Part shown: piece after piece, positions 1 to 64,000 of the stretch
How positions within the stretch are numbered: position 1 is the first letter of the stretch
Layout of the letters: each line of letters begins with the position of its first letter
Assembly: GCF_014217625.1 (NCBI RefSeq)
Contig: NZ_CP043641.1
Span: 3,162,001-3,226,000 of the forward strand
From: Leifsonia shinshuensis
GTDB lineage: Bacteria; Actinomycetota; Actinomycetes; Actinomycetales; Microbacteriaceae
Reading direction: 5' to 3'
DNA: 64,000 nt
Made by a program: the position numbers and the translations under genes
Notes under the pieces: model-generated
What the model was told of the DNA's origin: nothing
The model's input: the letters and a program-made list of their open reading frames with translations, nothing else
The model's database searches: none

Positions 1-386
1 GCGCGGCGGCCGGGCGGCGCGGCACCACGCTCGCGCTCACCGCGTACTACGTGGCCCACTTCGTGATTCTGCTCGGCCTGGTCGGCGTCGCCGCCGGGCT
101 GCACTTGTCGCTGGAGGACGCCTTCGCGCCGGTCACGCCGGCCGCGGCCTGGCTGCTCGCGGGCGGCGTCGCGGTCTACCTCGTCGGGGACGCGGAGTAC
201 CGCCGCGAACTGCGACTCGGCCCGTGGGTGTACCGGCTGCTCGGGGCGGCGGGCAGCCTGGTCGCCGGCCTCCTCGCGGCATGGATGCTGCCGCTGCGCG
301 CGGGTGAGCTGCCCGGCATCGCACTGATCGCGGCGCTGCTGGCGATCGTCGTGCTCGTGCTGGTGGCCGAGCGCGCGCGGCGCTGA
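1..386 (+). CDS. C-terminal part of an LtrA-like membrane protein (partial at left edge)
   Basis: The reading frame is open from the first bases and has no start inside the window, so the gene begins to the left. The visible 127 or so residues form three to four hydrophobic helices ending in a short basic tail. A polar YRRELRLG stretch between helices resembles the C-terminal half of low-temperature-requirement protein A (LtrA, PF06772), whose biochemical role is not settled. The GTG at 51 lies inside a helix that continues upstream, so I do not take it as the start. Assignment is by hydrophobic pattern and the GDAEYRRE motif; another multi-pass membrane family is possible. Confidence 0.6.
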   Translation, partial: AAAGRRGTTLALTAYYVAHFVILLGLVGVAAGLHLSLEDAFAPVTPAAAWLLAGGVAVYLVGDAEYRRELRLGPWVYRLLGAAGSLVAGLLAAWMLPLRAGELPGIALIAALLAIVVLVLVAERARR

Positions 387-424
387 CCGCCCCGTCGCCC
401 GGCTTGCTGAGTACGGTGCCTGCC

Positions 425-1372
425 ATGGACACCATCGAGTGGCTCCTCGACTCCGACCCGAGCATCCGCTGGCAGGTGCTCCGCGACCTCGCCGGCGCCT
501 CCGACGAGACCGTCGCCGCCGAACGCGACCGCGTCGCCACCGAGGGCTGGGGTGCGCAGCTCCTCGACGCCCAGGGCCCCGACGGCACCTGGGACGGCGG
601 CGTCTACCGGCCGGGATGGGCGCAGGAGGACCGGCCGTTCTTCGACGCCTGGACGGCCACGCACTTCACGCTGCAGCAGCTGGCCGACCTCGGCCTCGAC
701 CCCGAGCATCCGCGGGCGAAGGAGGCCGTGCAGCACGTGCGCGACCACGTCCGCTGGGATCACGCCGGCGAGGCGTACTTCGACGGCGAGACCGAGCCGT
801 GCATCAACGGGGTCGTGCTGGCGCTGGCCGCCTACTTCGGCGAGGACGGCTCGAACGTCGCCGCCACGCTCGCCGGCGGCCGGCTCGACGACGGCGCCTG
901 GAACTGCTGGGCCGAGTACGGCGCCCGGGTGTCGTCGTTCCACTCAACGATCTGCGCGGTCGAGGGCCTCGCCGCCTGGAACGCCACCGGCCGGGGCGAC
1001 GCCGCGTCCGCCGAGGCGCAGCGGACCGGCGAGGAGTACCTGCTGGCCCGCGGCCTGTTCCGCCGGTTGAGTACCGGCGAGGTCGCGGACCCCAGGATGA
1101 CGATGCTGAGCAATCCGGTGCGCTGGTTCCACGACATCCTGCGCGGCCTGGAGCACTTCCGCAGCGTCGACCGCCGCGACCCGCGCCTCGCGGAGGCCGT
1201 CGAGCTGCTGCGCGGCAAGGCGGACGCCGACGGACTCTGGAGCCTGGAGAACCGGCACGAGGGGCCGGCCTGGCTGGAGTTCGGCGACAACGAGGGGATG
1301 CCGAGCCGCTGGGTGACCCTGCGGGCGCTGCGCGTGCTGCGGTGGTGGGACGCGGGGACGCCCGCGGCCTGA
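425..1372 (+). CDS. Squalene-cyclase/prenyltransferase-like alpha-alpha toroid protein
   Basis: A 315-residue soluble protein with no signal peptide or membrane helix. Segments such as DGTWDGGVYRPGW and DDGAWNCWAEYGARVSSFHS are Trp/Gly-rich turns separated by helical stretches, as in the (alpha/alpha)6 toroid repeats of squalene cyclases and prenyltransferases. No DxDD cyclase motif is visible, so cyclisation activity is not supported. I chose the ATG at 425 over 404 because homology-like sequence begins with DTIEWLLDSDPSIRWQ. It stands alone, 7 bases before the convergent RimK-type gene. The function is unknown. Confidence 0.6.
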   Translation: MDTIEWLLDSDPSIRWQVLRDLAGASDETVAAERDRVATEGWGAQLLDAQGPDGTWDGGVYRPGWAQEDRPFFDAWTATHFTLQQLADLGLDPEHPRAKEAVQHVRDHVRWDHAGEAYFDGETEPCINGVVLALAAYFGEDGSNVAATLAGGRLDDGAWNCWAEYGARVSSFHSTICAVEGLAAWNATGRGDAASAEAQRTGEEYLLARGLFRRLSTGEVADPRMTMLSNPVRWFHDILRGLEHFRSVDRRDPRLAEAVELLRGKADADGLWSLENRHEGPAWLEFGDNEGMPSRWVTLRALRVLRWWDAGTPAA

Positions 1373-1379
1373 CCCGGCC

Positions 1380-2585
1380 TCAGACCGTCGTGGTCGCCGC
1401 CTCCGCCAGATGGTCCTTCGGCAGCCTCCGCACCTTCTGGCGGCGCTTCCGGCGGTCCGGGATCATCGACCGCATCTCCTCCAGCTTGCCGAAGCAGAGC
1501 AGCCGGTCGCCGGCCTGCAGCTCGACGCCGCTGCGCGGGTTCGGGATGACCGTCGCGCCGCGGTGCAGCGTGAGCACGGTGATGTCGCGGTCCCACAGCC
1601 CGGACTCCTTGATCGTCTTGCCGATCAGGTCCGCGTTGCCGTGCACGAGCAGCTCGGCGACGCCATAACCGCGCGAGACGCTGAGCCGCTGGCGCACGTC
1701 GATCTCCGGGAACGCCACCTGGTTGGAGATGAAGTCGATGATCGCGCCGGCGACGTCGAGGCCGGTCGCGCGTTCGATGCCCTCCAGGCCGGGGGACGAG
1801 TTGACCTCCATGACGAGCGGCCCGTCGTTGCCCTCCAGCATGTCCACACCCGCCACGCGGAGCCCCATGATCTGGGCGGACCGCACGGCGGCCTCCTCGT
1901 ACTCCGGGGTCAGCTCCACCTTCTCGACGGTGCCCCCGCGGTGCACATTGGAGCGGAACTCGTCGCCGCTCGCCACGCGCCGCATCGCCGCCACCACGCG
2001 GTCGCCGACGACGAGCGCGCGGATGTCGCGGCCGCGGCTCTCCGAGATGAAGCTCTGGATGAGCACGTTCTGCTTGGTGGAGTGCAGCGTCTCCACGATG
2101 GACTCCGCGATCTTCGCTTCCGGGGCGAGGATGACGCCGATGCCCTGGGTGCCCTCCAGCAGCTTGATGACGACGGGCGCCCCGCCGACCTGCTCGATGG
2201 CCATCCGCACGTCGGCGCGGCTGTTCACGAACGTGGTCGCCGGCATCCCGATGTTGTGCCGGGACAGGATCTGGTTGGCCCGCAGCTTGTCGCGCGAGTT
2301 CGTGATGCCGTTCGCGGTGTTCGGCGTGTAGACGTCCATCTGCTCGAACTGCCGCACCACGGCCGTGCCGTAGTAGGTGATCGAGTTGCCGATGCGCGGC
2401 AGGACGGCGTCGTAGTCGGACAGCAGCCGGCCGCGGTACTGCAGGTCGGGCTCCTCACCGGAGAGGTCGATCGCGAAGCGGAGCGTGTTGAGCACCTTGA
2501 CGGTGTGACCGCGGTCCCGGGCGGCGGCGCGCAGGCGCTGGGTCGAGTACGCGTGCGGAGCGCGGGAGAGGATGGCGAGCTTCAT
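1380..2585 (-). CDS. rimK: RimK-family ATP-grasp ligase fused to a C-terminal RCK_C (TrkA-C) domain
   Basis: The 401-residue product starts MKLAILSRAP. Residues 1-290 are the RimK alpha-L-glutamate ligase fold: a pre-ATP-grasp domain, the ATP-binding strand VIKLLEGTQGIGV (139-151) and the metal-binding end LVMEVNSSPGLEG (257-269). RimK enzymes add glutamate to an acceptor C-terminus such as ribosomal protein S6 or make related peptide bonds; the substrate here is unknown. Residues about 305-375 (from GVAELLVHGNADLIGKTI) look like an RCK_C domain, a ligand-binding module of K+ channels and transporters, followed by a basic tail. Classical RimK is about 300 residues, so this fusion is notable. 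An in-frame extension upstream of 2585 would overlap the divergent rimB-like gene and has no RimK-like sequence. Confidence 0.85.
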   Translation of the reverse strand: MKLAILSRAPHAYSTQRLRAAARDRGHTVKVLNTLRFAIDLSGEEPDLQYRGRLLSDYDAVLPRIGNSITYYGTAVVRQFEQMDVYTPNTANGITNSRDKLRANQILSRHNIGMPATTFVNSRADVRMAIEQVGGAPVVIKLLEGTQGIGVILAPEAKIAESIVETLHSTKQNVLIQSFISESRGRDIRALVVGDRVVAAMRRVASGDEFRSNVHRGGTVEKVELTPEYEEAAVRSAQIMGLRVAGVDMLEGNDGPLVMEVNSSPGLEGIERATGLDVAGAIIDFISNQVAFPEIDVRQRLSVSRGYGVAELLVHGNADLIGKTIKESGLWDRDITVLTLHRGATVIPNPRSGVELQAGDRLLCFGKLEEMRSMIPDRRKRRQKVRRLPKDHLAEAATTTV

Positions 2586-2610
2586 CGATGGATCCTGCAA
2601 AGATAGGGGG

Positions 2611-3084
2611 GTGGCCGGTGACCTCCATTCAAACACCCTCGTCGTGGGGTGGCGTGAATGGGCGAGCCTGCCCAGCATCGACATTCCGTGGATCAAAGTC
2701 AAGATCGACACCGGAGCCCGCAGCTCGGCGCTGCACGCGTTCGACCTGGAGGAGCTGCCCGGCGACCGGGTGCGGTTCACGGTGCACCCGTGGCAGGACG
2801 CCGACGGCGACCCCGTCGTGGTCGAGCGTCCCATCCACGACCGCCGCGCCGTGCGCAGCTCGTCGGGTCACAGCGAGGAGCGGATCGTCGTGCTGCTGGA
2901 GCTCGCGCTCGCCGGCCGGACGGTCACGGCCGAGACCACGCTGAGCAACCGCGACCAGATGGGCTTCCGGATGCTCGTCGGCCGGGAGGCCCTCCGCCAG
3001 GGCTTCGTCGTCGATCCTGGCCGCTCGTTCCTCGCGGGGCGGGCGCCGCGGGAGGTGCGGCGCAGGAACCGCGGGAGGGCGTAA
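2611..3084 (+). CDS. RimB-like retropepsin-fold (ATP-dependent zinc protease family) protein
   Basis: About 157 residues from the GTG at 2611. The core reads GWREWASLPSIDIPWIKVKI followed by DTGARSSALHAF (from residue 33). The DTGA motif is the active-site loop of retropepsin-like proteases of the RimB/PF05618 family, which accompany RimK-type ligases. DRRAVRSSSGHSEER and LVGREALRQGFVVDP are further family-like segments. A G-rich run at 2605-2610 directly precedes the GTG, and an ATG at 2572 would overlap the start of the divergent rimK. The start is therefore uncertain, and 2644 is another option. Ligase and protease genes are head to head within about 25 bases, which supports a joint function in making and trimming glutamyl peptides or tails. 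Confidence 0.75.
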   Translation: MAGDLHSNTLVVGWREWASLPSIDIPWIKVKIDTGARSSALHAFDLEELPGDRVRFTVHPWQDADGDPVVVERPIHDRRAVRSSSGHSEERIVVLLELALAGRTVTAETTLSNRDQMGFRMLVGREALRQGFVVDPGRSFLAGRAPREVRRRNRGRA

Positions 3085-3088
3085 CCCC

Positions 3089-4492
3089 GTGACCCGGACC
3101 GCCGTGTCCTTCAGCCGCGGCCTCGCACTCCTCGTGGCCGCCACGTTCTTCATGGAGAACCTGGACGGCACGATCATCCAGACCGCCGCTCCGACGATGG
3201 CGCGCGAGTTCGGCGTCGCCCCCGCGGATGTGAGCGTCGCCATGGTCGCGTACCTGCTGGCGGTCGCAGCGGGCATCCCGGCGACGGGCTGGCTGTCCCG
3301 CCGGCTCGGCATCCGGCCGGTGCTGCTGACCGCGATCGTCGTCTTCACAGTCGCATCACTGCTCTGCGCGTTCGCGCCGTCGCTCACGCTGCTGACCGTC
3401 GCCCGCGTCCTGCAGGGCATCGGCGGCGCGCTCATGGTGCCGGTCGGGAGGCTGGCGGTGCTCCGCGACATCGACCCGGTCGACCTGCTCGACGCGATCG
3501 CGTACCTGACCTGGCCCGCGCTGATCGCGCCGGTGATCGCGCCCGCGCTCGGCGGCATCCTGTCGGACACCATCGGCTGGCGCTGGATCTTCCTGATCAA
3601 CCTCCCGTTCGGCCTCGCCGCGGTCGTCGCCGGGCTCGTGCTCGTGCCGCACACGGAACGGCAGCGCGACCTCCGGTTCGACGGCCGGGGTTACGCGGCG
3701 ATCGCCCTGGCGCTGGTGCTGCTCACCGCGGGAGCGGAGGGGCTGAGCGCCGAGGACGGCCGGCTCCAGCTCGCGGGCGGCGCCGCCATCCTGGTCGCGA
3801 TCGCGGTCGGCTGGGCCGCCATCACCCGGTCGCGCGGTCGCGAGCACGCGCTGTTCGACTGGGGCGTGTTGCGGCTGCACTCGTTCCGCGCGGGGAACAT
3901 CAGCGGCGGGGTCTACCGCATGATCATCACGGGCGCGCCGTTCCTGTTCACGCTGCTGTTCCAGCTCGCCTACGGCTGGAGCGCGACGGTCGCCGGCCTG
4001 ACCGTCATCGCGATCTTCGTCGGCAACCTGGCGATCAAGCCGTTCACGACGCCGCTGATCCGCCGGCTCGGATTCCGCACCGTGCTGATCTGGTCGAACC
4101 TGCTCGGGATGCTGGTGCTCGCCGCGTTCGTCGGCATCGGGCCCGCCGCGCCGCTCCCGGTGCTGCTCCTGCTGCTGGTGGCGAGCGGCGTGTTCCGGTC
4201 GATCGGCTTCAGCGCCTACAACACGCTCCAGTTCGCGGACGTGGAGGCCGGCGACACGAACAACGCGAACACGCTCGCCTCCGCACTCCAGCAGGTCGCG
4301 ACGGCGCTGGGACTGGCGGTGGTCGCCGTGTTCGTGCGCGCCTCCACTGCGGTGTCGGAGGGCGTGACCGGGTCAGCGCTGCCGGGCTACCACTGGGCGT
4401 TCGCGCTCGCCGCGGCGCTGCTGCTGGTGCCACTGGCCGGCGCCTTCCAACTCCCGCACGACGCCGGAGCCCGCGCGACCGCCCGCCGCTAG
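3089..4492 (+). CDS. MFS drug exporter, DHA2-like
   Basis: A 467-residue multi-pass membrane protein with at least 12 hydrophobic helices. The first helix contains ENLDGTIIQTAAPTMARE, the DHA2-type D(x)TIxxxAxP motif in which the usual valine is replaced. GWLSRRLGIRPVLL is the loop 2-3 motif A, and RVLQGIGGALMVPVGR is motif B of drug:H+ antiporters. The likely role is proton-driven efflux of hydrophobic compounds. A GTG start follows GGGAGGG four bases after the rimB-like stop, so the two may be cotranscribed. The substrate cannot be read from sequence. Confidence 0.85.
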   Translation: MTRTAVSFSRGLALLVAATFFMENLDGTIIQTAAPTMAREFGVAPADVSVAMVAYLLAVAAGIPATGWLSRRLGIRPVLLTAIVVFTVASLLCAFAPSLTLLTVARVLQGIGGALMVPVGRLAVLRDIDPVDLLDAIAYLTWPALIAPVIAPALGGILSDTIGWRWIFLINLPFGLAAVVAGLVLVPHTERQRDLRFDGRGYAAIALALVLLTAGAEGLSAEDGRLQLAGGAAILVAIAVGWAAITRSRGREHALFDWGVLRLHSFRAGNISGGVYRMIITGAPFLFTLLFQLAYGWSATVAGLTVIAIFVGNLAIKPFTTPLIRRLGFRTVLIWSNLLGMLVLAAFVGIGPAAPLPVLLLLLVASGVFRSIGFSAYNTLQFADVEAGDTNNANTLASALQQVATALGLAVVAVFVRASTAVSEGVTGSALPGYHWAFALAAALLLVPLAGAFQLPHDAGARATARR

Positions 4493-4593
4493 CGGAGGCG
4501 CTCCTCCTCTTCGCGTTCCAGGCGCTCCTTCTCGGCGTCCTTCGCCTCCTGCTCCTTCTGGATCTCCTCTTCGCGAGGCGTCTTGTTGCTCAT
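4489..4593 (-). CDS. Small highly charged 34-residue hypothetical protein
   Basis: An ATG at 4593 opens a 34-codon frame, MSNKTPREEEIQKEQEAKDA followed by EKERLEREEEERLR. It is almost entirely Glu, Lys, Arg and Gln and would form one charged helix or coiled coil. It overlaps the stop of the MFS gene by three bases on the opposite strand. No strong ribosome binding site is visible. Short charged proteins of this kind are often annotated in actinobacteria without a function. It could be a chance frame. Confidence 0.4.
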   Translation of the reverse strand: MSNKTPREEEIQKEQEAKDAEKERLEREEEERLR

Positions 4594-4634
4594 GCCCGCA
4601 TCGTACGCCGCGGCGCGCAGGCCTCCCAGAGGCT

Positions 4635-4691
4635 CGAAGGGCACCCAAACGCCCCTAAAAGGCGGTTGTAGGGGCGTTTACGTGCCCCTCG
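4635..4691. repeat. Family A palindromic repeat, copy 1
   Basis: Inverted repeat with 23-base arms (4635-4657 and 4669-4691, 20 of 23 paired) and an 11-base loop. The right arm, on the minus strand, reads GGGCACGTAAACGCCCC, and its TAA is the stop codon of the TetR gene. Near-identical elements lie at 43021 and 56763. It probably folds as an RNA hairpin in either direction and may end or stabilise transcripts. Confidence 0.85.
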
Positions 4692-5277
4692 GCGGATGGG
4701 ACTGCGGCCGCGGACCGAGGGTGAGGTCGACCAGTCGGTCCGGGAGGCCGGGGTCGGCCGGCGTGTGCGCGAGCGCGCGCAGCATCACGGCGCCGATCAG
4801 GGCCTCGCTGACCTCGTCCACCGGGAGGTCGGCCCGCACCTCGCCCGAGTCGCGCGCCGCCCGCAGCCGTGGCGCGAACAGCCGCGGGTCGGCCAGCGAC
4901 TCGCGGAGCCGGCTGGCGACGTCCGCGTTCTCGGTCGCGGCCGCGATCAGCGAGCGGAACAGCCCTTCCCCGGCCGGGCTCTCGAGCACGGCCTCGACCT
5001 CGGTCAGCCACGCGACGAGGTCGGCGCGGAGGTCACCGGTGTCCGGCACCGCGAAGCGCTCCGGCAGCAGCATGCCCTCCAGGAGGCAGTCGGCGATGAG
5101 CGCGCTCTTGCCCGGCCACCAGCGGTAGACGGTCTGCTTTCCGACACCGGCGCGTGCGGCGATGCCCTCGATGCTGAGGTGGTCGTACCCGCGATCCGCG
5201 AACAGCGCGGCCGTGGCCTCCAGGATCGCCACGCGCGCCGTCTCGCTGCGCGCTGCTCCCCGTCGGCCTTCGGACAT
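4678..5277 (-). CDS. TetR-family transcriptional regulator
   Basis: 199 residues. An N-terminal helix-turn-helix at about 20-62 (ILEATAALFADRGYDHLSIE, then GIAARAGVGKQTVYRWWPGK) is typical of TetR. The C-terminal part is a ligand-binding helical domain of the TetR_C_33-like type. The gene is divergent from the MMPL transporter gene with 73 bases between starts, so it most likely represses the transporter and itself and is released by an exported compound. The last five residues (PPRGT) and the stop codon lie inside the family A palindrome, so the palindrome seems to have replaced the original gene end. Confidence 0.9.
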   Translation of the reverse strand: MSEGRRGAARSETARVAILEATAALFADRGYDHLSIEGIAARAGVGKQTVYRWWPGKSALIADCLLEGMLLPERFAVPDTGDLRADLVAWLTEVEAVLESPAGEGLFRSLIAAATENADVASRLRESLADPRLFAPRLRAARDSGEVRADLPVDEVSEALIGAVMLRALAHTPADPGLPDRLVDLTLGPRPQSHPPRGT

Positions 5278-5298
5278 GGCTCACAGCTTATCTCCACT

Positions 5299-5316
5299 CA
5301 ACGAGACGGACCGTTG
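5299..5316. promoter_or_regulatory. Candidate TetR operator between tetR and MMPL genes
   Basis: An imperfect palindrome CAACGagACGGaCCGTTG with a perfect ACGGaCCGT core (5306-5314) lies in the 73-base divergent spacer. Position and symmetry fit a TetR-family operator controlling both genes. No binding data exist; this is inference. Confidence 0.45.
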
Positions 5317-5350
5317 CGTATTCTTTTCTGGGATCGTCGAAGGGACCGTC

Positions 5351-7858
5351 ATGGCCGAACTGCTCTACCGCCTCGGAAAGTTCTCCGCGCGCCGCGCCTG
5401 GACGGTCATCGTGGCCTGGCTCGCGGTGCTCGGCATCGTCGTGGTGGGCTTCCTCGTCGGCTTCAAGGGCCTCAGCTCGTCCTTCGACATCCCGGGCACC
5501 GCCGCAGGAGCCGTCGTCGACGAGCTCTCCGCCAAGCTGCCCGACTACGCGGGCGCGTCCGGCACGGTCGTCTTCCGCACCGACGACGGCTCGGCCCTCA
5601 CCGCCGACCAGAGGAAGGCGATCAGCACGCTCGTCGCCGACGCCGACCACCTCCCCGACGTCTCCGGCGTGAACGACCCGTTCGCCACCGAGGCCGAGCG
5701 CGCCCAGCACCAGACGCAGCTCACCGACGGCCAGACCCAGCTCACCGCGGGTCAGGCGCAGCTCGATGCCGCGAAGACGCAGCTGACCTCCGGCCAGGCG
5801 CAGCTCGATGCCGCGAAGGCCCAGCTCGCGGCCGCGCCGCAGGGGAGCATGCCCGCCGCGCAGGCCGCCGCCGCTCAAGCGCAGCTCGCCGCACAGCAGA
5901 AGACCATCGACGACGGCCTCGCCCAGCTCGCCGCGCAGCAGGCGAAGCTCACCGCGTCGCAGAAACAGCTCGACCAGGGCGCCGAGCTGCTGAAGCTCTC
6001 GAAGGGCATCCGCCTCGTCTCCGCCGACGGTTCGACCGCGCTGGTGAACGTCGCCTTCACGAAGCCGCGCCTGGAGCTGTCCGAGGACTCCAAGCAGGCG
6101 GTCATCCACCACTTCCAGTCCACGCACGTGGACGGCGTGACCGTGTCGTTCTCGACCGACATCGCGCAGGGCGTCCCGCAGGTCGTCGGCGTCGGCGAGG
6201 CGGTCGGCGTCGTGTTCGCCGCGGTCGTGCTGCTGATCGTGCTCGGCTCGGTCATCGCCGCTGCGCTGCCGCTCGTCACCGCCCTCTTCGGTGTCGCAGT
6301 GGCCGCGCTCGGCTCGCTGGCGTTCTCCGGCGTCGTCGACATGGCCTCCGTCACGCCGGTGCTCGCGATCATGCTCGGCCTGGCGGTCGGCATCGACTAC
6401 TCGCTGTTCATCATCAATCGGCACCGCAAGCAGCTGCTGGAGGGCGCCGAGCCGCGGGAGTCCGTGGGCCTCGCCAACGGCACCTCCGGCAACGCCGTCG
6501 TGTTCGCCGGCATCACCGTGGTCGTCGCGCTGCTCGCGCTCAACGTCACCGGCGTCCCGTTCCTCGGCCTGATGGGCACCGTCGGCGCGATCGCGGTCGT
6601 CCTCGCTGTGCTGATCGCCGTCACGCTGACGCCCGCGATCCTCGGCCTCCTGGGGCTGCGGGTGCTGAGCCGCCGCGCCCGCGCCTCCGTCGGGCACGTG
6701 CACCACGACGACAGCAACGCCAAGCCGATGAAGACCTGGCGCGCGGTCCTGACCACCGTCGGGGCCGCTGTCGCTCTGCTGATCGTCGCCATCCCCGCGA
6801 TGTCGATGCGGGTCGGCCTTCCCGACGGCTCCTCCGAGCCGGTCGGGTCGACGACCTACGAGGCGTTCACCGTCACCGAGAAGGCGTTCGGCGCCGGCGC
6901 GACGGGCCCTCTGCTCGTCACCGCGACCGCGCCGAGCGGCGTCGCGAAGGACGACGTGACCACCGTGCAGCTCGACGTGGCGCGGACGCTCGCCGACCAG
7001 AAGGACGTCGTCGCCGTCGCCCCGATCGCCGTCTCCGGCGACCGCACGCTGTTCGCGTTCCAGGTCGTCCCGAAGGAGGGCCCCAACAGCGTCTCCACCG
7101 AGAACCTGGTGACATCGCTGCGCGGCCTCGACAAGGTCGATGGGAAGCTCACCCTCGGCGTCTCCGGCCAGACCGCGATCAACCAGGACATCTCCGCGAA
7201 CCTGGCGGGCGTCCTCCCGCTCTACCTGGTGGTCGTGGTCGGGCTGTCGCTGCTCATCATGATCCTGGTGTTCCGCTCGATCCTGGTGCCGCTGATCGCG
7301 ACGGGCGGTTTCATCCTGTCGCTGTTCGCCACCTACGGCGCGATCACGGCGCTGTTCCAGTGGGGATGGGGGGCGGAGCAGTTGGGCATCCACACCGGCC
7401 CGATCCTCAGCTTCCTGCCGGTGATCCTGGTCGGGATCCTGTTCGGTCTCGCGATGGACTACCAGCTGTTCCTGGCCTCCGGGATGCGCGAGGCGTACGT
7501 GCACGGCGCTCCGGCCCGGCTGGCGGTCGCGAAGGGCTTCCGCGCCGGCCGCACGGTCGTGATCGCGGCGGGCCTGATCATGATCTCGGTCTTCGGCGGC
7601 TTCATCTTCAGCGAGTCCACCATGATCCGCTCGATCGGCTTCGGCCTGGCCTTCGGCGTGCTGGTGGACGCGTTCGTCGTCCGGATGCTGCTCATGCCGG
7701 CCCTGATGCACCTGCTGGGCCGGTCGGCCTGGTGGCTGCCGAAGTGGCTCGACCGCCTCCTCCCCAACGTCGACGTCGAGGGCGCCGCCCTCGAGCGCCG
7801 CCACCACGCCCCGGCCCCGGCCCCCCAGCCCGAGCCCGACCTGACCCCCACGCACTAA
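5351..7858 (+). CDS. MMPL-family RND transporter
   Basis: 835 residues with the duplicated RND layout. A first helix (about 15-37) is followed by an extracytoplasmic domain of about 260 residues, then helices carrying LGLAVGIDYSLFIINRHRKQ. A second helix, loop and helix block has LFGLAMDYQLFLASGMREAY. The paired GIDYS/AMDYQ aspartates in helices 4 and 10 are the proton-relay signature of MmpL proteins. The first external loop contains a long QL-rich repeat (about 120-205, QLTxGQxQLDAAKxQL) that should form a coiled-coil hairpin. Likely substrates are lipids or hydrophobic drugs. Control by the divergent TetR is probable. The long upstream extension of this frame lies antisense to tetR and is not coding. 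Confidence 0.9.
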   Translation: MAELLYRLGKFSARRAWTVIVAWLAVLGIVVVGFLVGFKGLSSSFDIPGTAAGAVVDELSAKLPDYAGASGTVVFRTDDGSALTADQRKAISTLVADADHLPDVSGVNDPFATEAERAQHQTQLTDGQTQLTAGQAQLDAAKTQLTSGQAQLDAAKAQLAAAPQGSMPAAQAAAAQAQLAAQQKTIDDGLAQLAAQQAKLTASQKQLDQGAELLKLSKGIRLVSADGSTALVNVAFTKPRLELSEDSKQAVIHHFQSTHVDGVTVSFSTDIAQGVPQVVGVGEAVGVVFAAVVLLIVLGSVIAAALPLVTALFGVAVAALGSLAFSGVVDMASVTPVLAIMLGLAVGIDYSLFIINRHRKQLLEGAEPRESVGLANGTSGNAVVFAGITVVVALLALNVTGVPFLGLMGTVGAIAVVLAVLIAVTLTPAILGLLGLRVLSRRARASVGHVHHDDSNAKPMKTWRAVLTTVGAAVALLIVAIPAMSMRVGLPDGSSEPVGSTTYEAFTVTEKAFGAGATGPLLVTATAPSGVAKDDVTTVQLDVARTLADQKDVVAVAPIAVSGDRTLFAFQVVPKEGPNSVSTENLVTSLRGLDKVDGKLTLGVSGQTAINQDISANLAGVLPLYLVVVVGLSLLIMILVFRSILVPLIATGGFILSLFATYGAITALFQWGWGAEQLGIHTGPILSFLPVILVGILFGLAMDYQLFLASGMREAYVHGAPARLAVAKGFRAGRTVVIAAGLIMISVFGGFIFSESTMIRSIGFGLAFGVLVDAFVVRMLLMPALMHLLGRSAWWLPKWLDRLLPNVDVEGAALERRHHAPAPAPQPEPDLTPTH

Positions 7859-7894
7859 TCCCCACCACCCACCCCCCACCCCCCACCCCCACCC
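7858..7894. other. C-rich, G-poor tract after the MMPL gene
   Basis: Nearly pure C/A tract beginning at the stop codon of the transporter gene. The complementary strand has several G runs and could form a G-quadruplex. In RNA the C-rich, G-poor composition resembles a Rho-utilisation site. A G-rich stretch at 8055-8074 gives the same composition in the convergent ligase transcript. Function is inferred. Confidence 0.4.
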
Positions 7895-8086
7895 ACGCAG
7901 TCAACGGAGGAGATCCGGCCCGAACCCCGGCCGATCTCCTCCGTTGACTGCGTTTCCCCGGCGCGCCGCGCCGCATCTCCTCCGTTCGCGACTGCGGGGC
8001 GAACGGAGGAGATCCCGGCCAACACGCCGCCGAAACGCAGTCAACGGCGGAGTTGGTGGGGTGGGGAGGGCGGGAGTCCTCCGTTA
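7895..8086. repeat. Family B composite palindromic array
   Basis: Three hairpins share the motif CAACGGAGGAGATC. Hairpin 1 (7895-7953) has a perfect 21-base stem; hairpin 2 (7975-8013) a perfect 15-base stem; an imperfect third (8035-8086) starts again with ACGCAGTCAACGG. The array fills the spacer between the convergent MMPL and ligase genes. It resembles REP/BIME-type elements and could act as a two-way transcript end. Confidence 0.85.
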
Positions 8087-8099
8087 GCGCGCGGCGCGG

Positions 8100-9692
8100 C
8101 TACTCGCGGAGGAGGGCGCGGAGGGTGCCGATCGTGTCGGCCTCGGCCGCCGGCTTGTCGTCGCGGTAGCGCTTGACGCGCGCGAACCGCAGGGCGATGC
8201 CGCCGGGATAGCGCGATGAGCGCTGGACGCCGTCGATCGCGATCTCGACCACGGTCGTCGGCGCCACCCACACCGTGCCCGGGGTGCGGCGCACCTCGAT
8301 CCGCTGGAACTCCTCCGTCTGCCAGCGCAGCAGCTCGTCGGTGAGGCCCTTGAACGTCTTGCCGACCATCACGAAGCCACCCGGCTCGCCGAACGCGCCG
8401 TCCGGGTCGCGCGCCCCGAGGTGGAGGTTGGAGAGCATCCCGACGCGCCGCCCCGAGCCCCACTCGCAGGCCAGCACGACCAGGTCGTAGGTGAGCACCG
8501 GCTTGACCTTGATCCAGCTCGCGCCGCGGCGGCCGGCGGCATAGGGCGAGTCGATCGACTTCACGACCACCCCCTCCTGGCCGGCGGCGAGGGCGTCGCG
8601 CGAGACGCGCTCGGCGGTGTCCGGGTCGTCCGTGACCTCGCCCGGGATGCGGTGCTCGCCGGCGACGCGCTCCAGCTCCGCCAGCCGGACCGACAGCGGC
8701 TCGTCCAGGAGGTCGCGCCCGTCCACGTGGAGGATGTCGAAGAACCAGGGATGCAGCAGGGTCTCGCGCCCTTCCGCGAAACCCTCGGTCGCAGGCTCCC
8801 TCGGCGCTGGGGTCGCGGTGTCGCTTCGCGCCACCTCTGAGCTCCACCGCGCAAAACGCGACATCGTCTCCTGGAACGGCCGCGGCCCGCCGTCCTCGTC
8901 GAGCGCGAGCGTCTCGCCGTCGAGGACGAGGTCGCGCGCGGGCAGCCGGCGGACGATCTCCACCACTTCCGGCACGCGGTGGGTGATGTCGGCGAGCGTC
9001 CGGGTGAAGACCCGCACGCTGTCGCCCGACCGGTGCACCTGGATGCGCGCGCCGTCGAGCTTGTACTCCACCGACGCCCGGCCGGTCGTCTCCAGCGCCG
9101 CCGCCGCGGACGGCGCGGTGGCCGCGAGCATCGGCAGCACCGGGCGGCCGACGACCAGCCCGACGGAGGCGAGCTCCTCGGCCGTCCCGGTCAGCGCCAG
9201 CAGCGCGGTCGCCCCGAGGTCTCCGGTCAGCATGGCGGCGCGGCGCACGTCCGGGCCCGGCCGGCCGGCGGTGCGGGCGATCGCGTCGAGGAGGACGCCC
9301 TCCAGCGCCCCGGTCCGCATCTCGCCGAGGAGGATGCGGGCCAGGAGGTCCTGCTCGCCCGCCGTCGCGCGCCCCGCGAAGTCGCGGAGCGCCGCACTGC
9401 GGTCGCGGACGGAGCCCTCGCCGCCGAGCGCGGCCAGCTCCCCGAGCAGGGCGTCGAGGTCGAGAACCGTCAACGTCGGCGACGAGGCGCCCGCGCCCAT
9501 CACCGCACCGACGCTGCGCCAGCCCACACCGACCCGGCCCTGCCGCGGCTTGCCCACCAGGAAGCCGACTGTCGGGGCGACCTCCTCGGGCTCCAGGGCG
9601 CCGAGGAGGCCCGCGAGCGCGTCGACCTTGGCCAGTCGCGAGCGCGTTCCTGCGACGGTCTCCAGCGTGGTGACGATCGTGTCGAGGAGCAC
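8100..9692 (-). CDS. ligB: ATP-dependent DNA ligase, LigB type
   Basis: 530 residues. An N-terminal helical DNA-binding domain (1-200) precedes the nucleotidyltransferase domain, with motif I YKLDGAR at 210-216 (Lys211 takes the AMP), LDGE at 257-260, EGVVVK at 373-378 and WIKVKP at 393-398. An OB-fold domain follows to the end. It seals nicks in DNA with ATP, as an accessory to the NAD-dependent ligase, probably in repair. Residues about 283-309 form an extra low-complexity segment (VARSDTATPAPREPATEGFA) between RFARW and TLLHPWFFDILHVDG, where related ligases are continuous; this looks like an in-frame insertion in a surface loop. Confidence 0.92.
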   Translation of the reverse strand: MLLDTIVTTLETVAGTRSRLAKVDALAGLLGALEPEEVAPTVGFLVGKPRQGRVGVGWRSVGAVMGAGASSPTLTVLDLDALLGELAALGGEGSVRDRSAALRDFAGRATAGEQDLLARILLGEMRTGALEGVLLDAIARTAGRPGPDVRRAAMLTGDLGATALLALTGTAEELASVGLVVGRPVLPMLAATAPSAAAALETTGRASVEYKLDGARIQVHRSGDSVRVFTRTLADITHRVPEVVEIVRRLPARDLVLDGETLALDEDGGPRPFQETMSRFARWSSEVARSDTATPAPREPATEGFAEGRETLLHPWFFDILHVDGRDLLDEPLSVRLAELERVAGEHRIPGEVTDDPDTAERVSRDALAAGQEGVVVKSIDSPYAAGRRGASWIKVKPVLTYDLVVLACEWGSGRRVGMLSNLHLGARDPDGAFGEPGGFVMVGKTFKGLTDELLRWQTEEFQRIEVRRTPGTVWVAPTTVVEIAIDGVQRSSRYPGGIALRFARVKRYRDDKPAAEADTIGTLRALLRE

Positions 9693-9741
9693 AGCCCTCA
9701 GTGTGTCACCGGCCTCCGACGCCGAGAAGGGGCGATGGAGG

Positions 9742-10350
9742 TCACGCCGCCGGCGTCGCCACCCCGCGCCCGAACGTGATCGCGCGCACGATCTGCACGA
9801 TCCCGAGCACGATGAGTCCGAGGCCCGCGAGGATGAACAGCACCACGATCCCCCACAGCGGGCTGAGCAGCAGCACGATGCCGGCGACGATGCTCAGGAT
9901 GCCGAAGAAGACCGACCAGCCGCGCGACGGCGCGTCGCCCAGCTGCGCGAAGGTCATCGCGCCCTCCACGATCCACGCGATGCCGACCAGGATGCCGATG
10001 AAGACCGCCAGGAACTGCGTCGTGCCCGTCAGGTTCGCGAAGGCCACGATGGCGCCGATGATCAGCAGGATGCCGAAAGCGATGTCGAGCCCTCTCGCCC
10101 CTCCGCGGATGCCGCGGGCGAAGATGCCGATGCTCAGGTACGCGATGCCGGAGATGAGGAGCGAGATGGCGATCAGGACGGTGAGCCCGACGGCCGCCGT
10201 GCGTGGCCAGAACACGATGATGACGCCGATAATCAGCGCGACGGCTCCGCTGATGCCGAGCGCGACGCGCACGCTGTTGATGGCCGACTTGGTCAGGTCT
10301 TGCCCGTTGAGCGAGAACGAGGCGAACGCGGAGGGCTGAGTGCTGGACAT
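9742..10350 (-). CDS. HdeD-family (DUF308) membrane protein
   Basis: 202 residues with six closely spaced hydrophobic helices and short loops such as WPRTA and GIFARGIRGGARGLD, matching the HdeD/DUF308 layout of two repeated three-helix units. In enterobacteria HdeD helps acid resistance at high cell density; the role in actinobacteria is unknown. AAGGA lies eight bases before the ATG. The gene is 49 bases downstream of the ligase start on the same strand and is probably expressed separately. Confidence 0.85.
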   Translation of the reverse strand: MSSTQPSAFASFSLNGQDLTKSAINSVRVALGISGAVALIIGVIIVFWPRTAAVGLTVLIAISLLISGIAYLSIGIFARGIRGGARGLDIAFGILLIIGAIVAFANLTGTTQFLAVFIGILVGIAWIVEGAMTFAQLGDAPSRGWSVFFGILSIVAGIVLLLSPLWGIVVLFILAGLGLIVLGIVQIVRAITFGRGVATPAA

Positions 10351-10461
10351 CGCTTGATCCTTCTGGAGAGGCGGACGAACTGCTCGGAAGGTATCGCTGG
10401 CGGACGCACTGTGTCTAGAGTGTTCGCGCGATTGTGAAATCAAACGTTATAAACCTGACGG

Positions 10462-10632
10462 TCAGTAGTCCTCTCGCCCCTCGCCGATCACCAGGAGCGT
10501 GTCCTGATCCTCCGACCAGTCCCGCAGCGCCCGCTCCAGCTGCCGCCGTGTCCATTCGTGGCTCACCTCGTCGCCGCCGAGCAGCGCGAGCCGGTCGAGC
10601 CGTTCCGCCGCGGTCCCCTCGAGATCGTCCAT
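10462..10632 (-). CDS. Small acidic hypothetical protein (56 residues)
   Basis: The frame MDDLEGTAAERLDRLALLGG to GREDY has no signal peptide or membrane helix and is rich in Glu, Asp, Arg and Leu. AAGGGG lies seven bases before the ATG at 10632; another in-frame ATG at 10638 touches that site and is less likely. It precedes hdeD on the same strand with about 110 bases between. I do not recognise it. The ribosome binding site and helix-like composition support a real gene. Confidence 0.5.
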   Translation of the reverse strand: MDDLEGTAAERLDRLALLGGDEVSHEWTRRQLERALRDWSEDQDTLLVIGEGREDY

Positions 10633-10838
10633 CGTCATACCCCTTCTCTGCCCGCACCGTTCGCGGCCGTCCGGCGGCGGGTGGGACCAGCCGCTGTCTG
10701 CTTGGCGCTGCCCGTGGGGCGGGCCGCCTGAAACCCGGTGCTCCCGCTCTTGTCTCACGGCTCGGCCGGACGACCTGGCTCGCCGTCGCCCCCATGGTGC
10801 ACCTGCGAGGGCCGGTCGCGGTAGCCCGTGAGGCATCC

Positions 10839-10854
10839 CATACCGGTCGGTATG
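10839..10854. promoter_or_regulatory. Palindrome CATACC-GGTC-GGTATG
   Basis: A perfect six-base inverted repeat around GGTC, the size and form of a TetR-family operator. It is 165 bases upstream of the secreted-protein gene. No regulator gene is adjacent, so a distant regulator would have to bind it. Confidence 0.4.
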
Positions 10855-10970
10855 CTCGCCGACTACCGGATAGTCCCGACCCCTTCAAGTGCTCTTTGCG
10901 ACCTCGCAGAGGGTACGGACGGGAGGTCCAGACGGGTCTCGTAACGTCGCCGGATGCCCTCGGTCGACCC

Positions 10971-10992
10971 AGGCCGGCACCCCTGCCGGCCT
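10971..10992 (+). promoter_or_regulatory. Leader hairpin before the secreted-protein gene
   Basis: AGGCCGGCA and TGCCGGCCT pair perfectly around a CCCC loop, 12 bases upstream of the ribosome binding site of the gene starting at 11019. It could be a 5' UTR stabiliser or a control hairpin. Confidence 0.5.
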
Positions 10993-11018
10993 CGTCGTGG
11001 GCGACGGAAAGGATCCAC

Positions 11019-11888
11019 GTGAAGAACACCATCCAGAACACCTCCGGAACCACTCGCACCGCGTTCGGTGCGCGACGCATCGTGATCGGCGCCGCCTCCG
11101 TCGTGGCGGCGGGAGCGCTCATCGGCGTGGGGGCGCAGGGGGCTTTCGCGGCCACCGGCGACACCGGTGCTGCGGGCTCCGGCTCGGCGACGGTCTCCAC
11201 CTCGACGTCGACGACCGGAGCGTCGGCCTCGACCGGCGGTTCCGCCTCGTTCGACCTGGGCCACGGCTTCTCGCTGTTCGGCCAGGCGCACGCGCTCTTC
11301 AACGGCCACGTCAACGGAGCCAAGGCTCAGCAGCTGGCCAAGAAGATCGTCGCAGACACCCCCGTCTTCTCGCTGCTACCCGACACGCTGCAGGGCGACC
11401 TGAAGACCCTGGCGAACGCTGCCTCGCAGGATCGCACCGCCGACGCCAAGAAGCTCGTCTCGACCGCGCTCGACGGCGGCTACGGCACCGCGATCCAGAA
11501 GCTCGCCACGCAGCTGAAGGGCGACGCCTCGAGCGACGCCAAGCAGGACGGCGACGCCCAGGGCGGCCTCGACCTGAAGGGCCTGGACGTCAAGGGCCTC
11601 ATCGCCGGACTGCAGAGCGGCGACCTCCTCGGCTCGGCTTCCGGCACCTCGTCGAAGCTCACCACCGAGGTCGACAGCATCGCCTCCGCCGTGACCGGCG
11701 ACAGCCAGCTGGCGTCGAAGCTCCCGGACTCGCTGCGCAGCGACCTGTCGCAGCTCGCCTCGGCCCCGGCCTCGGCGCAGACCGCCGACCTCCAGCACCT
11801 CGCCACCACCGCGCTGAGCGGCGGCTACGGCTCGCAGGTGCAGCAGGTCGCCGACCAGATCGAGTCGGCGGTCACCGCGGCCCACTAA
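11019..11888 (+). CDS. Secreted protein with a duplicated helical domain
   Basis: 289 residues from a GTG start with GGAAAGGA six bases before it. Residues 1-45 are an export signal (basic start, hydrophobic 21-40, AQGAFA-ATG cleavage region). A Ser/Thr linker (46-78) follows. Two copies of a roughly 62-residue unit lie at about 105-166 and 219-281, sharing LPDxLxxDLxxLA, (T/A)AD and TALxGGYG. No catalytic motif is evident, and the domain may bind cell wall or a ligand. The gene stands alone between a leader hairpin and a terminator. The family is not recognised. Confidence 0.8.
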   Translation: MKNTIQNTSGTTRTAFGARRIVIGAASVVAAGALIGVGAQGAFAATGDTGAAGSGSATVSTSTSTTGASASTGGSASFDLGHGFSLFGQAHALFNGHVNGAKAQQLAKKIVADTPVFSLLPDTLQGDLKTLANAASQDRTADAKKLVSTALDGGYGTAIQKLATQLKGDASSDAKQDGDAQGGLDLKGLDVKGLIAGLQSGDLLGSASGTSSKLTTEVDSIASAVTGDSQLASKLPDSLRSDLSQLASAPASAQTADLQHLATTALSGGYGSQVQQVADQIESAVTAAH

Positions 11889-11904
11889 GGCCGGCACCGC
11901 TGTC

Positions 11905-11944
11905 GCGCCCCCGCCTCCTCCCATCCGGATGGAGGCGGGGGCGC
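11905..11944 (+). terminator. Hairpin terminator after the secreted-protein gene
   Basis: A perfect 14-base stem, GCGCCCCCGCCTCC with GGAGGCGGGGGCGC, around a 12-base loop, starting 17 bases after the stop. There is no T run, as is usual in high-G+C actinobacteria. Confidence 0.7.
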
Positions 11945-12021
11945 GTCCGTGTTCCTGGCGACCCGCGGAATCGTTCTCGCGACGGATGCCGCCGGGCCGC
12001 GCAGGGGCGCATCATGCGAGC

Positions 12022-12561
12022 ATGTGGTTTCGCAGGATCATCGTCGCCGTCGCGGCGTACGCGCTGTTCGCGGGCGGGCTCGCCACGCTCTACGTCGTGG
12101 AGCAGCAGGCCGGGCGCAACGCCGTGGAGGACGCCCCGCGCGCGCTGCTCTCCACCGGGGTGGCCACGGCGGCGTCCACCCAGCCCGACCGCGTCGACCT
12201 CACGTACTACCTCGGCACCTTCTGGGTGCAGTACGACCAGACCGGCAAGCCGATCGCCGGCAACGGCTACCTGGACGGTGTGCTCGCGCAGGTGCCGAAG
12301 GGGGTCCTGGACACGGCGAAGGCGACCGGGGAGGACTCGGTGAGCTGGCAGCCGGAGCGGGGCCTCCGCTACGCCATCGTGGCACAGCCGGTCGGCCCCG
12401 ATGTCGTCGTGGCGGGCCAGTCCCTCCAGCCCACCGAGGAGCGCGCCTCCCGCACCCTGATCTACGTCGGCCTGGCCCTGGTGGCGGGCATCGCCGTCAT
12501 CGCCGTCGCCGTCGGCCTGGACGTCCTCCTCGGCGCCGCCCTCCGCCGCCGTCCCGCCTAG
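12022..12561 (+). CDS. Membrane protein with two helices and an external domain
   Basis: 179 residues. An N-terminal helix (about 5-27, IIVAVAAYALFAGGLATLYV) and a C-terminal helix (about 148-172) flank an external region of about 120 residues containing YYLGTFWVQYDQTGKPIAGN and SWQPERGLRYAIVAQPVG. That arrangement resembles the sensor part of a histidine kinase without the kinase. It lies between the secreted-protein terminator and the convergent response regulator gene, 12 bases from that gene's stop. It may affect signalling but no function is supported. Confidence 0.7.
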   Translation: MWFRRIIVAVAAYALFAGGLATLYVVEQQAGRNAVEDAPRALLSTGVATAASTQPDRVDLTYYLGTFWVQYDQTGKPIAGNGYLDGVLAQVPKGVLDTAKATGEDSVSWQPERGLRYAIVAQPVGPDVVVAGQSLQPTEERASRTLIYVGLALVAGIAVIAVAVGLDVLLGAALRRRPA

Positions 12562-12573
12562 CGCGCCGACGGC

Positions 12574-13278
12574 TCAGCGCCGCCTGACGCCGTAGCGATG
12601 CTCGGGGCGGCCGGTCGCGCCGTAGCGCAGCTCCAGCTTGAGCACGTCGCTCTGCTCCAGTTGCGTGAGGGCGCGCTGGGCTGTCGTCCGGCTGATCCCG
12701 ACCGCCGCGGCGACGTCGTTCGCCGACAGGCTCCCGTCGCCGGCCGCCACCGCGTCGTAGACCGATTGGAGGGTCGGCGCGAGCCGTCGCAGCTCCTCGG
12801 TCTGGCCGGCCGTCGCCGGGCGCAGGAGGTCGAACACCCGGTCGATGTCCTGCTGCGTCGGCTCCTCCGGGAAGCCGCCCAGATCGTCGTTCGCGCGCCG
12901 GAACGCCTGGAGCCGCTCCGCGAGCTGCGCGAAGCCGAACGGCTTCACCAGGTAGTGCAGCGCGCCGAGCTGCACGGCCTTCCGCACGGTCGCGATGTCG
13001 TTGGCCGCCGAGATCACGATGACCGCGGGCGCCGACGGCTCGCCGAGCAGGCTCCGCACGACTTGGAGGCCGTCGCCGTCGGGCAGGTAGACGTCCATCA
13101 GCACGAGGTCCGGGCGCAGCTCGCCCGCGAGCCGGAGGGCGTCGGCCGCGGTGTGGGCCTGGGCGACCACGCGGAAGCCGGGCACGGCCTCCACGAATCC
13201 GACGTGCACGGAGGCCACCCGGTAGTCGTCGTCGACGACGAGCACGGTCAGCGACGGCGTGGCCGGCGGCCCGCTCAT
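12574..13278 (-). CDS. Response regulator, CitB/DcuR type
   Basis: 234 residues. An N-terminal receiver domain (10-130) has VVDDD at 15-19, phospho-acceptor Asp62 in VLMDVYLPDGDG and Lys in YLVKPFG. The C-terminal part has a winged HTH (ANDVAAAVGISRTTAQRALT) of the CitB/DcuR group. Its start overlaps the stop of the kinase gene by four bases, so the pair is translationally coupled. Such regulators usually activate genes for uptake of an organic acid. The divergent NitT/TauT-type ABC importer is the obvious candidate target. Confidence 0.9.
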   Translation of the reverse strand: MSGPPATPSLTVLVVDDDYRVASVHVGFVEAVPGFRVVAQAHTAADALRLAGELRPDLVLMDVYLPDGDGLQVVRSLLGEPSAPAVIVISAANDIATVRKAVQLGALHYLVKPFGFAQLAERLQAFRRANDDLGGFPEEPTQQDIDRVFDLLRPATAGQTEELRRLAPTLQSVYDAVAAGDGSLSANDVAAAVGISRTTAQRALTQLEQSDVLKLELRYGATGRPEHRYGVRRR

Positions 13279-14945
13279 CGCGCAGCTCCTTCGCGGTGGC
13301 CGGCGTCGCGTCGCGAAGCCGTCGTCGCGGTCGGGGCACCCGCGACGATATCCCGCGGCAGCACGATCGTGAACGTCGCTCCCGGCCCACCGGACACCGA
13401 CACCGTCCCGCCCAGCTTGGTCACCGTCGTGTGCACGAGCGACAGCCCGAGCCCGCTGTGCCGCACCAGGGACCCGCGCTTGGTGGAGTAGCCGTTCTCG
13501 AAGATCCGCGGCAACTCGGTGCTCGGGACGCCCGGGCCGTTGTCGGCGACACGCACGGTGACGGACTCCGGCGTCTCGACCACGCTCACGACGACCCGGC
13601 GCGGAGCCGGCGCCCCGGAGAGCGCGTCGAACGCGTTGTCGATCAGGTTGCCGAGGATCGTCGTCAGCGCCTGCACGCGTTCCGGCGCCTCCCCGAGGTC
13701 GGTGTCCGGCGCGATGACCAGCTCGATGCCGCGCTCGTTCGCCTCCGCGGCCTTGCCGAGCAGGAGGCCGACGATCATCGGCGAGCCGATGTGCGAGCGC
13801 AGCGTGGCGTCGAGGTCGGCGGTCGTCCCGCGGATCTCGTTGAGGTACTCCAGGGCCTCCTTCGTCCTCCCGAGCTCCAGGAGGCCGGACACCGCGTGCA
13901 TCCGGTTGGAGAACTCGTGCTGCTGCGCCCGGATGGACTCGCTGAAGCTGCGCTCGCCGTCGAGCTCGCGGGTGAGCCCGATCAGCTCGGTGCGGTCCTG
14001 GAGGGTGAACACCGCGCCGTGCGGACGGCCGCCCAGCTTCACCGGCATCCGGTTGATGACGAGGATGTGGTCGTCCGTGATCGCGATGGCGTCCTTCACC
14101 TCGGACGTGCCGGTGAGGGTGTCGCGGATCGGCCCGGCGACCAGCACGTCCTCCAGCAGCCGGCCCCGCGCGCCAGCCGGCAGCCGCAGCAGCCGCTGGG
14201 CCTCGTCGTTGACGACGGTGATCCGGCCGGCCGGGTCGATGGCGATGACCCCCTCCCGGATGCCGTGCAGCGTGGCCTCCCGCTCCTGCAGCAGCCGCGC
14301 GATCTCGTCCAGCTCCAGCCCGAAGGTGCGGCGCTTCAGGAGGCTGGCCAGCGCGAACGAGGCCAGGCCGCCGATCGCGAGCGCCAGCACGAACCACGAC
14401 CCGTAGGCGGGCAGCTCGGACAGCAGCTCGCTCGCCACCGAGCTCTCCCGGATGCCGACCGACACCTCCCCGACGATCTGGTCCGACGCCGGAGCGTAGA
14501 GCGGCACCCGGGCGTTCGCGTTGACGCCGGTCGCACCGGTGTCGGTGCGCAGGTGCACCTTTCCGTCCGCCGCGACGAACGGCTCCTCCACCTTCTGGCC
14601 GATCAGCGCCGGGTCGGGGTGCGAGTGCCGCACGCGGTTCTTGTCGATCACCACGACGTAGGCGGCGCCCGTGCTGTTGGCGGTCTGCGACGCCAGGTTC
14701 TGGATGGTCGCGTCGCAGCCGGGGGCGTTGTTCGACATGCAGTTCTGGATGTCCGGCATGCCGGCGAAGGTCTGAGCGATCGCCGCGGCGCGCGCCTGGT
14801 AGTCGGAGTCGAGGTTGCTGCGCGCGGACTGCGCCAGCAGGAGGAAGCCGACCAGCATCGAGACGGCGAGGATCGCCAATTGAGCCAGGAGTATCTGGCT
14901 CGAGAGTCGTCTGATCCGTCGTCGCATCACCCGAGATTGTGTCAT
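13275..14945 (-). CDS. Sensor histidine kinase, CitA/DcuS type
   Basis: About 556 residues. Helix 1 (18-38), a periplasmic PAS-like sensor (about 40-180) with Cys69 and Cys77 close together, helix 2 (182-203), a cytoplasmic PAS domain (about 225-320), the phospho-acceptor His343 in QQHEFSNRMH and an ATPase domain with NLIDNAFDAL, DNGPGVP and GLGLSLVHTTV. This is the citrate/dicarboxylate sensor architecture. The start is uncertain: the ATG at 14945 directly abuts AGGAG, and 14930 (GTG) or 14927 (ATG) are alternatives. The ligand is unknown. The cysteine pair in the sensor domain may form a disulphide. Confidence 0.9.
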   Translation of the reverse strand: MTQSRVMRRRIRRLSSQILLAQLAILAVSMLVGFLLLAQSARSNLDSDYQARAAAIAQTFAGMPDIQNCMSNNAPGCDATIQNLASQTANSTGAAYVVVIDKNRVRHSHPDPALIGQKVEEPFVAADGKVHLRTDTGATGVNANARVPLYAPASDQIVGEVSVGIRESSVASELLSELPAYGSWFVLALAIGGLASFALASLLKRRTFGLELDEIARLLQEREATLHGIREGVIAIDPAGRITVVNDEAQRLLRLPAGARGRLLEDVLVAGPIRDTLTGTSEVKDAIAITDDHILVINRMPVKLGGRPHGAVFTLQDRTELIGLTRELDGERSFSESIRAQQHEFSNRMHAVSGLLELGRTKEALEYLNEIRGTTADLDATLRSHIGSPMIVGLLLGKAAEANERGIELVIAPDTDLGEAPERVQALTTILGNLIDNAFDALSGAPAPRRVVVSVVETPESVTVRVADNGPGVPSTELPRIFENGYSTKRGSLVRHSGLGLSLVHTTVTKLGGTVSVSGGPGATFTIVLPRDIVAGAPTATTASRRDAGHREGAAR

Positions 14946-14959
14946 CTCCTGCTGGGGAG

Positions 14960-15042
14960 CGCGTGCGCGCAGAACGCGCAAAACCTGCGACAACGCACAC
15001 AACGCGGCGAATCGGGCGCAAGCGAGACAGTCGCAGGCCGTC
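14960..15042. promoter_or_regulatory. Repeat-rich divergent control region of the two-component system and ABC importer
   Basis: The spacer holds clustered CGCA-centred repeats: GCGCAGAACGCGCAAAACC, TGCGACAACGCACACAACGCG and GCGCAAGCGAGACAGTCGC. Repeated AACGC(G/A)CA units at roughly ten-base spacing could be binding sites for the CitB-type response regulator. Inferred from position and repetition only. Confidence 0.35.
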
Positions 15043-15138
15043 TCGGGGAGCATCGATGATCACACGGACCGGTGGGAAACGCTCCGCCGGGCATGCACAC
15101 GAGACACGTGCATCCGAAGACAGAGAGGTCTTGAACTC

Positions 15139-15993
15139 ATGGTCGAACACCGACCCCGAACAGCCGCCGCGGCCCCCTCGGCCGACGAGGCGGCGCGCAT
15201 CGACATCGTCGGACTGACGAAACGCTTCCTCACGCCGAAGGGTGAGACCTTCACGGCCATCCGCGACGTGACCCTCACCGTCGAGCCCGGCCAGTTCTGC
15301 GCCATCGTCGGCCCGACCGGCTGCGGCAAGTCCACCACGCTCGCCCAGGTCTCCGGCCTCGAGCGGCCGAGCGCCGGCTCGGTCAGCGTCGGCGGCCGGA
15401 TCGTGGACGGCATCACCAGCGGCGTGAGCTACATGTTCCAGGCCGACTCGCTCTTCCCCTGGAAGACCGTGCTGGCCAACGTGATGATCGGCCCGATCCT
15501 CCTCGGCACGCCGAAGAAGGAGGCGACGGCGCTGGCGCTCGACTGGCTGCGCCGCGTCGGCCTCGCCGGCTTCGAGGACCGCTACCCGCACCAGCTCTCC
15601 GGCGGCATGCGCAAGCGCGTCGCGATGGCGGCCGCGCTGATCAACAACCCGCGCATCCTGCTGATGGACGAGCCGTTCGGCGCGCTCGACGTGCAGACGA
15701 AGGCGATCATGCAGACCGAGCTGCTGACCCTGTGGGAGGAGCTGCGGCCGTCGGTGCTGTTCATCACGCACGACCTCGACGAGGCCGTCGCGCTGTCCGA
15801 TCGCGTCGTGATCATGACCAGCAGCCCCGGCACGGTCAAGGACGTCTTCGACATCGACCTGCCGCGACCGCGCGGCAACGTCCAGGAGATCCGGCACGAG
15901 GAGAAGTTCCTCGACATCCAGGGCCGGATCTGGGAATCGCTCCGTGACGAGGTCACGCGGGCCTACGAGCAGACGGCAGGAGCGGCGGCGTGA
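15139..15993 (+). CDS. ABC importer ATP-binding protein, NitT/TauT (SsuB/TauB-like) type
   Basis: 284 residues. Walker A GPTGCGKST at 58-66, Q-loop Gln101 in FQADSLFPWKT, signature LSGGMRKR at 153-160, Walker B ILLMDEP at 173-179 and the H-loop in ITHDLDEA. The FQADSLFPW and DEPFGALD patterns are those of nitrate/sulfonate/taurine-type ATPases. It powers import through the next gene's permease. Its start is 193 bases from the divergent kinase gene. The substrate is not fixed by sequence; sulfonates, organic acids and pyrimidine-like compounds are possible. Confidence 0.9.
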   Translation: MVEHRPRTAAAAPSADEAARIDIVGLTKRFLTPKGETFTAIRDVTLTVEPGQFCAIVGPTGCGKSTTLAQVSGLERPSAGSVSVGGRIVDGITSGVSYMFQADSLFPWKTVLANVMIGPILLGTPKKEATALALDWLRRVGLAGFEDRYPHQLSGGMRKRVAMAAALINNPRILLMDEPFGALDVQTKAIMQTELLTLWEELRPSVLFITHDLDEAVALSDRVVIMTSSPGTVKDVFDIDLPRPRGNVQEIRHEEKFLDIQGRIWESLRDEVTRAYEQTAGAAA

Positions 15994-16880
15994 CCACCAT
16001 GACGATCGCAGAACAGAACACGAATCCCTCCACTCCGCTCGCTGAGCGCGAGACCGAGCTCCGCGTCGCGGGTCGCCGCGCGCACACCCGCCGGGTCGCC
16101 TGGATCTGGGCCGGCCGCGCCGCGGTCGCCGTCGTCGTCATCGGCGGCTGGCAGTGGTTCACCTCGGTGGGCTGGGTCGACAAGTTCTTCTACGGCCAGC
16201 CCTCCGGCATCTGGGACAGCCTCGTGCACCTGTTCACGCAGGGCACGGCGTTCGGCACCATCTGGGAGAACCTGTGGATCACCGTCCAGGAGGCCTTCCT
16301 CGGCTTCCTGCTCGGCACCCTGCTGGGCGTCGTCTTCGGCATCCTGCTCGGCTCCAACCGGTACCTCGCCTCGGTCTTCGGCCCGTACATCAAGGTCGTG
16401 AACTCGATCCCCCGCATCGTGCTCGGCTCGATCTTCATCGTCGCCTTCGGCCTCGGCGTCTTCCCCAAGGTGCTGCTCGCCGCCGTGCTGGTGTTCTTCG
16501 TCGTCTTCTTCAACGCCTTCCAGGGCGTGCGGGAGGTCGACCAGAACCTGGTCGCGAACGTCCGGGTCCTCGGCGCATCGCCGGTGCAGGTCGCCCGGCA
16601 CGTGACCATCCCGTCGGCCATGACCTGGATCATCGCCAGCCTGCACACCGCGTTCGGCTTCGCGATCATCGGCGCCCTGGTGGCCGAGGTGCTCGGCGCC
16701 CAGCACGGCGTCGGCCTCATCATCAGCCAGGCGCAGGGCAGCTTCGACCCGAACACGGTCTTCGCCTGCATGGTCATCGTCGCGGTGGTCACGCTCGTGG
16801 CCGAGTACCTGATCACCCTCCTGGAGAAGTCGCTCCTCAAGTGGCGTCCGCCGAGCCGGTCCGAGGCTCAGGCGATCTGA
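15990..16880 (+). CDS. ABC importer permease, SsuC/TauC-like
   Basis: 296 residues with six predicted helices. The cytoplasmic coupling loop reads LVANVRVLGASPVQVARHVT, the EAA-like loop of BPD_transp_1 permeases. The GTG start overlaps the ATPase stop (GTGA), indicating coupling. An N-terminal cytoplasmic tail of about 40 residues precedes helix 1. It forms the membrane channel with the upstream ATPase and downstream binding protein. Confidence 0.9.
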   Translation: MTTMTIAEQNTNPSTPLAERETELRVAGRRAHTRRVAWIWAGRAAVAVVVIGGWQWFTSVGWVDKFFYGQPSGIWDSLVHLFTQGTAFGTIWENLWITVQEAFLGFLLGTLLGVVFGILLGSNRYLASVFGPYIKVVNSIPRIVLGSIFIVAFGLGVFPKVLLAAVLVFFVVFFNAFQGVREVDQNLVANVRVLGASPVQVARHVTIPSAMTWIIASLHTAFGFAIIGALVAEVLGAQHGVGLIISQAQGSFDPNTVFACMVIVAVVTLVAEYLITLLEKSLLKWRPPSRSEAQAI

Positions 16881-16957
16881 GCGCCCTCGACATCCCACCT
16901 GTCCTGCAACGAAGCAGAACGCCGGACCCGTCCGGCACGAAGAAAGGAACAACCCCC

Positions 16958-18049
16958 ATGAAGAAGCGCAGCATCGGTGTCATCGCCGCGGCGGGCGTCG
17001 TGGCCCTGAGCCTCGCGGCCTGCTCCGGCGGTGGAGGCGGCACCGCGGCGGCCGGCAGCAGCTCCGGCCCCGTGCCGACCGTCAAGATGATGGTCGGCGG
17101 CATCGACAAGCAGATCTACCTCCCGTACCAGCTGGCGCAGCAGCTCGGCTTCTACAAGAAGTACGGCGTGAACGTCGAGCTCTCGACCGAGCAGAACGGC
17201 GGCGTCGGCGCCGAGGACGCCATGGCCTCCGGCCAGGTGGACATGGCGGGCGCCTGGTACATCCACACCGTCGACTTCCAGTCGAAGGGCAAGGACGTCA
17301 TCAACCTCGTCCAGCTCTCCGGCGCCCCCGGCGAGCGGGTGATGTGCAACCCGAAGGCGAACGTCAAGTCGGCCGCCGACTTCAAGGGCAAGAACATGGG
17401 CGTCACCGACCTCGGGTCGGGCACCGACGAGCTCACCCAGTTCCTGGCCGCGTCGCAGGGCGTCGACAAGAAGCAGTACAACACGATCGCCGTGCACGCC
17501 GGCTCGACCGCGATCGCGGCCATCCAGCGCGGCACCGCCGACTGCGTGATGACCACGCAGCCGACCGTCGGCGCGCTCACCTCCCAGAAGCTCGCGGTCT
17601 CCGCGGTCGACATGGCCACGACGAAGGGCGCGACCAAGGCGCTCGGCGGCGCCTGGCCGGCGGCCGGCCTGCTGGCCAACGCGAGCTGGGTGAAGAGCCA
17701 CGAGGACGCCGCGCAGAAGGTCGTCGACGCGCTCGTCGCGACGATGCACTGGATCTCGTCGCACTCGGCGGCGGACATCGCGAACAAGATGCCGCAGGAC
17801 TTCGTGCAGAACAGCACGATCACCAAGCAGCAGTACATCGACGGCCTGGCGACCGACAAGGGCCAGTTCCTGCCGGACGGCATCATGCCCGCCGGCGGCC
17901 CGAAGGTCATCTTCGACATGGAGAAGACCATCGGCGTCGACACCTCGAAGGTGAAGATCTCCGACACCTTCACCCAGAAGTACGCCGACGCGGCGAACAA
18001 GCTGGAAGGCTTCACCACTACGACGAAGCCGGCCGGCGCGGACGGCTGA
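16958..18049 (+). CDS. NitT/TauT-type ABC substrate-binding lipoprotein
   Basis: 363 residues. A lipobox LAAC places the lipidated Cys at 22 after a short signal sequence, followed by a Gly/Ser linker. The mature part (from about 40) has the NMT1/SsuA-like pattern: YLPYQLAQQLGFYKKYGVNV, then AMASGQVDMAG and FKGKNMGVTDLGSGTDELTQ. AAAGGA precedes the ATG. It delivers the substrate to the permease. A strong terminator follows, so the importer is a three-gene unit. Confidence 0.9.
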   Translation: MKKRSIGVIAAAGVVALSLAACSGGGGGTAAAGSSSGPVPTVKMMVGGIDKQIYLPYQLAQQLGFYKKYGVNVELSTEQNGGVGAEDAMASGQVDMAGAWYIHTVDFQSKGKDVINLVQLSGAPGERVMCNPKANVKSAADFKGKNMGVTDLGSGTDELTQFLAASQGVDKKQYNTIAVHAGSTAIAAIQRGTADCVMTTQPTVGALTSQKLAVSAVDMATTKGATKALGGAWPAAGLLANASWVKSHEDAAQKVVDALVATMHWISSHSAADIANKMPQDFVQNSTITKQQYIDGLATDKGQFLPDGIMPAGGPKVIFDMEKTIGVDTSKVKISDTFTQKYADAANKLEGFTTTTKPAGADG

Positions 18050-18067
18050 TCCGCGGAAACCCCCAAC

Positions 18068-18116
18068 AGCCCGTCCGGTGCGTCCACCCATCCAGCGCAC
18101 CGGGCGGGCTTCTTCG
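18068..18116 (+). terminator. Rho-independent terminator of the importer operon
   Basis: AGCCCGTCCGGTGCG (18068-18082) pairs with CGCACCGGGCGGGCT (18096-18110), with one G-U pair, followed by TCTTCGT. It begins 19 bases after the binding-protein stop. Confidence 0.8.
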
Positions 18117-18132
18117 TGCGCGTCGCCTCCCG

Positions 18133-18191
18133 ACATTCGTGCCGAATGTGCGTTATCGGCGCGCGATTCGAGACATTCGGGCCGAATGTCT
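18133..18191. repeat. Family C palindromes (two copies)
   Basis: ACATTCGTGCCGAATGT (18133-18149) and AGACATTCGGGCCGAATGTCT (18171-18191) are two related perfect palindromes 21 bases apart. The second abuts the methyltransferase stop codon. They may form a transcript end for the minus-strand gene or paired regulator sites. Confidence 0.7.
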
Positions 18192-18835
18192 CAGGGGCGT
18201 GTCGCGTGGATGCGCTCGACGGCACCGGAGCGGAGGCGCTCGTGCTCGACGATCACCAGGCCGGCGGCCTCCACCTCGGCCCGGTGCCGCCGGGTCAGGT
18301 GCTCGCCCTGGAAGGGGATGGTGAACCGCTCCAGGGTCCACTGCCCGGCGTACACGAGCGCTCGGTCGCTGCGCGTGTGGTCGACGAGCACGACCGAGCC
18401 GCCCGGCACGACGACGCGCGCCATCTCGGCGACGGCGACAGCCGGCCGCGGGATGGAGCAGAGCGCGAGCGCGCAGACGACCGTGTCGAAGGTCGCGTCC
18501 GCGAACGGCAGCGCTTCGGCGTCCCCCTCCCGCAACTCGGCGGCGATCCCCTGCTCGGCGGCGCGCGCCCGGGCGATCGCCAGCATCTCGGGACTCAGGT
18601 CGATGCCGGTCAGCTCGATCCCCGCCGGATAGTACGGGAGGTCGCGTCCGGTCCCGACCGCGACCTCCAGCACCCGCCCACTCGCCCGCGCGCCGACCCA
18701 CTCGCGGCTGCCGGCGAGCATGGTCTGCTCGGCCCTGCCGACCTTGCGGTCGTACGTCGCGGCCTGCTTGCGCCAGGAGCGGAGCTGGCGCTGGGTCTCC
18801 TTGGAGGGGACGGGGGTGGAGTGCGCGTCGGTCAT
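18191..18835 (-). CDS. Class I SAM-dependent methyltransferase
   Basis: 214 residues. SAM-binding motif I is VLEVAVGTGRDLPYYP (55-70). The acidic end of strand 2 is GIDLSPEML, and motif II-like DTVVCALALCSIP follows. The sequence resembles UbiE/Methyltransf_11 proteins acting on small molecules or lipids. The C-terminal part (QWTLERFTIPFQGEHLTRRH) is typical of actinobacterial phosphatidylethanolamine-methylase-like members, but the substrate is unknown. It stands alone, divergent from the secreted peptide operon. Confidence 0.85.
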   Translation of the reverse strand: MTDAHSTPVPSKETQRQLRSWRKQAATYDRKVGRAEQTMLAGSREWVGARASGRVLEVAVGTGRDLPYYPAGIELTGIDLSPEMLAIARARAAEQGIAAELREGDAEALPFADATFDTVVCALALCSIPRPAVAVAEMARVVVPGGSVVLVDHTRSDRALVYAGQWTLERFTIPFQGEHLTRRHRAEVEAAGLVIVEHERLRSGAVERIHATRP

Positions 18836-18881
18836 GCGGTCATTGTGGCGGAGCCCCGGCCTCAGCGCACTGAAATGCAAG

Positions 18882-18887
18882 TAAAAT
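18882..18887 (+). promoter_or_regulatory. Possible -10 element of the secreted-peptide operon
   Basis: TAAAAT in a locally A-rich stretch, 52 bases upstream of the peptide start. No good -35 is visible at 16-18 bases, so the call is weak. Confidence 0.25.
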
Positions 18888-18939
18888 GGAAGATGCTAGG
18901 TTCTACGTGGTGGGAAGTCAACCACAAAAGGAGAACCAC

Positions 18940-19224
18940 ATGTCCATTCGCAAGTTCCTCGCAGGGAGTGCGGTCGCCGCCGCGCTAGTGACCGGTGTTG
19001 GCATCGACACGGCACAGGCTCCGCAAGCGTCTGCCGTCGAGTGCGTACAGAGCGTCACTATTTGGCAGGCGTACAACAAGTGCGCCGGTGTCCCGGCGCG
19101 CCACTGGGATGCCATCAAGAACTCGGCCTCCAAGTACGGCAACTGGGCCTCCGCTGGTCAGTGGTCCAAGCAGACGTCGTGCTGGGCCAACGTCGTCTCC
19201 TACGGCTACTCCCTGAAGGCGTAG
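18940..19224 (+). CDS. Secreted small peptide precursor, bacteriocin-like
   Basis: 94 residues with AAAAGGAGA before the ATG. Residues 1-32 are a Sec signal: MSIRK, a hydrophobic stretch, then APQASA-VEC with a signal peptidase site after Ala32. The mature part is about 62 residues with three cysteines (35, 48, 81) and five Trp and five Tyr, including KYGNWASAGQWSKQTSCWAN and a Tyr-rich end. Leader and mature lengths match lactococcin 972-type bacteriocins (25 + 66), and an ABC system follows, but the sequence lacks that family's motifs. It starts a five-gene coupled operon, and the following gene begins three bases after its stop. The base composition of the leader and gene is near 50-55 percent G+C, well below the surroundings. 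Confidence 0.75.
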   Translation: MSIRKFLAGSAVAAALVTGVGIDTAQAPQASAVECVQSVTIWQAYNKCAGVPARHWDAIKNSASKYGNWASAGQWSKQTSCWANVVSYGYSLKA

Positions 19225-19227
19225 GCG

Positions 19228-19830
19228 GTGCGGGCACGAGCAGCCGGCGGGACAATCGCCGTCATCGTCGCAGTGGCTTGCCTCGTCGGCTGCTCGGCGC
19301 CCGACTCGCCTGAGGAGGTCGTCGAATCGCTTTCGCTGACGGGGCCGTGGGCATCGGATTTCCAGGTCGCCTACGCGAACGCGAAGAGTGACTACGAACG
19401 CGGCGTGCTCGAAGACGGCGAGGTCACGTCGTCGGAATACGAGGAGTCCAAGAACCATCTGCGCTCGTGTGTCGGTGACGCTGGCTACGCCATCACGTGG
19501 GACGAGCGGGGTGGATTCGAACTCGGTTCGAAGAACGGCACATATCCCGACGACTTCTTCGAGCGTTCCGACCCCGTACTTCAGGAGTGCGAGTCGAAGT
19601 GGGCCGGATCGATCCTCTACCTTTACGAGCAGGCTCGACGGAATCCGAAGAAGACGGACGAGAGCACGCTACAAGTGACGTGCCTCAGGGACGCGGGCTT
19701 GGTCGACGGGACGTACACGAAGGACCAGTGGCGGCGGGACAACGAGAAGGACACCTTCCCATTCGACGCCCGCTCTGATGCCGCAATGAGGTGCGACCTC
19801 GACCCCCTCGGCCTCTGGTATTCGGGATGA
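19228..19830 (+). CDS. Lipoprotein of the peptide operon (possible immunity or partner protein)
   Basis: 200 residues from a GTG three bases after the peptide stop. The lipobox LVGC puts the lipidated Cys at 22. The exported part is acidic, has four further cysteines (in RSCVGDAG, LQECESK, VTCLRDAG and MRCDL) and no enzyme motif. Its stop overlaps the adaptor start (ATGA). A surface lipoprotein between a secreted peptide and its ABC proteins suits self-protection, peptide folding or a structural partner role; none is demonstrated. The family is not recognised. Confidence 0.75.
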   Translation: MRARAAGGTIAVIVAVACLVGCSAPDSPEEVVESLSLTGPWASDFQVAYANAKSDYERGVLEDGEVTSSEYEESKNHLRSCVGDAGYAITWDERGGFELGSKNGTYPDDFFERSDPVLQECESKWAGSILYLYEQARRNPKKTDESTLQVTCLRDAGLVDGTYTKDQWRRDNEKDTFPFDARSDAAMRCDLDPLGLWYSG

Positions 19831-20882
19831 GCAAGCTCCGCCCGCGAATGCACTGGCCGCTTGTGGGCGTCGCAGCGATCGTGGCGGCGAGCGTCGCCGG
19901 CTCGCTCGTTGCGCTTTCGGTGCCCGTCCCCGCCCCGAGCGCCCTGTCGACGCCGCATCCCCAAACGATCGTTCCGGTAACTCAGCGCGCTTTCGCTGAC
20001 GATCGGCAGGCTCAGCTCCAGGTGAGTACGGGTCCGGTCCGGGCGGTCGTCTCACCTCGTCTGGGCCGGCTCACTTCGCTCACCTGTCGGAGCGGTGGAC
20101 GGTTGGCGTCCGGCACCGCTTTCGCGAGCATCGACGGCGACCGGATCGTCGCGCTGGCGACCGCGGTCCCGCTCTGGCGCGAGCTCCGGTCCGGAGACCG
20201 CGGGGATGACGTGCGTGCCTTGCAGGAGGAGCTTGCGCGACTCGGCCAGCACATCCAGCCTGACGGTGTGGTCGGTCGGGGAACAATCCGAGCCGCGGCG
20301 GCGGTGCGTGAGACGGAGGCGGCCCGGGCCAAGACGCCAGAGACCGTCGACCCGGCAGATTTCGCCTGGATTCCGGAGCCGGAGGTCAGAGTCGGCGAAT
20401 GCGCGGGCATCGTCGGCGCACCCGTCGCGGAGGGTGACGTGCTCATCGGGCTGCCGGTCGCAGTCGTGGCCGCGCGGCTGACGACGCTCCCAGCGCCGGC
20501 GACGCCCGGGGCACGAGTCGTCCGGGTCGGCGCGGTGGAGATCTCCGTCGACTCCGAAGGAGCGGTGACGGACTCCGAAGGGCTCGCCAGGATCGGGGCG
20601 ACGGCTGAGTTTCTGTCGGCGAGCGCCGGGGCGAGCGAGGACACCGCGATCCCCGTGCAGTGGTCCCTGGAGAGGCCGATGAATGCTCTCGTCGTCCCAC
20701 CGTCTGCCTTATGGGATGTCAAAGACGGATCAGCATGCGTGATGCCCGCGGAGAAGTCGGCTCGTCCGCTCTTGGTTGATGTGCTCGGGTCCGAACTCGG
20801 CCAGTCGTTCGTGCGGCCATCGGAGGAACGTTCCGCCACGGCTGTGCGATCGTCGCCACCGAAGAGCCGCGCGTGCCGGTGA
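19827..20882 (+). CDS. Membrane-fusion (MacA/HlyD-like) adaptor with a peptidoglycan-binding domain
   Basis: 351 residues. One N-terminal helix (12-31) anchors it in the membrane. A beta-barrel/lipoyl-like region (about 60-115, with VRAVVSPRLGRLTSL and GTAFASIDG) is followed by a PG_binding_1 domain at about 117-160 (LWRELRSGDRGDDVRALQEE and GVVGRGTIRAAAAV). A barrel-rich C-terminal part carries PVAEGDVLIGLPVAVV. Actinobacteria have no outer membrane, so the peptidoglycan-binding domain probably ties the exporter to the wall. It is coupled to both neighbours by overlapping codons. Confidence 0.8.
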   Translation: MSKLRPRMHWPLVGVAAIVAASVAGSLVALSVPVPAPSALSTPHPQTIVPVTQRAFADDRQAQLQVSTGPVRAVVSPRLGRLTSLTCRSGGRLASGTAFASIDGDRIVALATAVPLWRELRSGDRGDDVRALQEELARLGQHIQPDGVVGRGTIRAAAAVRETEAARAKTPETVDPADFAWIPEPEVRVGECAGIVGAPVAEGDVLIGLPVAVVAARLTTLPAPATPGARVVRVGAVEISVDSEGAVTDSEGLARIGATAEFLSASAGASEDTAIPVQWSLERPMNALVVPPSALWDVKDGSACVMPAEKSARPLLVDVLGSELGQSFVRPSEERSATAVRSSPPKSRACR

Positions 20883-21499
20883 CGTTCGACGCGGTCTCGC
20901 ACGCGTTCACTCCCGGGCATCCGCTGTTCCGGCCGATAAGCCACACCTTCGTCGCGGGGACGATCACCGGGGTGGTCGGTCCGAGCGGCTGCGGTAAGTC
21001 GACCCTGCTCGCGATCGCCGCCGGGATGATCCGTCCGACCGTTGGAAGGGTGAACCGCTCGGAAGGTCGCTGCGTCTGGGTGTTCCAGAACCCGCACGGG
21101 GTCGCTCGGCGTTCCGCGCAGGATCACGTGAGCATTCCGCTTCTCGCCGCGGGCCGCGGTCGTGGTGATGCCGACCGGGAGGCGCGGCGGCTGCTGATGG
21201 AGTTCGGGCTTGTCGATCGCGCGCGTATGCCGTTCTCGGCGCTCTCCGGGGGCGAAGCGCAGCGGCTCATGCTGGCGCGAGCTGTCGCGGCCCGACCGCA
21301 CCTTCTTCTGGTTGATGAGCCGACGGCCCAGCTCGATCGTCCGATGGCGGCGCATGTGAATTCCGTGATCGCGGGCTTGGCGAGTGCTGGCGCCGCGGTG
21401 GTCATCGCCACTCACGACATCGACACGCGGCGTGCGTGCGACCAGGTCATCGAGCTCGAAAACCTCGGAACGGTGACACCCCTGGAGTGGCCGCGGTGA
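20873..21499 (+). CDS. ABC ATPase, MacB/LolD-like, of the peptide operon
   Basis: 208 residues. Walker A GPSGCGKST at 36-44, Q-loop Gln72 in VFQNPHG, signature LSGGEAQR at 124-131, Walker B LLLVDEP at 144-150 and H-loop ATHD. Its small size and lack of fused domains fit the MacB/LolD group, which includes the ATPases of lactococcin 972-type loci. The start is GTG at 20873, or GTG at 20879, which would overlap the adaptor stop exactly as GTGA. It energises the adjacent permease. Confidence 0.88.
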   Translation: MPVTFDAVSHAFTPGHPLFRPISHTFVAGTITGVVGPSGCGKSTLLAIAAGMIRPTVGRVNRSEGRCVWVFQNPHGVARRSAQDHVSIPLLAAGRGRGDADREARRLLMEFGLVDRARMPFSALSGGEAQRLMLARAVAARPHLLLVDEPTAQLDRPMAAHVNSVIAGLASAGAAVVIATHDIDTRRACDQVIELENLGTVTPLEWPR

Positions 21500-22560
21500 G
21501 GCTCGGGGAGGCCCTTCGTGAGGCCTGGCGCGATATCGCCACGGGCGCAGGCCGATCCGTGACGTTCACCCTGCTTTTCGCGGTGGTGGCCGGTGGGATC
21601 GTTCTCGCGGCGGGACTCTCGTCGGCGACAGCAGTGCGCGACGCGCGAGAGTTTGTCGCCTCGGGAGCCGCCATCTACGTGATGAAGGCCTCGGCCGGGA
21701 TCGACGGGCGTGCCTGCGACGCGATGAGCTCACTCGCGAACGTGGGGGCGTCGGGAGCCATCCGCGAACAGACCGAAGGCGTGTCATCGTCTCGTTTGCC
21801 CAGGACCCCGATCTCGCTGTTCGCGGTCTCCCGGGGATTCATGGCCCTGCTCCCGTTCGACGGCGAAGCGAACGGCGGCGGCTTGAGTCTGTCGAAGGAC
21901 GCGGCAACGACGCTGGGCGCCACGGCAGGTCAGGATCTCGAGACGACGCGTGGGATCACCCGTGTTGCCTCCGTCTTCGACTATCCGGACGATGGCCGCG
22001 ACCCGCTCCTGTCGTTCGCCGCGACCGAAGTGGTCGCTGGCGAGGCGGCGTTCGACCAATGCTGGGCGATGATCTGGCCTCACGATGAGAACGCGGTCGC
22101 CGCTCTCGGGCGCGCGGTGCTGTCCGGGCGAGGTGACAGGGCCGATCGTCCAGTCCTTGTACAGCTCAACCAGACGAACGGCTCGCGGTTCGTCGCGTCG
22201 TCGACGTTCAACCGTTCGGTGGCCGGGATCCTCGTCGTCGCAGCGGGTGCAGTCCTCGGAGCAGCATTCGTCCTGCGGCGCCGCCTGGCACTCGCGTCAG
22301 ATCGTCATGTGGGGGTGAGCCGACTCGCGCAGGTCGTTTCGCAGTCCGCCCAAGTCCTTCTATGGGCCGCTGTCGGCTCGCTGGTCGCGATGGCAGCCGT
22401 GATCGTCGCTCTGCGGCTGGCGGACGAGGATCGGATTCCTATCATCCAGCAGAGCCTGACCCTCGCCTTGGCGGGAGGGGGAGCCGCCGTCGCGTCGTGC
22501 GCGGTCGCCGTGTGCATCGTTCGCGACGCGGCGTTGTTCCGCTACTTCAAACAACGCTGA
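21496..22560 (+). CDS. MacB/FtsX-like ABC permease of the peptide operon
   Basis: 354 residues from GTG overlapping the ATPase stop. Helix 1 (about 20-42) is followed by an external domain of about 190 residues, then three helices near the C-terminus (about 237-257, 275-305 and 318-345). This 1 + 3 helix layout with a large external domain is that of MacB, LolC and FtsX, which move or signal through a periplasmic domain rather than a channel. With the adaptor and ATPase it makes a tripartite system acting on the secreted peptide or on envelope stress. It is the last gene; the convergent oxidoreductase gene ends five bases later. Confidence 0.78.
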   Translation: MRLGEALREAWRDIATGAGRSVTFTLLFAVVAGGIVLAAGLSSATAVRDAREFVASGAAIYVMKASAGIDGRACDAMSSLANVGASGAIREQTEGVSSSRLPRTPISLFAVSRGFMALLPFDGEANGGGLSLSKDAATTLGATAGQDLETTRGITRVASVFDYPDDGRDPLLSFAATEVVAGEAAFDQCWAMIWPHDENAVAALGRAVLSGRGDRADRPVLVQLNQTNGSRFVASSTFNRSVAGILVVAAGAVLGAAFVLRRRLALASDRHVGVSRLAQVVSQSAQVLLWAAVGSLVAMAAVIVALRLADEDRIPIIQQSLTLALAGGGAAVASCAVAVCIVRDAALFRYFKQR

Positions 22561-22565
22561 CTCCC

Positions 22566-24113
22566 TCACCCCACCCGCACCAACGTCGACTGCCACCCCG
22601 TGGACCCGTTCGGTGCGATCGGCGTGCGCTTCTCCTCCTGCAGCCGTCCCGCCCGGTCGGTCGCCCGCACGGCGAGCGTGTGCGAGCCGGTCGTGGCGTT
22701 CCAGTCGAGGGACCACTGCACCCAGGTGTCGGCGTTGACCGCGACGGCCAGGGTCGCCTCCTGCCAGGGGCCGCCGTCGATCTGGACCTCCACCTTCTGG
22801 ATGCCGACCGTCTGCGCCCACGCGACGCCCGCGATCTTCGTCGGACCCGCCGGGAGCGACCGGTCGATGCGCGGGGTGTCGATGCGGCTGGAGAGCTTGA
22901 TCGGGGCCTTCTCGCTGTAGCCGCGGGGCGTCCAGTAGGCCTGGTCGGCCGCGAACGTCGTGACCTTCAGCTCGGTGAGCCACTTGGTCGCCGAGACGTA
23001 GCCGTAGAGGCCGGGGACGACCATCCGCACCGGGAAGCCGTGCTCCAGCGGCAGCGGCTCGCCGTTCATCCCGACCGCGAGGATGGCGTCCCGGCCCGGA
23101 TCGGTGAGCGCCGTGAGCGGCGTGCTCGCGGTGAAGCCGTCGACGCTGCGCGACAGGACCATGTCGGCGCCGTGCCGCGGGCGGGCGCGGGCGAGCACGT
23201 CGCGCACCGGCACGCCGAGCCAGCGGGCGTTGCCGACGAGGTTGCCGCCGACCTGGTTGGAGACGCAGGTGAGCGTGATCGCGTACTCGCGGAGGCCCAT
23301 CGCGAGGAGATCCTTGAACGTCAGCTGGACGCGGCTCTCCACCATTCCGTCCACAGTGAGCAGCCAGCCGGACGGGTCGACGGACGGGACGGTCAGCGCG
23401 GTGTCCACCCGGTAGAAGTCCGCGTTGGGTGTGAACAACGGGGAGAGGTCCTTCACGTGGAGGTCTGCGCCGGAGGGCACCTCGACGCGGTTCGCGGGCG
23501 CGGGCAGGCGCAGCGCCGAGCGGACGGCCGCGATCGAGGAGGTCGCCGCCGAGCCGAGCCGGGAGCCGACGCCCGCCACCACTGCGAGGGCGGCGCCCGC
23601 GCCGGTGAGCAGCAGGAACCGGCGGCGGTCGACGCCGGAGGACGGGTCGTCGACCGCCTCCCGCCACGGCCGCAGCGCTTCGATGAGGAGACGCAGCGCC
23701 GCAGCGCCCGCGAGCGCTCCGACCGCGGAGGGCAGGACGGCGAGTGGGCTCGCGTCGGCGCGGGTCACGGTGGCCGCGACGGCCAGCGCCCCGGCCACGA
23801 CGAACAGTACGACGCCCACCCAGCGGCGCCAGAGCTCCAGGATCCCGGCGACCGCCGCGGCCACGAACACCGCGGCCCCGAGCGAGGACAGCAGGAACAG
23901 CTTGTCGTTCGACCCGAACAGCTCGATCGCGAGCTCCTTCGCCCAGCGCGGCACGATATCGATCACGAACGATCCGACCGCGATCAGCGGGTCGGCCTCC
24001 CGGGCGGCGAGGAGCGCGACCACCTCGGCGACGGCGACGAAGAGGCCGCCGCTGACCGCGCCCGCGAGCGCGGCCCAGCCCCAGGCGGCGAGGTGTCTTC
24101 TGCGGATGCTCAC
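22566..24113 (-). CDS. Membrane-anchored molybdopterin-dependent oxidoreductase (sulfite oxidase family)
   Basis: 515 residues. About five hydrophobic helices (12-145) are followed by [14 protein letters not shown] (162-175), a twin-arginine-like internal signal. The sulfite-oxidase-type Moco domain has Cys283 ([12 protein letters not shown]) as the molybdenum ligand, plus [20 protein letters not shown] and YWTPRGY. A C-terminal Ig-like dimerisation domain ends with Trp-rich repeats. It probably reduces or oxidises small compounds outside the cell. I chose the GTG at 24113, at [12 protein letters not shown], because upstream sequence is non-coding in character. It is divergent from the fasciclin gene, a pairing common in actinobacteria. 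Confidence 0.85.
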
Positions 24114-24148
24114 GGGAGCTGTTCGGCGCGGACACCGTCTCCGGATTG

Positions 24149-24211
24149 GCGGGGACCGATTCGCCGCCGATTCCAATCCGATTCGGCCGCGGGGCCGAAC
24201 CCCCTGACGAC
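24149..24211. promoter_or_regulatory. Divergent spacer with repeated CCGATTC motifs
   Basis: Three CGATTC-type motifs occur in 50 bases (ACCGATTCGCC, GCCGATTCC, TCCGATTCGG). CAATCC followed by 15 bases and CCGAACC resembles the SigK-type promoter form CCATCC/CCGAATC known for mycobacterial fasciclin genes. The match is imperfect and the spacer short. Confidence 0.25.
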
Positions 24212-24286
24212 GGACGCCGACGCGGCCTCCCGATCTGCACCGGTTCGAAGCCCCGTCTCGAAGCACCCATTCGAAGGAGAAGAAAC

Positions 24287-24943
24287 ATGCGATCCACCAC
24301 CCGCCTCGCCGCAGCCGGCATCCTCGCAGCCGCAGCGCTCGCGCTCACCGCCTGCTCGTCCGGAGCCGGCTCCTCGTCCACGGACACCAGCTCGTCCATG
24401 ACCTCCTCGTCCCCGTCGGCCTCCGCGTCGATGGACCCGGCCGCCGACCTCGTCGGCCCGGGCTGCGCCGCCTACGCCAAGCAGGTGCCCTCCGGCGCCG
24501 GCTCGGTCCAGGGGATGGCCCAGGACCCGGTCGCGACGGCCGCGAGCAACAACCCGCTTCTGACCACCCTGGTCGCCTCGGTCTCCGGCAAGCTCAACCC
24601 CAAGGTGAACCTGGTCGACACCCTCAACAGCGGCCAGTTCACGGTGTTCGCCCCGGTGGACGACGCGTTCAAGAAGATCGACCCGGCCACCCTCGCCACG
24701 CTGAAGACCGACGCCGGCGCCCCCACGCTGACCAGCATCCTGACCTACCACGTCATCCCGGGCCAGCTCGCGCCGAAGGACATCGTCGGCACGCACAAGA
24801 CCGTCGAGGGCGGGACCGTCACGGTCACCGGCTCCGGCGACAACCTCAAGGTGAACGACGCCAACGTCATCTGCGGCGGCGTGCACACGGCCAACGCCAC
24901 CGTGTACCTCATCGACTCGGTGCTGATGCCTCCGGCCAAGTGA
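24287..24943 (+). CDS. Fasciclin-domain lipoprotein
   Basis: 218 residues. Signal with lipobox LTAC (Cys23), a Ser/Thr-rich linker (24-55) and one fasciclin domain (about 80-218) with the H1 motif [26 protein letters not shown] and the H2-like [20 protein letters not shown]. Two cysteines (GPGCAAY and VICGG) are conserved in the MPT70/MPT83 group. It is probably an adhesion or redox-partner protein on the cell surface. AAGGAGAAG precedes the ATG. A strong hairpin follows. Confidence 0.92.
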
Positions 24944-24974
24944 GTCTGGGCCCGGTTCCGGGCCGCGGTCGCAC

Positions 24975-25030
24975 GAACAGAAGCGCGCCTCCGAACTCCT
25001 CCATCGAGGGTTCGGGGCGCGCTTCTGTTC
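24975..25030 (+). terminator. Hairpin terminator after the fasciclin gene
   Basis: Arms of 22 bases (24975-24996 and 25009-25030) starting GAACAGAAGCGCGCC pair almost completely around a 12-base loop, 32 bases after the stop. Confidence 0.75.
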
Positions 25031-25168
25031 GCCCGATCGCTCCGGGCCCTCGCGCGAACCTGGGAAACCCCTCAAACGGGGGATCCGGTCCCATCCGGAA
25101 CGGCGGAGGCTCCGGACCACTCGTGACGGCCGGAACCATTCCGGTCGCACAACGCAAGGGAGTTCGGA

Positions 25169-25732
25169 ATGAACAACGTCACCAAGCGCGTCGGGATCCT
25201 GGGCGGAGCGGCAGTCGTCGCATCCGGTCTGATCGTGGGAGGTCTCGCCCTTCCGGCGAACGCGGAGACGAGCAACACCACCGACACCGCACCCACAACC
25301 ACGACTTCCGTCGCTCCGCACACGCTCGACTACCTCAGCGTGTCGGACATCCTGCACAGCCTGTCCGCCCCCGTCACGGTCGGCCCCGTCGTCCAGGGCC
25401 CCGTCGCCAGCGGCAACGCGAGCGGCAACTCCGTCGGTCCCGTGGCCAGCGGCGACTCCGTCGCCAGCGGCAACCAGGCCAACGGGAACTCGGCCGGCAG
25501 CAACGATTCGACCCCGGTCGCCAGCGGAAACACGACACCGGTCGGCTCGGGCGACATGACGTCGGCCGGCAACGGCACCGGAGTCTCGGCTCCTGTCGGC
25601 TCCGGCAACACGACCGGCACCTCGTTGAGCAACCTCGGCGCTTCGGTGACCGACTCGGTCAACAGCGCCGTGAGCGACGCGCTCAAGGGACTGAACGGCA
25701 CCAGCGACCTCGGCGCCGCGCTGGGTCGCTGA
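25169..25732 (+). CDS. Secreted Ser/Asn/Gly-rich low-complexity protein
   Basis: 187 residues. Signal peptide 1-32 (hydrophobic GILGGAAVVASGLIVGGLAL, then PANA-ETS). The mature part is dominated by VASGN, GNS and GSGNTT repeats (about 78-150). A C-terminal helix-like segment, LGASVTDSVNSAVSDALKGL, closes it. No cysteine and no enzyme motif. It resembles small extracellular matrix or spacer proteins of actinobacteria. It is flanked by its own upstream spacer and a terminator, so it is a single-gene unit. The function is unknown. Confidence 0.75.
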   Translation: MNNVTKRVGILGGAAVVASGLIVGGLALPANAETSNTTDTAPTTTTSVAPHTLDYLSVSDILHSLSAPVTVGPVVQGPVASGNASGNSVGPVASGDSVASGNQANGNSAGSNDSTPVASGNTTPVGSGDMTSAGNGTGVSAPVGSGNTTGTSLSNLGASVTDSVNSAVSDALKGLNGTSDLGAALGR

Positions 25733-25754
25733 CCCGCGCAGCCGGTCGCACGAG

Positions 25755-25798
25755 AGGGCACGGGGTTCTCCTCCGAAGGGAGGCGGGCCCCGTGCCCT
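25755..25798. terminator. Terminator between convergent genes
   Basis: AGGGCACGGGG (25755-25765) pairs with CCCCGTGCCCT (25788-25798), with an inner CCTCC/GGAGG pairing. It separates the secreted-protein gene from the convergent GH39-like gene and could serve both. Confidence 0.7.
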
Positions 25799-25811
25799 TC
25801 CGCGTGCGGGG

Positions 25812-28523
25812 TCAGTGCGCCACACCCAGCCCCGTCTGCGTCTTCACCGTCGCCGGCGTCCCCGTCACGAACCGCGCGAGCGTGATCGTGTCGATGTTGG
25901 GGCCGTAGGCGGTCGCGTTGCCCAGGGTGAGCGTTCCGTCGCTCGTGGTCAGCGTCAGCGGGACGGTCTTGTCCCAGAAGCTGTTCCACGAGTAGTTGTG
26001 CCGGAACGCCGCCCGCACGCTTGCGCCGCCCGCCTCGCCGATGTCGAGGAAGCGGCTGATCACCTGCGGGTTGTAGTTGATCGCGGCGGACTTGTCGGCG
26101 TTGGCCGCGGCGATCACCAATTGGTAGTCGCCCGCTCCGAACCCGGCCGGCCGGGGGATGCTGAGCGTGTTGCCCGCGCCGTTGCCGATGTAGCCGACGT
26201 CGCGCACCACGCCCTGGGCGTCGGCCGAGCCGTTGGAGTTCGCCGGGTCGGTCTGCACGCGAGCTGCACCGGAGAGCGGCAGCGCTTCCGCCTCGCTGTG
26301 GAACACCGCGGCGGGGTCGGCGTCCGACGCCTTCTGGGCTGCGCCCCGGAGCGTGCTGACGCCGCCGATGAAGGCGCTCCCGGCGGTCGCGCGCACGGTC
26401 AGCTCGTTCACGCCCTGCGGCAGGTACACCCGGGCGGTCGAGTCGAACGTGCCGGGGCCGGTCGTCGCGGGCAGCTGCACCGCGCGTCCGTTCACCGACA
26501 GCGCGAGGGTCGCGCCGCCTCCGCTCGTGGCCGAGTGCACCGTGAGGTCGTAATACCCGGTGTCCGCGGTGGTCGCGTAGAACGTGGCGCTCGCGTCGCC
26601 CGACAGCTGCGCGTAGCCGCGCGCGGCGGGCTGCTGCCAGGACAGCGCGGCGCCTCCGGCGAGGTCGGCGTCCACGGCCGGGTAGACGGCCTGCTCGCCG
26701 CCGTTCACGTCGTACAGGTCGAACCGGTCGAGCGTGATGTCGGCGCCGGGGAGGACCGTGCTGCCGTCCTTGCTGGCCCGCAGCGAGAGCGCGTGCGTGC
26801 CCGCCGTCAGATGGAGGGCGACGTCCGTCGTGCCGCGGTAGGTCCAGCCGAGGTCGGCCGAGTACTTCACCAGCTGGTCGTACGCACCGTCGACGAACAG
26901 CGCGTGCTGTCCCGGTGCCTGGTTGGCGCCGGCGAGCACCGAGAGCCGGTAGTCGCCGGTCGTCGGGACGGTCACGTTCCAGGTCGCGGACGAACCCGCT
27001 CTGTTGAACGAGCCGACGTCCTTGCCGCCGGAGGCCATGAACGACCACTCCCGCGACGGGTCCTGGTCGTACACGGTCGCGTTCGCGATGGTGGCGTTCT
27101 CCGCCTCCGTGCTGTTCACCAGCGCGCCGGAGACCAGCTGCGGGTCGGTCGCCTGCGGCGTGATCTCGAGCTGGTAGGCCGAGTAGCGGTCGCTGTTCGG
27201 GACCGTCACCTGCACAGAGCCGTTCTGGATCCTCGCCGTCGTGGACAGGATCACCGGCGGCTGCAGCGAGGCGCCCTCCGCGCCGTTCAGCCGGTCGGCG
27301 CGCACCTGCACCTGCACGGTCTTGCCGAAGGTGGAGACGTCGAGGCCCTTCAGGTTCAGCGCGACGTCGGACGAGCCGCCGCCGAACAGCACGGTCGCCT
27401 TGCGGTTCGCGGCGTCGATCGCGGCGAGGCCCTGGAGGCTGTCGACCGTGTTCAGATGCGGCGGGGTCACCGCGGCGGTCTGCGACCCGGCGAGGGAGCC
27501 GTACCAGTCGAACATCCACCAGCCGCCGTTCGCACCGTTGTTGCGCGAGGAGTTGTCGGACAGGTTGCCGGCGTAGTTCCAGAACGCCGTCTGGGCGTCG
27601 ACCTTCTCGTCCTCGAACATCGAGATCCACTGGACGAGCTGGCCGGGCACGCTCATGTCGCGCAGCATCCCGTACTCCGTGATGTTCACCGGGATCGGGG
27701 CGATGTCGAGCTGCTTCAGCAGCGCGGTGTATTCGTCGTGGTGGCCGCGGAATGTCGCCAGGTTGTTCGTGCCGAGCTCGTGCCAGATGAACACGTCCGG
27801 CAGCTCGGAGTGCTGCTTCGCGTAGGCGAGGAAGTCGGCGCTGCGGTCGGCGTGCCAGGTCGAGTCGCCCGGACCGCCGACGCGGGCGTGACCGAGGCCG
27901 TGCTCGGCGTACACGCTCTCGATGGTGTCGTAGGCGGCCGTCCAGTCGGAGAGGAACTGGTCCTTCTGCGTCGACCAGTTCGGGTACCAGTTGCCGCCGT
28001 CCGGCTCGTTGAACGGGATGAACACGTACTTCGACGGGTCCTGGGACTTCGTGGCGACGTCCTCGACGGCCTGCTTGAGGATCGGGAGGTAGTCCCATAC
28101 GCCGTCGCCGTTCGCGTCGCCCGGGCGCTTGCCGCCGTTGTAGGGCCAGTCCGGGTACATGTCCTGCACGTACACGTAGAGGTCCTGGCCGCCGCCGGCG
28201 AAGAACGACTTCTCCACCTGGAGGGCGTCGCCGCTGGGGTGCTGCGCGCCCTGCGGCGGCTTCTGCGAGGTGTTGGTGATGTGCGCTCCGTCGAGCACGG
28301 CCTGGCTGGGGACGCCGTCGTCGCCGAGTCCGTAGAGCGTCCCGGTCGCGCCGCCGCGGAACGCGCCGGTGGTCTGGGAGAAGTCGACGGACAGCGGGTC
28401 GGCCGGGGCGGCGGAGGCCGGTACGGCGACCAGGCCGCCGACCGTGAGGGCGAGGCCGGCGGACGCGGCGATCGCGGGCAGTAGTGCCCGGCGGCGAGGA
28501 CGCCGGGCGTGTGGTGCGGTCAA
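25812..28523 (-). CDS. Secreted GH39-like glycoside hydrolase with C-terminal carbohydrate-binding modules
   Basis: 903 residues. Signal peptide 1-39 (RRPRRR, hydrophobic core, PASAAP). A clan GH-A barrel lies at about 45-400: acid/base Glu173 in FIPFNEPDGG and nucleophile Glu283 in PVNITEYG, with YVQDMYPDWPY and WHELGTNN as further active-site strands. A beta-sandwich (about 400-460) and at least two CBM6/35-like modules (about 465-600 and 730-903, with STEAENATIANA and SEAEALPLSG) follow, plus a lectin-like module at about 610-720. It probably cleaves a plant polysaccharide side chain outside the cell. The divergent alpha-galactosidase and shared LacI-type operators suggest galactose-containing substrates. 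Confidence 0.82.
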   Translation of the reverse strand: MTAPHARRPRRRALLPAIAASAGLALTVGGLVAVPASAAPADPLSVDFSQTTGAFRGGATGTLYGLGDDGVPSQAVLDGAHITNTSQKPPQGAQHPSGDALQVEKSFFAGGGQDLYVYVQDMYPDWPYNGGKRPGDANGDGVWDYLPILKQAVEDVATKSQDPSKYVFIPFNEPDGGNWYPNWSTQKDQFLSDWTAAYDTIESVYAEHGLGHARVGGPGDSTWHADRSADFLAYAKQHSELPDVFIWHELGTNNLATFRGHHDEYTALLKQLDIAPIPVNITEYGMLRDMSVPGQLVQWISMFEDEKVDAQTAFWNYAGNLSDNSSRNNGANGGWWMFDWYGSLAGSQTAAVTPPHLNTVDSLQGLAAIDAANRKATVLFGGGSSDVALNLKGLDVSTFGKTVQVQVRADRLNGAEGASLQPPVILSTTARIQNGSVQVTVPNSDRYSAYQLEITPQATDPQLVSGALVNSTEAENATIANATVYDQDPSREWSFMASGGKDVGSFNRAGSSATWNVTVPTTGDYRLSVLAGANQAPGQHALFVDGAYDQLVKYSADLGWTYRGTTDVALHLTAGTHALSLRASKDGSTVLPGADITLDRFDLYDVNGGEQAVYPAVDADLAGGAALSWQQPAARGYAQLSGDASATFYATTADTGYYDLTVHSATSGGGATLALSVNGRAVQLPATTGPGTFDSTARVYLPQGVNELTVRATAGSAFIGGVSTLRGAAQKASDADPAAVFHSEAEALPLSGAARVQTDPANSNGSADAQGVVRDVGYIGNGAGNTLSIPRPAGFGAGDYQLVIAAANADKSAAINYNPQVISRFLDIGEAGGASVRAAFRHNYSWNSFWDKTVPLTLTTSDGTLTLGNATAYGPNIDTITLARFVTGTPATVKTQTGLGVAH

Positions 28524-28601
28524 AGCGGTACTCCTTCGTACGGGATGGATGGACGGCTCCGTTCACCGCGGCGCTTCATCGGCACAGCGTCCACGAAAAT
28601 G

Positions 28602-28629
28602 TGAAACCGCTATCATGATAGCGATATCG
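28602..28629. promoter_or_regulatory. LacI-type operators O1 and O2 over the GH39-like promoter
   Basis: Two adjacent 14-base sites: TGAAACCGCTATCA (28602-28615) and TGATAGCGATATCG (28616-28629), variants of TGATA(G/C)CGCTATCA. They cover the -10 of the minus-strand promoter. Confidence 0.75.
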
Positions 28630-28642
28630 TCCACCCTCGCAA
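28615..28642 (-). promoter_or_regulatory. Promoter of the GH39-like gene
   Basis: On the minus strand, -35 TTGCGA (28642-28637), 16-base spacer, -10 TATCAT (28620-28615). The same layout occurs on the plus strand 53 bases away. The -10 is inside operators O1/O2. Confidence 0.6.
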
Positions 28643-28671
28643 GAGGGGATTCAAACCAGTCTCCGCCTGGC

Positions 28672-28685
28672 TGATAGCGCTATCA
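28672..28685. promoter_or_regulatory. LacI-type operator O3 (perfect)
   Basis: TGATAGCGCTATCA, a perfect palindrome extended to 16 bases with flanking C and G, midway between the two divergent promoters. It best defines the consensus and could support looping. Confidence 0.8.
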
Positions 28686-28694
28686 GATTTGGAC

Positions 28695-28722
28695 TTGCGT
28701 TCTGTTCTGATACCGCTATCAT
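28695..28722 (+). promoter_or_regulatory. Promoter of the alpha-galactosidase operon with operator O4
   Basis: -35 TTGCGT (28695-28700), 16-base spacer, -10 TATCAT (28717-28722). Operator O4, TGATACCGCTATCA (28708-28721), overlaps the -10. Repression by the LacI protein encoded at 34249 is the likely control. Confidence 0.65.
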
Positions 28723-28783
28723 GAATCCAGCGCCGCGCCGCAGAGCCGGGCGCAGCACCGCATCCGCGAAGAAGAGGAACCCG

Positions 28784-30973
28784 ATGACCGACCGCCTGAG
28801 CTGGGGCAACGGAACGCTGACCGTCGAACTCGAATGGTCGGCCGACTCCGCCCCGCGCGTCGCGGCATGGACGGCCTCCGGGATCCGCCTGGAGATGCCG
28901 TCCGGCCTCCCGCTGGTCGACGTCCTGACGGTGTGCCACGGGCACTCGCTCGCCAACGACCGCCTGGTCCACACGGTGATCGGCCACGAGTCCCGCTACA
29001 CCGGTCATGAGGAACGGGCCACCGCCGCGGGCCGCGAGCTGCGGCTCGGGATGCGGCACCCCGGCACCGGGCTGGAGATCGAACTGCTGCTCCAGCTCCC
29101 GGACGGGCTCGCCGTCCTCCGCTCGTCGGTCACGGTCGTGAACCGCGGCGGCGACGAGCTGGTGCTGCGCTCCATCCCATCGCTCGCGCTCTACCTGGGC
29201 GGCGACGCCTCCAGCAGCATCCGGGACTGGGACGTCCACCACGCCCTGAGCGACTGGCTCGGCGAGGGCCGCTGGATCACCGAGCCGCTCAACGGCGTGC
29301 GCTTCCCGCGCCTCGAGCAGCACCTGACCAACCACAACCCGCGCGGCGAGTTCAGCGTCACCTCGACCGGGACCTGGTCGACCGGCAAGCACCTCCCCGT
29401 CGCGGCGGTCGGCTCCGGCCGGCTCGGCGCCGCGTGGGCGTGGCAGATCGAGCACAACGGCGCGTGGCGCTGGGAGATCGGCGAGGACACCGCCAGCGGC
29501 TATCTCGCCCTCTCCGGCCCGACCGACACCGACCACCAGTGGACGCAGACGCTCCGCCCGGGCGACACGTTCCGCACGGTGCCCGTCGCGATCGCCCTGG
29601 CCTCCGACTTCACCGCCGCCATCGCGCAGCTCACCGCCTACCGTCGCGGCGCCCGCCGCGACCACCCGGACAACACGGCGATGCCGGTCGTCTTCAACGA
29701 CTACATGAACACGCTCAACGGCGACCCGACCACCGACAAGCTGCTCCCGCTGATCGACGCGGCCGCCGCGGTCGGGGCGGAGATCTTCTGCATCGACGCC
29801 GGCTGGTACGACGACAGCGGCGAGTGGTGGGACACCGTCGGGGAGTGGACGCCGAGCACGACCCGTTTCCCCGGCGGCCTCGGAGAGGTCATCGACCGCA
29901 TCCGCGACGCCGGGATGGTGCCGGGACTCTGGCTGGAGCCCGAGGTCATCGGCGTGAACAGCCCGATGGCGGATCGGCTGCCCGATGAGGCGTTCCTGCA
30001 GCGCAACGGCAAGCGCGTCGTGGAGCACCACCGCTACCACCTCGACCTGCGGCACCCGGCCGCGCGCGCCCACCTCGACGAGGTCGTCGACCGCCTGGTG
30101 CACGACTTCGGCGTCGGCTTCTTCAAGCTCGACTACAACATCAACCCGGGCCCCGGCACCGACCTCGACGCGGACAGTGTCGGCGCCGGGCTGCTCGCGC
30201 ACAACCGCGCCCACCTCGACTGGCTGGAGGGCGTGCTCGACCGCCACCCCGCGCTGGTGCTGGAGAACTGCGGGTCGGGTGCGATGCGCGCGGACTTCGC
30301 GATGCTGGCCCGCCTCCAGATGCAGTCGACCTCCGACCAGCAGGACTTCCTCAAGTACCCGCCGATCGCCGCCGCAGCGCCGGCCTCCATCCTTCCGGAG
30401 CAGGCTGCGAGCTGGGCGTACCCGCAGCCCGAGATGACCGAGGAGGAGGCCGCCTTCTGCCTCGCGACCGGACTGCTCGGCCGGTTCTACGTGTCGGGCC
30501 ACCTCGGGCGGATGGACCGGCGGAGGCTGGACCTCGTCGCCGACGCCGTCGCGGTGGCGAAGTCGCTGCGCGGCGACCTGCTCGCCTCGACCCCGTTCTG
30601 GCCGCTCGGCATCCCCACCTGGGACGCGCCGTGGACCGCGCTCGGACTGGCGGTCGACGGCGAGGGCCCCGACGCTTCCGCCGAACCTGAGACCGCCCTC
30701 CTCACGGTCTGGAACCGGGAGCCCTCCGCGGGCCCGGTCGAGCTCGACCTCCGCCGGTTCGCCGGCGCCGACCTCACGGTCACCACGATCTTTCCGCGTT
30801 CGCTACCCGAGTGGAGCACCCACTGGGACGCGGAAACCGGACGACTGCGCGTCGCCGGCCCTGCCGATGAGGCAGGCGCACGAGTCCTCCGTCTCCAGGC
30901 CGCCGGCCGCACCGCCCCCGGTGCCGCGTCGGCGACCGCAACACATTCCGCTACTCGAACCCAGTGGCGTTAA
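28784..30973 (+). CDS. GH36 alpha-galactosidase
   Basis: 729 residues, cytoplasmic (no signal). An N-terminal beta-sandwich (1-300) precedes a TIM barrel with nucleophile Asp450 in FFKLDYNINPG and acid/base Asp518 in STSDQQDFLKYP, the two GH36 signatures. CIDAGWYDD, GLWLEPEVIG and ENCGSGAMR are further GH36 motifs. It releases galactose from raffinose- or melibiose-like oligosaccharides imported by the ABC system encoded next. I chose the ATG at 28784 with AAGAGGA before it rather than the ATG at 28721, which lies in operator O4. First gene of the operon running to 34217. Confidence 0.92.
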   Translation: MTDRLSWGNGTLTVELEWSADSAPRVAAWTASGIRLEMPSGLPLVDVLTVCHGHSLANDRLVHTVIGHESRYTGHEERATAAGRELRLGMRHPGTGLEIELLLQLPDGLAVLRSSVTVVNRGGDELVLRSIPSLALYLGGDASSSIRDWDVHHALSDWLGEGRWITEPLNGVRFPRLEQHLTNHNPRGEFSVTSTGTWSTGKHLPVAAVGSGRLGAAWAWQIEHNGAWRWEIGEDTASGYLALSGPTDTDHQWTQTLRPGDTFRTVPVAIALASDFTAAIAQLTAYRRGARRDHPDNTAMPVVFNDYMNTLNGDPTTDKLLPLIDAAAAVGAEIFCIDAGWYDDSGEWWDTVGEWTPSTTRFPGGLGEVIDRIRDAGMVPGLWLEPEVIGVNSPMADRLPDEAFLQRNGKRVVEHHRYHLDLRHPAARAHLDEVVDRLVHDFGVGFFKLDYNINPGPGTDLDADSVGAGLLAHNRAHLDWLEGVLDRHPALVLENCGSGAMRADFAMLARLQMQSTSDQQDFLKYPPIAAAAPASILPEQAASWAYPQPEMTEEEAAFCLATGLLGRFYVSGHLGRMDRRRLDLVADAVAVAKSLRGDLLASTPFWPLGIPTWDAPWTALGLAVDGEGPDASAEPETALLTVWNREPSAGPVELDLRRFAGADLTVTTIFPRSLPEWSTHWDAETGRLRVAGPADEAGARVLRLQAAGRTAPGAASATATHSATRTQWR

Positions 30974-31005
30974 CCTCGCTACGACATATCAAGGAGAGCA
31001 GTTCA

Positions 31006-32328
31006 ATGAAGATCGCTTGGAAGGGAGCCGCGACCGTCGCGGCCATCGCGGCCGCCGCGGCGCTGGCCCTCAGCGGATGCAGCGACCCCGGCTCCGGAGG
31101 CTCCGACTCCGGCGCCACCACCTGGCCGGCGCAGGACACGAAGCTCGACGGCGTGAACCTGACCATCTGGGCCGCCCAGAACTCCAACAAGACCGCCGAC
31201 AGCGTCATCTCGGGCTTCGAGAAGCTCACCGGGGCGAAGGTCAAGGTCGTCACCATCCCCGACCCGTACGAGCAGGGCATCCAGACCAAGGTCGCGACCG
31301 GTGACAAGCCGGATCTGGCGTTCTGGCAGCCGACCGCGTCGATGCTGACGACGCTCAACGCCAAGCAGAACCTGCAGTCGCTCCAGGGCGCGCCGTGGGT
31401 GAAGAACTACACCGGCAAGCTCGGCGACATGACGGGCATCCTCGACGGCACCCGCTACGCGGCCCTCGTCACCACCCCGGCCGTGATCGGCGTCTACTAC
31501 AACAAGGACGTCCTGTCGGCCAACGGCATCACCTCGACGCCGACGAACTGGAACGAGTTCATCGCCGACGCGCAGGCGCTCAAGGCCAAGGGCGTCGACC
31601 CGTTCTACGAGATGGGCGGCGACAAGTGGGCGACCCAGTGGTGGGTGCAGGCGCAGCTCGCGGACGCCGCCAAGTCCGGGCTGTGGGACAAGGTCAACTC
31701 CAACACCGAGAAGTTCACCGACCCGACCATCCAGGGCGCGATCGACAACTACCAGAAGCTGATCCAGGACGGCCTGTTCAACTCCGACATCAAGACGGCG
31801 ACATTCGTCGACCAGGGCAAGGCGCTCCTGGACGGCAAGGCGGCGATGGTCATGCAGGTCAACTCGTTCTTCGGCGAGCTGCAGGCGACCTCCACCACCG
31901 ACGAGCTGAACAAGAAGATCGGGTTCTTCCCGATCTCGCCCACCGGCAACGTCGGCACGTTCATCCCGGACCAGTCCAACGCCCTCGTCGCCTTCAAGAC
32001 CGGTGACAGCAAGAAGGAGGCCGCGGCGCGCCAGTTCCTCAGCTACTGGCTGGGCGACGGCTACAAGGACTTCGTGAAGGCGCAGTCCACCGTGTCGCTC
32101 ATCACGGGCGTCGACACCCCGAGCACGGTCCCGACCGCGCTCCAGGACGTCGCCAAGTCGCTCGACACCTCGGTCGGCTCGATGCAGGCGCTCGCAGTGG
32201 CGAACCCCGACCTGTACCTCAACCTCGCCGACATGATCCAGGGCACCAAGACGCCGGTCCAGGTGGCGCAGACCACCCAGGACCAGTTCGCCCAGCTCGC
32301 GAAGGCACAGGGAGTGAAGGGCTTCTAG
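31006..32328 (+). CDS. Sugar ABC transporter substrate-binding lipoprotein (alpha-galactoside locus)
   Basis: 440 residues. Lipobox ALSGC (Cys25). The mature part has the CUT1-type SBP_bac_1 pattern: VNLTIWAAQNSNKTADSVIS, VATGDKPDLAFWQPTAS, and YYNKDVLSANGI. Trp-rich WATQWWVQAQ may line the binding site. AAGGAGA precedes the ATG. It follows the alpha-galactosidase gene by 32 bases and probably captures alpha-galactosides for the two downstream permeases. A strong hairpin follows, which may keep binding protein in excess over permease. Confidence 0.92.
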   Translation: MKIAWKGAATVAAIAAAAALALSGCSDPGSGGSDSGATTWPAQDTKLDGVNLTIWAAQNSNKTADSVISGFEKLTGAKVKVVTIPDPYEQGIQTKVATGDKPDLAFWQPTASMLTTLNAKQNLQSLQGAPWVKNYTGKLGDMTGILDGTRYAALVTTPAVIGVYYNKDVLSANGITSTPTNWNEFIADAQALKAKGVDPFYEMGGDKWATQWWVQAQLADAAKSGLWDKVNSNTEKFTDPTIQGAIDNYQKLIQDGLFNSDIKTATFVDQGKALLDGKAAMVMQVNSFFGELQATSTTDELNKKIGFFPISPTGNVGTFIPDQSNALVAFKTGDSKKEAAARQFLSYWLGDGYKDFVKAQSTVSLITGVDTPSTVPTALQDVAKSLDTSVGSMQALAVANPDLYLNLADMIQGTKTPVQVAQTTQDQFAQLAKAQGVKGF

Positions 32329-32346
32329 CCCCTCGCCCCGACCGGC

Positions 32347-32379
32347 ACGCCGGGGCGGCGACACTCGTCGCCCCGGCGT
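32347..32379 (+). terminator. Intra-operon hairpin between binding protein and permease genes
   Basis: ACGCCGGGGCG and CGCCCCGGCGT pair perfectly around an 11-base loop, 19 bases after the binding-protein stop. Such hairpins often attenuate or stabilise mRNA in sugar ABC operons. Confidence 0.65.
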
Positions 32380-32406
32380 CCCGAACCCACGAAAGGCATG
32401 AACCCG

Positions 32407-33348
32407 ATGACCGCACAGCTGACCCCGCTGGCGCCGGCGCCGACCGTGCACGCCCGCACGGCGGAGAAGCGCCGCCGCAGCGGCCGCCGCCAGGACCACC
32501 CGGCCTGGTTCCTCGTCCCCGCGCTGATCGTGCTCGTCGTCTTCTTCTTCGTGCCGACGATCTTCAACTTCGTCTACGCGTTCACCGACTGGTCGAGCTT
32601 CCACAGCCAGATCAACTTCGTCGGCTTCGACAACTTCGTGTCGCTGTTCGGCAACGGCAGCCTCCTCAACGACCTCCGCATCACGCTCGTCTACGCCATC
32701 CTCGTCGCGGTCTTCCAGAACCTCTTCGGGCTGATCCTCGCGCTCGTGCTGGAGCGGGACACCCGCATCAACCGGTTCGCACGCGTCGCGTTCTTCGTGC
32801 CCGTCGTGATGTCGGCGCTCGCCGTCGGCTACATCTTCCAGGCGCTGCTGAAACCGGCCGGCGGCCTCAACCAGATCCTGTCGTTCGTCACCGGGCAGCA
32901 CGTCACCATCGCCTGGCTCGGCAGCACCACCTGGACGATCGTCGTCGTCGCTCTCATCCACGCGTGGAAGTGGATGGGGCTCTCGATGCTCATCTACCTG
33001 GCCGGCCTCAAGACGATCAACGAGGACATCCTGGAGGCCGCGCGGCTGGACGGCGCGAGCTGGTGGACCACCTTCCGCAGCATCCGGTTCCCGCTGCTCG
33101 CGCCCGCCGTCACGTTCAACGTGGCCACCGCGCTGCTCGGCTCGATGAACGGCTTCGACATCGTGCAGGCGACGACCGCGGGAGGCCCGGGCGGCACGAC
33201 CGAGCTGCTCAACATCTTCATCTTCCGCACCTTCGGGCAGGGGCTGTTCGCGCAGGCCACCACCATGAGCCTCAGCCTGTTCCTGATGGTGACGATCCTC
33301 GCCTTCCCCGTCATCTACTTCCTGCGCAGAAGGGAGAACGTGCTGTGA
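32407..33348 (+). CDS. Sugar ABC transporter permease 1 (MalF-type)
   Basis: 313 residues with six helices. After a basic tail (EKRRRSGRRQ), helix 1 contains FLVPALIVLVVFFFVPTIFN and the coupling loop is EAARLDGASWWTTFRSIRFP, the EAA motif of CUT1 permeases. GAAAGG lies ten bases before the ATG at 32407; the ATG at 32398 is too close to that site. It pairs with the next permease, whose start overlaps its stop. Confidence 0.9.
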   Translation: MTAQLTPLAPAPTVHARTAEKRRRSGRRQDHPAWFLVPALIVLVVFFFVPTIFNFVYAFTDWSSFHSQINFVGFDNFVSLFGNGSLLNDLRITLVYAILVAVFQNLFGLILALVLERDTRINRFARVAFFVPVVMSALAVGYIFQALLKPAGGLNQILSFVTGQHVTIAWLGSTTWTIVVVALIHAWKWMGLSMLIYLAGLKTINEDILEAARLDGASWWTTFRSIRFPLLAPAVTFNVATALLGSMNGFDIVQATTAGGPGGTTELLNIFIFRTFGQGLFAQATTMSLSLFLMVTILAFPVIYFLRRRENVL

Positions 33349-34217
33349 GCGCACTCACCACGCCGCGCCGCGGACGCCGGGTCACCCGGTCGCGCCCGTT
33401 CCGTCCGACCAGGCTGATCCAGCCGATCGTCGCCATCCTGCTCGTCGTGCTCCTGCTCGGCGTGCCGTTCTGGCTCGTCGTCGTCACGGCGGGCAAGGAC
33501 CAGGCCGAGGCGCTGAACCCCAGCCTCGCCCTGCCGACCACCTGGCATCTGCTCCAGAACTTCGCGACCGTGCTCGACCAGGGCCGGATGGTGACCGCGT
33601 TCTTCGGCAGCCTCCTGATCATGGTGCCGTCGGTGTTCGGCGTGCTGCTGCTCGGGGCGATGGCCTCCTGGATCCTCGGCCGGCGGCGCAGCAAGCCGAT
33701 CGCGTTCCTGTACGCGCTCGGCATCAGCGGCATCGTCCTGCCGCCGGCGGTCGTCACGATCGTGCTCCTGCTGCGCCAGATCGGGCTCGCGGGCACGGCG
33801 GTCGGGATGATCGGCGTCTACATGGGCATGTACCTGTCGACCGTGATCTTCTTCGTCACCGGCTTCGTGCGCACCATCCCGGTGGAGCTGGAGGAGGCCG
33901 CCCGCGTCGACGGCGCCGGCCCGCTCCGGGTCTTCTTCCGGGTGATCATGCCGCTGCTCGGGCCGACGCTCGCGACGGCGACCATCCTGATCTGCCTCTA
34001 CATCTGGAACGACGTCTTCTACGCGCTGTTCGTGGTCGGCGGCCGGCTCGACACCCTGCCGCTGAACCTCTACCAGGTGGCCAGCTCCGGGCTGTACCTG
34101 CAGAACTGGCACCTGATCTTCGCGTACATCATCCTGATGAGCCTCCCGCTGCTCATCACCTTCACGGTCATGCAGCGGCGGATCATCTCCGGCATCACCA
34201 GCGGCGCGGTCAAGTGA
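33345..34217 (+). CDS. Sugar ABC transporter permease 2 (MalG-type)
   Basis: 290 residues with six helices, GTG start overlapping the previous stop. The EAA loop reads EEAARVDGAGPLRVFFRVIM. PFWLVVVTAGKDQAEA and LPTTWHLLQNF are typical MalG N-terminal segments. No ATPase gene is present in the locus, so the transporter must use a shared MsiK-type ATPase encoded elsewhere, as is common in actinobacteria. Confidence 0.9.
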   Translation: MSALTTPRRGRRVTRSRPFRPTRLIQPIVAILLVVLLLGVPFWLVVVTAGKDQAEALNPSLALPTTWHLLQNFATVLDQGRMVTAFFGSLLIMVPSVFGVLLLGAMASWILGRRRSKPIAFLYALGISGIVLPPAVVTIVLLLRQIGLAGTAVGMIGVYMGMYLSTVIFFVTGFVRTIPVELEEAARVDGAGPLRVFFRVIMPLLGPTLATATILICLYIWNDVFYALFVVGGRLDTLPLNLYQVASSGLYLQNWHLIFAYIILMSLPLLITFTVMQRRIISGITSGAVK

Positions 34218-34248
34218 GCGCGCCGAGGTTCGGGGGAGGGGCGTCGCT

Positions 34249-35274
34249 ATGCTGAGGACGATGTCGAACAACGCCCCGAAACCGCCCGTGATCAGCGACG
34301 TCGCGCGCCGGGCCGGGGTGTCCGTCCCGACCGTGTCGCGCGTGCTCAACGGCGCGGCGTACGTGTCGGAGGAGAAGCGCGCGAAGGTCATGCAGGCCAT
34401 CGAGGAGCTGGACTTCCGGCCCTCGGCCGCCGCGCGCGCCCTCGTCGCCCGGCATCCGAAGCTCATCGCCGTGATCGCGGGGAACACCTCCCGCTACGGC
34501 TACGCGGAGACCATCCGCGGCGTCGAGGAGAGCGCGCGCGCCGCCGGCTACACCGTGACCATCACCGTGGTGGAGTCGGCCGACGACGACACCGTGGCTC
34601 GGGCGGTCTCGCTCGTCCTGGACCAGCCGATCGCCGGCGTCGTGGTGCTCAAGTTCGACCCTCCCGGCGTCGCCGCGCTGCACCGGATCCCGAAGTCCAT
34701 CCCGACCGTGTCGATCTCCGGCGTCCGCGAGACGGGCGTGCCGCAGGCGGTGCTCGCCGAGGCGGACGCGGCCGAGGAGGTCGTCGACTACCTGCTCGGG
34801 CTCGGGCACGAGACCGTGCAGCACGTCCGTGTGCCCCCGTCGCGCAAGGAGGACGGCCGCACGACCGGCTGGCGCCGCGCGCTCGTCGCCCACGGGGCTC
34901 CCGTCCCGGCCCCGGTCGACGCGAGCTGGGAGCCGGAGTCCGGCCGCGAGATCGGCCGTGCCCTCGCCGCCGACCCTTCGGTGACGGCGGTCTTCTGCGG
35001 CAACGACGAGATCGCCATGGGCGTCATCCGCGGTCTGACCGAGGGCGGCAAGTCGGTCCCGGCGGACGTGAGCGTGGCCGGCTTCGACGACCACCCGCTC
35101 GCCCGCATGTGGACGCCGCCGCTGACGACGGTCGACCAGGACTTCGCGGGGCTGGGCTCGCGGGCCTACGAGCTGCTGGAGACGGTGATCAGCGGAGGCA
35201 AGGTGCGCAAGTTCTCGTCGGAGCGGCCGACCGTCGTCATCCGCGAGAGCACGGCTCCGCCGCCGAAGCGCTGA
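34249..35274 (+). CDS. LacI-family regulator of the alpha-galactoside locus
   Basis: 341 residues. HTH ISDVARRAGVSVPTVSRVLN at about 15-34, hinge FRPSAAARALVARHP, then the periplasmic-binding-like sensor domain with VFCGNDEIAMGVIRGL and VAGFDDHPLARMWTPPLTTV. GGAGGGG lies seven bases before the ATG at 34249. It follows the permease by 31 bases and is most likely the repressor of the TGATAGCGCTATCA sites at 28602-28721, with galactose or an alpha-galactoside as inducer. No matching operator is seen before its own start. Confidence 0.92.
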   Translation: MLRTMSNNAPKPPVISDVARRAGVSVPTVSRVLNGAAYVSEEKRAKVMQAIEELDFRPSAAARALVARHPKLIAVIAGNTSRYGYAETIRGVEESARAAGYTVTITVVESADDDTVARAVSLVLDQPIAGVVVLKFDPPGVAALHRIPKSIPTVSISGVRETGVPQAVLAEADAAEEVVDYLLGLGHETVQHVRVPPSRKEDGRTTGWRRALVAHGAPVPAPVDASWEPESGREIGRALAADPSVTAVFCGNDEIAMGVIRGLTEGGKSVPADVSVAGFDDHPLARMWTPPLTTVDQDFAGLGSRAYELLETVISGGKVRKFSSERPTVVIRESTAPPPKR

Positions 35275-35289
35275 GGCGCGCGGCCGGGG

Positions 35290-36075
35290 TCAGCCCGTTC
35301 GTCCGCCGAGCAGTGCGATCGCGTCCCGGTCGTCCCGGAAGCGCTGCGGCTCGTCGGCGAGCGGCGCGCTCGGGGCGTCCTCCGCTCCGTCGAGCGCGTC
35401 CGGTGCGTCGCGGGTGAGGGCCGCGAAAACCGGCGTCAGATCGTCCTGCTCGGCGCCGTCGTCCGCCACCAGCTCGAACGTCAGGCGCTCCGCCGCGGCG
35501 TTCGTGAGGCTGTCGACGAGCACCCGCGCGATCTCGTCGCGGGCGATGACCCCGTCGGCCGGCGTCCCCGACTGCTCGGTGTCGCCCTGGCGCAGCACGA
35601 TCGCGCGCTGACCCGGATCGTTGTAGTCGAACCAGCCGGGGCGCACGATCGTGTACGGATCGCCGCTCGCCCGGACCAGGCGCTCGGCTCGGCGCTTCCA
35701 CGCGGCGTACGGCGTTCCGGGGCGGGTGGTCCCGACCGCGGTCATGAGGGCGATCCGGACGCGGCGGCCGTTCAGCGCGGTGAGGACGTTGGCGAGGCCC
35801 GCATAGTCGATGTCGCGCACATCGGCCTCCCGGGTGCCCGAGCCGTGCGTGAACACGATCGCGTCCACCCCCTCCACCGCCGCCGTGAGGGTGGCCGGTC
35901 TCGTGAGGTCGCCCACGGCGAGGTCGGTCGGGCCGGGGAGGATGCGCCCGGCGCGGGAGGCGTCGCGGACGAGCGCCCGGACGTGATGCCCGCGCCGCTG
36001 CGCTTCGGCCACGACCAGCCGGCCGATACTGCCGGTCGCGCCGACGACGAGGACGGTGAGCGGTTTGTCGGTCAT
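35290..36075 (-). CDS. NAD(P)-binding SDR-like protein (NmrA/atypical SDR)
   Basis: 261 residues. N-terminal Rossmann motif VLVVGATGSIGRLVVAEAQR (8-27) with GATGxIG, followed by ALVRDASRA and a DAIVFTHGSG strand. The SDR Tyr/Lys pair appears as YAAWKRRAERL. Atypical SDRs of this type act as oxidoreductases or redox sensors. The ATG overlaps the stop of the small upstream gene (ATGA). It belongs to a minus-strand unit with the XRE regulator and cupin genes, suggesting a redox response. Confidence 0.85.
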   Translation of the reverse strand: MTDKPLTVLVVGATGSIGRLVVAEAQRRGHHVRALVRDASRAGRILPGPTDLAVGDLTRPATLTAAVEGVDAIVFTHGSGTREADVRDIDYAGLANVLTALNGRRVRIALMTAVGTTRPGTPYAAWKRRAERLVRASGDPYTIVRPGWFDYNDPGQRAIVLRQGDTEQSGTPADGVIARDEIARVLVDSLTNAAAERLTFELVADDGAEQDDLTPVFAALTRDAPDALDGAEDAPSAPLADEPQRFRDDRDAIALLGGRTG

Positions 36076-36341
36076 CGCTTCTCCCTCTTACGGGGCTGCG
36101 CCTCAGCGGAGTCCAGGCCGGCGGCCGGCCGTCGGAACAGCCGCCACAGCGGCGCCGCTCCGACGAAACCGGGCGACGCGCGGAGGGCGGCCTCCACCCG
36201 CAGGAGGGTGTCCTCGTCCTCGGGCAGTGCGGCGATCGTGCGCCGCACCTCCCGCGCGAACCGCCTGCTCTCGCGCTTCCCGGCCGTGCCTTCCGTCAGG
36301 ATCGCCCCCCGTACTCGGCGTCGGTCACGTGCTCGCCCCAC
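36072..36341 (-). CDS. Small basic hypothetical protein of the cupin/SDR operon
   Basis: The frame ends in the ATGA overlap with the SDR gene. The visible core is REVRRTIAALPEDEDTLLRV, then EAALRASPGFVGAAPLWRLF, and a basic tail. The start is unclear: GTG at 36341 gives 89 residues overlapping the cupin gene by 46 bases, while GTG at 36248 gives 58 residues after a GGGAG. No domain recognised. The tight coupling supports that the frame is translated. Confidence 0.5.
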   Translation of the reverse strand: MGRARDRRRVRGAILTEGTAGKRESRRFAREVRRTIAALPEDEDTLLRVEAALRASPGFVGAAPLWRLFRRPAAGLDSAEAQPRKREKR

Positions 36342-36703
36342 TCGGTCTCCGGGCCGTCCTGGCCCTCGCCGAGCGACTCCCACATCGCCAGGTGCTCCAT
36401 GAAGTGTTCCGGGTCGGCGCCGTGCCAGTGCCACTCTCCGGGCGGCGTGTGGACGGTCTGGCCGGGCCGGACCTCCAGGATCTCGCCGCCGCGCGACTGC
36501 ATGAGGGCGACGCCCTGCGTCACGTGGAGGGTCTGGCCGTTCGCGTGCCGGTGCCAGGCGGTGCGGGAGCCCGGCGCGAAGCGGACGAGGTTGACCCGCA
36601 GCCGCGAGGGGGCGGAGCCTGCTGCGATGACGTCGAAGTGGACGGTCCCGGTGAAGAGGTCGGCGGGGCCGGCGGTGGTGGGGGAGTTGGGAAGAAGTTC
36701 CAC
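36296..36703 (-). CDS. Cupin-domain protein
   Basis: 135 residues. Cupin motif 1 is GSRTAWHRHANGQTLHVTQG, giving two metal-binding His, and motif 2 is PGQTVHTPPGEWHWHGA with the third His. Small stand-alone cupins of this form (AraC_binding/cupin_2) include quercetinase-like and carboxymuconolactone-associated proteins. No substrate can be assigned. It lies seven bases after the XRE regulator gene and is cotranscribed with it. Confidence 0.88.
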   Translation of the reverse strand: MELLPNSPTTAGPADLFTGTVHFDVIAAGSAPSRLRVNLVRFAPGSRTAWHRHANGQTLHVTQGVALMQSRGGEILEVRPGQTVHTPPGEWHWHGADPEHFMEHLAMWESLGEGQDGPETEWGEHVTDAEYGGRS

Positions 36704-36710
36704 GGGTCTC

Positions 36711-37649
36711 CTAGTCGTTGACGGGGATGTCGGGGTGGTCGGCGGGTTCGGCCGCGCGCTGGGCGGCCTCCCGCTGAGTCGCCGCCCAGCTCGCGAGCAG
36801 CTTCAGCGCGTCCTCCGACGGCGTGCCGGGGTCGGCCGTGTACACGTTGATGCGGAGGCCGGGCTCGCCGGGCAGTTCGAAGGCCTCGAACGCGAGGTCC
36901 AGGTCGCCGACGATCGGGTGGTGCACGCGCTTGCGTCCCGTGCGGTGGTACTTGACGTCGTGCCGCGCCCAGCGGGTGCGGAACTCCTCGCTGCGGGTGG
37001 ACAGCTCCCCGATGAGGTCGGTGAGGTCCTTGTCGTACGGGTTGCGTCCCGCGGCCGAGCGGAGGATCGCGACCATGTCGTCCGCGGCCTGCTCCCAGTT
37101 CGCGTAGAACTGGCGCGACTTCGGGTTGAGGAAGGTGAAGCGCGACGCGTTCGGCGGCTGCACCTTCTCCGCCATGAGGTCGAGGTACAGCGCCCGGCCG
37201 AGCTCGTTGGCGGCGAGCACGTCGCCGCGGTCGTTGCGGACCCACGCCGGTGCGCCGACGATCGCGTCGATGACGCGCTGCAGGCTGGGCCGCACGGTCT
37301 GCGGGCTGCGCCGGCGGCGGATGCGCGGCGCGACATCCGCGGCCCGCGCCAGGTCGTACAGGTGGGCGGTCTCCGCCTCATCCAGCTGCAACGCGCGGGC
37401 GAGCGCCTCCAGGACGCTGTCGGACGCGCCGGACAGGTTCCCCCGCTCCAGCCGCGTGTAGTAGTCGACGCTCACGCCGGCGAGCATCGCGACCTCCTCG
37501 CGGCGCAGCCCGCTGACCCGGCGGTTGCCGCCGTACGCGGGCAGCCCGGCCTGCTCGGGGGTGAGCCGGGAGCGTCGGGAGGTGAGGAACTCGCGCACGT
37601 CGTCGCTGTTCGTCGTGCCCCGATGGTCGGTCTGGCCGGGATCGCTCAT
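36711..37649 (-). CDS. XRE-family regulator with MmyB-like sensor domain
   Basis: 312 residues. N-terminal XRE HTH at about 18-85 (RREEVAMLAGVSVDYYTRLE) and a C-terminal MmyB-like ligand-binding domain (about 100-290, with GRALYLDLM, ANWEQAADDMVAILR and HHPIVGDLDLAFEAFELPG). Members of this family in actinobacteria are often divergent from a reductase gene. Here the divergent gene is the aldo/keto reductase at 37736, with 86 bases between. It probably controls both that gene and its own downstream cupin/SDR unit. Confidence 0.9.
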   Translation of the reverse strand: MSDPGQTDHRGTTNSDDVREFLTSRRSRLTPEQAGLPAYGGNRRVSGLRREEVAMLAGVSVDYYTRLERGNLSGASDSVLEALARALQLDEAETAHLYDLARAADVAPRIRRRRSPQTVRPSLQRVIDAIVGAPAWVRNDRGDVLAANELGRALYLDLMAEKVQPPNASRFTFLNPKSRQFYANWEQAADDMVAILRSAAGRNPYDKDLTDLIGELSTRSEEFRTRWARHDVKYHRTGRKRVHHPIVGDLDLAFEAFELPGEPGLRINVYTADPGTPSEDALKLLASWAATQREAAQRAAEPADHPDIPVND

Positions 37650-37735
37650 ACCTCGACGCTACGCCGAGTGGGCGAGCCGAGGGAGGCACTGCCATGACCT
37701 CCCGGCCCCTGGTGGCTGCGCCTACCGTGGTGCCC

Positions 37736-38623
37736 ATGACCATCGAACTGACCCTTAACAACGGCGTCACGATGCCCGCGCTCGGGCTCGGCGTCTTCCA
37801 GAGCCCGCCCGAGGAGACCACCCAGGCCGTGGAGGCAGCCCTCGCGACCGGCTACCGGCACATCGACACCGCGGCCGCATACGGCAACGAGCGGGAGGTC
37901 GGGGAGGGCCTCCGCCGCTCCGGCCTGGACCGCGACGAGGTCTTCGTGGAGACGAAGGTGTGGGTGTCCGACTACGGCTACGACCAGACGCTGCACGCGT
38001 GGGAGAAGGCGGCAGGCAAACTCGGCCTCGAGCAGCTCGACCTCCTCATCCTCCACCAGCCCGCGACGGACCGCTTCGACCAGACCATCGCCGCCTACCG
38101 GGGGCTGGAGACCCTGCTCGCGGACGGCCGCGTCCGCGCGATCGGCGTCAGCAACTTCATGCCGGACCACCTGGACCGGCTGCTGGCCTCGACCAGCGTC
38201 GTCCCCGCGGTCAACCAGGTGGAGCTTCACCCGTACTTCACCCAGCCGGCGGTGCAGGCCGCGGACGCCGCGCACGGCATCGTCACCCAGGCCTGGTCGC
38301 CCATCGGCGGCATCACCTTCTACCCGGGCTGGGGCGAGCAGCGCCGCAACGTGATGGAAGACCCGGTGCTGGCGGACCTCGCCGCCGCCCACGGCAAGAG
38401 CCCGGCCCAGATCATGCTCCGCTGGCACCTCCAGCAGGGCCGCTCGGCCATCCCGAAGTCGGTGAACCCAGGCCGCATCGCCGAGAACTTCGACGTGTTC
38501 GACTTCTCGCTGAGCGACGAGGAGCTGGCCCGCATCGACGCGCTCGACGCGGGAGTGCGCAACGGCCCGGACCCGGACGTGCCCCGCCCGGAGCGGTTCG
38601 CGATGGTGATCCCGGAGGCGTGA
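37736..38623 (+). CDS. Aldo/keto reductase (AKR5-like)
   Basis: 295 residues. The catalytic tetrad is visible: Asp and Tyr in HIDTAAAYGNEREVG, Lys in VFVETKVW and His in LDLLILHQP. GVSNFMPDHLDRL and the C-terminal IPKSVNPGRIAENF NADPH-binding segment complete the family pattern. It reduces aldehydes or ketones with NADPH; 2,5-diketogluconate reductase-like enzymes are the nearest group by pattern. I chose the ATG at 37736 because the upstream in-frame sequence is not AKR-like. Confidence 0.92.
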   Translation: MTIELTLNNGVTMPALGLGVFQSPPEETTQAVEAALATGYRHIDTAAAYGNEREVGEGLRRSGLDRDEVFVETKVWVSDYGYDQTLHAWEKAAGKLGLEQLDLLILHQPATDRFDQTIAAYRGLETLLADGRVRAIGVSNFMPDHLDRLLASTSVVPAVNQVELHPYFTQPAVQAADAAHGIVTQAWSPIGGITFYPGWGEQRRNVMEDPVLADLAAAHGKSPAQIMLRWHLQQGRSAIPKSVNPGRIAENFDVFDFSLSDEELARIDALDAGVRNGPDPDVPRPERFAMVIPEA

Positions 38624-38669
38624 GTGGCGAGCGGCGACGCGCGAGTGCGCGCGGGGCTAGGCTCGCGGA

Positions 38670-39272
38670 GTGACCCAGGGGGACGAGCCCAGGCCGGACG
38701 CCGCTGACGACCGCCCGCCGCTCACGGTGCCGCCAGGCGTGCCTCTGCGGGTGTGGGACTGGCTGCTCCTCCCTGTACTTCTGGTAGCAGGTGTGTCGTT
38801 GGTCGTCTGGCTGTATCCGGCGTCCTGGCTGAAGGGCTACTTCGCTTTCGCGGGCGTGCTCGTACTCGCTGCCGCGGTGGTTCAAGCCGTCAACGGCTAC
38901 CGCGTGTACGTCGGATGGTCGGAAACGGACATCCTGCGGTATCGCCGTTCCGTTACGTCGACCATCGCCGCCGTCGCCGTCTTCTGCTTGTTCGGCACCT
39001 ACGGCGTCTTCGCGTTCGTCGCGTTGGGGTACCGGCTCGCCGCTGACCCCGCCGAGTCGCTGCGGCGTGCTCGCGCCGCCCTCTCGGGCCGCATGTGGAT
39101 CCGCCTCACGGTCGCCGCGGGTATCGTGACCGCGGTGGTGACCGTCGCTCGCCCTCTCGCTTCGGCGATGGGTGGTCTGATCGGTGTCCTCGGCCTCGCG
39201 CTGGCGGTGCTCGCGCCGATTATCGCCGGCTTCGCGTACCGCTCGCGGCCCGAGGGCCACCGGTTCTTCTGA
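38670..39272 (+). CDS. Membrane protein of unknown function
   Basis: 200 residues from a GTG. A Pro/Asp-rich cytoplasmic start (1-28) precedes about five helices, the first two at about 30-50 and 56-75. Between them are the soluble turns YRVYVGWSETDILRYRRS and YRLAADPAESLRRARAALSG. No known motif. Base composition is slightly lower in G+C than its neighbours. It is a single gene between the aldo/keto reductase and a convergent secreted-protein gene. Confidence 0.65.
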   Translation: MTQGDEPRPDAADDRPPLTVPPGVPLRVWDWLLLPVLLVAGVSLVVWLYPASWLKGYFAFAGVLVLAAAVVQAVNGYRVYVGWSETDILRYRRSVTSTIAAVAVFCLFGTYGVFAFVALGYRLAADPAESLRRARAALSGRMWIRLTVAAGIVTAVVTVARPLASAMGGLIGVLGLALAVLAPIIAGFAYRSRPEGHRFF

Positions 39273-39344
39273 CCGATCGCGGCGCGCCCGAAGGCCGTCA
39301 CCCTCCCGAGCAACGACCCCCGTGCACCCCGCGCCGCAACCTCC

Positions 39345-40127
39345 TTAGACGAGCACCGCACACTCCCCGACGGCCTTCCGCGCCGCATTCGGCGCGGCCC
39401 CCGAGTCGCCGAGCTGCGCCGCGGGCGTGTTGCCGCTGCAACTCAGCACCCCGCCGACCGTGTTCGCCCCGACCTCGGTCGAGTCGAGGCCCTGGAAGAC
39501 CTGGTCCGGTGTTCCCGGGAAGTTGGCGTTCAGCGGGTTCGCGTACATGTTCGCGATCGTCATGTTGCCGCCGACCGTGTTGCGCAGCACGCCGAACCAG
39601 CAGCCCGCCCAATTGCTGAACGTCATGTTGCCCGCGATGTGGCTGTCCTTCACCATCGTGTCGTTGCCGAAGCTCGTGTCCGGATCGGGGTCGGTGCAGT
39701 TCCGGCCGGAGCCGCCGCCCTGGACGGTGAGGTTCTTGCCGACCTGGCTGAAGAACATGTAGAGCGCGTGCGCGTTCGACGCGCTGACGTTGCCGCCGAC
39801 ATGCGTGCCGTAGGCGAACAGGATCGCGCCGGAGCCGACGCTGAGGTTGCCGCCGATCGACGCGCCGGAGAGCTGGAGGCCGGCCCCGGGGTCGACGGTG
39901 ACGTTGCCGCTGATGGCGACGCTGGGGTCGAGCCCGCAGAAGCCGGCGATCTCGACGTTCTTGTAGCTGCCGGGCGGCAGGGTCGCCGGGGCCTGGACGG
40001 AGCCGCCCGAACAGGTCGTGCTCCCGGGGGTCGCCGCCTGGGCGCCGGCGCCGACGGCCAGCATGAAGCCGGTCGTGGTCGCGAGTGCGACTGCGAGGGT
40101 GAGCAGTCGTCGTGGTGTGGTGCGCAT
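39345..40127 (-). CDS. Secreted repetitive beta-solenoid-like protein
   Basis: 260 residues with AAGGAG five bases before the ATG at 40127. Signal peptide 1-31 (RRLLTLAVALATTTGFMLAV to AQAATPG). The mature part is built of short Asn/Gly/Val repeats such as VEIAGFCGLDPSVAISGNVT, SIGGNLSVGSG and HVGGNVSASNA, each about 20 residues, as in a right-handed beta-helix. Six to seven cysteines are present. Similar secreted proteins are common in actinobacteria with no known role; surface structure or polysaccharide binding is possible. Confidence 0.75.
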   Translation of the reverse strand: MRTTPRRLLTLAVALATTTGFMLAVGAGAQAATPGSTTCSGGSVQAPATLPPGSYKNVEIAGFCGLDPSVAISGNVTVDPGAGLQLSGASIGGNLSVGSGAILFAYGTHVGGNVSASNAHALYMFFSQVGKNLTVQGGGSGRNCTDPDPDTSFGNDTMVKDSHIAGNMTFSNWAGCWFGVLRNTVGGNMTIANMYANPLNANFPGTPDQVFQGLDSTEVGANTVGGVLSCSGNTPAAQLGDSGAAPNAARKAVGECAVLV

Positions 40128-40271
40128 GCCTACTCCTTCGTCACGCATCGGTGCATGCAGGAGCCGGTCTGCTCCGGCATGAGGAATGCTCAGGTAATCG
40201 TTCACCCGCGTGACGAGGATGCACAAGGGCAATCATTGACAGGACATAACGACAAAGACGACAATCAGAGG

Positions 40272-41294
40272 ATGAACGACACCCGCCCGCGGCTCGGCCT
40301 CTACGACGCGATCCTCCACGACCGACCGCTTCCGGAGGCGATCGAGGTCGTGGCCGGGCTCGGGCTCGCCGGGCTGGAGCTGAACACCGGAGGGTTCCTC
40401 CCCGCTGTCCACGTTCCGGCCTTCGACGACATCCTCACCGGCGACGCCGCACGCGACGACTTCCTCGCGCAGTTCGACGGCACCGGCGTGGAGATCGCCG
40501 GGCTCAACTGCAACGGCAATCCGCTGCACCCGAACCCGGCGATCGGCGAGGCGCACGCCGACGACGTCCGCCGGTCGATCGCGCTCGCCGCGCGCCTGCG
40601 CCAGACGCGGGTCGTGACGATGTCCGGCCTTCCCGGCGGCGAGCCCGGCGCGACCCGCACGAACTGGATCGTGAACGCCTGGAACTCCGCCGCGCTCGAC
40701 GTCCTCGACTACCAGTGGGACATCGCGGCCCGCTTCTGGCGCGAGATCGACCGGTTCGCCGCCGACCACGGCGTGAAGGTCGCCCTCGAACTGCACCCGC
40801 AGAACCTGGTCTTCAACGCGGCCGACGTGCACAAGCTGATCGAGCTCACCGGCGCGACGCACGTCGGGGTCGAGCTCGACGCCTCCCACCTGTTCTGGCA
40901 GCAGATGGATCCGGTCGCGGTCGTGCGGCACCTCGGCCCGCTGGTGTTCCACGCGGCGGCCAAGGATGTCCGGATCAACCCGGCCGCCGCCCTCAACGGC
41001 GTGCTCGACAACGGCTTCCGCCGCCTCCGGCCGGACGAGCCGCGCACCAACCTCGGCGGCGACGAGTGGGTCAACGAGTGGCCGAAGGAGTCCTCGTGGG
41101 ACTTCGTGGCGCTCGGCAAAGGTCACGATGCGGGCTACTGGGCGACGTTCCTCAGCGCCCTCCGTGAGGTCGACCCCGACATCTGGGTCAACATCGAGCA
41201 CGAGGACACCGAGTTGGGCCGCATCGAGGGCATCGCCGCAGCAGCGGACGTGCTGAAGGAGGCGGACGAGCGGTCGAGGAGCGCCTCCGCCTGA
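40272..41294 (+). CDS. Sugar phosphate isomerase/epimerase-like TIM-barrel protein
   Basis: 340 residues of the AP_endonuc_2 (xylose-isomerase-like) fold. LGLYDAILHDRPLPEAIEVV opens the barrel. Metal ligands are expected in GLNCNGNPLHPN, VALELHPQNLVF (Glu), HVGVELDASHLFW (Glu/Asp/His), VFHAAAKDV and NIEHEDTELG (Glu, His). It probably isomerises or epimerises a sugar or polyol derivative. The alditol-oxidase-like gene lies 0.4 kb downstream, so a polyol pathway is plausible. AGAGG precedes the ATG. Confidence 0.88.
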   Translation: MNDTRPRLGLYDAILHDRPLPEAIEVVAGLGLAGLELNTGGFLPAVHVPAFDDILTGDAARDDFLAQFDGTGVEIAGLNCNGNPLHPNPAIGEAHADDVRRSIALAARLRQTRVVTMSGLPGGEPGATRTNWIVNAWNSAALDVLDYQWDIAARFWREIDRFAADHGVKVALELHPQNLVFNAADVHKLIELTGATHVGVELDASHLFWQQMDPVAVVRHLGPLVFHAAAKDVRINPAAALNGVLDNGFRRLRPDEPRTNLGGDEWVNEWPKESSWDFVALGKGHDAGYWATFLSALREVDPDIWVNIEHEDTELGRIEGIAAAADVLKEADERSRSASA

Positions 41295-41335
41295 GCCCTC
41301 GACGCCCACCGGCCCCCGGTCTACACTCGGGTCTC

Positions 41336-41734
41336 GTGTTCAGGAAGCACTGCTCCTCCCCGGACGAGGAAGCCGTCGAGCGCTACGAGTTCGTGCTCGC
41401 GACCGGCCAGCAGGACCAGCTCCTCCAGGTCCACACCGAGGCGTTCGCCGCGCTGACCGACGAGCAGCGCGCCGACCTCCGCACTCGGCTCGCTGCGAAC
41501 GTGGACGAGGCCGACCGCCCGGTCGACGACCGTCCCGAATCCCTCGCCCGCGTCGCCACCGACGTGGAGGTCACCCGGCCAGGAAGCCTCGAACGGGTGC
41601 TCGGCCCGCTACTGCCGGCCATCGCGGCCTCCGTGATGGCGTCGCCGGTCGCGATCGCGCTGTTCCCTTACGGCTACGCCGGCTCCGGCAGTGTGTGGCA
41701 GGACGACGCCGACGACGACAGCCCGCTGCTGTGA
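41336..41734 (+). CDS. Hypothetical protein coupled to the alditol oxidase gene
   Basis: 132 residues from a GTG. The N-terminal half is acidic and helical (EEAVERYEFVLATGQQDQLL, LTDEQRADLRTRLAAN). The C-terminal half has one hydrophobic segment (about 92-112, LLPAIAASVMASPVAIALFP) and an Asp-rich tail, WQDDADDDSPLL. Its stop overlaps the GTG of the FAD enzyme gene. This family is seen in actinobacteria without a function. A membrane-tethered accessory role is only a guess. Confidence 0.65.
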   Translation: MFRKHCSSPDEEAVERYEFVLATGQQDQLLQVHTEAFAALTDEQRADLRTRLAANVDEADRPVDDRPESLARVATDVEVTRPGSLERVLGPLLPAIAASVMASPVAIALFPYGYAGSGSVWQDDADDDSPLL

Positions 41735-43005
41735 CGGCGCGGCAGACGGGCGCGGGGCGGACCGGCGCCGCGACCGACCGCGACAACTGGGCCGGCACCT
41801 ACACCTTCACGGCCCCGCGGATCGAGCATCCCGAGACCGTCGAGGAGGTCGCCCGGCTCGTCCGCGAGAGCGAGCACGTCCACGCGCTCGGCACCCGGCA
41901 CTCGTTCACCGACCTCCCGGACACCGCCGGCACCCTCATCCAGACCGACAGGTTGCGGACCGCTCCGACCCTCGACGAGACCGCGCGCCGGGTGAACGTC
42001 GGCGCGGGCACCCGGTACGGCGTGCTCGCCGAGTGGCTGCACGCGCGCGGCTGGGCGCTGCACAACATGGGCTCGCTCCCGCACATCTCCATCGCAGGCG
42101 CGACGGCGACCGGCACGCACGGCTCCGGCGACCGGCTCGGCATCCTGAGCACCGCCGTGTCCGGGCTGGAGTTCGTCGCGAGCGACGGCTCTGTCGAACG
42201 CGTCGGCCGCGGCGACACCGACTTCGACGGCCTGGTCGTCGGGATCGGCGCGTTCGGCGTCGTCACCAGCGTCACCCTCGATGTCGAGCCCACCTACGAT
42301 GTGCGGCAGGACGTCTATACGGGGCTGACGTGGGACGCCCTCCTGGACGACCCCGGCGAGATCTTCGGCGCCGCGTACAGCGTCAGCGTGTTCGCGAAGT
42401 GGGCGGCGGAGACCACCGAGTCCGTCCTGCTCAAGTCCCGGATCGGTGTCGACGGCCCGTCGCCCGACCGCATCGCCGGCGCGCGGATCGAGGAGGCCGG
42501 CGCTGTCGTCCCGGCCTCGGCCACGCAGCGCGGCGGCGTCCCCGGGCCGTGGAGCCTGCGACTGCCGCACTTCCGCCTGGACGCCACGCCGAGCATCGGC
42601 GAGGAGCTTCAAGCCGAGTACTTCGTCCCGCGCGAGAAGGCGGCGGCCGCCCTGCGCGCCGTACGCGAGTTCGCCGACCGCATCGACCCCGTGCTCGGGA
42701 TGACCGAACTGCGCACCACCGCCGCCGACTCCCTCTGGCTCAGCGGCTCCTCGGAACGCGACACCTTCGCCATCGCGTTCACCTTCCTCCGCCGTCCCGC
42801 CGAGGTGTACGCCCTGCTGCCCGACCTGGAGGCCGCGCTGCGCCCGTTCGGCGCGCGTCCGCACTGGGGCAAGGCGCACACCTTCGACGCGGCCCGGATC
42901 GCCGAGGTCTGGCCGTTGGCCCAGCGGGCCCGGGAACTCTTCGACCGGCTCGACCCGCGGGGCGCGTTCGTCAACGACCACCTGCGCCGCCTCGGAGTCC
43001 GCTGA
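41731..43005 (+). CDS. FAD-linked alditol oxidase/aldonolactone oxidase-like enzyme
   Basis: 424 residues. The FAD domain (about 20-190) has ALGTRHSFTDL, where His57 is placed like the covalent flavin histidine of alditol oxidase (AldO), and GSLPHISIAGATATGTHGSG. The C-terminal ALO domain ends with HWGKAHTFDA and RLDPRGAFVNDHLRRLG. It likely oxidises xylitol, sorbitol or an aldonolactone with O2, giving H2O2. The GTG start overlaps the preceding stop. A family A palindrome separates it from the convergent MarR gene. Confidence 0.9.
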   Translation: MTARQTGAGRTGAATDRDNWAGTYTFTAPRIEHPETVEEVARLVRESEHVHALGTRHSFTDLPDTAGTLIQTDRLRTAPTLDETARRVNVGAGTRYGVLAEWLHARGWALHNMGSLPHISIAGATATGTHGSGDRLGILSTAVSGLEFVASDGSVERVGRGDTDFDGLVVGIGAFGVVTSVTLDVEPTYDVRQDVYTGLTWDALLDDPGEIFGAAYSVSVFAKWAAETTESVLLKSRIGVDGPSPDRIAGARIEEAGAVVPASATQRGGVPGPWSLRLPHFRLDATPSIGEELQAEYFVPREKAAAALRAVREFADRIDPVLGMTELRTTAADSLWLSGSSERDTFAIAFTFLRRPAEVYALLPDLEAALRPFGARPHWGKAHTFDAARIAEVWPLAQRARELFDRLDPRGAFVNDHLRRLGVR

Positions 43006-43020
43006 ACTCCCACGTCAGCA

Positions 43021-43083
43021 CGCCGAGGGGCGTGTAAACGCCCCGAAAACGCCGTTTTACGGGCGTTTACGCGCCCTTCGACG
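43021..43083. repeat. Family A palindromic repeat, copy 2
   Basis: Arms of 30 bases (43021-43050 and 43054-43083, 25 paired) around a three-base loop. It fills the spacer between the convergent alditol oxidase and MarR genes, and the right arm supplies the MarR stop codon at 43067-43069. Confidence 0.85.
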
Positions 43084-43528
43084 GAGGGGGCTCCACGGCT
43101 ACGAGTGCCAGCAGCATGCGGCGCAGCTCCCCGCCCTCCGCCCCGGCCAGCGGCGCCAGGAACTCCCGCTCCGCCGCCGCATACGCCGCCTCCGCCGCTG
43201 CGTTGGTCGCCTGCCCCCGCGCGGTCAGCGCGATCTGATTGCGGCGCCGGTCCGCCGGATCCGGCCGGCGCGTGACGATCCCCTTGTCCTCGAGCGCGTC
43301 GAGGACGGCGACCATCGTGGTGGGGTCCACGCCGAGGAGGCCGGCGAGCGCCTGCTGCGAGAGCGGTTCGCCCGCCGCGAGCACGCGGAGGACGCCGAAC
43401 TCCTTGCGGTCGAGCCCGTGGGGTGCGAGCGCGGTGTCGGCGAGCGCCATCAGCCGCTGGTGCGCGTGCTTGAGCAGGTACGCGAGGACCTCGCTCGGTT
43501 CGCCGGCCGCCGGCCTCTCGCTGGACAT
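43067..43528 (-). CDS. MarR-family regulator
   Basis: 153 residues. Winged HTH at about 50-110: LSQQALAGLLGVDPTTMVAV, LDALEDKGIVTRRPDPADRR and the wing RNQIALTARG. Dimerisation helices flank it. It is divergent from the isochorismatase-like gene with 73 bases between and most likely represses both, released by a phenolic or oxidising ligand. The last residues, PSKGA and the stop, lie inside a family A palindrome, just as in the TetR gene ending at 4678. Confidence 0.9.
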   Translation of the reverse strand: MSSERPAAGEPSEVLAYLLKHAHQRLMALADTALAPHGLDRKEFGVLRVLAAGEPLSQQALAGLLGVDPTTMVAVLDALEDKGIVTRRPDPADRRRNQIALTARGQATNAAAEAAYAAAEREFLAPLAGAEGGELRRMLLALVAVEPPPSKGA

Positions 43529-43546
43529 GCAGGAATCATAGCGTAG

Positions 43547-43577
43547 GCTGATCATCAGCGATACAAACGATTGTGTC
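43547..43577. promoter_or_regulatory. Candidate MarR operators
   Basis: GCTGATcATCAGC (43547-43559) is a perfect inverted repeat. GATACAAacgaTTGTGTC (43560-43577) is a second, near-perfect one. They abut each other in the divergent marR/isochorismatase spacer. Confidence 0.55.
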
Positions 43578-43601
43578 AGCGAACGTTTTGAGGAGACCCG
43601 C

Positions 43602-44168
43602 ATGAGCATCGAGCTCGAACAGACCCCCGCCCTCGTCGTCATCGACCTCCAGACCGGCATCGTCGGCTATCCCACGGCGCACCCGATCGAGCAGATCGTG
43701 GCCAACTCGGCGCAGCTCGCCGCCGCGTTCCGCGCGAAGGGCCTGCCGGTCGTCCTCGTCAACGTCGCAGGGTCCGCTCCTGGACGCACCGACCGCGGCA
43801 AGGCGACGGGGCGCGCCGGCGGTCAGACCCTCCCGGCCGCGGCGACCGTCCTCCTCCCCGAGCTCGACCGGCAGCCGAGTGACATCACCGTCACCAAGCG
43901 CACCCTCGGCGCCTTCCTGTCGACCGACCTGGACGCGAAGCTGAAGGAGGCGGGCGCGACCCAGATCGTCCTGACCGGTGTCTCCACCACCTCCGGCGTC
44001 GAGTCGACCGCCCGCTCGGCGTACGAGCTGGGCTACCACGTCGCGTTCGTCACCGACGCGATGAGCGACCTGCTCGAGGCGCACGAGGCCTCGATCGCCC
44101 ACCAGTTCCCGAAGCTCGGCGAGCTCGGCACGACGGCGGAGGTCCTGGAGCTGCTGTCGGCGCGCTGA
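43602..44168 (+). CDS. Isochorismatase-family protein lacking the catalytic cysteine
   Basis: 188 residues. Asp15 in LVVIDLQTGI and Lys99 in VTKRTLGAF match the first two members of the Asp-Lys-Cys triad of cysteine hydrolases. The third motif reads GVSTTSGVESTARSA, with Gly132 where Cys is expected in GxxTxxCVxxTA. The protein is therefore unlikely to be a standard hydrolase of this family, though such variants are frequent beside MarR genes. TTGAGGAG precedes the ATG. Probable MarR control. Confidence 0.85.
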   Translation: MSIELEQTPALVVIDLQTGIVGYPTAHPIEQIVANSAQLAAAFRAKGLPVVLVNVAGSAPGRTDRGKATGRAGGQTLPAAATVLLPELDRQPSDITVTKRTLGAFLSTDLDAKLKEAGATQIVLTGVSTTSGVESTARSAYELGYHVAFVTDAMSDLLEAHEASIAHQFPKLGELGTTAEVLELLSAR

Positions 44169-44190
44169 CCCGGGCGCGGTCGGGGGCGAG

Positions 44191-44218
44191 GCACGGGTGA
44201 TTCGGAGGCTCCCCGTGC
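44191..44218 (+). terminator. Possible terminator after the isochorismatase-like gene
   Basis: GCACGGG and CCCGTGC form a seven-base stem around a 14-base loop, 23 bases after the stop. Weak. Confidence 0.4.
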
Positions 44219-44321
44219 GTCGCGAAGGCGCACCCTCCGCTTGAACGGAGAGCGGCGCCGGGGTACTCGGTAGAACGACTCGTATGATCGTGGAGTCGAT
44301 CAACGCCGGAAGGGACGCCCG

Positions 44322-46037
44322 ATGCGCTCGAAGAGGCTCGCAACGACCGGGTCGGTGGTCGCGTCGGTTGCCGCGCTCGTCACCGTCCTCGCTGCCTGCA
44401 CCGGTCCGTCGGGCGAGGTCCGCGCGGGAGGCCCGACCCCACGCGCGACGAGCAGCTCGGACGCTGCGGGCGCCGCGCCGGCCTCCCCGGCCCCCGGCAC
44501 TCCGCAGGCGGGCGCACCTGGCGCACCGGGCTCACCGGATGAACCGGGAGCAGGGGGCCAGTCGGGCCGGTCAGCGTCCGCGCACTCCCCGTCTCCGCAC
44601 GGCCCGAACCCCGACGCGCAGACTCCCGACGCGCAGACTCCCGACGCCTCGAGCCTCCCGCAGGGCCTCCAGACGGCGATCACCCGCGACCTCGACATCA
44701 CGCCCCAGCAGTACCTGGCCGGCGCGGAGGCGGCCGCCGCGGCTCCCGCCACCATCGCACGGCTCGCGCGGTCGGGCATCGACCCCACGCAGGCCTGGCT
44801 CGACGGCGCCGTCCTCAAGGTCCACGCCACCGACTCGACCCAGCAGGAAGCCGCCCGCGCCGCAGGGGCGGAGCCCACAGCCTCCACGCCGCCGACCGCG
44901 CCGGCCCTGCGGACGACGACTCCCTACGAGGATCTCGTCAACGGAACGGGCTGGTACCTCCCGGTGAACGCCAGCTCGATCGCGATCTGCTCGACCGGTT
45001 TCAACGGGTGGAACGCCGCAGGCTCGAAGACCGTCGCCACCGCGGGTCACTGTCTGCTCGGCAACTCCCCCGTCCCCTCCGCGCCCGTCACCGCGACCCG
45101 CTACATGCAGACCCAGCCCAACCAGGCAGGGACGGCCGGATCGACCATCGGCAACCTCGAGTACAACTCGTTCCAGTTCGGCAACGGCTACGACTCCGGG
45201 CTGATCGACGTCGGCAACTCGGCGCTCGTCCCCAGGCCGCAGGTCTCCACGTGGGACGGGAACACCATCGCCGTGCGCGGCATGATCACCGCGACGCTCG
45301 GCGCCTACATCTGCAAGTCCGGCCGCACGACCGGCTGGACCTGCGGGACGGTGCAGCGCGTCAACTACGCGCAGGGGATCAGCAGCGGCCAGACGGTCAA
45401 CTCCATCCAGACGAGCATGTGCATGTACCACGGCGACAGCGGCGGACCGGCGATGATCGGCTTCTACGCCGTCGGGGTGAACTCCAGCGGGACCTGGTCG
45501 AGCACGGCGTGCACCGACAGCGGCGGCTACTCGGCGATCTACCCGATCCAGGGTGACGCGGACAGCATCGTCAGCCAGCAAGCCGGATGGGAGCCGATGG
45601 TGACCGTCGACACGCCGGCGGTCACCGGGGTGACGCCCGGCCCGACGACTGTGATGAACGGCACGCTGTCGAACGCGGCGACGGGCGACTCGGTCTCCGT
45701 GTACCTGGATGGCGCGAGCACTCCGGCGGCGACGGCGGCGGTCGACACGACCTCCGGAATGTGGAGCGTGTCGCTGCCGTCGCAGACGCCCACCGTGCAC
45801 ACGTATCAAGTCATCGCGGGATGGGGCGCCCGCAGCCGCTCGACGCCGGTCACCGGTAGCTACGTCGTCCCCGTGACGTGCGGGCCGTCCCCGGGACAGA
45901 ACGACCGCTGCGGCGGGCCGGAGCTGACGCCTGCGCCGACGTCCACGCCGGCGGCGACGTCCACGCCGGCGGCACTCTCCGGGCCGTCGACGCTGTCGCC
46001 GATGGCGGTCTCGTTGCGGTTCCTCGCGCTGGTCTGA
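44322..46037 (+). CDS. Lipid-anchored trypsin-like (S1) serine protease with long linker
   Basis: 571 residues. A signal with lipobox LAAC (Cys26) suggests lipid anchoring. A Pro/Ala/Gly-rich linker (30-112) includes PDAQTPDAQTPDAS. The protease domain (about 200-420) has His243 in VATAGHCLLG, Asp291 in GYDSGLIDV and Ser373 in YHGDSGGPA; Cys pairs 223/244 and 331/341 are placed as in streptogrisin-type enzymes. A C-terminal Ig-like domain (about 425-515) and a Thr/Pro-rich tail ending in a hydrophobic stretch follow. It probably degrades external protein, tethered to the cell. Confidence 0.88.
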   Translation: MRSKRLATTGSVVASVAALVTVLAACTGPSGEVRAGGPTPRATSSSDAAGAAPASPAPGTPQAGAPGAPGSPDEPGAGGQSGRSASAHSPSPHGPNPDAQTPDAQTPDASSLPQGLQTAITRDLDITPQQYLAGAEAAAAAPATIARLARSGIDPTQAWLDGAVLKVHATDSTQQEAARAAGAEPTASTPPTAPALRTTTPYEDLVNGTGWYLPVNASSIAICSTGFNGWNAAGSKTVATAGHCLLGNSPVPSAPVTATRYMQTQPNQAGTAGSTIGNLEYNSFQFGNGYDSGLIDVGNSALVPRPQVSTWDGNTIAVRGMITATLGAYICKSGRTTGWTCGTVQRVNYAQGISSGQTVNSIQTSMCMYHGDSGGPAMIGFYAVGVNSSGTWSSTACTDSGGYSAIYPIQGDADSIVSQQAGWEPMVTVDTPAVTGVTPGPTTVMNGTLSNAATGDSVSVYLDGASTPAATAAVDTTSGMWSVSLPSQTPTVHTYQVIAGWGARSRSTPVTGSYVVPVTCGPSPGQNDRCGGPELTPAPTSTPAATSTPAALSGPSTLSPMAVSLRFLALV

Positions 46038-46161
46038 CCGCCGTCCGGGCGGGCGGTGCTCGGGCCGATCCTGTTCCCCGCCGGCGGGATCACCCCGTTC
46101 CGGCGGCGGCTGCTACTCCGCCTCCTTTGCCGGGTGGATCACCAGGTTCCCGCTGCGGTCC

Positions 46162-46713
46162 CTACTCGGCCTCCTGCCGCGCCCGGAACGCCACCATGTT
46201 CATCCGGTTCCCGCAGCGCACGCTGCAGAACCGCTTCGACCCGTTGCGGGAGAGGTCGAGGACGAGTCCGTCGCAGTCGAAGGCGGCGCAGCTGCGCAGC
46301 CGGTCGTTCTCGTTGGAGCGGATGACGTCCACCAGCGCGAGCGCGACCTCCACCCGGATCCGCTCGGCCAGCGGCGCCTCCAGCGAGGTGGCGTGCAGGT
46401 GCCAGTCGAACCCGTCGTGCCGCATCAGGTAGGGGGAGGCGTGGGCGTCGGCGAGCATCGCGTTCACCTCCGCGACGGCGTCGTCCCGCTCCATCGTCCA
46501 GGCCCGGCGGAGGCGGTCGCGTGTCTCGTGGACCTGCTGGAGTTCGTCCTGGTCGCCGTCGATGCGGCCCGAGTACTGGTTCTCGTGCATCAGGGCGACG
46601 AGCTGGGCCGGGGTGGCGAGCTCGTCCTCCCCGCTGCGGGAGGCCGTCGGGACCGTGTTGCACAGGACCACGGCGAACTGGAGAGCGTCCTCCGCGTCAG
46701 GGGCAAAATGCAA
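46162..46713 (-). CDS. CGNR zinc-finger transcriptional regulator
   Basis: 183 residues. The N-terminal ABATE-like domain (about 1-125) is the presumed sensor. The C-terminal CGNR finger has Cys in RSCAAFDCDGLVLD, RFCSVRCGNRMNM and AFRARQ, the family's two Cys pairs and the CGNR signature itself. AAGGAG lies nine bases before the ATG. It is divergent from the EamA exporter gene, and an inverted repeat lies between, so it most likely controls that exporter. Confidence 0.92.
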   Translation of the reverse strand: MHFAPDAEDALQFAVVLCNTVPTASRSGEDELATPAQLVALMHENQYSGRIDGDQDELQQVHETRDRLRRAWTMERDDAVAEVNAMLADAHASPYLMRHDGFDWHLHATSLEAPLAERIRVEVALALVDVIRSNENDRLRSCAAFDCDGLVLDLSRNGSKRFCSVRCGNRMNMVAFRARQEAE

Positions 46714-46741
46714 GTTGACTCCTTACCACGCCGAGTACTAA

Positions 46742-46773
46742 CGTCAGGATCATAACCCACTACGGTCCTGACG
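46742..46773. promoter_or_regulatory. Candidate CGNR operator
   Basis: CGTCAGGA (46742-46749) and TCCTGACG (46766-46773) form a perfect inverted repeat with a 16-base spacer, midway between the divergent regulator and exporter genes. Confidence 0.55.
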
Positions 46774-46829
46774 CGGCTGTTCCCACTGTCGTGCTGACCC
46801 CGTCCTCGCGCACAGTCAGGAGGCCTCCG

Positions 46830-47903
46830 ATGGCACTGAACCAGACCTCCAAGGGTCTCGTCGTCGCGGTGGTCGCCGCCGCGTCGTTCGGGCTGTCGGG
46901 CGCGTTCATCAAGCCGCTCCTGGAGAGCGGCTGGTCGCCGGCCGCCGCGGTCACCGCGCGCGTGCTGATCGGCGGCGTCGTGCTCGCCCCGTTCGCGATC
47001 GTCGCCCTCCGCGGCCGCTGGGCCGCGCTGTGGCGGGGACGCTGGCGCCTGCTCGGGATGGCCCTGGTCGGCGTCGCCGGAACGCAGGTCCTCTACTTCG
47101 CCGCCATCGAGCGCATCCCGGTCAGCACCGCCATCCTGATCGAGTACCTCGCGCCGGTCGTGCTGGTGCTGTTCGTCTGGGCGCGCACGCGCCGCGCCCC
47201 GAAGGCCGTGGTGCTCGCCGGCTCGGCCGTGGCGATCGCCGGCCTGCTGCTGGTGGTCTCGCCGGGCGGCGGGAAGCCGCTCGACCTCGTCGGCGTCGCC
47301 CTCGCGGTCACGGCGATGCTCGGCTGCGCCGGCTACTACATCATCGCCGCGCGCCCCTCCGACGGCCTCCCGGCGGTGGCGCTCGCCGCGGGCGGTCTGC
47401 TGGCCGGCGGCGTGGCCTTGCTGGTGGTGAGCGCGACCGGCCTGCTCCCGTTCGTGGTGAGCACCCGTGACGTGCAGCTCTTCGGCCACGCCGAGCCGTG
47501 GTGGGTCCCGCTCGCCGTCGTGGGCATCCTCGCGACCGCGCTCGCCTATGCGTCCGGCATCACCGCAGCGAACATGCTCGGCTCGCGCCTGGGATCGTTC
47601 GCCGGACTGCTGGAGGTCGTGGCCGCGACCTTCTACGCGTGGCTGCTGCTGGGGGAGTCGCTGAACGCGTTGCAGCTGGTGGGCGGCGCGCTCATCCTCG
47701 GCGGCATCGCGCTCGTGCGGGTGGACGCGTCGGGGGATGGGGGTGCGGAGGCGGAGGTGCCGGGAGCGGTGGACGTGCCGGCGGGGATATCGGCGGGGAG
47801 ACCGGTGGAGGTGCCTGCTGGAGCCCAGGACGCGCCGGTGCACGATGCCGCTCCAGTGGCCGCAGCCGAAACGGCGATAGCGCCGGACGTTCCGCTGGGC
47901 TGA
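46830..47903 (+). CDS. EamA/DMT-family transporter with low-complexity C-terminal tail
   Basis: 357 residues. Ten helices in two five-helix EamA repeats: GLVVAVVAAASFGLSGAFIK starts the first, and GSRLGSFAGLLEVVAATFYAWLLLGE lies in the second. CAGGAGG precedes the ATG at 46830. About 55 residues after the last helix (from VDASGDGGAEAEVPG) are Ala/Pro/Val-rich and atypical for the family; the gene immediately downstream has a similar acquired tail. It probably exports a metabolite or amino acid, under control of the divergent CGNR protein. Confidence 0.88.
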   Translation: MALNQTSKGLVVAVVAAASFGLSGAFIKPLLESGWSPAAAVTARVLIGGVVLAPFAIVALRGRWAALWRGRWRLLGMALVGVAGTQVLYFAAIERIPVSTAILIEYLAPVVLVLFVWARTRRAPKAVVLAGSAVAIAGLLLVVSPGGGKPLDLVGVALAVTAMLGCAGYYIIAARPSDGLPAVALAAGGLLAGGVALLVVSATGLLPFVVSTRDVQLFGHAEPWWVPLAVVGILATALAYASGITAANMLGSRLGSFAGLLEVVAATFYAWLLLGESLNALQLVGGALILGGIALVRVDASGDGGAEAEVPGAVDVPAGISAGRPVEVPAGAQDAPVHDAAPVAAAETAIAPDVPLG

Positions 47904-47981
47904 CGACGCCCGCTCTCACCCTCCCCACCCGCGCCGTCACCCTCCCCACCACACGTTCCCCGCTAAGCTGATCGCGCCCCG

Positions 47982-47995
47982 TTGCCACGAGGCAA
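47982..47995. promoter_or_regulatory. LacI-type operator before the second lacI gene
   Basis: TTGCC-ACGA-GGCAA, a perfect five-base inverted repeat, 37 bases before the lacI start. It matches the form of the two sites before the GH2 gene (TTTGC-ATCGAG-GCAAA), which suggests self-control. Confidence 0.6.
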
Positions 47996-48031
47996 TCACA
48001 CGATTCACACCGGACGACGAAGCGGGGGACC

Positions 48032-49300
48032 ATGGCGGCGACACGTCGTGAGGTGGCAGAGGCCGCGGGCGTCTCGGTCCGGACCGTCTCCAACGTCGTC
48101 AACGGCTTCGACCATGTCGCGCCCGCGACCCGTGAGCGCGTGCTCCGCGTCATCCATGAGCTCGAGTACCAGCCGAGCGAGCTCGCGCGCAGCCTCAAGG
48201 TGGGGCGGTCCGGCCTCATCGGGCTGATGCTCCCGGAGCTCGACACCGCCTACTTCGCGGAGCTCACCCGCGCTTTCGTCGAGGGCGGCGCCGAGCGCGG
48301 CCTGACCGTCGTCGTCGACCAGACCGACGGCGACCGCGAGCGCGAGCTCGCCCTGCTGCGCCGGACGGCCGGGGGCTCGCTCTTCGACGCGCTCGCGCTG
48401 AGTCCGCTCGCCCTGCGCGCCGAGGATCTCGAGGCGCTCGCTGCGGGGCCGCTGGTCTTCCTCGGTGAGGATGAGTTCCCGGGCTACGACAAGGTGATGA
48501 TCGACAACTTCCAGGCCGCTCGGGAGGCGGTCGAGCACCTGCTCGCGCAGGGCCGCCGACGCATCGCCGCGATCGGCGCCGAGCGCAGCCACCGCGCCGC
48601 CAGCTCGCAGCGCCTCGCGGGCTACCGCGCGGCGATCGGCGCCCACGCCGACCTCGGCCTCCCCGAGATCGTCGAGTATGTGGAGGGCTTCCGCCGGCCG
48701 GAGGGCGCCGCGGCGATGCGCCGTCTGCTCGACAGTGGGGAGCGCTTCGACGCGATCTTCTGCTTCTCCGACGCGCTCGCGCTCGGCGCGCTGCGGACCC
48801 TGCACGAGGCAGGTGTATCCGTCCCCGACGAGGTGGCGGTGGTCGGCTGGGACGACATCGAGGACGGCCGCTTCTCGATCCCGTCGCTCACGACGGTGAG
48901 CCCGGACAAGCAGTGGCTGGCGGAGACGGCGCTCGACCGGATCGTCCGCCGACTCGCCGGCGAGAAGCTGGAGCCCGAGGTGCTCGTGGCGCCGCACCGG
49001 CTCGTGGTGAGGGAGAGCGCCCCGGGTGCGCCGGCCGCGCCGACTGCGTCGGGTGCGCCGGCCGCGCCGACTGCGTCGGGTGCACCAGCGACGCCGACTG
49101 CGTCGGGTGCACCGGCCACACCTGCGACGCCAACTGCGTCGGGTGCACCGGCCACACCTGCGACGCCGACTGCGTCGAGTGCACCGGCCACACCTGCGAC
49201 GCCGACTGCGTCGAGTGCACCGGCCGCGCCGACCGCGCCGACCACGCCACCCACGCCACCCGCAGCATCCCCGAACCCCGCCTCACCCACCCCTCACTGA
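48032..49300 (+). CDS. LacI-family regulator with repetitive Ala/Pro/Thr tail
   Basis: 422 residues. HTH REVAEAAGVSVRTVSNVVNG (about 6-25), hinge PSELARSLKVGRSG, and a sensor domain ending in GWDDIEDGRFSIPSLTTVSP and the C-terminal APHRLVVRESAPG (about 330). Residues 333-422 are an unusual tail of repeated SGAPATPTA units; normal LacI proteins end at about 335-340. The divergent-type operators before this gene and before the adjacent GH2 gene match each other, so it most likely represses both itself and the GH2/importer operon. Confidence 0.9.
   Translation: MAATRREVAEAAGVSVRTVSNVVNGFDHVAPATRERVLRVIHELEYQPSELARSLKVGRSGLIGLMLPELDTAYFAELTRAFVEGGAERGLTVVVDQTDGDRERELALLRRTAGGSLFDALALSPLALRAEDLEALAAGPLVFLGEDEFPGYDKVMIDNFQAAREAVEHLLAQGRRRIAAIGAERSHRAASSQRLAGYRAAIGAHADLGLPEIVEYVEGFRRPEGAAAMRRLLDSGERFDAIFCFSDALALGALRTLHEAGVSVPDEVAVVGWDDIEDGRFSIPSLTTVSPDKQWLAETALDRIVRRLAGEKLEPEVLVAPHRLVVRESAPGAPAAPTASGAPAAPTASGAPATPTASGAPATPATPTASGAPATPATPTASSAPATPATPTASSAPAAPTAPTTPPTPPAASPNPASPTPH
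49028..49216 (+). repeat. In-frame minisatellite in the lacI tail
   Basis: Three 27-base units (from GCGCCGGCCGCGCCGACTG, 49028-49108) followed by three 36-base units (49109-49216), all multiples of three. Units 5 and 6 are nearly identical, which suggests recent slippage. Confidence 0.85.
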
Positions 49301-49340
49301 CGCATTCCACCCTGTGATTCACAACATTTTCCGAATTGTA

Positions 49341-49399
49341 TTTGCATCGAGGCAAACTGCGCGCTAGCATCCAGATCGTGACATTTGCATCGAGGGAAA
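49341..49399 (+). promoter_or_regulatory. GH2 operon promoter with two LacI-type operators
   Basis: -35 TTGCAT (49342-49347), 17-base spacer, -10 TAGCAT (49365-49370). Operator A TTTGCATCGAGGCAAA (49341-49356) covers the -35, and operator B TTTGCATCGAGGGAAA (49384-49399) lies just after the expected transcript start. Centres are 43 bases apart, about four helical turns. Confidence 0.7.
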
Positions 49400-49434
49400 T
49401 CGAACAGGGCGGCGACGCTCCCGGAGCCCAGGCA

Positions 49435-51423
49435 ATGCCGCGCCCGGAGTATCCGCGTCCGCAGTTCGTGCGTGAGCGCTGGCTGAACCTCAACGGCGTG
49501 TGGAGCTTCGGCTTCGGCGCAGGGGACCTCCGCGAGGCTGCGCAGACCGTCATCACCCCCGCCCCGACGACGTGGAACCTCGACCGCGACATCCTCGTCC
49601 CGTTCGCCCCCGAGTCGGAGCGCTCCGGCATCGGCAGCACCGACTTCCACCCCGCGGTCCGTTACCAGCGCACCGTCGAGGTCCCGGCCGACTGGTCCGG
49701 CGACCGTCTCCTCCTCCACTTCGGCGCCGTCGACTTCGACACCACGGTGTGGGTGAACGACATCGAGGTCGGGCGTCACCGCGGCGGCTTCACCCCCTTC
49801 ACGATCGACATCACGGACGCCGTCGCCCGCTCCGCCGCACGGGCTTCGGCCGTCGACGACGCGATCACCCGCGACACCGTCGGGCTCGCGACGCACCCGA
49901 CGGCCGCACGCAACGCCCGGGTCACCCCCGACGCCTTCGGGCTCGCGACGCACCCGACGGACGCACTCAACGCCCGCATCACCCCGGACACCACCACCCC
50001 GCCGGCCGCCGCCACCTTCACCCTTTCCGTCCTCGCCGAGGACGACCACCTCACCATCCAGGCGCGCGGCAAGCAGTCCCGCCGTCCCGAGAACTACGAG
50101 GCGTTCTACACCCGCACGACCGGCATCTGGCAGACGGTCTGGCTGGAGCCGGTCGCGCCCGCGCACTTCGGCCGCCCGGTCATCCGTCCCGACCTCCCGT
50201 CGTCCTCGTTCGCGGTCGAGCTGGATGTCGTCTCTCCGTCCGCGGGACTCACGGCGCGCGTCGACATCCGCGACGCCGACGGCCTCGTCGTCACCCGCGA
50301 AGTCGAGGTGACGGCGCAGGTGAAGCCCGTGCTCACCCTCCCGATTCCGGCCGACCGCCTCCGCCCCTGGTCGCCCGAGGACCCGCACCTCTACACCGTG
50401 CGCTTCACCCTGCTGCGCGGGGAGGCCGTGGTCGACATCCTCGACAGCTACGCCGGGATGCGGTCCATCGCGATCGACGGCCGACGCGTCCTCCTCAACG
50501 GCCGGCCGGTCTTCCAGCGCTTGGTCCTCGACCAGGGCTACTGGCCCGACACCCTGATGACGGCGCCCAGTGACGACGCCCTCGTGGCCGACATCGAGCT
50601 CGGGATGGCCGCAGGCTTCAACGGCGCCCGCCTCCACCAGAAGGTGTTCGAGGAGCGCTACCTCTTCCACGCCGACCGGCTCGGCTACCTGGTCTGGGGC
50701 GAGTTCGCCGACTGGGGCGCCAAGGTCGGCCCTGGCGGCCCGCAGGAGCCGACGCTCTCGTTCGTCACCGAGTGGGTGGAGGCTCTCACCCGCGACCTGT
50801 CGCACCCGTCGATCGTCGGCTGGTGCCCGCTCAACGAGACGTTCGAGCCGCTGACCGACCGGCTGACCGTTCTGGACGACGCCACCAAGGCGCTCTACGC
50901 GATCACCAAGGCGATCGACCCGACCCGTCCCGTGATCGACGCGTCCGGCTACTCGCACCGCGTGCCCGGCGCCGACATCTACGACTCGCACCTGTACGAG
51001 CAGGATCCCGACGTCTTCGCGCAGCGCATGGGAGGCCTCGCGGACGGCCGCCCCTACGTCAACACCGCGCTCGACGGCGCCGAGTGGTCGGTCCCGTACG
51101 CCGGGCAACCCTACTTCTGCAGCGAGTTCGGTGGCATCTGGTGGTCGGACAGCGACCGCACCGGCGACGACTCCTGGGGGTACGGCGAGGCGCCGCGCAC
51201 CCGCGAGGAGTGGCTGGACCGGTTCCGCCGGCTCGTGGACACGCTGCTCGACGACCCCGGCATGTTCGGCTACTGCTTCACCCAGCTCACGGACGTCTTC
51301 CAGGAGAAGAACGGCGTGCTCGACTTCCGGCGCGTTCCGAAGTTCGACCTCCGGCTCCTGCGCGACATCCAGTCGCGCCCCCCGGCGTATGAGCTCGACG
51401 ACGTCCCGCCCCTCGATCCCTGA
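49435..51423 (+). CDS. GH2-family glycoside hydrolase
   Basis: 662 residues, no signal. The N-terminal sugar-binding domain begins ERWLNLNGVWSFGF and has TVWVNDIEVGRHRGGFTPF. The barrel has acid/base Glu468 in GWCPLNETFEP and nucleophile Glu564 in FCSEFGG. It belongs to the beta-galactosidase/mannosidase/glucuronidase superfamily; the exact sugar is open. Two 19-residue tandem copies (144-162 and 163-181, GLATHPTxAxNAR) sit in the N-terminal domain. I chose the ATG at 49435 with GGAG eight bases before it; upstream in-frame starts would place the operators inside the gene. Confidence 0.9.
   Translation: MPRPEYPRPQFVRERWLNLNGVWSFGFGAGDLREAAQTVITPAPTTWNLDRDILVPFAPESERSGIGSTDFHPAVRYQRTVEVPADWSGDRLLLHFGAVDFDTTVWVNDIEVGRHRGGFTPFTIDITDAVARSAARASAVDDAITRDTVGLATHPTAARNARVTPDAFGLATHPTDALNARITPDTTTPPAAATFTLSVLAEDDHLTIQARGKQSRRPENYEAFYTRTTGIWQTVWLEPVAPAHFGRPVIRPDLPSSSFAVELDVVSPSAGLTARVDIRDADGLVVTREVEVTAQVKPVLTLPIPADRLRPWSPEDPHLYTVRFTLLRGEAVVDILDSYAGMRSIAIDGRRVLLNGRPVFQRLVLDQGYWPDTLMTAPSDDALVADIELGMAAGFNGARLHQKVFEERYLFHADRLGYLVWGEFADWGAKVGPGGPQEPTLSFVTEWVEALTRDLSHPSIVGWCPLNETFEPLTDRLTVLDDATKALYAITKAIDPTRPVIDASGYSHRVPGADIYDSHLYEQDPDVFAQRMGGLADGRPYVNTALDGAEWSVPYAGQPYFCSEFGGIWWSDSDRTGDDSWGYGEAPRTREEWLDRFRRLVDTLLDDPGMFGYCFTQLTDVFQEKNGVLDFRRVPKFDLRLLRDIQSRPPAYELDDVPPLDP
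49864..49977 (+). repeat. 57-base tandem duplication inside the GH2 gene
   Basis: Two in-frame 57-base units (49864-49920, 49921-49977) and a short third start encode GLATHPT-containing 19-residue repeats. They probably extend a surface loop of the sugar-binding domain. Confidence 0.85.
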
Positions 51424-51545
51424 TCCGGGACGCGGGCAAGCACCATCACCCGCACCAACACCCCCGCACCACGCACCCGCACCACCGAACCCCCGCACCA
51501 CCAGCACCTGACAACACAAGGCACCTCACAAAGGAGTGGACACCC

Positions 51546-52799
51546 ATGCGCAAGAAACTGATCCTCGCCGCCGCCGCCGTCTCGGCGGTCGCGCTGGCGC
51601 TCGCCGGCTGCTCGTCGGGAGACGGCTCCAGCAGCGGCAAGACCACGCTGACGGTCGTCGGCTTCGAGGGCGGCGGTACCGAGCTCGCCGACATCCCCCA
51701 GATCAACGCTGATTTCCACAAGAAGTACCCGAACATCACGATCGACTACAAGTACGTCGCCAACGGTGAGTACGACCAGTACAACAACACCCGCCTCGCC
51801 GCGGGCACCGCCGCCGATGTCCTGATGACGAACGCGACCCGTGTGCAGCAGTGGCAGAAGCAGGGTTACCTCGCCGACCTGAGCGACCAGTCGTGGGTGA
51901 AGCAGCTTCTCCCCAACGTTGCCCCGTTCGGTGCGATCAACGGCAAGACCTACGCCTTCACCCAGCAGAACATCCCGATCGGGATGTACGCGAACCTCGA
52001 CATCCTGAAGAAGGCCGGCATCAGCCAGGTCCCGCAGACCTGGCCTGACTTCCTGGACGCGCTGCAGAAGCTGAAGGCCGCCGGCCAGCCGGGCCTGCTG
52101 CTCGCCGACCAGGGCGGCTGGACCAGCGAGCAGCTTTCGCTGGCGCTCGCCGCGAACCTGGTGGACGACAAGTGGGGCCAGGGCTACGACGCGGGCAAGA
52201 CCAACTGGAACCCGTCCTTCACCCCGGTTTTCGACCACATCAAGCAGCTGCTGACGTCGGGTGACGTCGACGGCAAGCTCATGAACGGCATCGAGCCGTT
52301 CAACACCGGCAACGCGGACTTCGCCGCCGGCAAGTGGGCCTTCACCATCATGGGCGCGTGGGAACTGCAGAACTTCCAGCAGAACGCGAAGTTCGACTTC
52401 TCGCTCAACCCGTTCCCGGGTGGCGACGCGGGCAGCAGCCCCTACGGCGTGACCTTCGTCGGCTCCGGCTGGGGCGTCAACGCGGCGAGCCAGCACACCG
52501 ACGCGGCGAAGAAGTACGTCGCGTTCATGGCCGACCCGGCGAACGACAGCCGTTACCTTGCCGCCGAGAACTCCTTCACCACGCTGAAGAACGTCCCGAG
52601 CCCGACGATGGAGAAGGCGAGCGCCTACGTGGACGCCTTCAACGCCGGCCACTCGCAGGTGTCGCCGATCGAGTACCTGCACTTCCCGACCTACGAGCAG
52701 GAGTTCTGGAAGGTCGGCACCTCGCTCTTCAACGACCCGTCGCAGTCGACGAGCACGCTCCTGAAGCAGCTCGACCAGACGATCCCGAAGACGAAGTAG
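51546..52799 (+). CDS. Sugar ABC transporter substrate-binding lipoprotein (GH2 locus)
   Basis: 417 residues. Lipobox LAGC (Cys22). CUT1-type pattern: TLTVVGFEGGGTELADIPQI, LAAGTAADVLMTNATRVQQW and QQNIPIGMYANLDILKKAGI. Aromatic residues in the NFQQNAKFDFSLNPFPGG and GSGWGVNAASQ regions likely shape the site. It follows the GH2 gene after a C-rich spacer and precedes two permease genes. It is presumed to bind the oligosaccharide that the GH2 enzyme cleaves. Confidence 0.92.
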   Translation: MRKKLILAAAAVSAVALALAGCSSGDGSSSGKTTLTVVGFEGGGTELADIPQINADFHKKYPNITIDYKYVANGEYDQYNNTRLAAGTAADVLMTNATRVQQWQKQGYLADLSDQSWVKQLLPNVAPFGAINGKTYAFTQQNIPIGMYANLDILKKAGISQVPQTWPDFLDALQKLKAAGQPGLLLADQGGWTSEQLSLALAANLVDDKWGQGYDAGKTNWNPSFTPVFDHIKQLLTSGDVDGKLMNGIEPFNTGNADFAAGKWAFTIMGAWELQNFQQNAKFDFSLNPFPGGDAGSSPYGVTFVGSGWGVNAASQHTDAAKKYVAFMADPANDSRYLAAENSFTTLKNVPSPTMEKASAYVDAFNAGHSQVSPIEYLHFPTYEQEFWKVGTSLFNDPSQSTSTLLKQLDQTIPKTK

Positions 52800-52809
52800 T
52801 CACCACCGT

Positions 52810-52844
52810 CCCGGCCGGGGAGCGCGCACGCCTCCCCGGCCGGG
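52810..52844 (+). terminator. Intra-operon hairpin after the binding-protein gene
   Basis: CCCGGCCGGGGAG pairs perfectly with CTCCCCGGCCGGG around a nine-base loop, 11 bases after the stop; the same arrangement is seen at 32347. It may lower permease expression relative to binding protein. Confidence 0.7.
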
Positions 52845-52852
52845 CATCCACG

Positions 52853-52972
52853 CTTCACCCGCGGGAACGCGTAGCCTCACCACGGCTCCGCCCCACCAGC
52901 GCCGGCTTCACCCGCACAGCCGCTTCACCCGCACCCGCACCCGCTCCGCAGCTTCACCCGCACCCGCACCAC
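52853..52972 (+). repeat. GCTTCACCCGCAC short dispersed repeats
   Basis: Four occurrences of CTTCACCCGC(A/G) in about 120 bases between the binding-protein and permease genes, C-rich and poor in G. No gene is visible. It could be a Rho-sensitive spacer or expansion-prone repeat. Confidence 0.5.
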
Positions 52973-52994
52973 CCAGCCCTGAAAGGCGATCCCC

Positions 52995-53870
52995 ATGCAA
53001 ATCCGTGGCCGTTCCGCGATGGTGCTGATCGCGCCGGCAGCCCTCATCTTCGCCGTGTTCGTGATCTACCCGCTGATCCGCGGCGTGCAGCTCAGCTTCA
53101 CCGACGCGATCGGGCCGAGCGGCGGCAACTTCGTCGGGCTGAAGAACTACCTGCACGCGCTCTCCGACCCGACCGTCCTGCACGCGCTCGGCAACACCAT
53201 CGTCTACACGATCGTCGTGGTGATCGTGCAGAACGGACTCGCCCTCCTCGTCGCGTTCTGGCTGTTCAAGCTGGAGCGCGTGCGCAACTTCGTGCGCGCC
53301 GGCCTCCTGCTGCCCGCGATGATGGCGTTCGTCGCGGTCGGCTACCTCTGGTCGTACATGTACTCGCCGCTCGGTGGCCCGATCGACGACGTCATGGACG
53401 CCCTCGGCCTCCACTGGCTCGAGCCGATCTGGCTGGGCGACCCGCACACGGCGCTGATGTCGATCGCGGCCATCTATATCTGGATGTTCCTCGGCTACAC
53501 CGCCACGATCTACCTCGCCAACTACATGGCGATCGATCCCGCGCTGATCGAGGCCGCGAACCTGGACGGCGCCGCGGGCTGGCGCCGGTTCTGGAGCATC
53601 GACTGGAGGCTCCTCGCCCCGTCGTTCACCATCAACATCACCCTCAGCGTCATCGGGTCGCTGCGGGTGTTCGACCTGCCGTTCATCATGACGCAGGGCG
53701 CCCCTGAGGACGCGACCCAGACGCTGAGCCTCGTCATCTACAACAACAGCTTCGCGAACTACCAATTCGCCTACGGCACCACGCTCGCCGTCCTGCTGCT
53801 GATCCTCACGATCGTCGTGGGGGTCACGCAGGCGACGCTGCTGCGCCGACGGGAGGCCGACCTCGCATGA
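52995..53870 (+). CDS. Sugar ABC transporter permease 1 (GH2 locus)
   Basis: 291 residues, six helices. Helix 1 is MVLIAPAALIFAVFVIYPLI and the EAA loop EAANLDGAAGWRRFWSIDWR identifies a MalF-type permease. GAAAGG lies before the ATG. It couples to the next permease by an ATGA overlap. As in the first sugar locus, no ATPase gene is present, so a shared ATPase is presumed. Confidence 0.9.
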   Translation: MQIRGRSAMVLIAPAALIFAVFVIYPLIRGVQLSFTDAIGPSGGNFVGLKNYLHALSDPTVLHALGNTIVYTIVVVIVQNGLALLVAFWLFKLERVRNFVRAGLLLPAMMAFVAVGYLWSYMYSPLGGPIDDVMDALGLHWLEPIWLGDPHTALMSIAAIYIWMFLGYTATIYLANYMAIDPALIEAANLDGAAGWRRFWSIDWRLLAPSFTINITLSVIGSLRVFDLPFIMTQGAPEDATQTLSLVIYNNSFANYQFAYGTTLAVLLLILTIVVGVTQATLLRRREADLA

Positions 53871-54787
53871 CCGCACTCATCAGCCAGGAGACCGAGGCCG
53901 CAGCCGGCCGTCGCAGCGCTCCGGAGGAGCCGGCGCCCCGCGCGCCGCGGTTCCGTTCGCGCCGCTTCCGCACCCGCGCGTCGAAGGTCATCGCCTCCGT
54001 CATCCTGCTCGCCTTCACGGCCGTGGTCCTCACGCCGATCTGGGTGCTCGTCATGGTGTCGCTGCACCACGGGAACTCGTCCCCGTCGAACCCGTTCGCC
54101 CTCCCGGCACCGATCGACTTCCAGAACTACATCACCGCGTTCCAGAACATGCACTACCTGCGGAGCGTCGGCAACACCCTGATCATCACCCTCGCGACGG
54201 CGGTGATCACCGTGTTCGCGGCCTCCCTCGCGGCGTGGGCGATCGTGCGGCACACGCGGCGCTGGACGCGCACGCTCTACCAGATCTTCGTCTCCGGGCT
54301 CACCATCCCGATCTTCGTGGTCCTCACCCCGCTCTACGAGGTGATGCAGAAGCTTCACCTGCTGGACAGCTACATCGGGATCGTGCTCGCCTACACCGCG
54401 ACGATCATGCCGTTCGCCGTGTTCTTCTTCGCCGGCTTCCTGCGCACCGTGCCGCCGGAGCTGGAGGAGGCCGCGGCCGTGGACGGCGCCGGGCTCATCC
54501 GCACCTACTGGAAGATCGTCTTCCCGCTGCTGCGCCCTGCGACGGCGACGCTGGCGATCTTCGTCATCCTGCAGGTCTGGAACGACCTCATCCTGCCCCT
54601 CGTCCTGCTGTCGTCGGACGACAAGCAGACCGTCACCCTCGCCGTCTACGCGACCATCGGCACCCACACGATGAGCCCGGAGCAGCTGCTCCCGACGCTC
54701 GTGCTGGGCGTGCTGCCGCTGTTCATCGTGTTCCTCGCGCTGCAGCGCTACGTGGTCGCCGGGATCGCGGTGGGGGCGGGGAAGTAG
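53867..54787 (+). CDS. Sugar ABC transporter permease 2 (GH2 locus)
   Basis: 306 residues. A basic/Pro-rich cytoplasmic tail (1-45) precedes six helices. The EAA loop is EEAAAVDGAGLIRTYWKIVF, MalG-type. Its start overlaps the preceding stop. It is the last gene of the GH2 operon; the convergent MFS gene ends six bases after its stop. Confidence 0.9.
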   Translation: MTALISQETEAAAGRRSAPEEPAPRAPRFRSRRFRTRASKVIASVILLAFTAVVLTPIWVLVMVSLHHGNSSPSNPFALPAPIDFQNYITAFQNMHYLRSVGNTLIITLATAVITVFAASLAAWAIVRHTRRWTRTLYQIFVSGLTIPIFVVLTPLYEVMQKLHLLDSYIGIVLAYTATIMPFAVFFFAGFLRTVPPELEEAAAVDGAGLIRTYWKIVFPLLRPATATLAIFVILQVWNDLILPLVLLSSDDKQTVTLAVYATIGTHTMSPEQLLPTLVLGVLPLFIVFLALQRYVVAGIAVGAGK

Positions 54788-54793
54788 GGACTC

Positions 54794-56023
54794 TCAGCCG
54801 ACCACTCGCGCGCGCCCGGCGAACCCGCCGACGACCACCAGCAGCACCTGGAGCACGATGACCACCGCGAGCGCCGGGCTCCACGACCCGGTCGCGTCAT
54901 GCAGCGCGCCGACGGCGATCGGGCCGGCGGCCGCGAAGGCGTAGCCGACGGTCTGCGCCATCCCGGACAGCGCAGCCGCCTGCGAATGGTGGCTGGTCCG
55001 GAGTCCGAAGAACGAGAGGGCCAGCACGATGCTCGCGCCGCCCGCGACGCCGGTCAGGCTCGTCCACACGCCGGAGAGCTGCGGCGCGACCAGGATGCCG
55101 GCGGCCGATACGACGATCAGCGCTGGCGCGATCATGGCGAGGAGGCGCTGGTCGCGGAAACGCGGGATGAGGAACGAGCAGCCGATGCTGCCGACGATGC
55201 CGAATCCGTTGAGGAAGAGCTGGTGGAGGCCGGCCTCCCCCGGGCCGACGCCCGCCGCGGTCTCGATCGACGGCAGCCAAGTGATGAAGACGTAGAAGCC
55301 GACCGACTGCATCCCCATGAACGCGGTGACCTGCCAGCCGAGCGCCGACCGCCACGGGGAGCGCCAGCGGGTGCCGTCGAGGTCGTGGGCGGTCACGCTC
55401 ACGTCGTCCTGGCCGGGAGTTGCGATGGTGCGGCGGCGGAGCTGCGGCGCGAGCACAGCGAACGCGACGACGGCGAGCACCGCCCACATCCCGAGCGGCA
55501 GCCGCCAGCCGAGCGCGGACATGCCCGCGACCGGCACTGCGACGCCCGCGGCCAGCGCGGCGAAGATCGACTGGACGGCGGAGTACGACCCGGTGATCTG
55601 GCCGATCCGGGTCGGGAAGTCGCGCTTCACCAGTGCGGGGAGCACGACGTTGAGGACCGCGATCGCCACGCCGATGAGCGCAGTGCCGCCCCACAGCCAC
55701 GCGAGCCCGGGGAGCGAGCGCAGCACGAGCCCGGCGGCCAGCCCGATCAGGCCGAGCCCGAGCGCCCACTCGAGACCGACGCGCCGGGCGAGGCGCGGCG
55801 CGAGCGGTGAGACGACGGCGAAGGCGAGGAGCGGGAGGCTGACGAGCACCGACGCGGCGACGGAGGTCAGCCCGAGGTCCCGCTCGATGTCGGCGAGCAC
55901 CGGGCCGACGGTCGTGATGCCGGCGCGGAGGTTGCCTGCGACGAGCAGGAGGCCGACGAGGATGAGGGCCGGGGAGAGAGCGCGGGCGCGACGGGTGGGG
56001 GTGACGGCGGCGCGGACGGTCAT
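54794..56023 (-). CDS. MFS transporter, CynX/NimT-like
   Basis: 409 residues with 12 helices. The start SPALILVGLLLVAGNLRAGI, then TTVGPVLADI, is the CynX/NimT (cyanate/nitroimidazole transporter-like) signature. FPTRIGQITGSYSAVQSIFA and GWRLPLGMWA are further family segments. Probably an exporter or importer of small anions or drugs. Its start overlaps the stop of the GntR gene by four bases, so regulator and transporter are one unit. Confidence 0.9.
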   Translation of the reverse strand: MTVRAAVTPTRRARALSPALILVGLLLVAGNLRAGITTVGPVLADIERDLGLTSVAASVLVSLPLLAFAVVSPLAPRLARRVGLEWALGLGLIGLAAGLVLRSLPGLAWLWGGTALIGVAIAVLNVVLPALVKRDFPTRIGQITGSYSAVQSIFAALAAGVAVPVAGMSALGWRLPLGMWAVLAVVAFAVLAPQLRRRTIATPGQDDVSVTAHDLDGTRWRSPWRSALGWQVTAFMGMQSVGFYVFITWLPSIETAAGVGPGEAGLHQLFLNGFGIVGSIGCSFLIPRFRDQRLLAMIAPALIVVSAAGILVAPQLSGVWTSLTGVAGGASIVLALSFFGLRTSHHSQAAALSGMAQTVGYAFAAAGPIAVGALHDATGSWSPALAVVIVLQVLLVVVGGFAGRARVVG

Positions 56024-56715
56024 CGCGCCGCCTCGGGGAGGTGGACGCCCTGCTTCTCGTTGACGAGCCGGACCGCGTGTGCGGCCGCGGCCTCCGCCGC
56101 CACCGGGTCGCCGGCGATGACCGCACGGGCGATGACCACGTGGGCAGCGTCGATCTCGCTGGTTCCATCACCCTCGGCCTCACCTGTGCGCAACGCCAGC
56201 AACGCCTGTTCGTTCCCGCCGACCCCGCGGTACAGCTCCGCGAGCAGCTCGTTGCCGGAGGCCTCCAGCAGCACGCGGTGGAACGCGATGTCCGCGTCCT
56301 CATATCCCGGCCGACCGATCTGCGCGGTGCGCGTCGCGAGTGCGGCCTCCAGGCGCTCGGCCTGCTCGTCCGTGCGGCGGATCGCCGCGAGCCGGGCGCC
56401 CTCCCGCTCCAGCAGGAGACGCACCTCCGCCACGTCCGCCGCCCGCTCGTGGTCGAGCCGTCGAGTCAGCGTGGGGGCGACTTCGTTGGTCGCGAGGACG
56501 AAGGTCCCGTAGCCGGCCCGGGCGCCGAGCAGCCCGACGTGGACGAGCGATCGCAGCGCCTCCCGCACGCTGTTGCGGCTCACGCCGAGCTCCTGCGTCA
56601 GCTCGGCCTCGGTCGGGATCAGCGACCCGACCGGGAACTCACCCTCCGCGATGCGGCGCCGGAGCTGATCGGTCACCTGCTCGGCAAGGGTGATATTCGG
56701 GGTGATGCGGCTCAT
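56020..56715 (-). CDS. GntR/FadR-family regulator
   Basis: 231 residues from the ATG at 56715. N-terminal winged HTH (about 8-70) with FPVGSLIPTEAELTQELGVS and RNSVREALRSLVHVGLL. The C-terminal FCD domain (about 85-220) has Asp/His metal ligands in DADIAFHRVLLEASGNELL and AAHVVIARAVIAGD. It likely represses itself and the coupled MFS transporter in the absence of an organic acid ligand. Confidence 0.9.
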   Translation of the reverse strand: MSRITPNITLAEQVTDQLRRRIAEGEFPVGSLIPTEAELTQELGVSRNSVREALRSLVHVGLLGARAGYGTFVLATNEVAPTLTRRLDHERAADVAEVRLLLEREGARLAAIRRTDEQAERLEAALATRTAQIGRPGYEDADIAFHRVLLEASGNELLAELYRGVGGNEQALLALRTGEAEGDGTSEIDAAHVVIARAVIAGDPVAAEAAAAHAVRLVNEKQGVHLPEAAR

Positions 56716-56745
56716 CCCCCGAGCGTACCCGTCCAATCAGCCAAA

Positions 56746-56759
56746 TGTCCAACAATTGT
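56746..56759. promoter_or_regulatory. Candidate GntR operator
   Basis: TGTCCAACA has the TGT-N3-ACA form of FadR-type sites and overlaps the palindrome ACAATTGT. It lies 31 bases before the gntR start, beside a family A repeat. Confidence 0.4.
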
Positions 56760-56762
56760 GAT

Positions 56763-56825
56763 CGCCGAAGGGCACGTAAACGCCCTCAAATGCGGGTTTT
56801 AGGGGCGTTTACGTGCCCTTCGGCG
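56763..56825. repeat. Family A palindromic repeat, copy 3
   Basis: Arms of about 28 bases (56763-56790, 56797-56825) with two mismatches around a six-base loop; the most symmetric copy. It lies between the gntR promoter and the stop of the aldo/keto reductase gene, 11 bases from that stop. Confidence 0.85.
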
Positions 56826-56836
56826 GTGGTGGTGGG

Positions 56837-57658
56837 TCAGTGGGCGCGTGGGGTGAGGGCGTCCAGCGTCGCCACATCCTCCGCGCTCAGCTCGAAGTCC
56901 AGCTCGGCGTTCTCCGCGATCCGGTGCGGCGTCGTGGACTTCGGCAGCGGGAGGACGTCCTTCTGCAGCAGGTAGCGCAGGCTCACCTGCGCGCCGGTCT
57001 TGCCGTACTTCTCCGCGATCAGCGCGATGTCCTCGTCCCCGATCAGCCGCCCGGTCGCGAGCGGCGAGTAGCCCTCCACGAGGATGCCGCGCTCCTGGCA
57101 GAACGCCGTCGTCTCGGGCTGCGTGTGCCCGACGAACCAGCGGATCTGGTCGACGTGCGGCACCACGCTCGTCCCGCCGATCAGCGACTCCAGGTCGGCC
57201 ACGACGAAGTTGCTCACCCCGATGGAGCGCGTCCGGCCGGCGTCGTACAGTTCCTCGAACACCTTCCACACCTCGATGTTCCCGGCGCGGTGATCGCTGC
57301 CCTGGTGGTTCCACGGCCACGGCGCGTGGATGAGGTAGAGGTCGATCGGCCCGAGGTCCAGGAGCTCGGACGACCGGTCGAAGGCGTGGCGCGCCCCCGC
57401 GGCATCCTTCACCTCGGCGGGGCACTTGGTCGTGATGAAGACGTCTTCGCGCGGGAGGCCGCTGTCGCGCACCGCCCGTCCCACGCTCGCCTCGTTGCCG
57501 TACGCGCGCGCCGTGTCGATGTGCCGGTAGCCGGTGTCGAGCGCCGTGCGCACGGAGTCGTAGGTGAGCGGGCCGTCCGGGATCTGCCAGGTGCCGAACC
57601 CGACCTTCGGGATCTCGACGCCGTTGGACAGGGCGAACGTGTCGGTGAGGACGGGCAT
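56837..57658 (-). CDS. Aldo/keto reductase
   Basis: 273 residues from the ATG at 57658 with AAAGGAG before it. Tetrad: Asp and Tyr in HIDTARAYGNEASVG, Lys in FITTKCPAEV, His in DLYLIHAPWPW. GVSNFVVADLESL and PLPKSTTPHRIAENAELD complete the AKR pattern. It reduces carbonyl compounds with NADPH. The gene stands alone, ending beside a family A palindrome. It is a different AKR subgroup from the one at 37736 (short loop, WPWNHQGS). Confidence 0.92.
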   Translation of the reverse strand: MPVLTDTFALSNGVEIPKVGFGTWQIPDGPLTYDSVRTALDTGYRHIDTARAYGNEASVGRAVRDSGLPREDVFITTKCPAEVKDAAGARHAFDRSSELLDLGPIDLYLIHAPWPWNHQGSDHRAGNIEVWKVFEELYDAGRTRSIGVSNFVVADLESLIGGTSVVPHVDQIRWFVGHTQPETTAFCQERGILVEGYSPLATGRLIGDEDIALIAEKYGKTGAQVSLRYLLQKDVLPLPKSTTPHRIAENAELDFELSAEDVATLDALTPRAH

Positions 57659-57741
57659 GGGGGCTCCTTTCGGCGGGCGGATGCGGGTCATGGTAGCCCT
57701 CGTCATTGCCACCCGTGCAGGCCGCTCGGTAGCATCCGGCC

Positions 57742-58005
57742 ATGTCCTCCGACGCGCGCGGGCCGAAGATCCACCGGACGCCGAACCTCGCCATCACCGT
57801 CCTGGTCGCCATCTACGTCGTCGCGCTGATCAGCGCGATCGTGCTCTACTTCGTCGGCTTCGCGGTGCGGCCGACCGATGCGGCCGGGGCCGCGGACGTG
57901 TTCGCCTGGGGCAACCGGCTCGGCGTGCTCGGGGTGTTCGGTGGGATGCTGCACCTCGCTGTGGGAGCCATCCGCCACATCGTGGAGGACAACGCGCGCC
58001 GATGA
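57742..58005 (+). CDS. Small two-to-three-helix membrane protein
   Basis: 87 residues. Helix 1 (about 17-42, NLAITVLVAIYVVALISAIV), then helix 2 (about 57-80, NRLGVLGVFGGMLHLAVGAI). The cytoplasmic ends are basic. Its stop overlaps the start of the next membrane gene (ATGA), so the two are coupled. No family recognised. Confidence 0.65.
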   Translation: MSSDARGPKIHRTPNLAITVLVAIYVVALISAIVLYFVGFAVRPTDAAGAADVFAWGNRLGVLGVFGGMLHLAVGAIRHIVEDNARR

Positions 58006-58322
58006 CCGAGCGCGACATCGCGCAGGCCGGACCTCGCCGGCCGCGCCACCGGTACTGGCTGCCGGCCTCCGTGGCACTCGCGCTCGCCCTCGACGTGGCC
58101 GCCGCGGGGTTCGGCCGGTTCGCCTGGTGCGGGTTCGGCTGCCAGGACGCGCCGGGCGTCCTCCCCGTCGCGCTCGGGAGTGTGGGCGTCGTCGCGGTCG
58201 TCACATTGCTGGCCGTCGCGCTGCCGCCGTGGACGCCCGGATGGCGGCGGCCGGTCATCGCCGCGGCTGCGGGGCTGGCTGCTGCGGGGCTCGCCGCTGT
58301 GTGGGTGTTCCCGCTGGGTTGA
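58002..58322 (+). CDS. Small membrane protein coupled to the preceding gene
   Basis: 106 residues with three helices (about 19-37, 52-75 and 84-104). One external loop holds two cysteines, in WCGFGCQD. The ATG overlaps the preceding stop. The pair may form a small membrane complex; no function known. Confidence 0.65.
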   Translation: MTERDIAQAGPRRPRHRYWLPASVALALALDVAAAGFGRFAWCGFGCQDAPGVLPVALGSVGVVAVVTLLAVALPPWTPGWRRPVIAAAAGLAAAGLAAVWVFPLG

Positions 58323-58388
58323 TCGGGGTCTACGTTCGCGTGTGAGCCCGCACGCCCCGCACACCGCCGCATCCCCCGGGAGGACACC

Positions 58389-59288
58389 ATGAGCACCGAG
58401 CGCACCCCCTCTGCCGACCCCCTCTTCGCGGTGGTGGGAGCGACCGGACAACAGGGCGGCTCCGTGGTCGACGCGCTCCTGGAGCGCGGCGCCCGCGTCC
58501 GCGCTCTCGTGCGCGACCCCGACGCCCCGGCCGCTCAGCGCCTCGCTGAACGCGGCGTGGAACTGTCGCCCGGCGAGCTGGACGACGCGGCATCCCTCGA
58601 CCGGTTCTTCGCCGGGGTGGACGGCGCATTCGCGATGACCACGCCGCGCGGCGGCATCGAGCACGAGACCGCCTCCGGGATCGCAGCCGCGGACGCCGCC
58701 GCGCGGGCCGGGGTGCCGCACTTCGTCTTCAGCTCGGTCGGCGGCGCGGAGCGGCACACGGGCATCCCGCACTTCGAGAGCAAGCGCCGCGTCGAGGAGC
58801 ACCTGGACGCGCTCGGCCTGCACCGCACGATCATCCGGCCGGTGTTCTTCATGGACAACCTGGCCGCCCGGTCGGTCAGCGTCGAGGACGGAGCGGTCGT
58901 CGTCCGGATGGCGCTGCCACCGCACGTCCCGCTGGAGATGGTCGCCGTCCGCGACATCGGCCGGGTCGCCGCCGCGATCCTGCTGGGCGGGACCTCCGTG
59001 GAGGGATCGACCCTGGAGATCGCGGGCGACCGGCTGACCGGGGACGACATCGCGGAGGCCATCGGACTCCACGCCGGGCTTCCCGCGCGCTACGAGGCGC
59101 TGCCGCTGGAGGCGGTCGCGTCGTTCGGCGACATGGCGCAGATGTTCCGGTGGTTCGCGGAGACGCCCGCGTATCAGGCCGACTTCGCGACGACGCGGGA
59201 GCTGGACCCGGAGGTGCTGGACCTGAACGCGTGGCTGGCGCAGTCGGGGTGGATGCCGGGGGAGGCGAGCAGCCGGCGCCGCGGCTAG
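58389..59288 (+). CDS. NmrA-family NAD(P)-binding protein
   Basis: 299 residues. Rossmann motif VVGATGQQGGSVVDALLERG near the N-terminus (GxxGxxG) with ALVRDPDAP following. The Tyr of classical SDRs is absent from the active-site region (FSSVGGAERH, FESKRRVEEHL), as in NmrA sensors, which bind NADP without strong catalysis. FMDNLAARSVS and VAVRDIGRVAAAIL are typical. A redox sensor or azoreductase-like role is possible. GGGAGGA precedes the ATG. Confidence 0.88.
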   Translation: MSTERTPSADPLFAVVGATGQQGGSVVDALLERGARVRALVRDPDAPAAQRLAERGVELSPGELDDAASLDRFFAGVDGAFAMTTPRGGIEHETASGIAAADAAARAGVPHFVFSSVGGAERHTGIPHFESKRRVEEHLDALGLHRTIIRPVFFMDNLAARSVSVEDGAVVVRMALPPHVPLEMVAVRDIGRVAAAILLGGTSVEGSTLEIAGDRLTGDDIAEAIGLHAGLPARYEALPLEAVASFGDMAQMFRWFAETPAYQADFATTRELDPEVLDLNAWLAQSGWMPGEASSRRRG

Positions 59289-59354
59289 TGCGCCTCGCCC
59301 CGCCGCGGCGTAGGCTGTGCGCCGCACCATGACGTCGCTCCAGCGGGAGGCCGA

Positions 59355-60101
59355 ATGTCAACGCACGCCACCCGGGCACTCGCCCTCGACTTCTCCTGGC
59401 AGCTGGCGGAGCTCAACCGGCCGGAGGACTACCTCGACGCGGCCGCGGAACTGCTCGGCCGGCTGATCCCGTCCGCCGGTGTCAGTCGCGGCCACCTCGA
59501 CTCGGACGCCGGCGTGTACGAGCACCGCGGGTGGCCGCCCGACGCGTTCGTCATCGACGCGATGTCCGATCGGATGGTCGCCAGCTACGCCGACCATCCG
59601 ATGATCGTGAGCTACTTCCCGGCCGTGGACCGCGACCGCGGCCGTCCGCGACGGACCTCCGACATCGTCTCCCTCAGCGACCTGCGCCGCACGGCCGCGT
59701 ACGCGCAGATCCTCCGGCCGCTCGGCTGGCTCAACCAGCTGACGATCATGACCGAGCACAGCGGGCCGACGACGGGCACGCTCTGGGTGTTCGACCGTGG
59801 CGGGGCGGAGTTCACCGACGAGGAGGTCGACATCGCCCGGATGCTGCAACCGGTGATGACGATGTTCGAGGCGGCTCCCGCGGCGCGGCGCCTGGTGGGT
59901 GCGGGTCCCGTCGGGCTCACCCCGCGGGAGGCGCAGGTGCTGCGGTGCGTCGCCCGGGGCCTGACCGCTCGGGCGACCGGCTCGTATCTGCGGATCACGG
60001 AGGGCACCGTGCACAAGCACCTGGAGAACGCCTACCGCAAGCTCGGGGCGACCAATCGCGTCGTCGCGGTCGACAGTGCGCGGCGCGCGGGGATCATCTG
60101 A
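59355..60101 (+). CDS. LuxR-type HTH regulator with GAF-like sensor
   Basis: 248 residues. The N-terminal 180 residues form an alpha/beta sensor without recognised motif (DFSWQLAELNRPEDYLDAAA, IVSLSDLRRTAAYAQILRPL). The C-terminal LuxR HTH is clear: LTPREAQVLRCVARGLTARA and RITEGTVHKHLENAYRKLGA. GGGAGG lies before the ATG. No receiver Asp, so it is likely ligand-controlled. Targets unknown; it stands beside the NmrA gene. Confidence 0.88.
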   Translation: MSTHATRALALDFSWQLAELNRPEDYLDAAAELLGRLIPSAGVSRGHLDSDAGVYEHRGWPPDAFVIDAMSDRMVASYADHPMIVSYFPAVDRDRGRPRRTSDIVSLSDLRRTAAYAQILRPLGWLNQLTIMTEHSGPTTGTLWVFDRGGAEFTDEEVDIARMLQPVMTMFEAAPAARRLVGAGPVGLTPREAQVLRCVARGLTARATGSYLRITEGTVHKHLENAYRKLGATNRVVAVDSARRAGII

Positions 60102-60175
60102 GCCGGATCCGCTAGCAGAACTGCGAATACCGCGCGCTCACCGCCGCCCGCACCCTGGGGGTGGAGGTGATCGTG

Positions 60176-60292
60176 ATGCCATCGCAGACGGCAGGGGAGG
60201 ACGCCGAGTGCGTCCTCATCGACTGGGCGCGCGTGCGGATCCCGGACGCGCGGCCGGAGCCGGCGAGCCGACCGGAGGGAGAGGAGCCCTGA
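60176..60292 (+). CDS. Small hypothetical protein (38 residues)
   Basis: ATG at 60176 with GGAGG eight bases before it. MPSQTAGEDAECVLIDWARV then RIPDARPEPASRPEGEEP, acidic at both ends. No domain. In-frame GTG codons at 60161, 60167 and 60173 are alternative starts. It ends 18 bases before the convergent helicase gene. The good ribosome binding site is the main support. Confidence 0.4.
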   Translation: MPSQTAGEDAECVLIDWARVRIPDARPEPASRPEGEEP

Positions 60293-60310
60293 GCGCCCGG
60301 CGGACGCGTC

Positions 60311-62230
60311 TCAGCGGTGCCGCGGCTTGCGAGGAGGTCGCTCGTCGCGCGCCGGCCGGTCGTCTCGGCTCGGCCGGTCGTCCCGGCCCCGCCGGTCATC
60401 CCTCCGCGGCCGCTCGTCGCGCCCGCGCCGTTCCTCCCACGCACCACGCTCACGCCGCGCCCCCGCGCCGCGGTCCGGCCGGATCTCGATCAGCTTGCCG
60501 CTGATCCGCGTCCCCTCCAGCCGGGACAGCGTGCCAGCCGGGAGGTCCGCCGGAAGCTCCACGAGGGAGAAGTCCGGCATGATGCGGATGTGGCCGAAGT
60601 CCTCGCGACTCAGGCCGCCCTCGTTGGCGAGGGCGCCGACGATCTGGCGGGGCTCCACCTTCTGGCGCTTGCCGACCTCGATCCGGTACGCGGCCATCGG
60701 CTTGTCGCTGCGCTCGCGCCGCGCGCCACGGCCGCCGCGGTCGTCACGCCCGTCACGTCCGCCGGCGCGGTCGTCCCGCCCGCCCGAGCGCCCGTCCCGC
60801 TCGACGCTCCGCGCGAGCGCATCGTCCGCGTCCAGCAGCAGCGGCTCGTCGCCCTGCGCCACGACCGCGAGCGCAGCCGCCACGTCGGCCTCCGGCACGT
60901 CGTGGTGCTCCACATAGTGCCCGATGATGTCGCGGAAGCGCGTGATCCGCTCGACCTGCGCCAGTGCCGTGCTGATCGCGTCGTCGAAGCGGGCCAGGCG
61001 GGTGACGTTGATGTCGTCCACGCTCGGCAGCTGCATCTGCGTCAGCGGCTGGCGGGTGGCCTTCTCGATGGCGGTCAGCAGGCGCCGCTCGCGCGGGGTG
61101 ACGAAGCTGATCGCCGCGCCGCTGCGTCCGGCGCGGCCGGTCCGGCCGATGCGGTGCACGTACGACTCGGTGTCGACCGGGATGTCGAAGTTGACCACAT
61201 GGCTGATCCGCTCGACGTCGAGGCCGCGTGCCGCGACGTCGGTGGCGACCAGGATGTCGAGCTTGCCCGACTTGAGCTGGTCGACCGTGCGCTCGCGCTG
61301 CGCCTGGGCGACATCCCCGTTGATCGCCGCCGCCGAGTAGCCGCGGGCGCGCAGCCGCTCGGCCAGTGTCTCGGTCTCGTTCTTGGTGCGGACGAAGATG
61401 ATCATCCCCTCGAAGTTCTCCACCTCGAGGATGCGGGTGAGCGCGTCCACCTTCTGCGGATACGAGACGACCAGGTAGCGCTGGGTGATGTTGGGGGAGG
61501 TCGTGGTCTTGGTCTTGACCGTGACCTCTTCCGGGTCGTGCAGGTACTTCTTCGAGATGCGGCGGATCTGCGCGGGCATCGTCGCCGAGAACAGCGCGAC
61601 CTGCTTGTCGTCCGGGGTGTCGGCGAGGATGGTCTCGACGTCCTCCGCGAAGCCCATCTTCAGCATCTCGTCGGCCTCGTCGAGCACGAGGTAACGGAGC
61701 TCGGAGAGGTCGAGCGTGCCCTTGTCGAGGTGGTCCATGATCCGGCCGGGGGTGCCGACGACGATGTGGACGCCGCGGCGCAGCGCCGACAGCTGCACGC
61801 CGTAGCCCTGCCCGCCATACACCGGCAGCAGGTGCACGCCGCGCATGTGGGCGGCGTAGCTCTCGAAGGCCTCCGCGACCTGGAGGGCGAGCTCGCGGGT
61901 GGGCGCGAGGACGAGCGCCTGCGGGATCTTCTGCGACAGGTCGAGCCGCGACAGGATCGGCAGCGCGAACGCCGCCGTCTTGCCCGTTCCGGTCTGGGCG
62001 AGCCCGACGACGTCCCGGCCCTCCAGCAGCAGCGGGATGGTCGCCGCCTGGATGGCCGACGGGGTCTCGTAGCCGAGGTCCTTCACGGCCTTCAGGACGT
62101 GGGCGTCGAGGCCCAGGTCGGAGAAGGTGAGGGAGGCCTCGGTGTCGGCGGCGGCGTTCTCCGCGCCGGTCTCGGGCGTCTCGGCGGTCGTGTCGGGCGT
62201 CTCGGCGGTGTCGTTCTCGGGCGTGCTCAC
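60311..62230 (-). CDS. DEAD-box RNA helicase with DbpA-like RNA-binding domain
   Basis: 639 residues from GTG at 62230. An acidic Thr/Glu-rich tail (1-33) precedes the Q motif (LGYETPSAIQ), Walker A AQTGTGKT (78-85), DEAD in VLDEADEML, SAT and HRIGRTGR. Residues about 525-600 (MAAYRIEVGKRQKVEPRQIV, LSREDFGHIRIMPDFSLVEL) form a DbpA-type RRM, flanked by Arg/Asp/Gly-rich repeats and an Arg-rich tail. It probably unwinds rRNA or mRNA, as CsdA/DeaD proteins do in the cold. The start overlaps the gapB stop. Confidence 0.93.
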   Translation of the reverse strand: MSTPENDTAETPDTTAETPETGAENAAADTEASLTFSDLGLDAHVLKAVKDLGYETPSAIQAATIPLLLEGRDVVGLAQTGTGKTAAFALPILSRLDLSQKIPQALVLAPTRELALQVAEAFESYAAHMRGVHLLPVYGGQGYGVQLSALRRGVHIVVGTPGRIMDHLDKGTLDLSELRYLVLDEADEMLKMGFAEDVETILADTPDDKQVALFSATMPAQIRRISKKYLHDPEEVTVKTKTTTSPNITQRYLVVSYPQKVDALTRILEVENFEGMIIFVRTKNETETLAERLRARGYSAAAINGDVAQAQRERTVDQLKSGKLDILVATDVAARGLDVERISHVVNFDIPVDTESYVHRIGRTGRAGRSGAAISFVTPRERRLLTAIEKATRQPLTQMQLPSVDDINVTRLARFDDAISTALAQVERITRFRDIIGHYVEHHDVPEADVAAALAVVAQGDEPLLLDADDALARSVERDGRSGGRDDRAGGRDGRDDRGGRGARRERSDKPMAAYRIEVGKRQKVEPRQIVGALANEGGLSREDFGHIRIMPDFSLVELPADLPAGTLSRLEGTRISGKLIEIRPDRGAGARRERGAWEERRGRDERPRRDDRRGRDDRPSRDDRPARDERPPRKPRHR

Positions 62231-63723
62231 CCTTGAACGGTAGTCGCCACCTCCAGCAACCGCACCTCCGCGCGCGGCGGGACGACGGCCGGGTGTGTCC
62301 CCGCCATGCGCTCCAGCACCCGGACGACCTGGCACGAGTAGCCGTATTCGTTGTCGTACCAGACGTAGAGGACGAGGTTGGTCCCGTCCGCGATGGTGGC
62401 CAGGCCGTCCACGATCCCGGCGCGGTGCGAGCCGACGAAGTCGCTGGAGACGACCTCCGGGGACTCCACGTAGTCGATCTGCTGGCGCAGCTTGGAGTGC
62501 AGCGACACCCGGCGCAGGTAGTCGTTGACCTGCTCCTTCGTCGCCGGCCGCTCCAGCGTCAGGTTCAGGATGGCGAGCGACACGTCCGGGGTGGGGACGC
62601 GGATGCTCGAGCCCGTGAGCTTGCCCGCGAGCGAGGGGAGGGCCTTTGCGACCGCCTTCGCCGCGCCGGTCTCGGTGATGACCATGTTGAGCACCGCCGA
62701 GCGCCCGCGCCGGTCGCCCTTGTGGAAGTTGTCGGTGAGGTTCTGGTCGTTCGTGAACGAGTGGACGGTCTCCACATGGCCGCGAACGATGCCGTACGCG
62801 TCCTCCAGCGCCTTGAGCACCGGGGTGATCGCGTTCGTGGTGCAGGAGGCCGCCGAGACGATGCGGTCGTCGTCGGTGATGGTGTCGTCGTTGATGCCGT
62901 GCACGATGTTCTTCAGCGGCGACTTGCCCGGCGCCGTCAGCAGCACCCGCGCGACGCCCGGGCTGGCCAGGTGCTGTGCGAGGCCGGTCTCGTCGCGCCA
63001 GCGGCCGGTGTTGTCGACCACGATCGCGTCGCGGATGCCGTAGGCGGCGTAGTCGACGCTCGTCGGGTCGTCGGAGTAGATGACCTGGATGCGCGTCCCG
63101 TTGGCGACCAGCACATCGTGCTCGGCGTCCACCGTGACGGAGCCGGGGAACGGCCCGTGCACCGAGTCGCGGGCGAGGAGGCTGGCGCGCTTGTCGAGGT
63201 CGTTGTCCGACCCGCGGCGGACGACGATCGCGCGCAGGCGCAGCCCGTTGCCGTTGCCCGCGTGGTTGATGAGGATGCGCGCGAGCAGCCGTCCGATGCG
63301 GCCGAAGCCGTAGAGCACAACGTCGGTGGGACCGGCCGCGTACGTGGAGTGCGCCGCCTCGATCTCGTCCCGCACCCGGGCCTCCACGTCGGCGTCGTCG
63401 AGACCGCGCACCGACATGGCGAGCCGTGCGACGTCGATGGAAGCGGGGGCCGGCGCGATCGCGAGCAGCGCGGTGAGCACCGCCGCCGTCTCCCGCAGCG
63501 TCAGCTCCTCGTGCCCGAGCTCGCGGGCGCGGTCGTGCACCGAGATGACCCCCGTCGCCGACAGGTTGATCAGGCGGTGGCCGTGGATGGAGGTGACGAC
63601 GCCGTGGTCGCGGTAGAGGCGGCCGATGAGGGGGATGAGCTGCTCTGCCTGCACCTCCCGCTCGACCCACGCCGCGCGGTGGGACTCGAAGGCGTGCGGG
63701 TGGTCGGTGTTGAAGGTGGTCAC
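62227..63723 (-). CDS. gapB: Glyceraldehyde-3-phosphate dehydrogenase, long GapB-type
   Basis: 498 residues. An N-terminal extension of about 130 residues precedes the NAD(P)-binding motif GFGRIGR (139-145). Catalytic Cys294 is in SAASCTTNAITP and the later His is expected after FTNDQNLTDNFHKG. TGAAKAVAKALPSLAGKLTG and WYDNEYGYSCQVVR are GAPDH signatures. The long form matches the gluconeogenic GapB group of corynebacteria by length. Its stop overlaps the helicase GTG (GTGA), an unusual coupling of a metabolic and an RNA gene. Confidence 0.93.
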   Translation of the reverse strand: MTTFNTDHPHAFESHRAAWVEREVQAEQLIPLIGRLYRDHGVVTSIHGHRLINLSATGVISVHDRARELGHEELTLRETAAVLTALLAIAPAPASIDVARLAMSVRGLDDADVEARVRDEIEAAHSTYAAGPTDVVLYGFGRIGRLLARILINHAGNGNGLRLRAIVVRRGSDNDLDKRASLLARDSVHGPFPGSVTVDAEHDVLVANGTRIQVIYSDDPTSVDYAAYGIRDAIVVDNTGRWRDETGLAQHLASPGVARVLLTAPGKSPLKNIVHGINDDTITDDDRIVSAASCTTNAITPVLKALEDAYGIVRGHVETVHSFTNDQNLTDNFHKGDRRGRSAVLNMVITETGAAKAVAKALPSLAGKLTGSSIRVPTPDVSLAILNLTLERPATKEQVNDYLRRVSLHSKLRQQIDYVESPEVVSSDFVGSHRAGIVDGLATIADGTNLVLYVWYDNEYGYSCQVVRVLERMAGTHPAVVPPRAEVRLLEVATTVQG

Positions 63724-63838
63724 GCTCGGTACTCAGGGCCCTTCCGCGTCGGATGGACGCGTCTGTTCGTCGGCTGCGGAGGTCGCCCGCACTGTGACGG
63801 TATCGGCCGAACGGCCGTTCTTCCGGGTCGCGGGCGCG

Positions 63839-63858
63839 GAAAGATCCCGCGATCTTTC
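63839..63858. repeat. Small perfect hairpin GAAAGATC-CCGC-GATCTTTC
   Basis: An eight-base inverted repeat around CCGC, upstream of gapB and downstream of the partial gene at the right edge. It may be the end of that gene's transcript. Confidence 0.45.
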
Positions 63859-63908
63859 GGATGCGGCAAGAAGTTCGCGGGTTCGGGGTGTGCCGGGCCG
63901 CAGGAACG

Positions 63909-64000
63909 CTAGAACTTATCGGGCGAGTCGATCGCCTCCCCGGCCAGCACCTCCGGCGGCGCGCTCGCGTCGCCTCCGACGGACGCGATGAATCCCTGGA
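63909..64000 (-). CDS. C-terminal end of a minus-strand gene (partial at right edge)
   Basis: The minus-strand frame is open to the right edge and reads QGFIASVGGDASAPPEVLAG then EAIDSPDKF and stop. Composition is protein-like and G+C at third positions is high. The family cannot be named from 29 residues. It would be followed, on its strand, by the small hairpin and gapB. Confidence 0.4.
   Translation of the reverse strand, partial: QGFIASVGGDASAPPEVLAGEAIDSPDKF

What the first reader, a model, noticed from the sequence alone, without database searches (positions are those of the whole stretch)
18940..22560. Compact five-gene secreted-peptide operon, possibly an undescribed bacteriocin or envelope-acting peptide system
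Seen: a 94-residue precursor with a Sec signal, then at 3 bases or with overlapping codons a lipoprotein, a membrane-fusion adaptor with a peptidoglycan-binding domain, an ABC ATPase and a MacB-like permease. The leader and peptide gene have clearly lower G+C than the flanks. Known: lactococcin 972-type loci pair a small secreted peptide with an ABC system, and MacAB systems act on secreted proteins and peptides. Inference: the peptide is the effector, the lipoprotein gives protection or partnership, and the ABC complex exports, senses or removes it. The peptide itself shows no family motif I know.
Basis: partly seen in the sequence, partly recalled or inferred. Interest (0 to 1): 0.85.

Follow-up and report, generated by a model that had tools for sequence, protein, structure and literature searches.

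The report
Secreted peptide with self-protection operon
An actinobacterium related to Leifsonia carries a five-gene operon that most likely makes a small secreted antibacterial peptide together with a lipoprotein and a membrane pump that protect the producer; sister loci hold recognised lactococcin-972-type bacteriocins in the very same slot.

Summary
The five genes are real, collinear and tightly packed (18940-22560). The peptide matches no Pfam or NCBIfam family above cut-off. In all 12 sites found through the peptide, relatives of the lipoprotein, adaptor, ATPase and permease follow in order (one site decayed). Following the lipoprotein was decisive: across Microbacteriaceae the same quartet often sits behind a genuine lactococcin-972 peptide (28 of 53 PF09683 hits are directly followed by the lipoprotein gene), otherwise mostly behind other small secreted peptides. 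The window's genome has three such loci, one PF09683-type. Most PF09683 peptides checked without the lipoprotein have the classical long permease plus ATPase instead. So this is a lactococcin-972-type locus with a different, NisI/NisFEG-like module and a divergent or replaced peptide. Sequence homology of the window peptide to lactococcin 972 was tested and not shown; structure prediction failed. Tandem peptide-lipoprotein pairs, pairs lacking adjacent ABC genes, and shortened peptides beside full-length lipoprotein and ABC genes fit effector plus immunity. Toxicity, target and immunity are inferred. New variant of a known kind.

The parts
18881..18939 (+). A+T-rich leader with ribosome site; an upstream block (about 18873-18902) is conserved in two relatives
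   Evidence: sequence; (G+C 0.458); alignment with L008 and L009; promoter role inferred
18940..19224 (+). 94-aa secreted peptide precursor; signal about 18940-19035, predicted mature 62 aa at 19036-19221 (6.86 kDa, pI 9.2, 3 Cys, 9 aromatic residues W/Y/F); cleavage site inferred
19228..19830 (+). lipoprotein, lipobox LVGC at residues 19-22, largely conserved outside cysteines C81, C121, C152, C189 and C-terminal DPLGL; candidate immunity protein
19827..20882 (+). membrane-anchored adaptor-like protein with weak peptidoglycan-binding match
20873..21499 (+). ABC ATPase (208 aa)
21496..22560 (+). MacB-like permease (354 aa), large loop between segments 1 and 2 with conserved C74 and C189

Best explanation
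The operon makes a Sec-secreted, basic, aromatic-rich 62-residue bacteriocin-like peptide and a four-gene self-protection module. The peptide leaves by the general secretory route and is cut after its AxA site (inferred). Outside the cell it acts on the envelope of related actinobacteria, most likely on a wall-synthesis target such as lipid II, as lactococcin 972 does (inferred from the shared locus type). The lipoprotein, anchored on the outer face of the producer's membrane, binds or masks the peptide or its target, and the ATPase/permease pair with its wall-binding adaptor clears peptide from the membrane: division of labour as in NisI plus NisFEG. Shown: operon structure, conservation, purifying selection, PF09683 and other peptides in front of the same module, regular peptide-lipoprotein pairing. 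Inferred: secretion and cleavage, toxicity, target, immunity.
For: The peptide is followed by all four partners in 12 of 12 sites found through it. In 398 Microbacteriaceae genomes 28 of 53 PF09683 hits lie within 600 bases upstream of a lipoprotein hit, and 28 of 66 lipoprotein hits with E<=1e-15 have one. Six of 10 slot peptides that I chose to scan pass the PF09683 cut-off. Peptide-lipoprotein pairs repeat in tandem before one ABC unit (L020 four pairs; L019 two peptides, three lipoproteins). Peptide plus lipoprotein without adjacent ABC genes at 7 of 52 lipoprotein sites read (L101, L102, L103, L108, L116, L124, L130). Shortened peptide genes with full-length lipoprotein and ABC ORFs at two sites of one genome (L012, L013), the pattern described for pneumococcal scb strains that lack the functional peptide (PMC11796350, passages). 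Peptide type is clustered on permease and lipoprotein trees: 8 changes, shuffled means 23.6 and 23.8, 0 of 200 as low. NisI/NisFEG as the model: PMC8538875, passages.
Against: Homology of the window peptide to lactococcin 972 not shown: no Pfam hit; profile-profile probability 2.35%, score 14.5, reached by 7 of 200 column-shuffled controls; HMM scores weak in both directions (window 6.2 bits, 1.75% of shuffles as high). The peptide is under purifying selection, not the fast change expected of an arms race. Within the L020 array peptide and lipoprotein identities do not correlate (r -0.08, six comparisons). One quartet (L060) has no peptide found and one ABC trio (L208) no lipoprotein. Four lipoprotein sites have neither peptide nor ABC genes found (L059, L063, L115, L129). 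The tree clustering may be mere common descent. No toxicity data.
Confidence: 0.6

Rival explanations
1. The peptide is a non-toxic envelope peptide or wall-associated cofactor, and the lipoprotein/ABC complex places, recycles or uses it in the producer's own envelope (an envelope-maintenance system).
For: Purifying selection of the strength seen in the ATPase; nearly invariant mature part in close relatives; adaptor with a weak wall-binding match.
Against: PF09683 bacteriocin-type peptides occupy the same slot; patchy presence, peptide in 6 of 149 genomes searched, own included; tandem peptide-lipoprotein arrays.
Confidence: 0.15
2. The ABC/adaptor/lipoprotein complex is a dedicated secretion or maturation machine for the peptide rather than immunity.
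For: Regular operon linkage; NCBIfam names the classical ATPase of such loci a putative bacteriocin exporter, TIGR03608.
Against: The peptide has its own Sec-type signal; peptide plus lipoprotein occur without adjacent ABC genes at 7 sites, though four of those genomes (G060, G193, G249, G430) have ABC genes elsewhere; lactococcin-972-like peptides are thought to leave by Sec (PMC11796350, passages).
Confidence: 0.12
3. The peptide is a cell-cell signal sensed through the lipoprotein and ABC complex.
For: Small secreted conserved peptide next to a membrane complex.
Against: No regulator among the five genes or the two immediate neighbours, a methyltransferase and a molybdopterin oxidoreductase; bacteriocin-type peptides in the same slot.
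Confidence: 0.07
4. The peptide ORF is a chance or unrelated ORF next to an ordinary ABC operon.
For: None found.
Against: dN/dS 0.13-0.20; 12 of 12 sites conserved; small secreted ORF upstream in 31 of 44 quartet loci by a blind rule against 12 of 243 other genes.
Confidence: 0.01

Closest known systems
Lactococcin 972-type bacteriocin loci (PF09683)
   Same: Small Sec-type secreted peptide first in an operon with ABC genes; PF09683 peptides occupy the same slot of orthologous loci, one of them in this very genome
   Different: Window peptide has no PF09683 match, no GGxWxYG-like start and three cysteines; classical loci have one long permease (TIGR01654-like, about 660-710 codons) and an ATPase, here a lipoprotein, an adaptor and a 354-aa permease
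NisI/NisFEG and SpaI/SpaFEG lantibiotic immunity
   Same: Lipoprotein plus ABC transporter beside a secreted peptide (works like)
   Different: No modification genes, Sec-type signal, added adaptor with wall-binding match, no detected sequence kinship of the lipoprotein to a solved structure
MacAB-type ABC systems
   Same: Adaptor-like protein, ATPase, permease with MacB-like topology
   Different: Permease matches MacB only at E=0.1; adaptor has no HlyD/MacA Pfam match
Curtobacterium sp. APC 4022 Pep1 cluster (PMC10456417, passages)
   Same: Lactococcin-972-like core peptide with two ABC genes and two hypothetical genes, probably this architecture (inference)
   Different: Passages name no lipoprotein or adaptor; sequences not compared here

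Membership tests
Lactococcin 972 bacteriocins (PF09683) | Match to PF09683 above its cut-off | tested here: not met
   window; 0 of 16 alignment members
Lactococcin 972 bacteriocins (PF09683) | Profile-level homology of mature peptides | tested here: inconclusive
   probability 2.35%, 7 of 200 shuffled controls as high; window 6.2 bits, 1.75% of shuffles as high
Lactococcin 972 bacteriocins (PF09683) | Sec-type signal peptide | tested here: met
   hydrophobic core at residues 7-22; ASA before residue 33; hydropathy only, no signal predictor
Lactococcin 972 bacteriocins (PF09683) | Same genomic slot as PF09683 peptides in orthologous loci | tested here: met
Lactococcin 972 bacteriocins (PF09683) | Classical partner genes (TIGR01654 permease, TIGR03608 ATPase) | tested here: not met
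   permease no hit, ATPase 101.2 bits for TIGR03608 against a cut-off of 254.85; contrast, where L137 scores 192.9 bits, also below cut-off, but as its best family
Lactococcin 972 bacteriocins (PF09683) | Beta-sandwich fold | not tested
Lactococcin 972 bacteriocins (PF09683) | Lipid II binding and growth inhibition | not testable with these tools
   needs bench work
NisI/NisFEG-type immunity | Lipoprotein plus ABC transporter encoded beside the peptide | tested here: met
NisI/NisFEG-type immunity | Sequence kinship of the lipoprotein to NisI or SpaI | tested here: not met
   no NisI or SpaI chain among 11 matches up to E=10 (sequence profile only; that such chains are in the library was not checked)
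MacAB systems | MacB permease and MacA/HlyD adaptor families | tested here: inconclusive

The most novel reading that the evidence does not exclude
The lipoprotein/adaptor/ATPase/permease quartet is a general-purpose immunity chassis of Microbacteriaceae (and of at least one further actinobacterial family) on which sequence-unrelated small secreted effectors are exchanged: PF09683 bacteriocins, the window type and several further types, arranged as polymorphic effector-lipoprotein cassettes with orphan immunity genes and parts that can lie apart in one genome. The window peptide would then be a new bacteriocin family with a new immunity lipoprotein family.
Probability: 0.35. Interest if true: 0.75.

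Novelty: new variant of a known kind. Interest (0 to 1): 0.58.

Why it matters
One source says that experimental data on the presumed immunity and transport genes of lactococcin-972 loci are lacking (PMC11796350, passages), while another measured immunity of the whole lcn972-orf2-orf3 cluster (MIC 800-1600 against 12.5 units in the rows seen; PMC4055356, passages). A module that recurs with many different peptides, sometimes with the lipoprotein alone and sometimes as peptide-lipoprotein arrays, makes it testable which gene gives immunity and whether specificity lies in the lipoprotein. The lipoprotein and permease profiles are also a handle for finding secreted peptides that the tested family models miss.

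Tried and rejected
Transglycosylase link: UniRef's truncated label on P0018 suggested it; no Pfam or NCBIfam match for P0018. Lactococcin-972 label on P0121: not backed by Pfam or NCBIfam. Rodlin (NF041022, E 0.0068, 16.4 of 75 bits, residues 3-80): far below its cut-off, dropped. Anti-phage defence: in PADLOC only the ATPase matches, seven families, best mad3 2.9e-24, read as generic ATPase matches. Plasmid carriage: no tblastn match of the lipoprotein in 72,556 plasmid records; the peptide was not searched there. Methyltransferase 18191-18880 as a sixth member: present beside the operon in L008 and L009, absent from Curtobacterium loci L016-L020; its GC3 is that of the host. Co-divergence of peptide and lipoprotein in one array: not seen. 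The peptide structure job was accepted once and failed; the lipoprotein job was never accepted. So the fold comparison that could settle kinship with lactococcin 972 was not made.
Full report
WHAT IS THERE. Five co-directional genes at 18940-22560, spaced by 3 bases or overlapping: a 94-aa peptide precursor, a 200-aa lipoprotein, a 351-aa adaptor-like protein, a 208-aa ABC ATPase and a 354-aa permease. Pfam recognises the ATPase and, below cut-off, a peptidoglycan-binding domain in the adaptor; peptide, lipoprotein and permease match nothing above cut-off in Pfam or NCBIfam. Neighbours are a methyltransferase (18191-18880, minus) and a molybdopterin oxidoreductase (22566-24266, minus). The genus is read from contigs: the 'same genus' genomes G010 and G026 have contigs of 747,651 and 992,552 bases, the lengths of the Leifsonia sp. 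TF02-11 and L. shinshuensis DP-L11 records.

THE PEPTIDE FAMILY. Of 149 genomes searched (own included) 6 hold the peptide. The protein search gave 20 relatives from the single sequence and 71 from alignment A2; the named ones are Leifsonia, Curtobacterium and Frondihabitans. In close relatives the mature part is nearly invariant while the signal part varies. dN/dS is 0.13, 0.20 and 0.13 for window-L008, window-L009 and L008-L009, against 0.15, 0.12 and 0.08 for the ATPase; dS is about 0.9-1.3 in the two window comparisons, so those values are rough.

LINKAGE. Searches with the peptide led to 12 genomic sites (window, L008-L013, L016-L020; L014 and L015 are the same contigs as L008 and L009). 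In all 12, relatives of lipoprotein, adaptor, ATPase and permease follow in that order. One site (L011) is decayed: stop in the peptide, adaptor and ATPase in pieces. In genome G014 both copies have shortened peptide genes, one without a signal region and one with an internal deletion, but full-length lipoprotein, adaptor, ATPase and permease ORFs (L012, L013). Curtobacterium salicis L020 has four peptide-lipoprotein pairs in a row before one ABC unit; L019 has peptide-lipoprotein-lipoprotein-peptide-lipoprotein; L018 peptide-lipoprotein-lipoprotein. Peptide and lipoprotein identities within the L020 array do not correlate (r -0.08, six comparisons).

THE SAME MODULE WITH LACTOCOCCIN 972. The lipoprotein profile (A3) hits 65 of 398 Microbacteriaceae genomes, 32 of 85 genera, many hits weak. 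I read 52 lipoprotein sites: L051-L070 and L101-L132. Adaptor and permease relatives are adjacent in 39 of 52, with a clear ATPase in 38; 13 lack them. Permease ORFs are split in L055, L068 and L114. Upstream of the lipoprotein usually lies a small secreted peptide. Ten that I chose were scanned: six pass the PF09683 (Lactococcin_972) cut-off; L052, L065 and L067 match nothing, and L068 only DUF1036 below cut-off. Independently, PF09683 hits 44 of the same 398 genomes with 53 matches, and 0 of 14 control genomes; 28 of the 53 lie within 600 bases upstream of a lipoprotein hit on the same strand, and 28 of 66 lipoprotein hits with E<=1e-15 have one. The window's own genome has two more such loci: L051 with a PF09683 peptide and L052 with an unmatched secreted peptide. 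Of the 25 PF09683 hits not directly before a lipoprotein I fetched eight by themselves (L133-L140): seven are followed by an ORF of about 660-713 codons and an ORF whose end reads like an ABC ATPase by eye, L134 is not. In L137 these two match TIGR01654 (3.8e-12) and TIGR03608 (4.3e-57), both below the curated cut-offs, and L139's long ORF matches TIGR01654 at 1.5e-8; the other five were not scanned. So two architectures exist for lactococcin-972 peptides in one bacterial family, and the window has the second.

OTHER PEPTIDES IN THE SLOT. Besides PF09683 and window-type peptides the slot holds further small secreted ORFs (L052 with L173-L175; L119, L120, L131; L125 second site, L130, L132; L101, L102). 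The window-type profile scores L125a, L067 and L065 at 18-22 bits, above all shuffles, so these probably belong to its family. A blind rule (ribosome site, hydrophobic start, 80-135 aa, ending within 300 bases) finds such an ORF in 31 of 44 quartet loci and before 12 of 243 other genes in the same stretches; of the other 13, all but L060 have an HMM match or an ORF read by eye. I did not check one by one that each of the 31 is the true peptide.

PARTS APART. Peptide plus lipoprotein without adjacent ABC genes: L101, L102, L103 (window-type peptide), L108, L116, L124, L130, the last with a weak start. Lipoprotein without peptide or ABC found: L059, L063, L115, L129. L107 has only the end of a PF09683 peptide before its lipoprotein; in L110 a PF09683 peptide is divergently oriented. 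Exceptions complement each other in two genomes: G249 has a PF09683 peptide with lipoprotein at one place (L116) and a quartet without a peptide at another (L060); G193 has a peptide with lipoprotein (L124) and an ABC trio without lipoprotein (L208). G060 and G430 also have full quartets elsewhere (L066, L111). L209 and L210 have the ABC trio first, then peptide and lipoprotein.

RANGE. Class-wide the lipoprotein profile A5 hits 9 of 394 genomes and the permease profile A6 20 of 296, mostly weak. Full quartets outside Microbacteriaceae were read in three genomes of one other family (L173-L175) and a divergent one in L177. At E<=1e-10 the permease is in 32 of 249 Microbacteriaceae genomes. The insertion is accessory: in relative G008 the left flank (85.6% identity) ends at window 18196 and the right flank (83.6%) begins at 22566, 16 bases apart; in two further relatives (L239, L240) only the right flank is conserved in the stretches fetched.

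IS THE WINDOW PEPTIDE A LACTOCOCCIN 972? Tested and not shown. No PF09683 match in the window peptide or any of 16 family members. Mature profile against mature profile: probability 2.35%, score 14.5, reached by 7 of 200 column-shuffled controls. Single-sequence scores are slightly above most shuffles in both directions (window 6.2 bits, 1.75% of shuffles as high; best reverse 6.1 bits, 1.4%), but the top shuffles reach 16.5 and 13.6 bits. A distant common origin stays possible; replacement of the effector is equally possible. Structure prediction would decide but did not finish. A sequence-profile search of solved structures found nothing significant for peptide or lipoprotein.

CO-INHERITANCE. 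On quick trees of 50 permeases and 50 lipoproteins the peptide type needs 8 changes (least possible 6) against shuffled means of 23.6 and 23.8, 0 of 200 as low. On the permease tree 14 of 15 window-type loci fall in one group (support 90) that also holds L067 and L070; the decayed L011 lies among PF09683 loci. On the lipoprotein tree the window-type loci split into 11, 3 and L011. Peptide, lipoprotein and ABC genes thus largely travel together; this does not by itself show specificity, because common descent gives the same pattern.

MECHANISM. The peptide carries its own Sec-type signal, so the ABC unit is unlikely to be needed for export. Lactococcin-972-like peptides are thought to leave by Sec, bind lipid II and block septation, and data on their B and C genes are said to be lacking (PMC11796350, passages); for the founding plasmid the cluster with orf2-orf3 goes with immunity (PMC4055356, passages). 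A lipoprotein that binds the peptide plus an ABC pump that expels it is the nisin solution (NisI, NisFEG; PMC8538875, passages). I judge this division of labour the most likely here, with the adaptor holding the complex to the wall; all of this is inference.

WHAT IS IN PRINT. Searches of 'lactococcin 972' with Leifsonia (0 papers), Microbacteriaceae (1), Curtobacterium (1), Streptomyces (21, 15 listed), lipoprotein plus immunity (13), immunity (86, 30 listed) and a wider one. PMC10456417 (passages) reports in Curtobacterium sp. APC 4022 a lactococcin-972-like peptide with two ABC genes and two hypothetical genes, probably this architecture; PMC5719810 (passages) a Brevibacterium operon with two transmembrane proteins and an ATPase; PMC12823222 (passages) a lactococcin 972 family prediction in Frigoribacterium. 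In the listings and passages I saw there was no description of the lipoprotein or of the exchange of peptides; papers outside the library were not searched. PMC12328743 (passages and outline) is about an unrelated peptide class.

Noticed in passing
L051 (G000:C1:3864000-3878000) and L052 (G000:C1:2182000-2196000): The window's genome carries two more loci of the same four-gene module, one with a PF09683 peptide and one with an unmatched secreted peptide.
   Followed up: partly
window 18197-22565; L238 14721-14738: Relative G008 lacks the methyltransferase gene plus the operon between conserved flanks, an empty site.
   Followed up: partly
L020 7998-11990: Four tandem peptide-lipoprotein pairs before a single ABC unit in Curtobacterium salicis.
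   Followed up: yes
L012 9993-10178 and L013 8058-8183: Both peptide genes of one genome are shortened while lipoprotein and ABC genes are full length.
   Followed up: partly
L116 with L060 (G249); L124 with L208 (G193): In two genomes the missing parts of one locus (ABC genes, lipoprotein or peptide) are found at another place, as if the parts worked at a distance.
   Followed up: no
L209 and L210: Alternative gene order with the ABC trio first, then a secreted peptide and one or two lipoproteins.
   Followed up: no
window 18873-18902; L013 about 7970-8030: A+T-rich block before the peptide is conserved in two relatives and may be a promoter or operator; L013 has an ATATGAATTCATAT palindrome upstream.
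   Followed up: no
L119, L120, L131, L132, L125, L130: Other small secreted peptides in the slot that score low against both peptide profiles and may be further effector families.
   Followed up: partly
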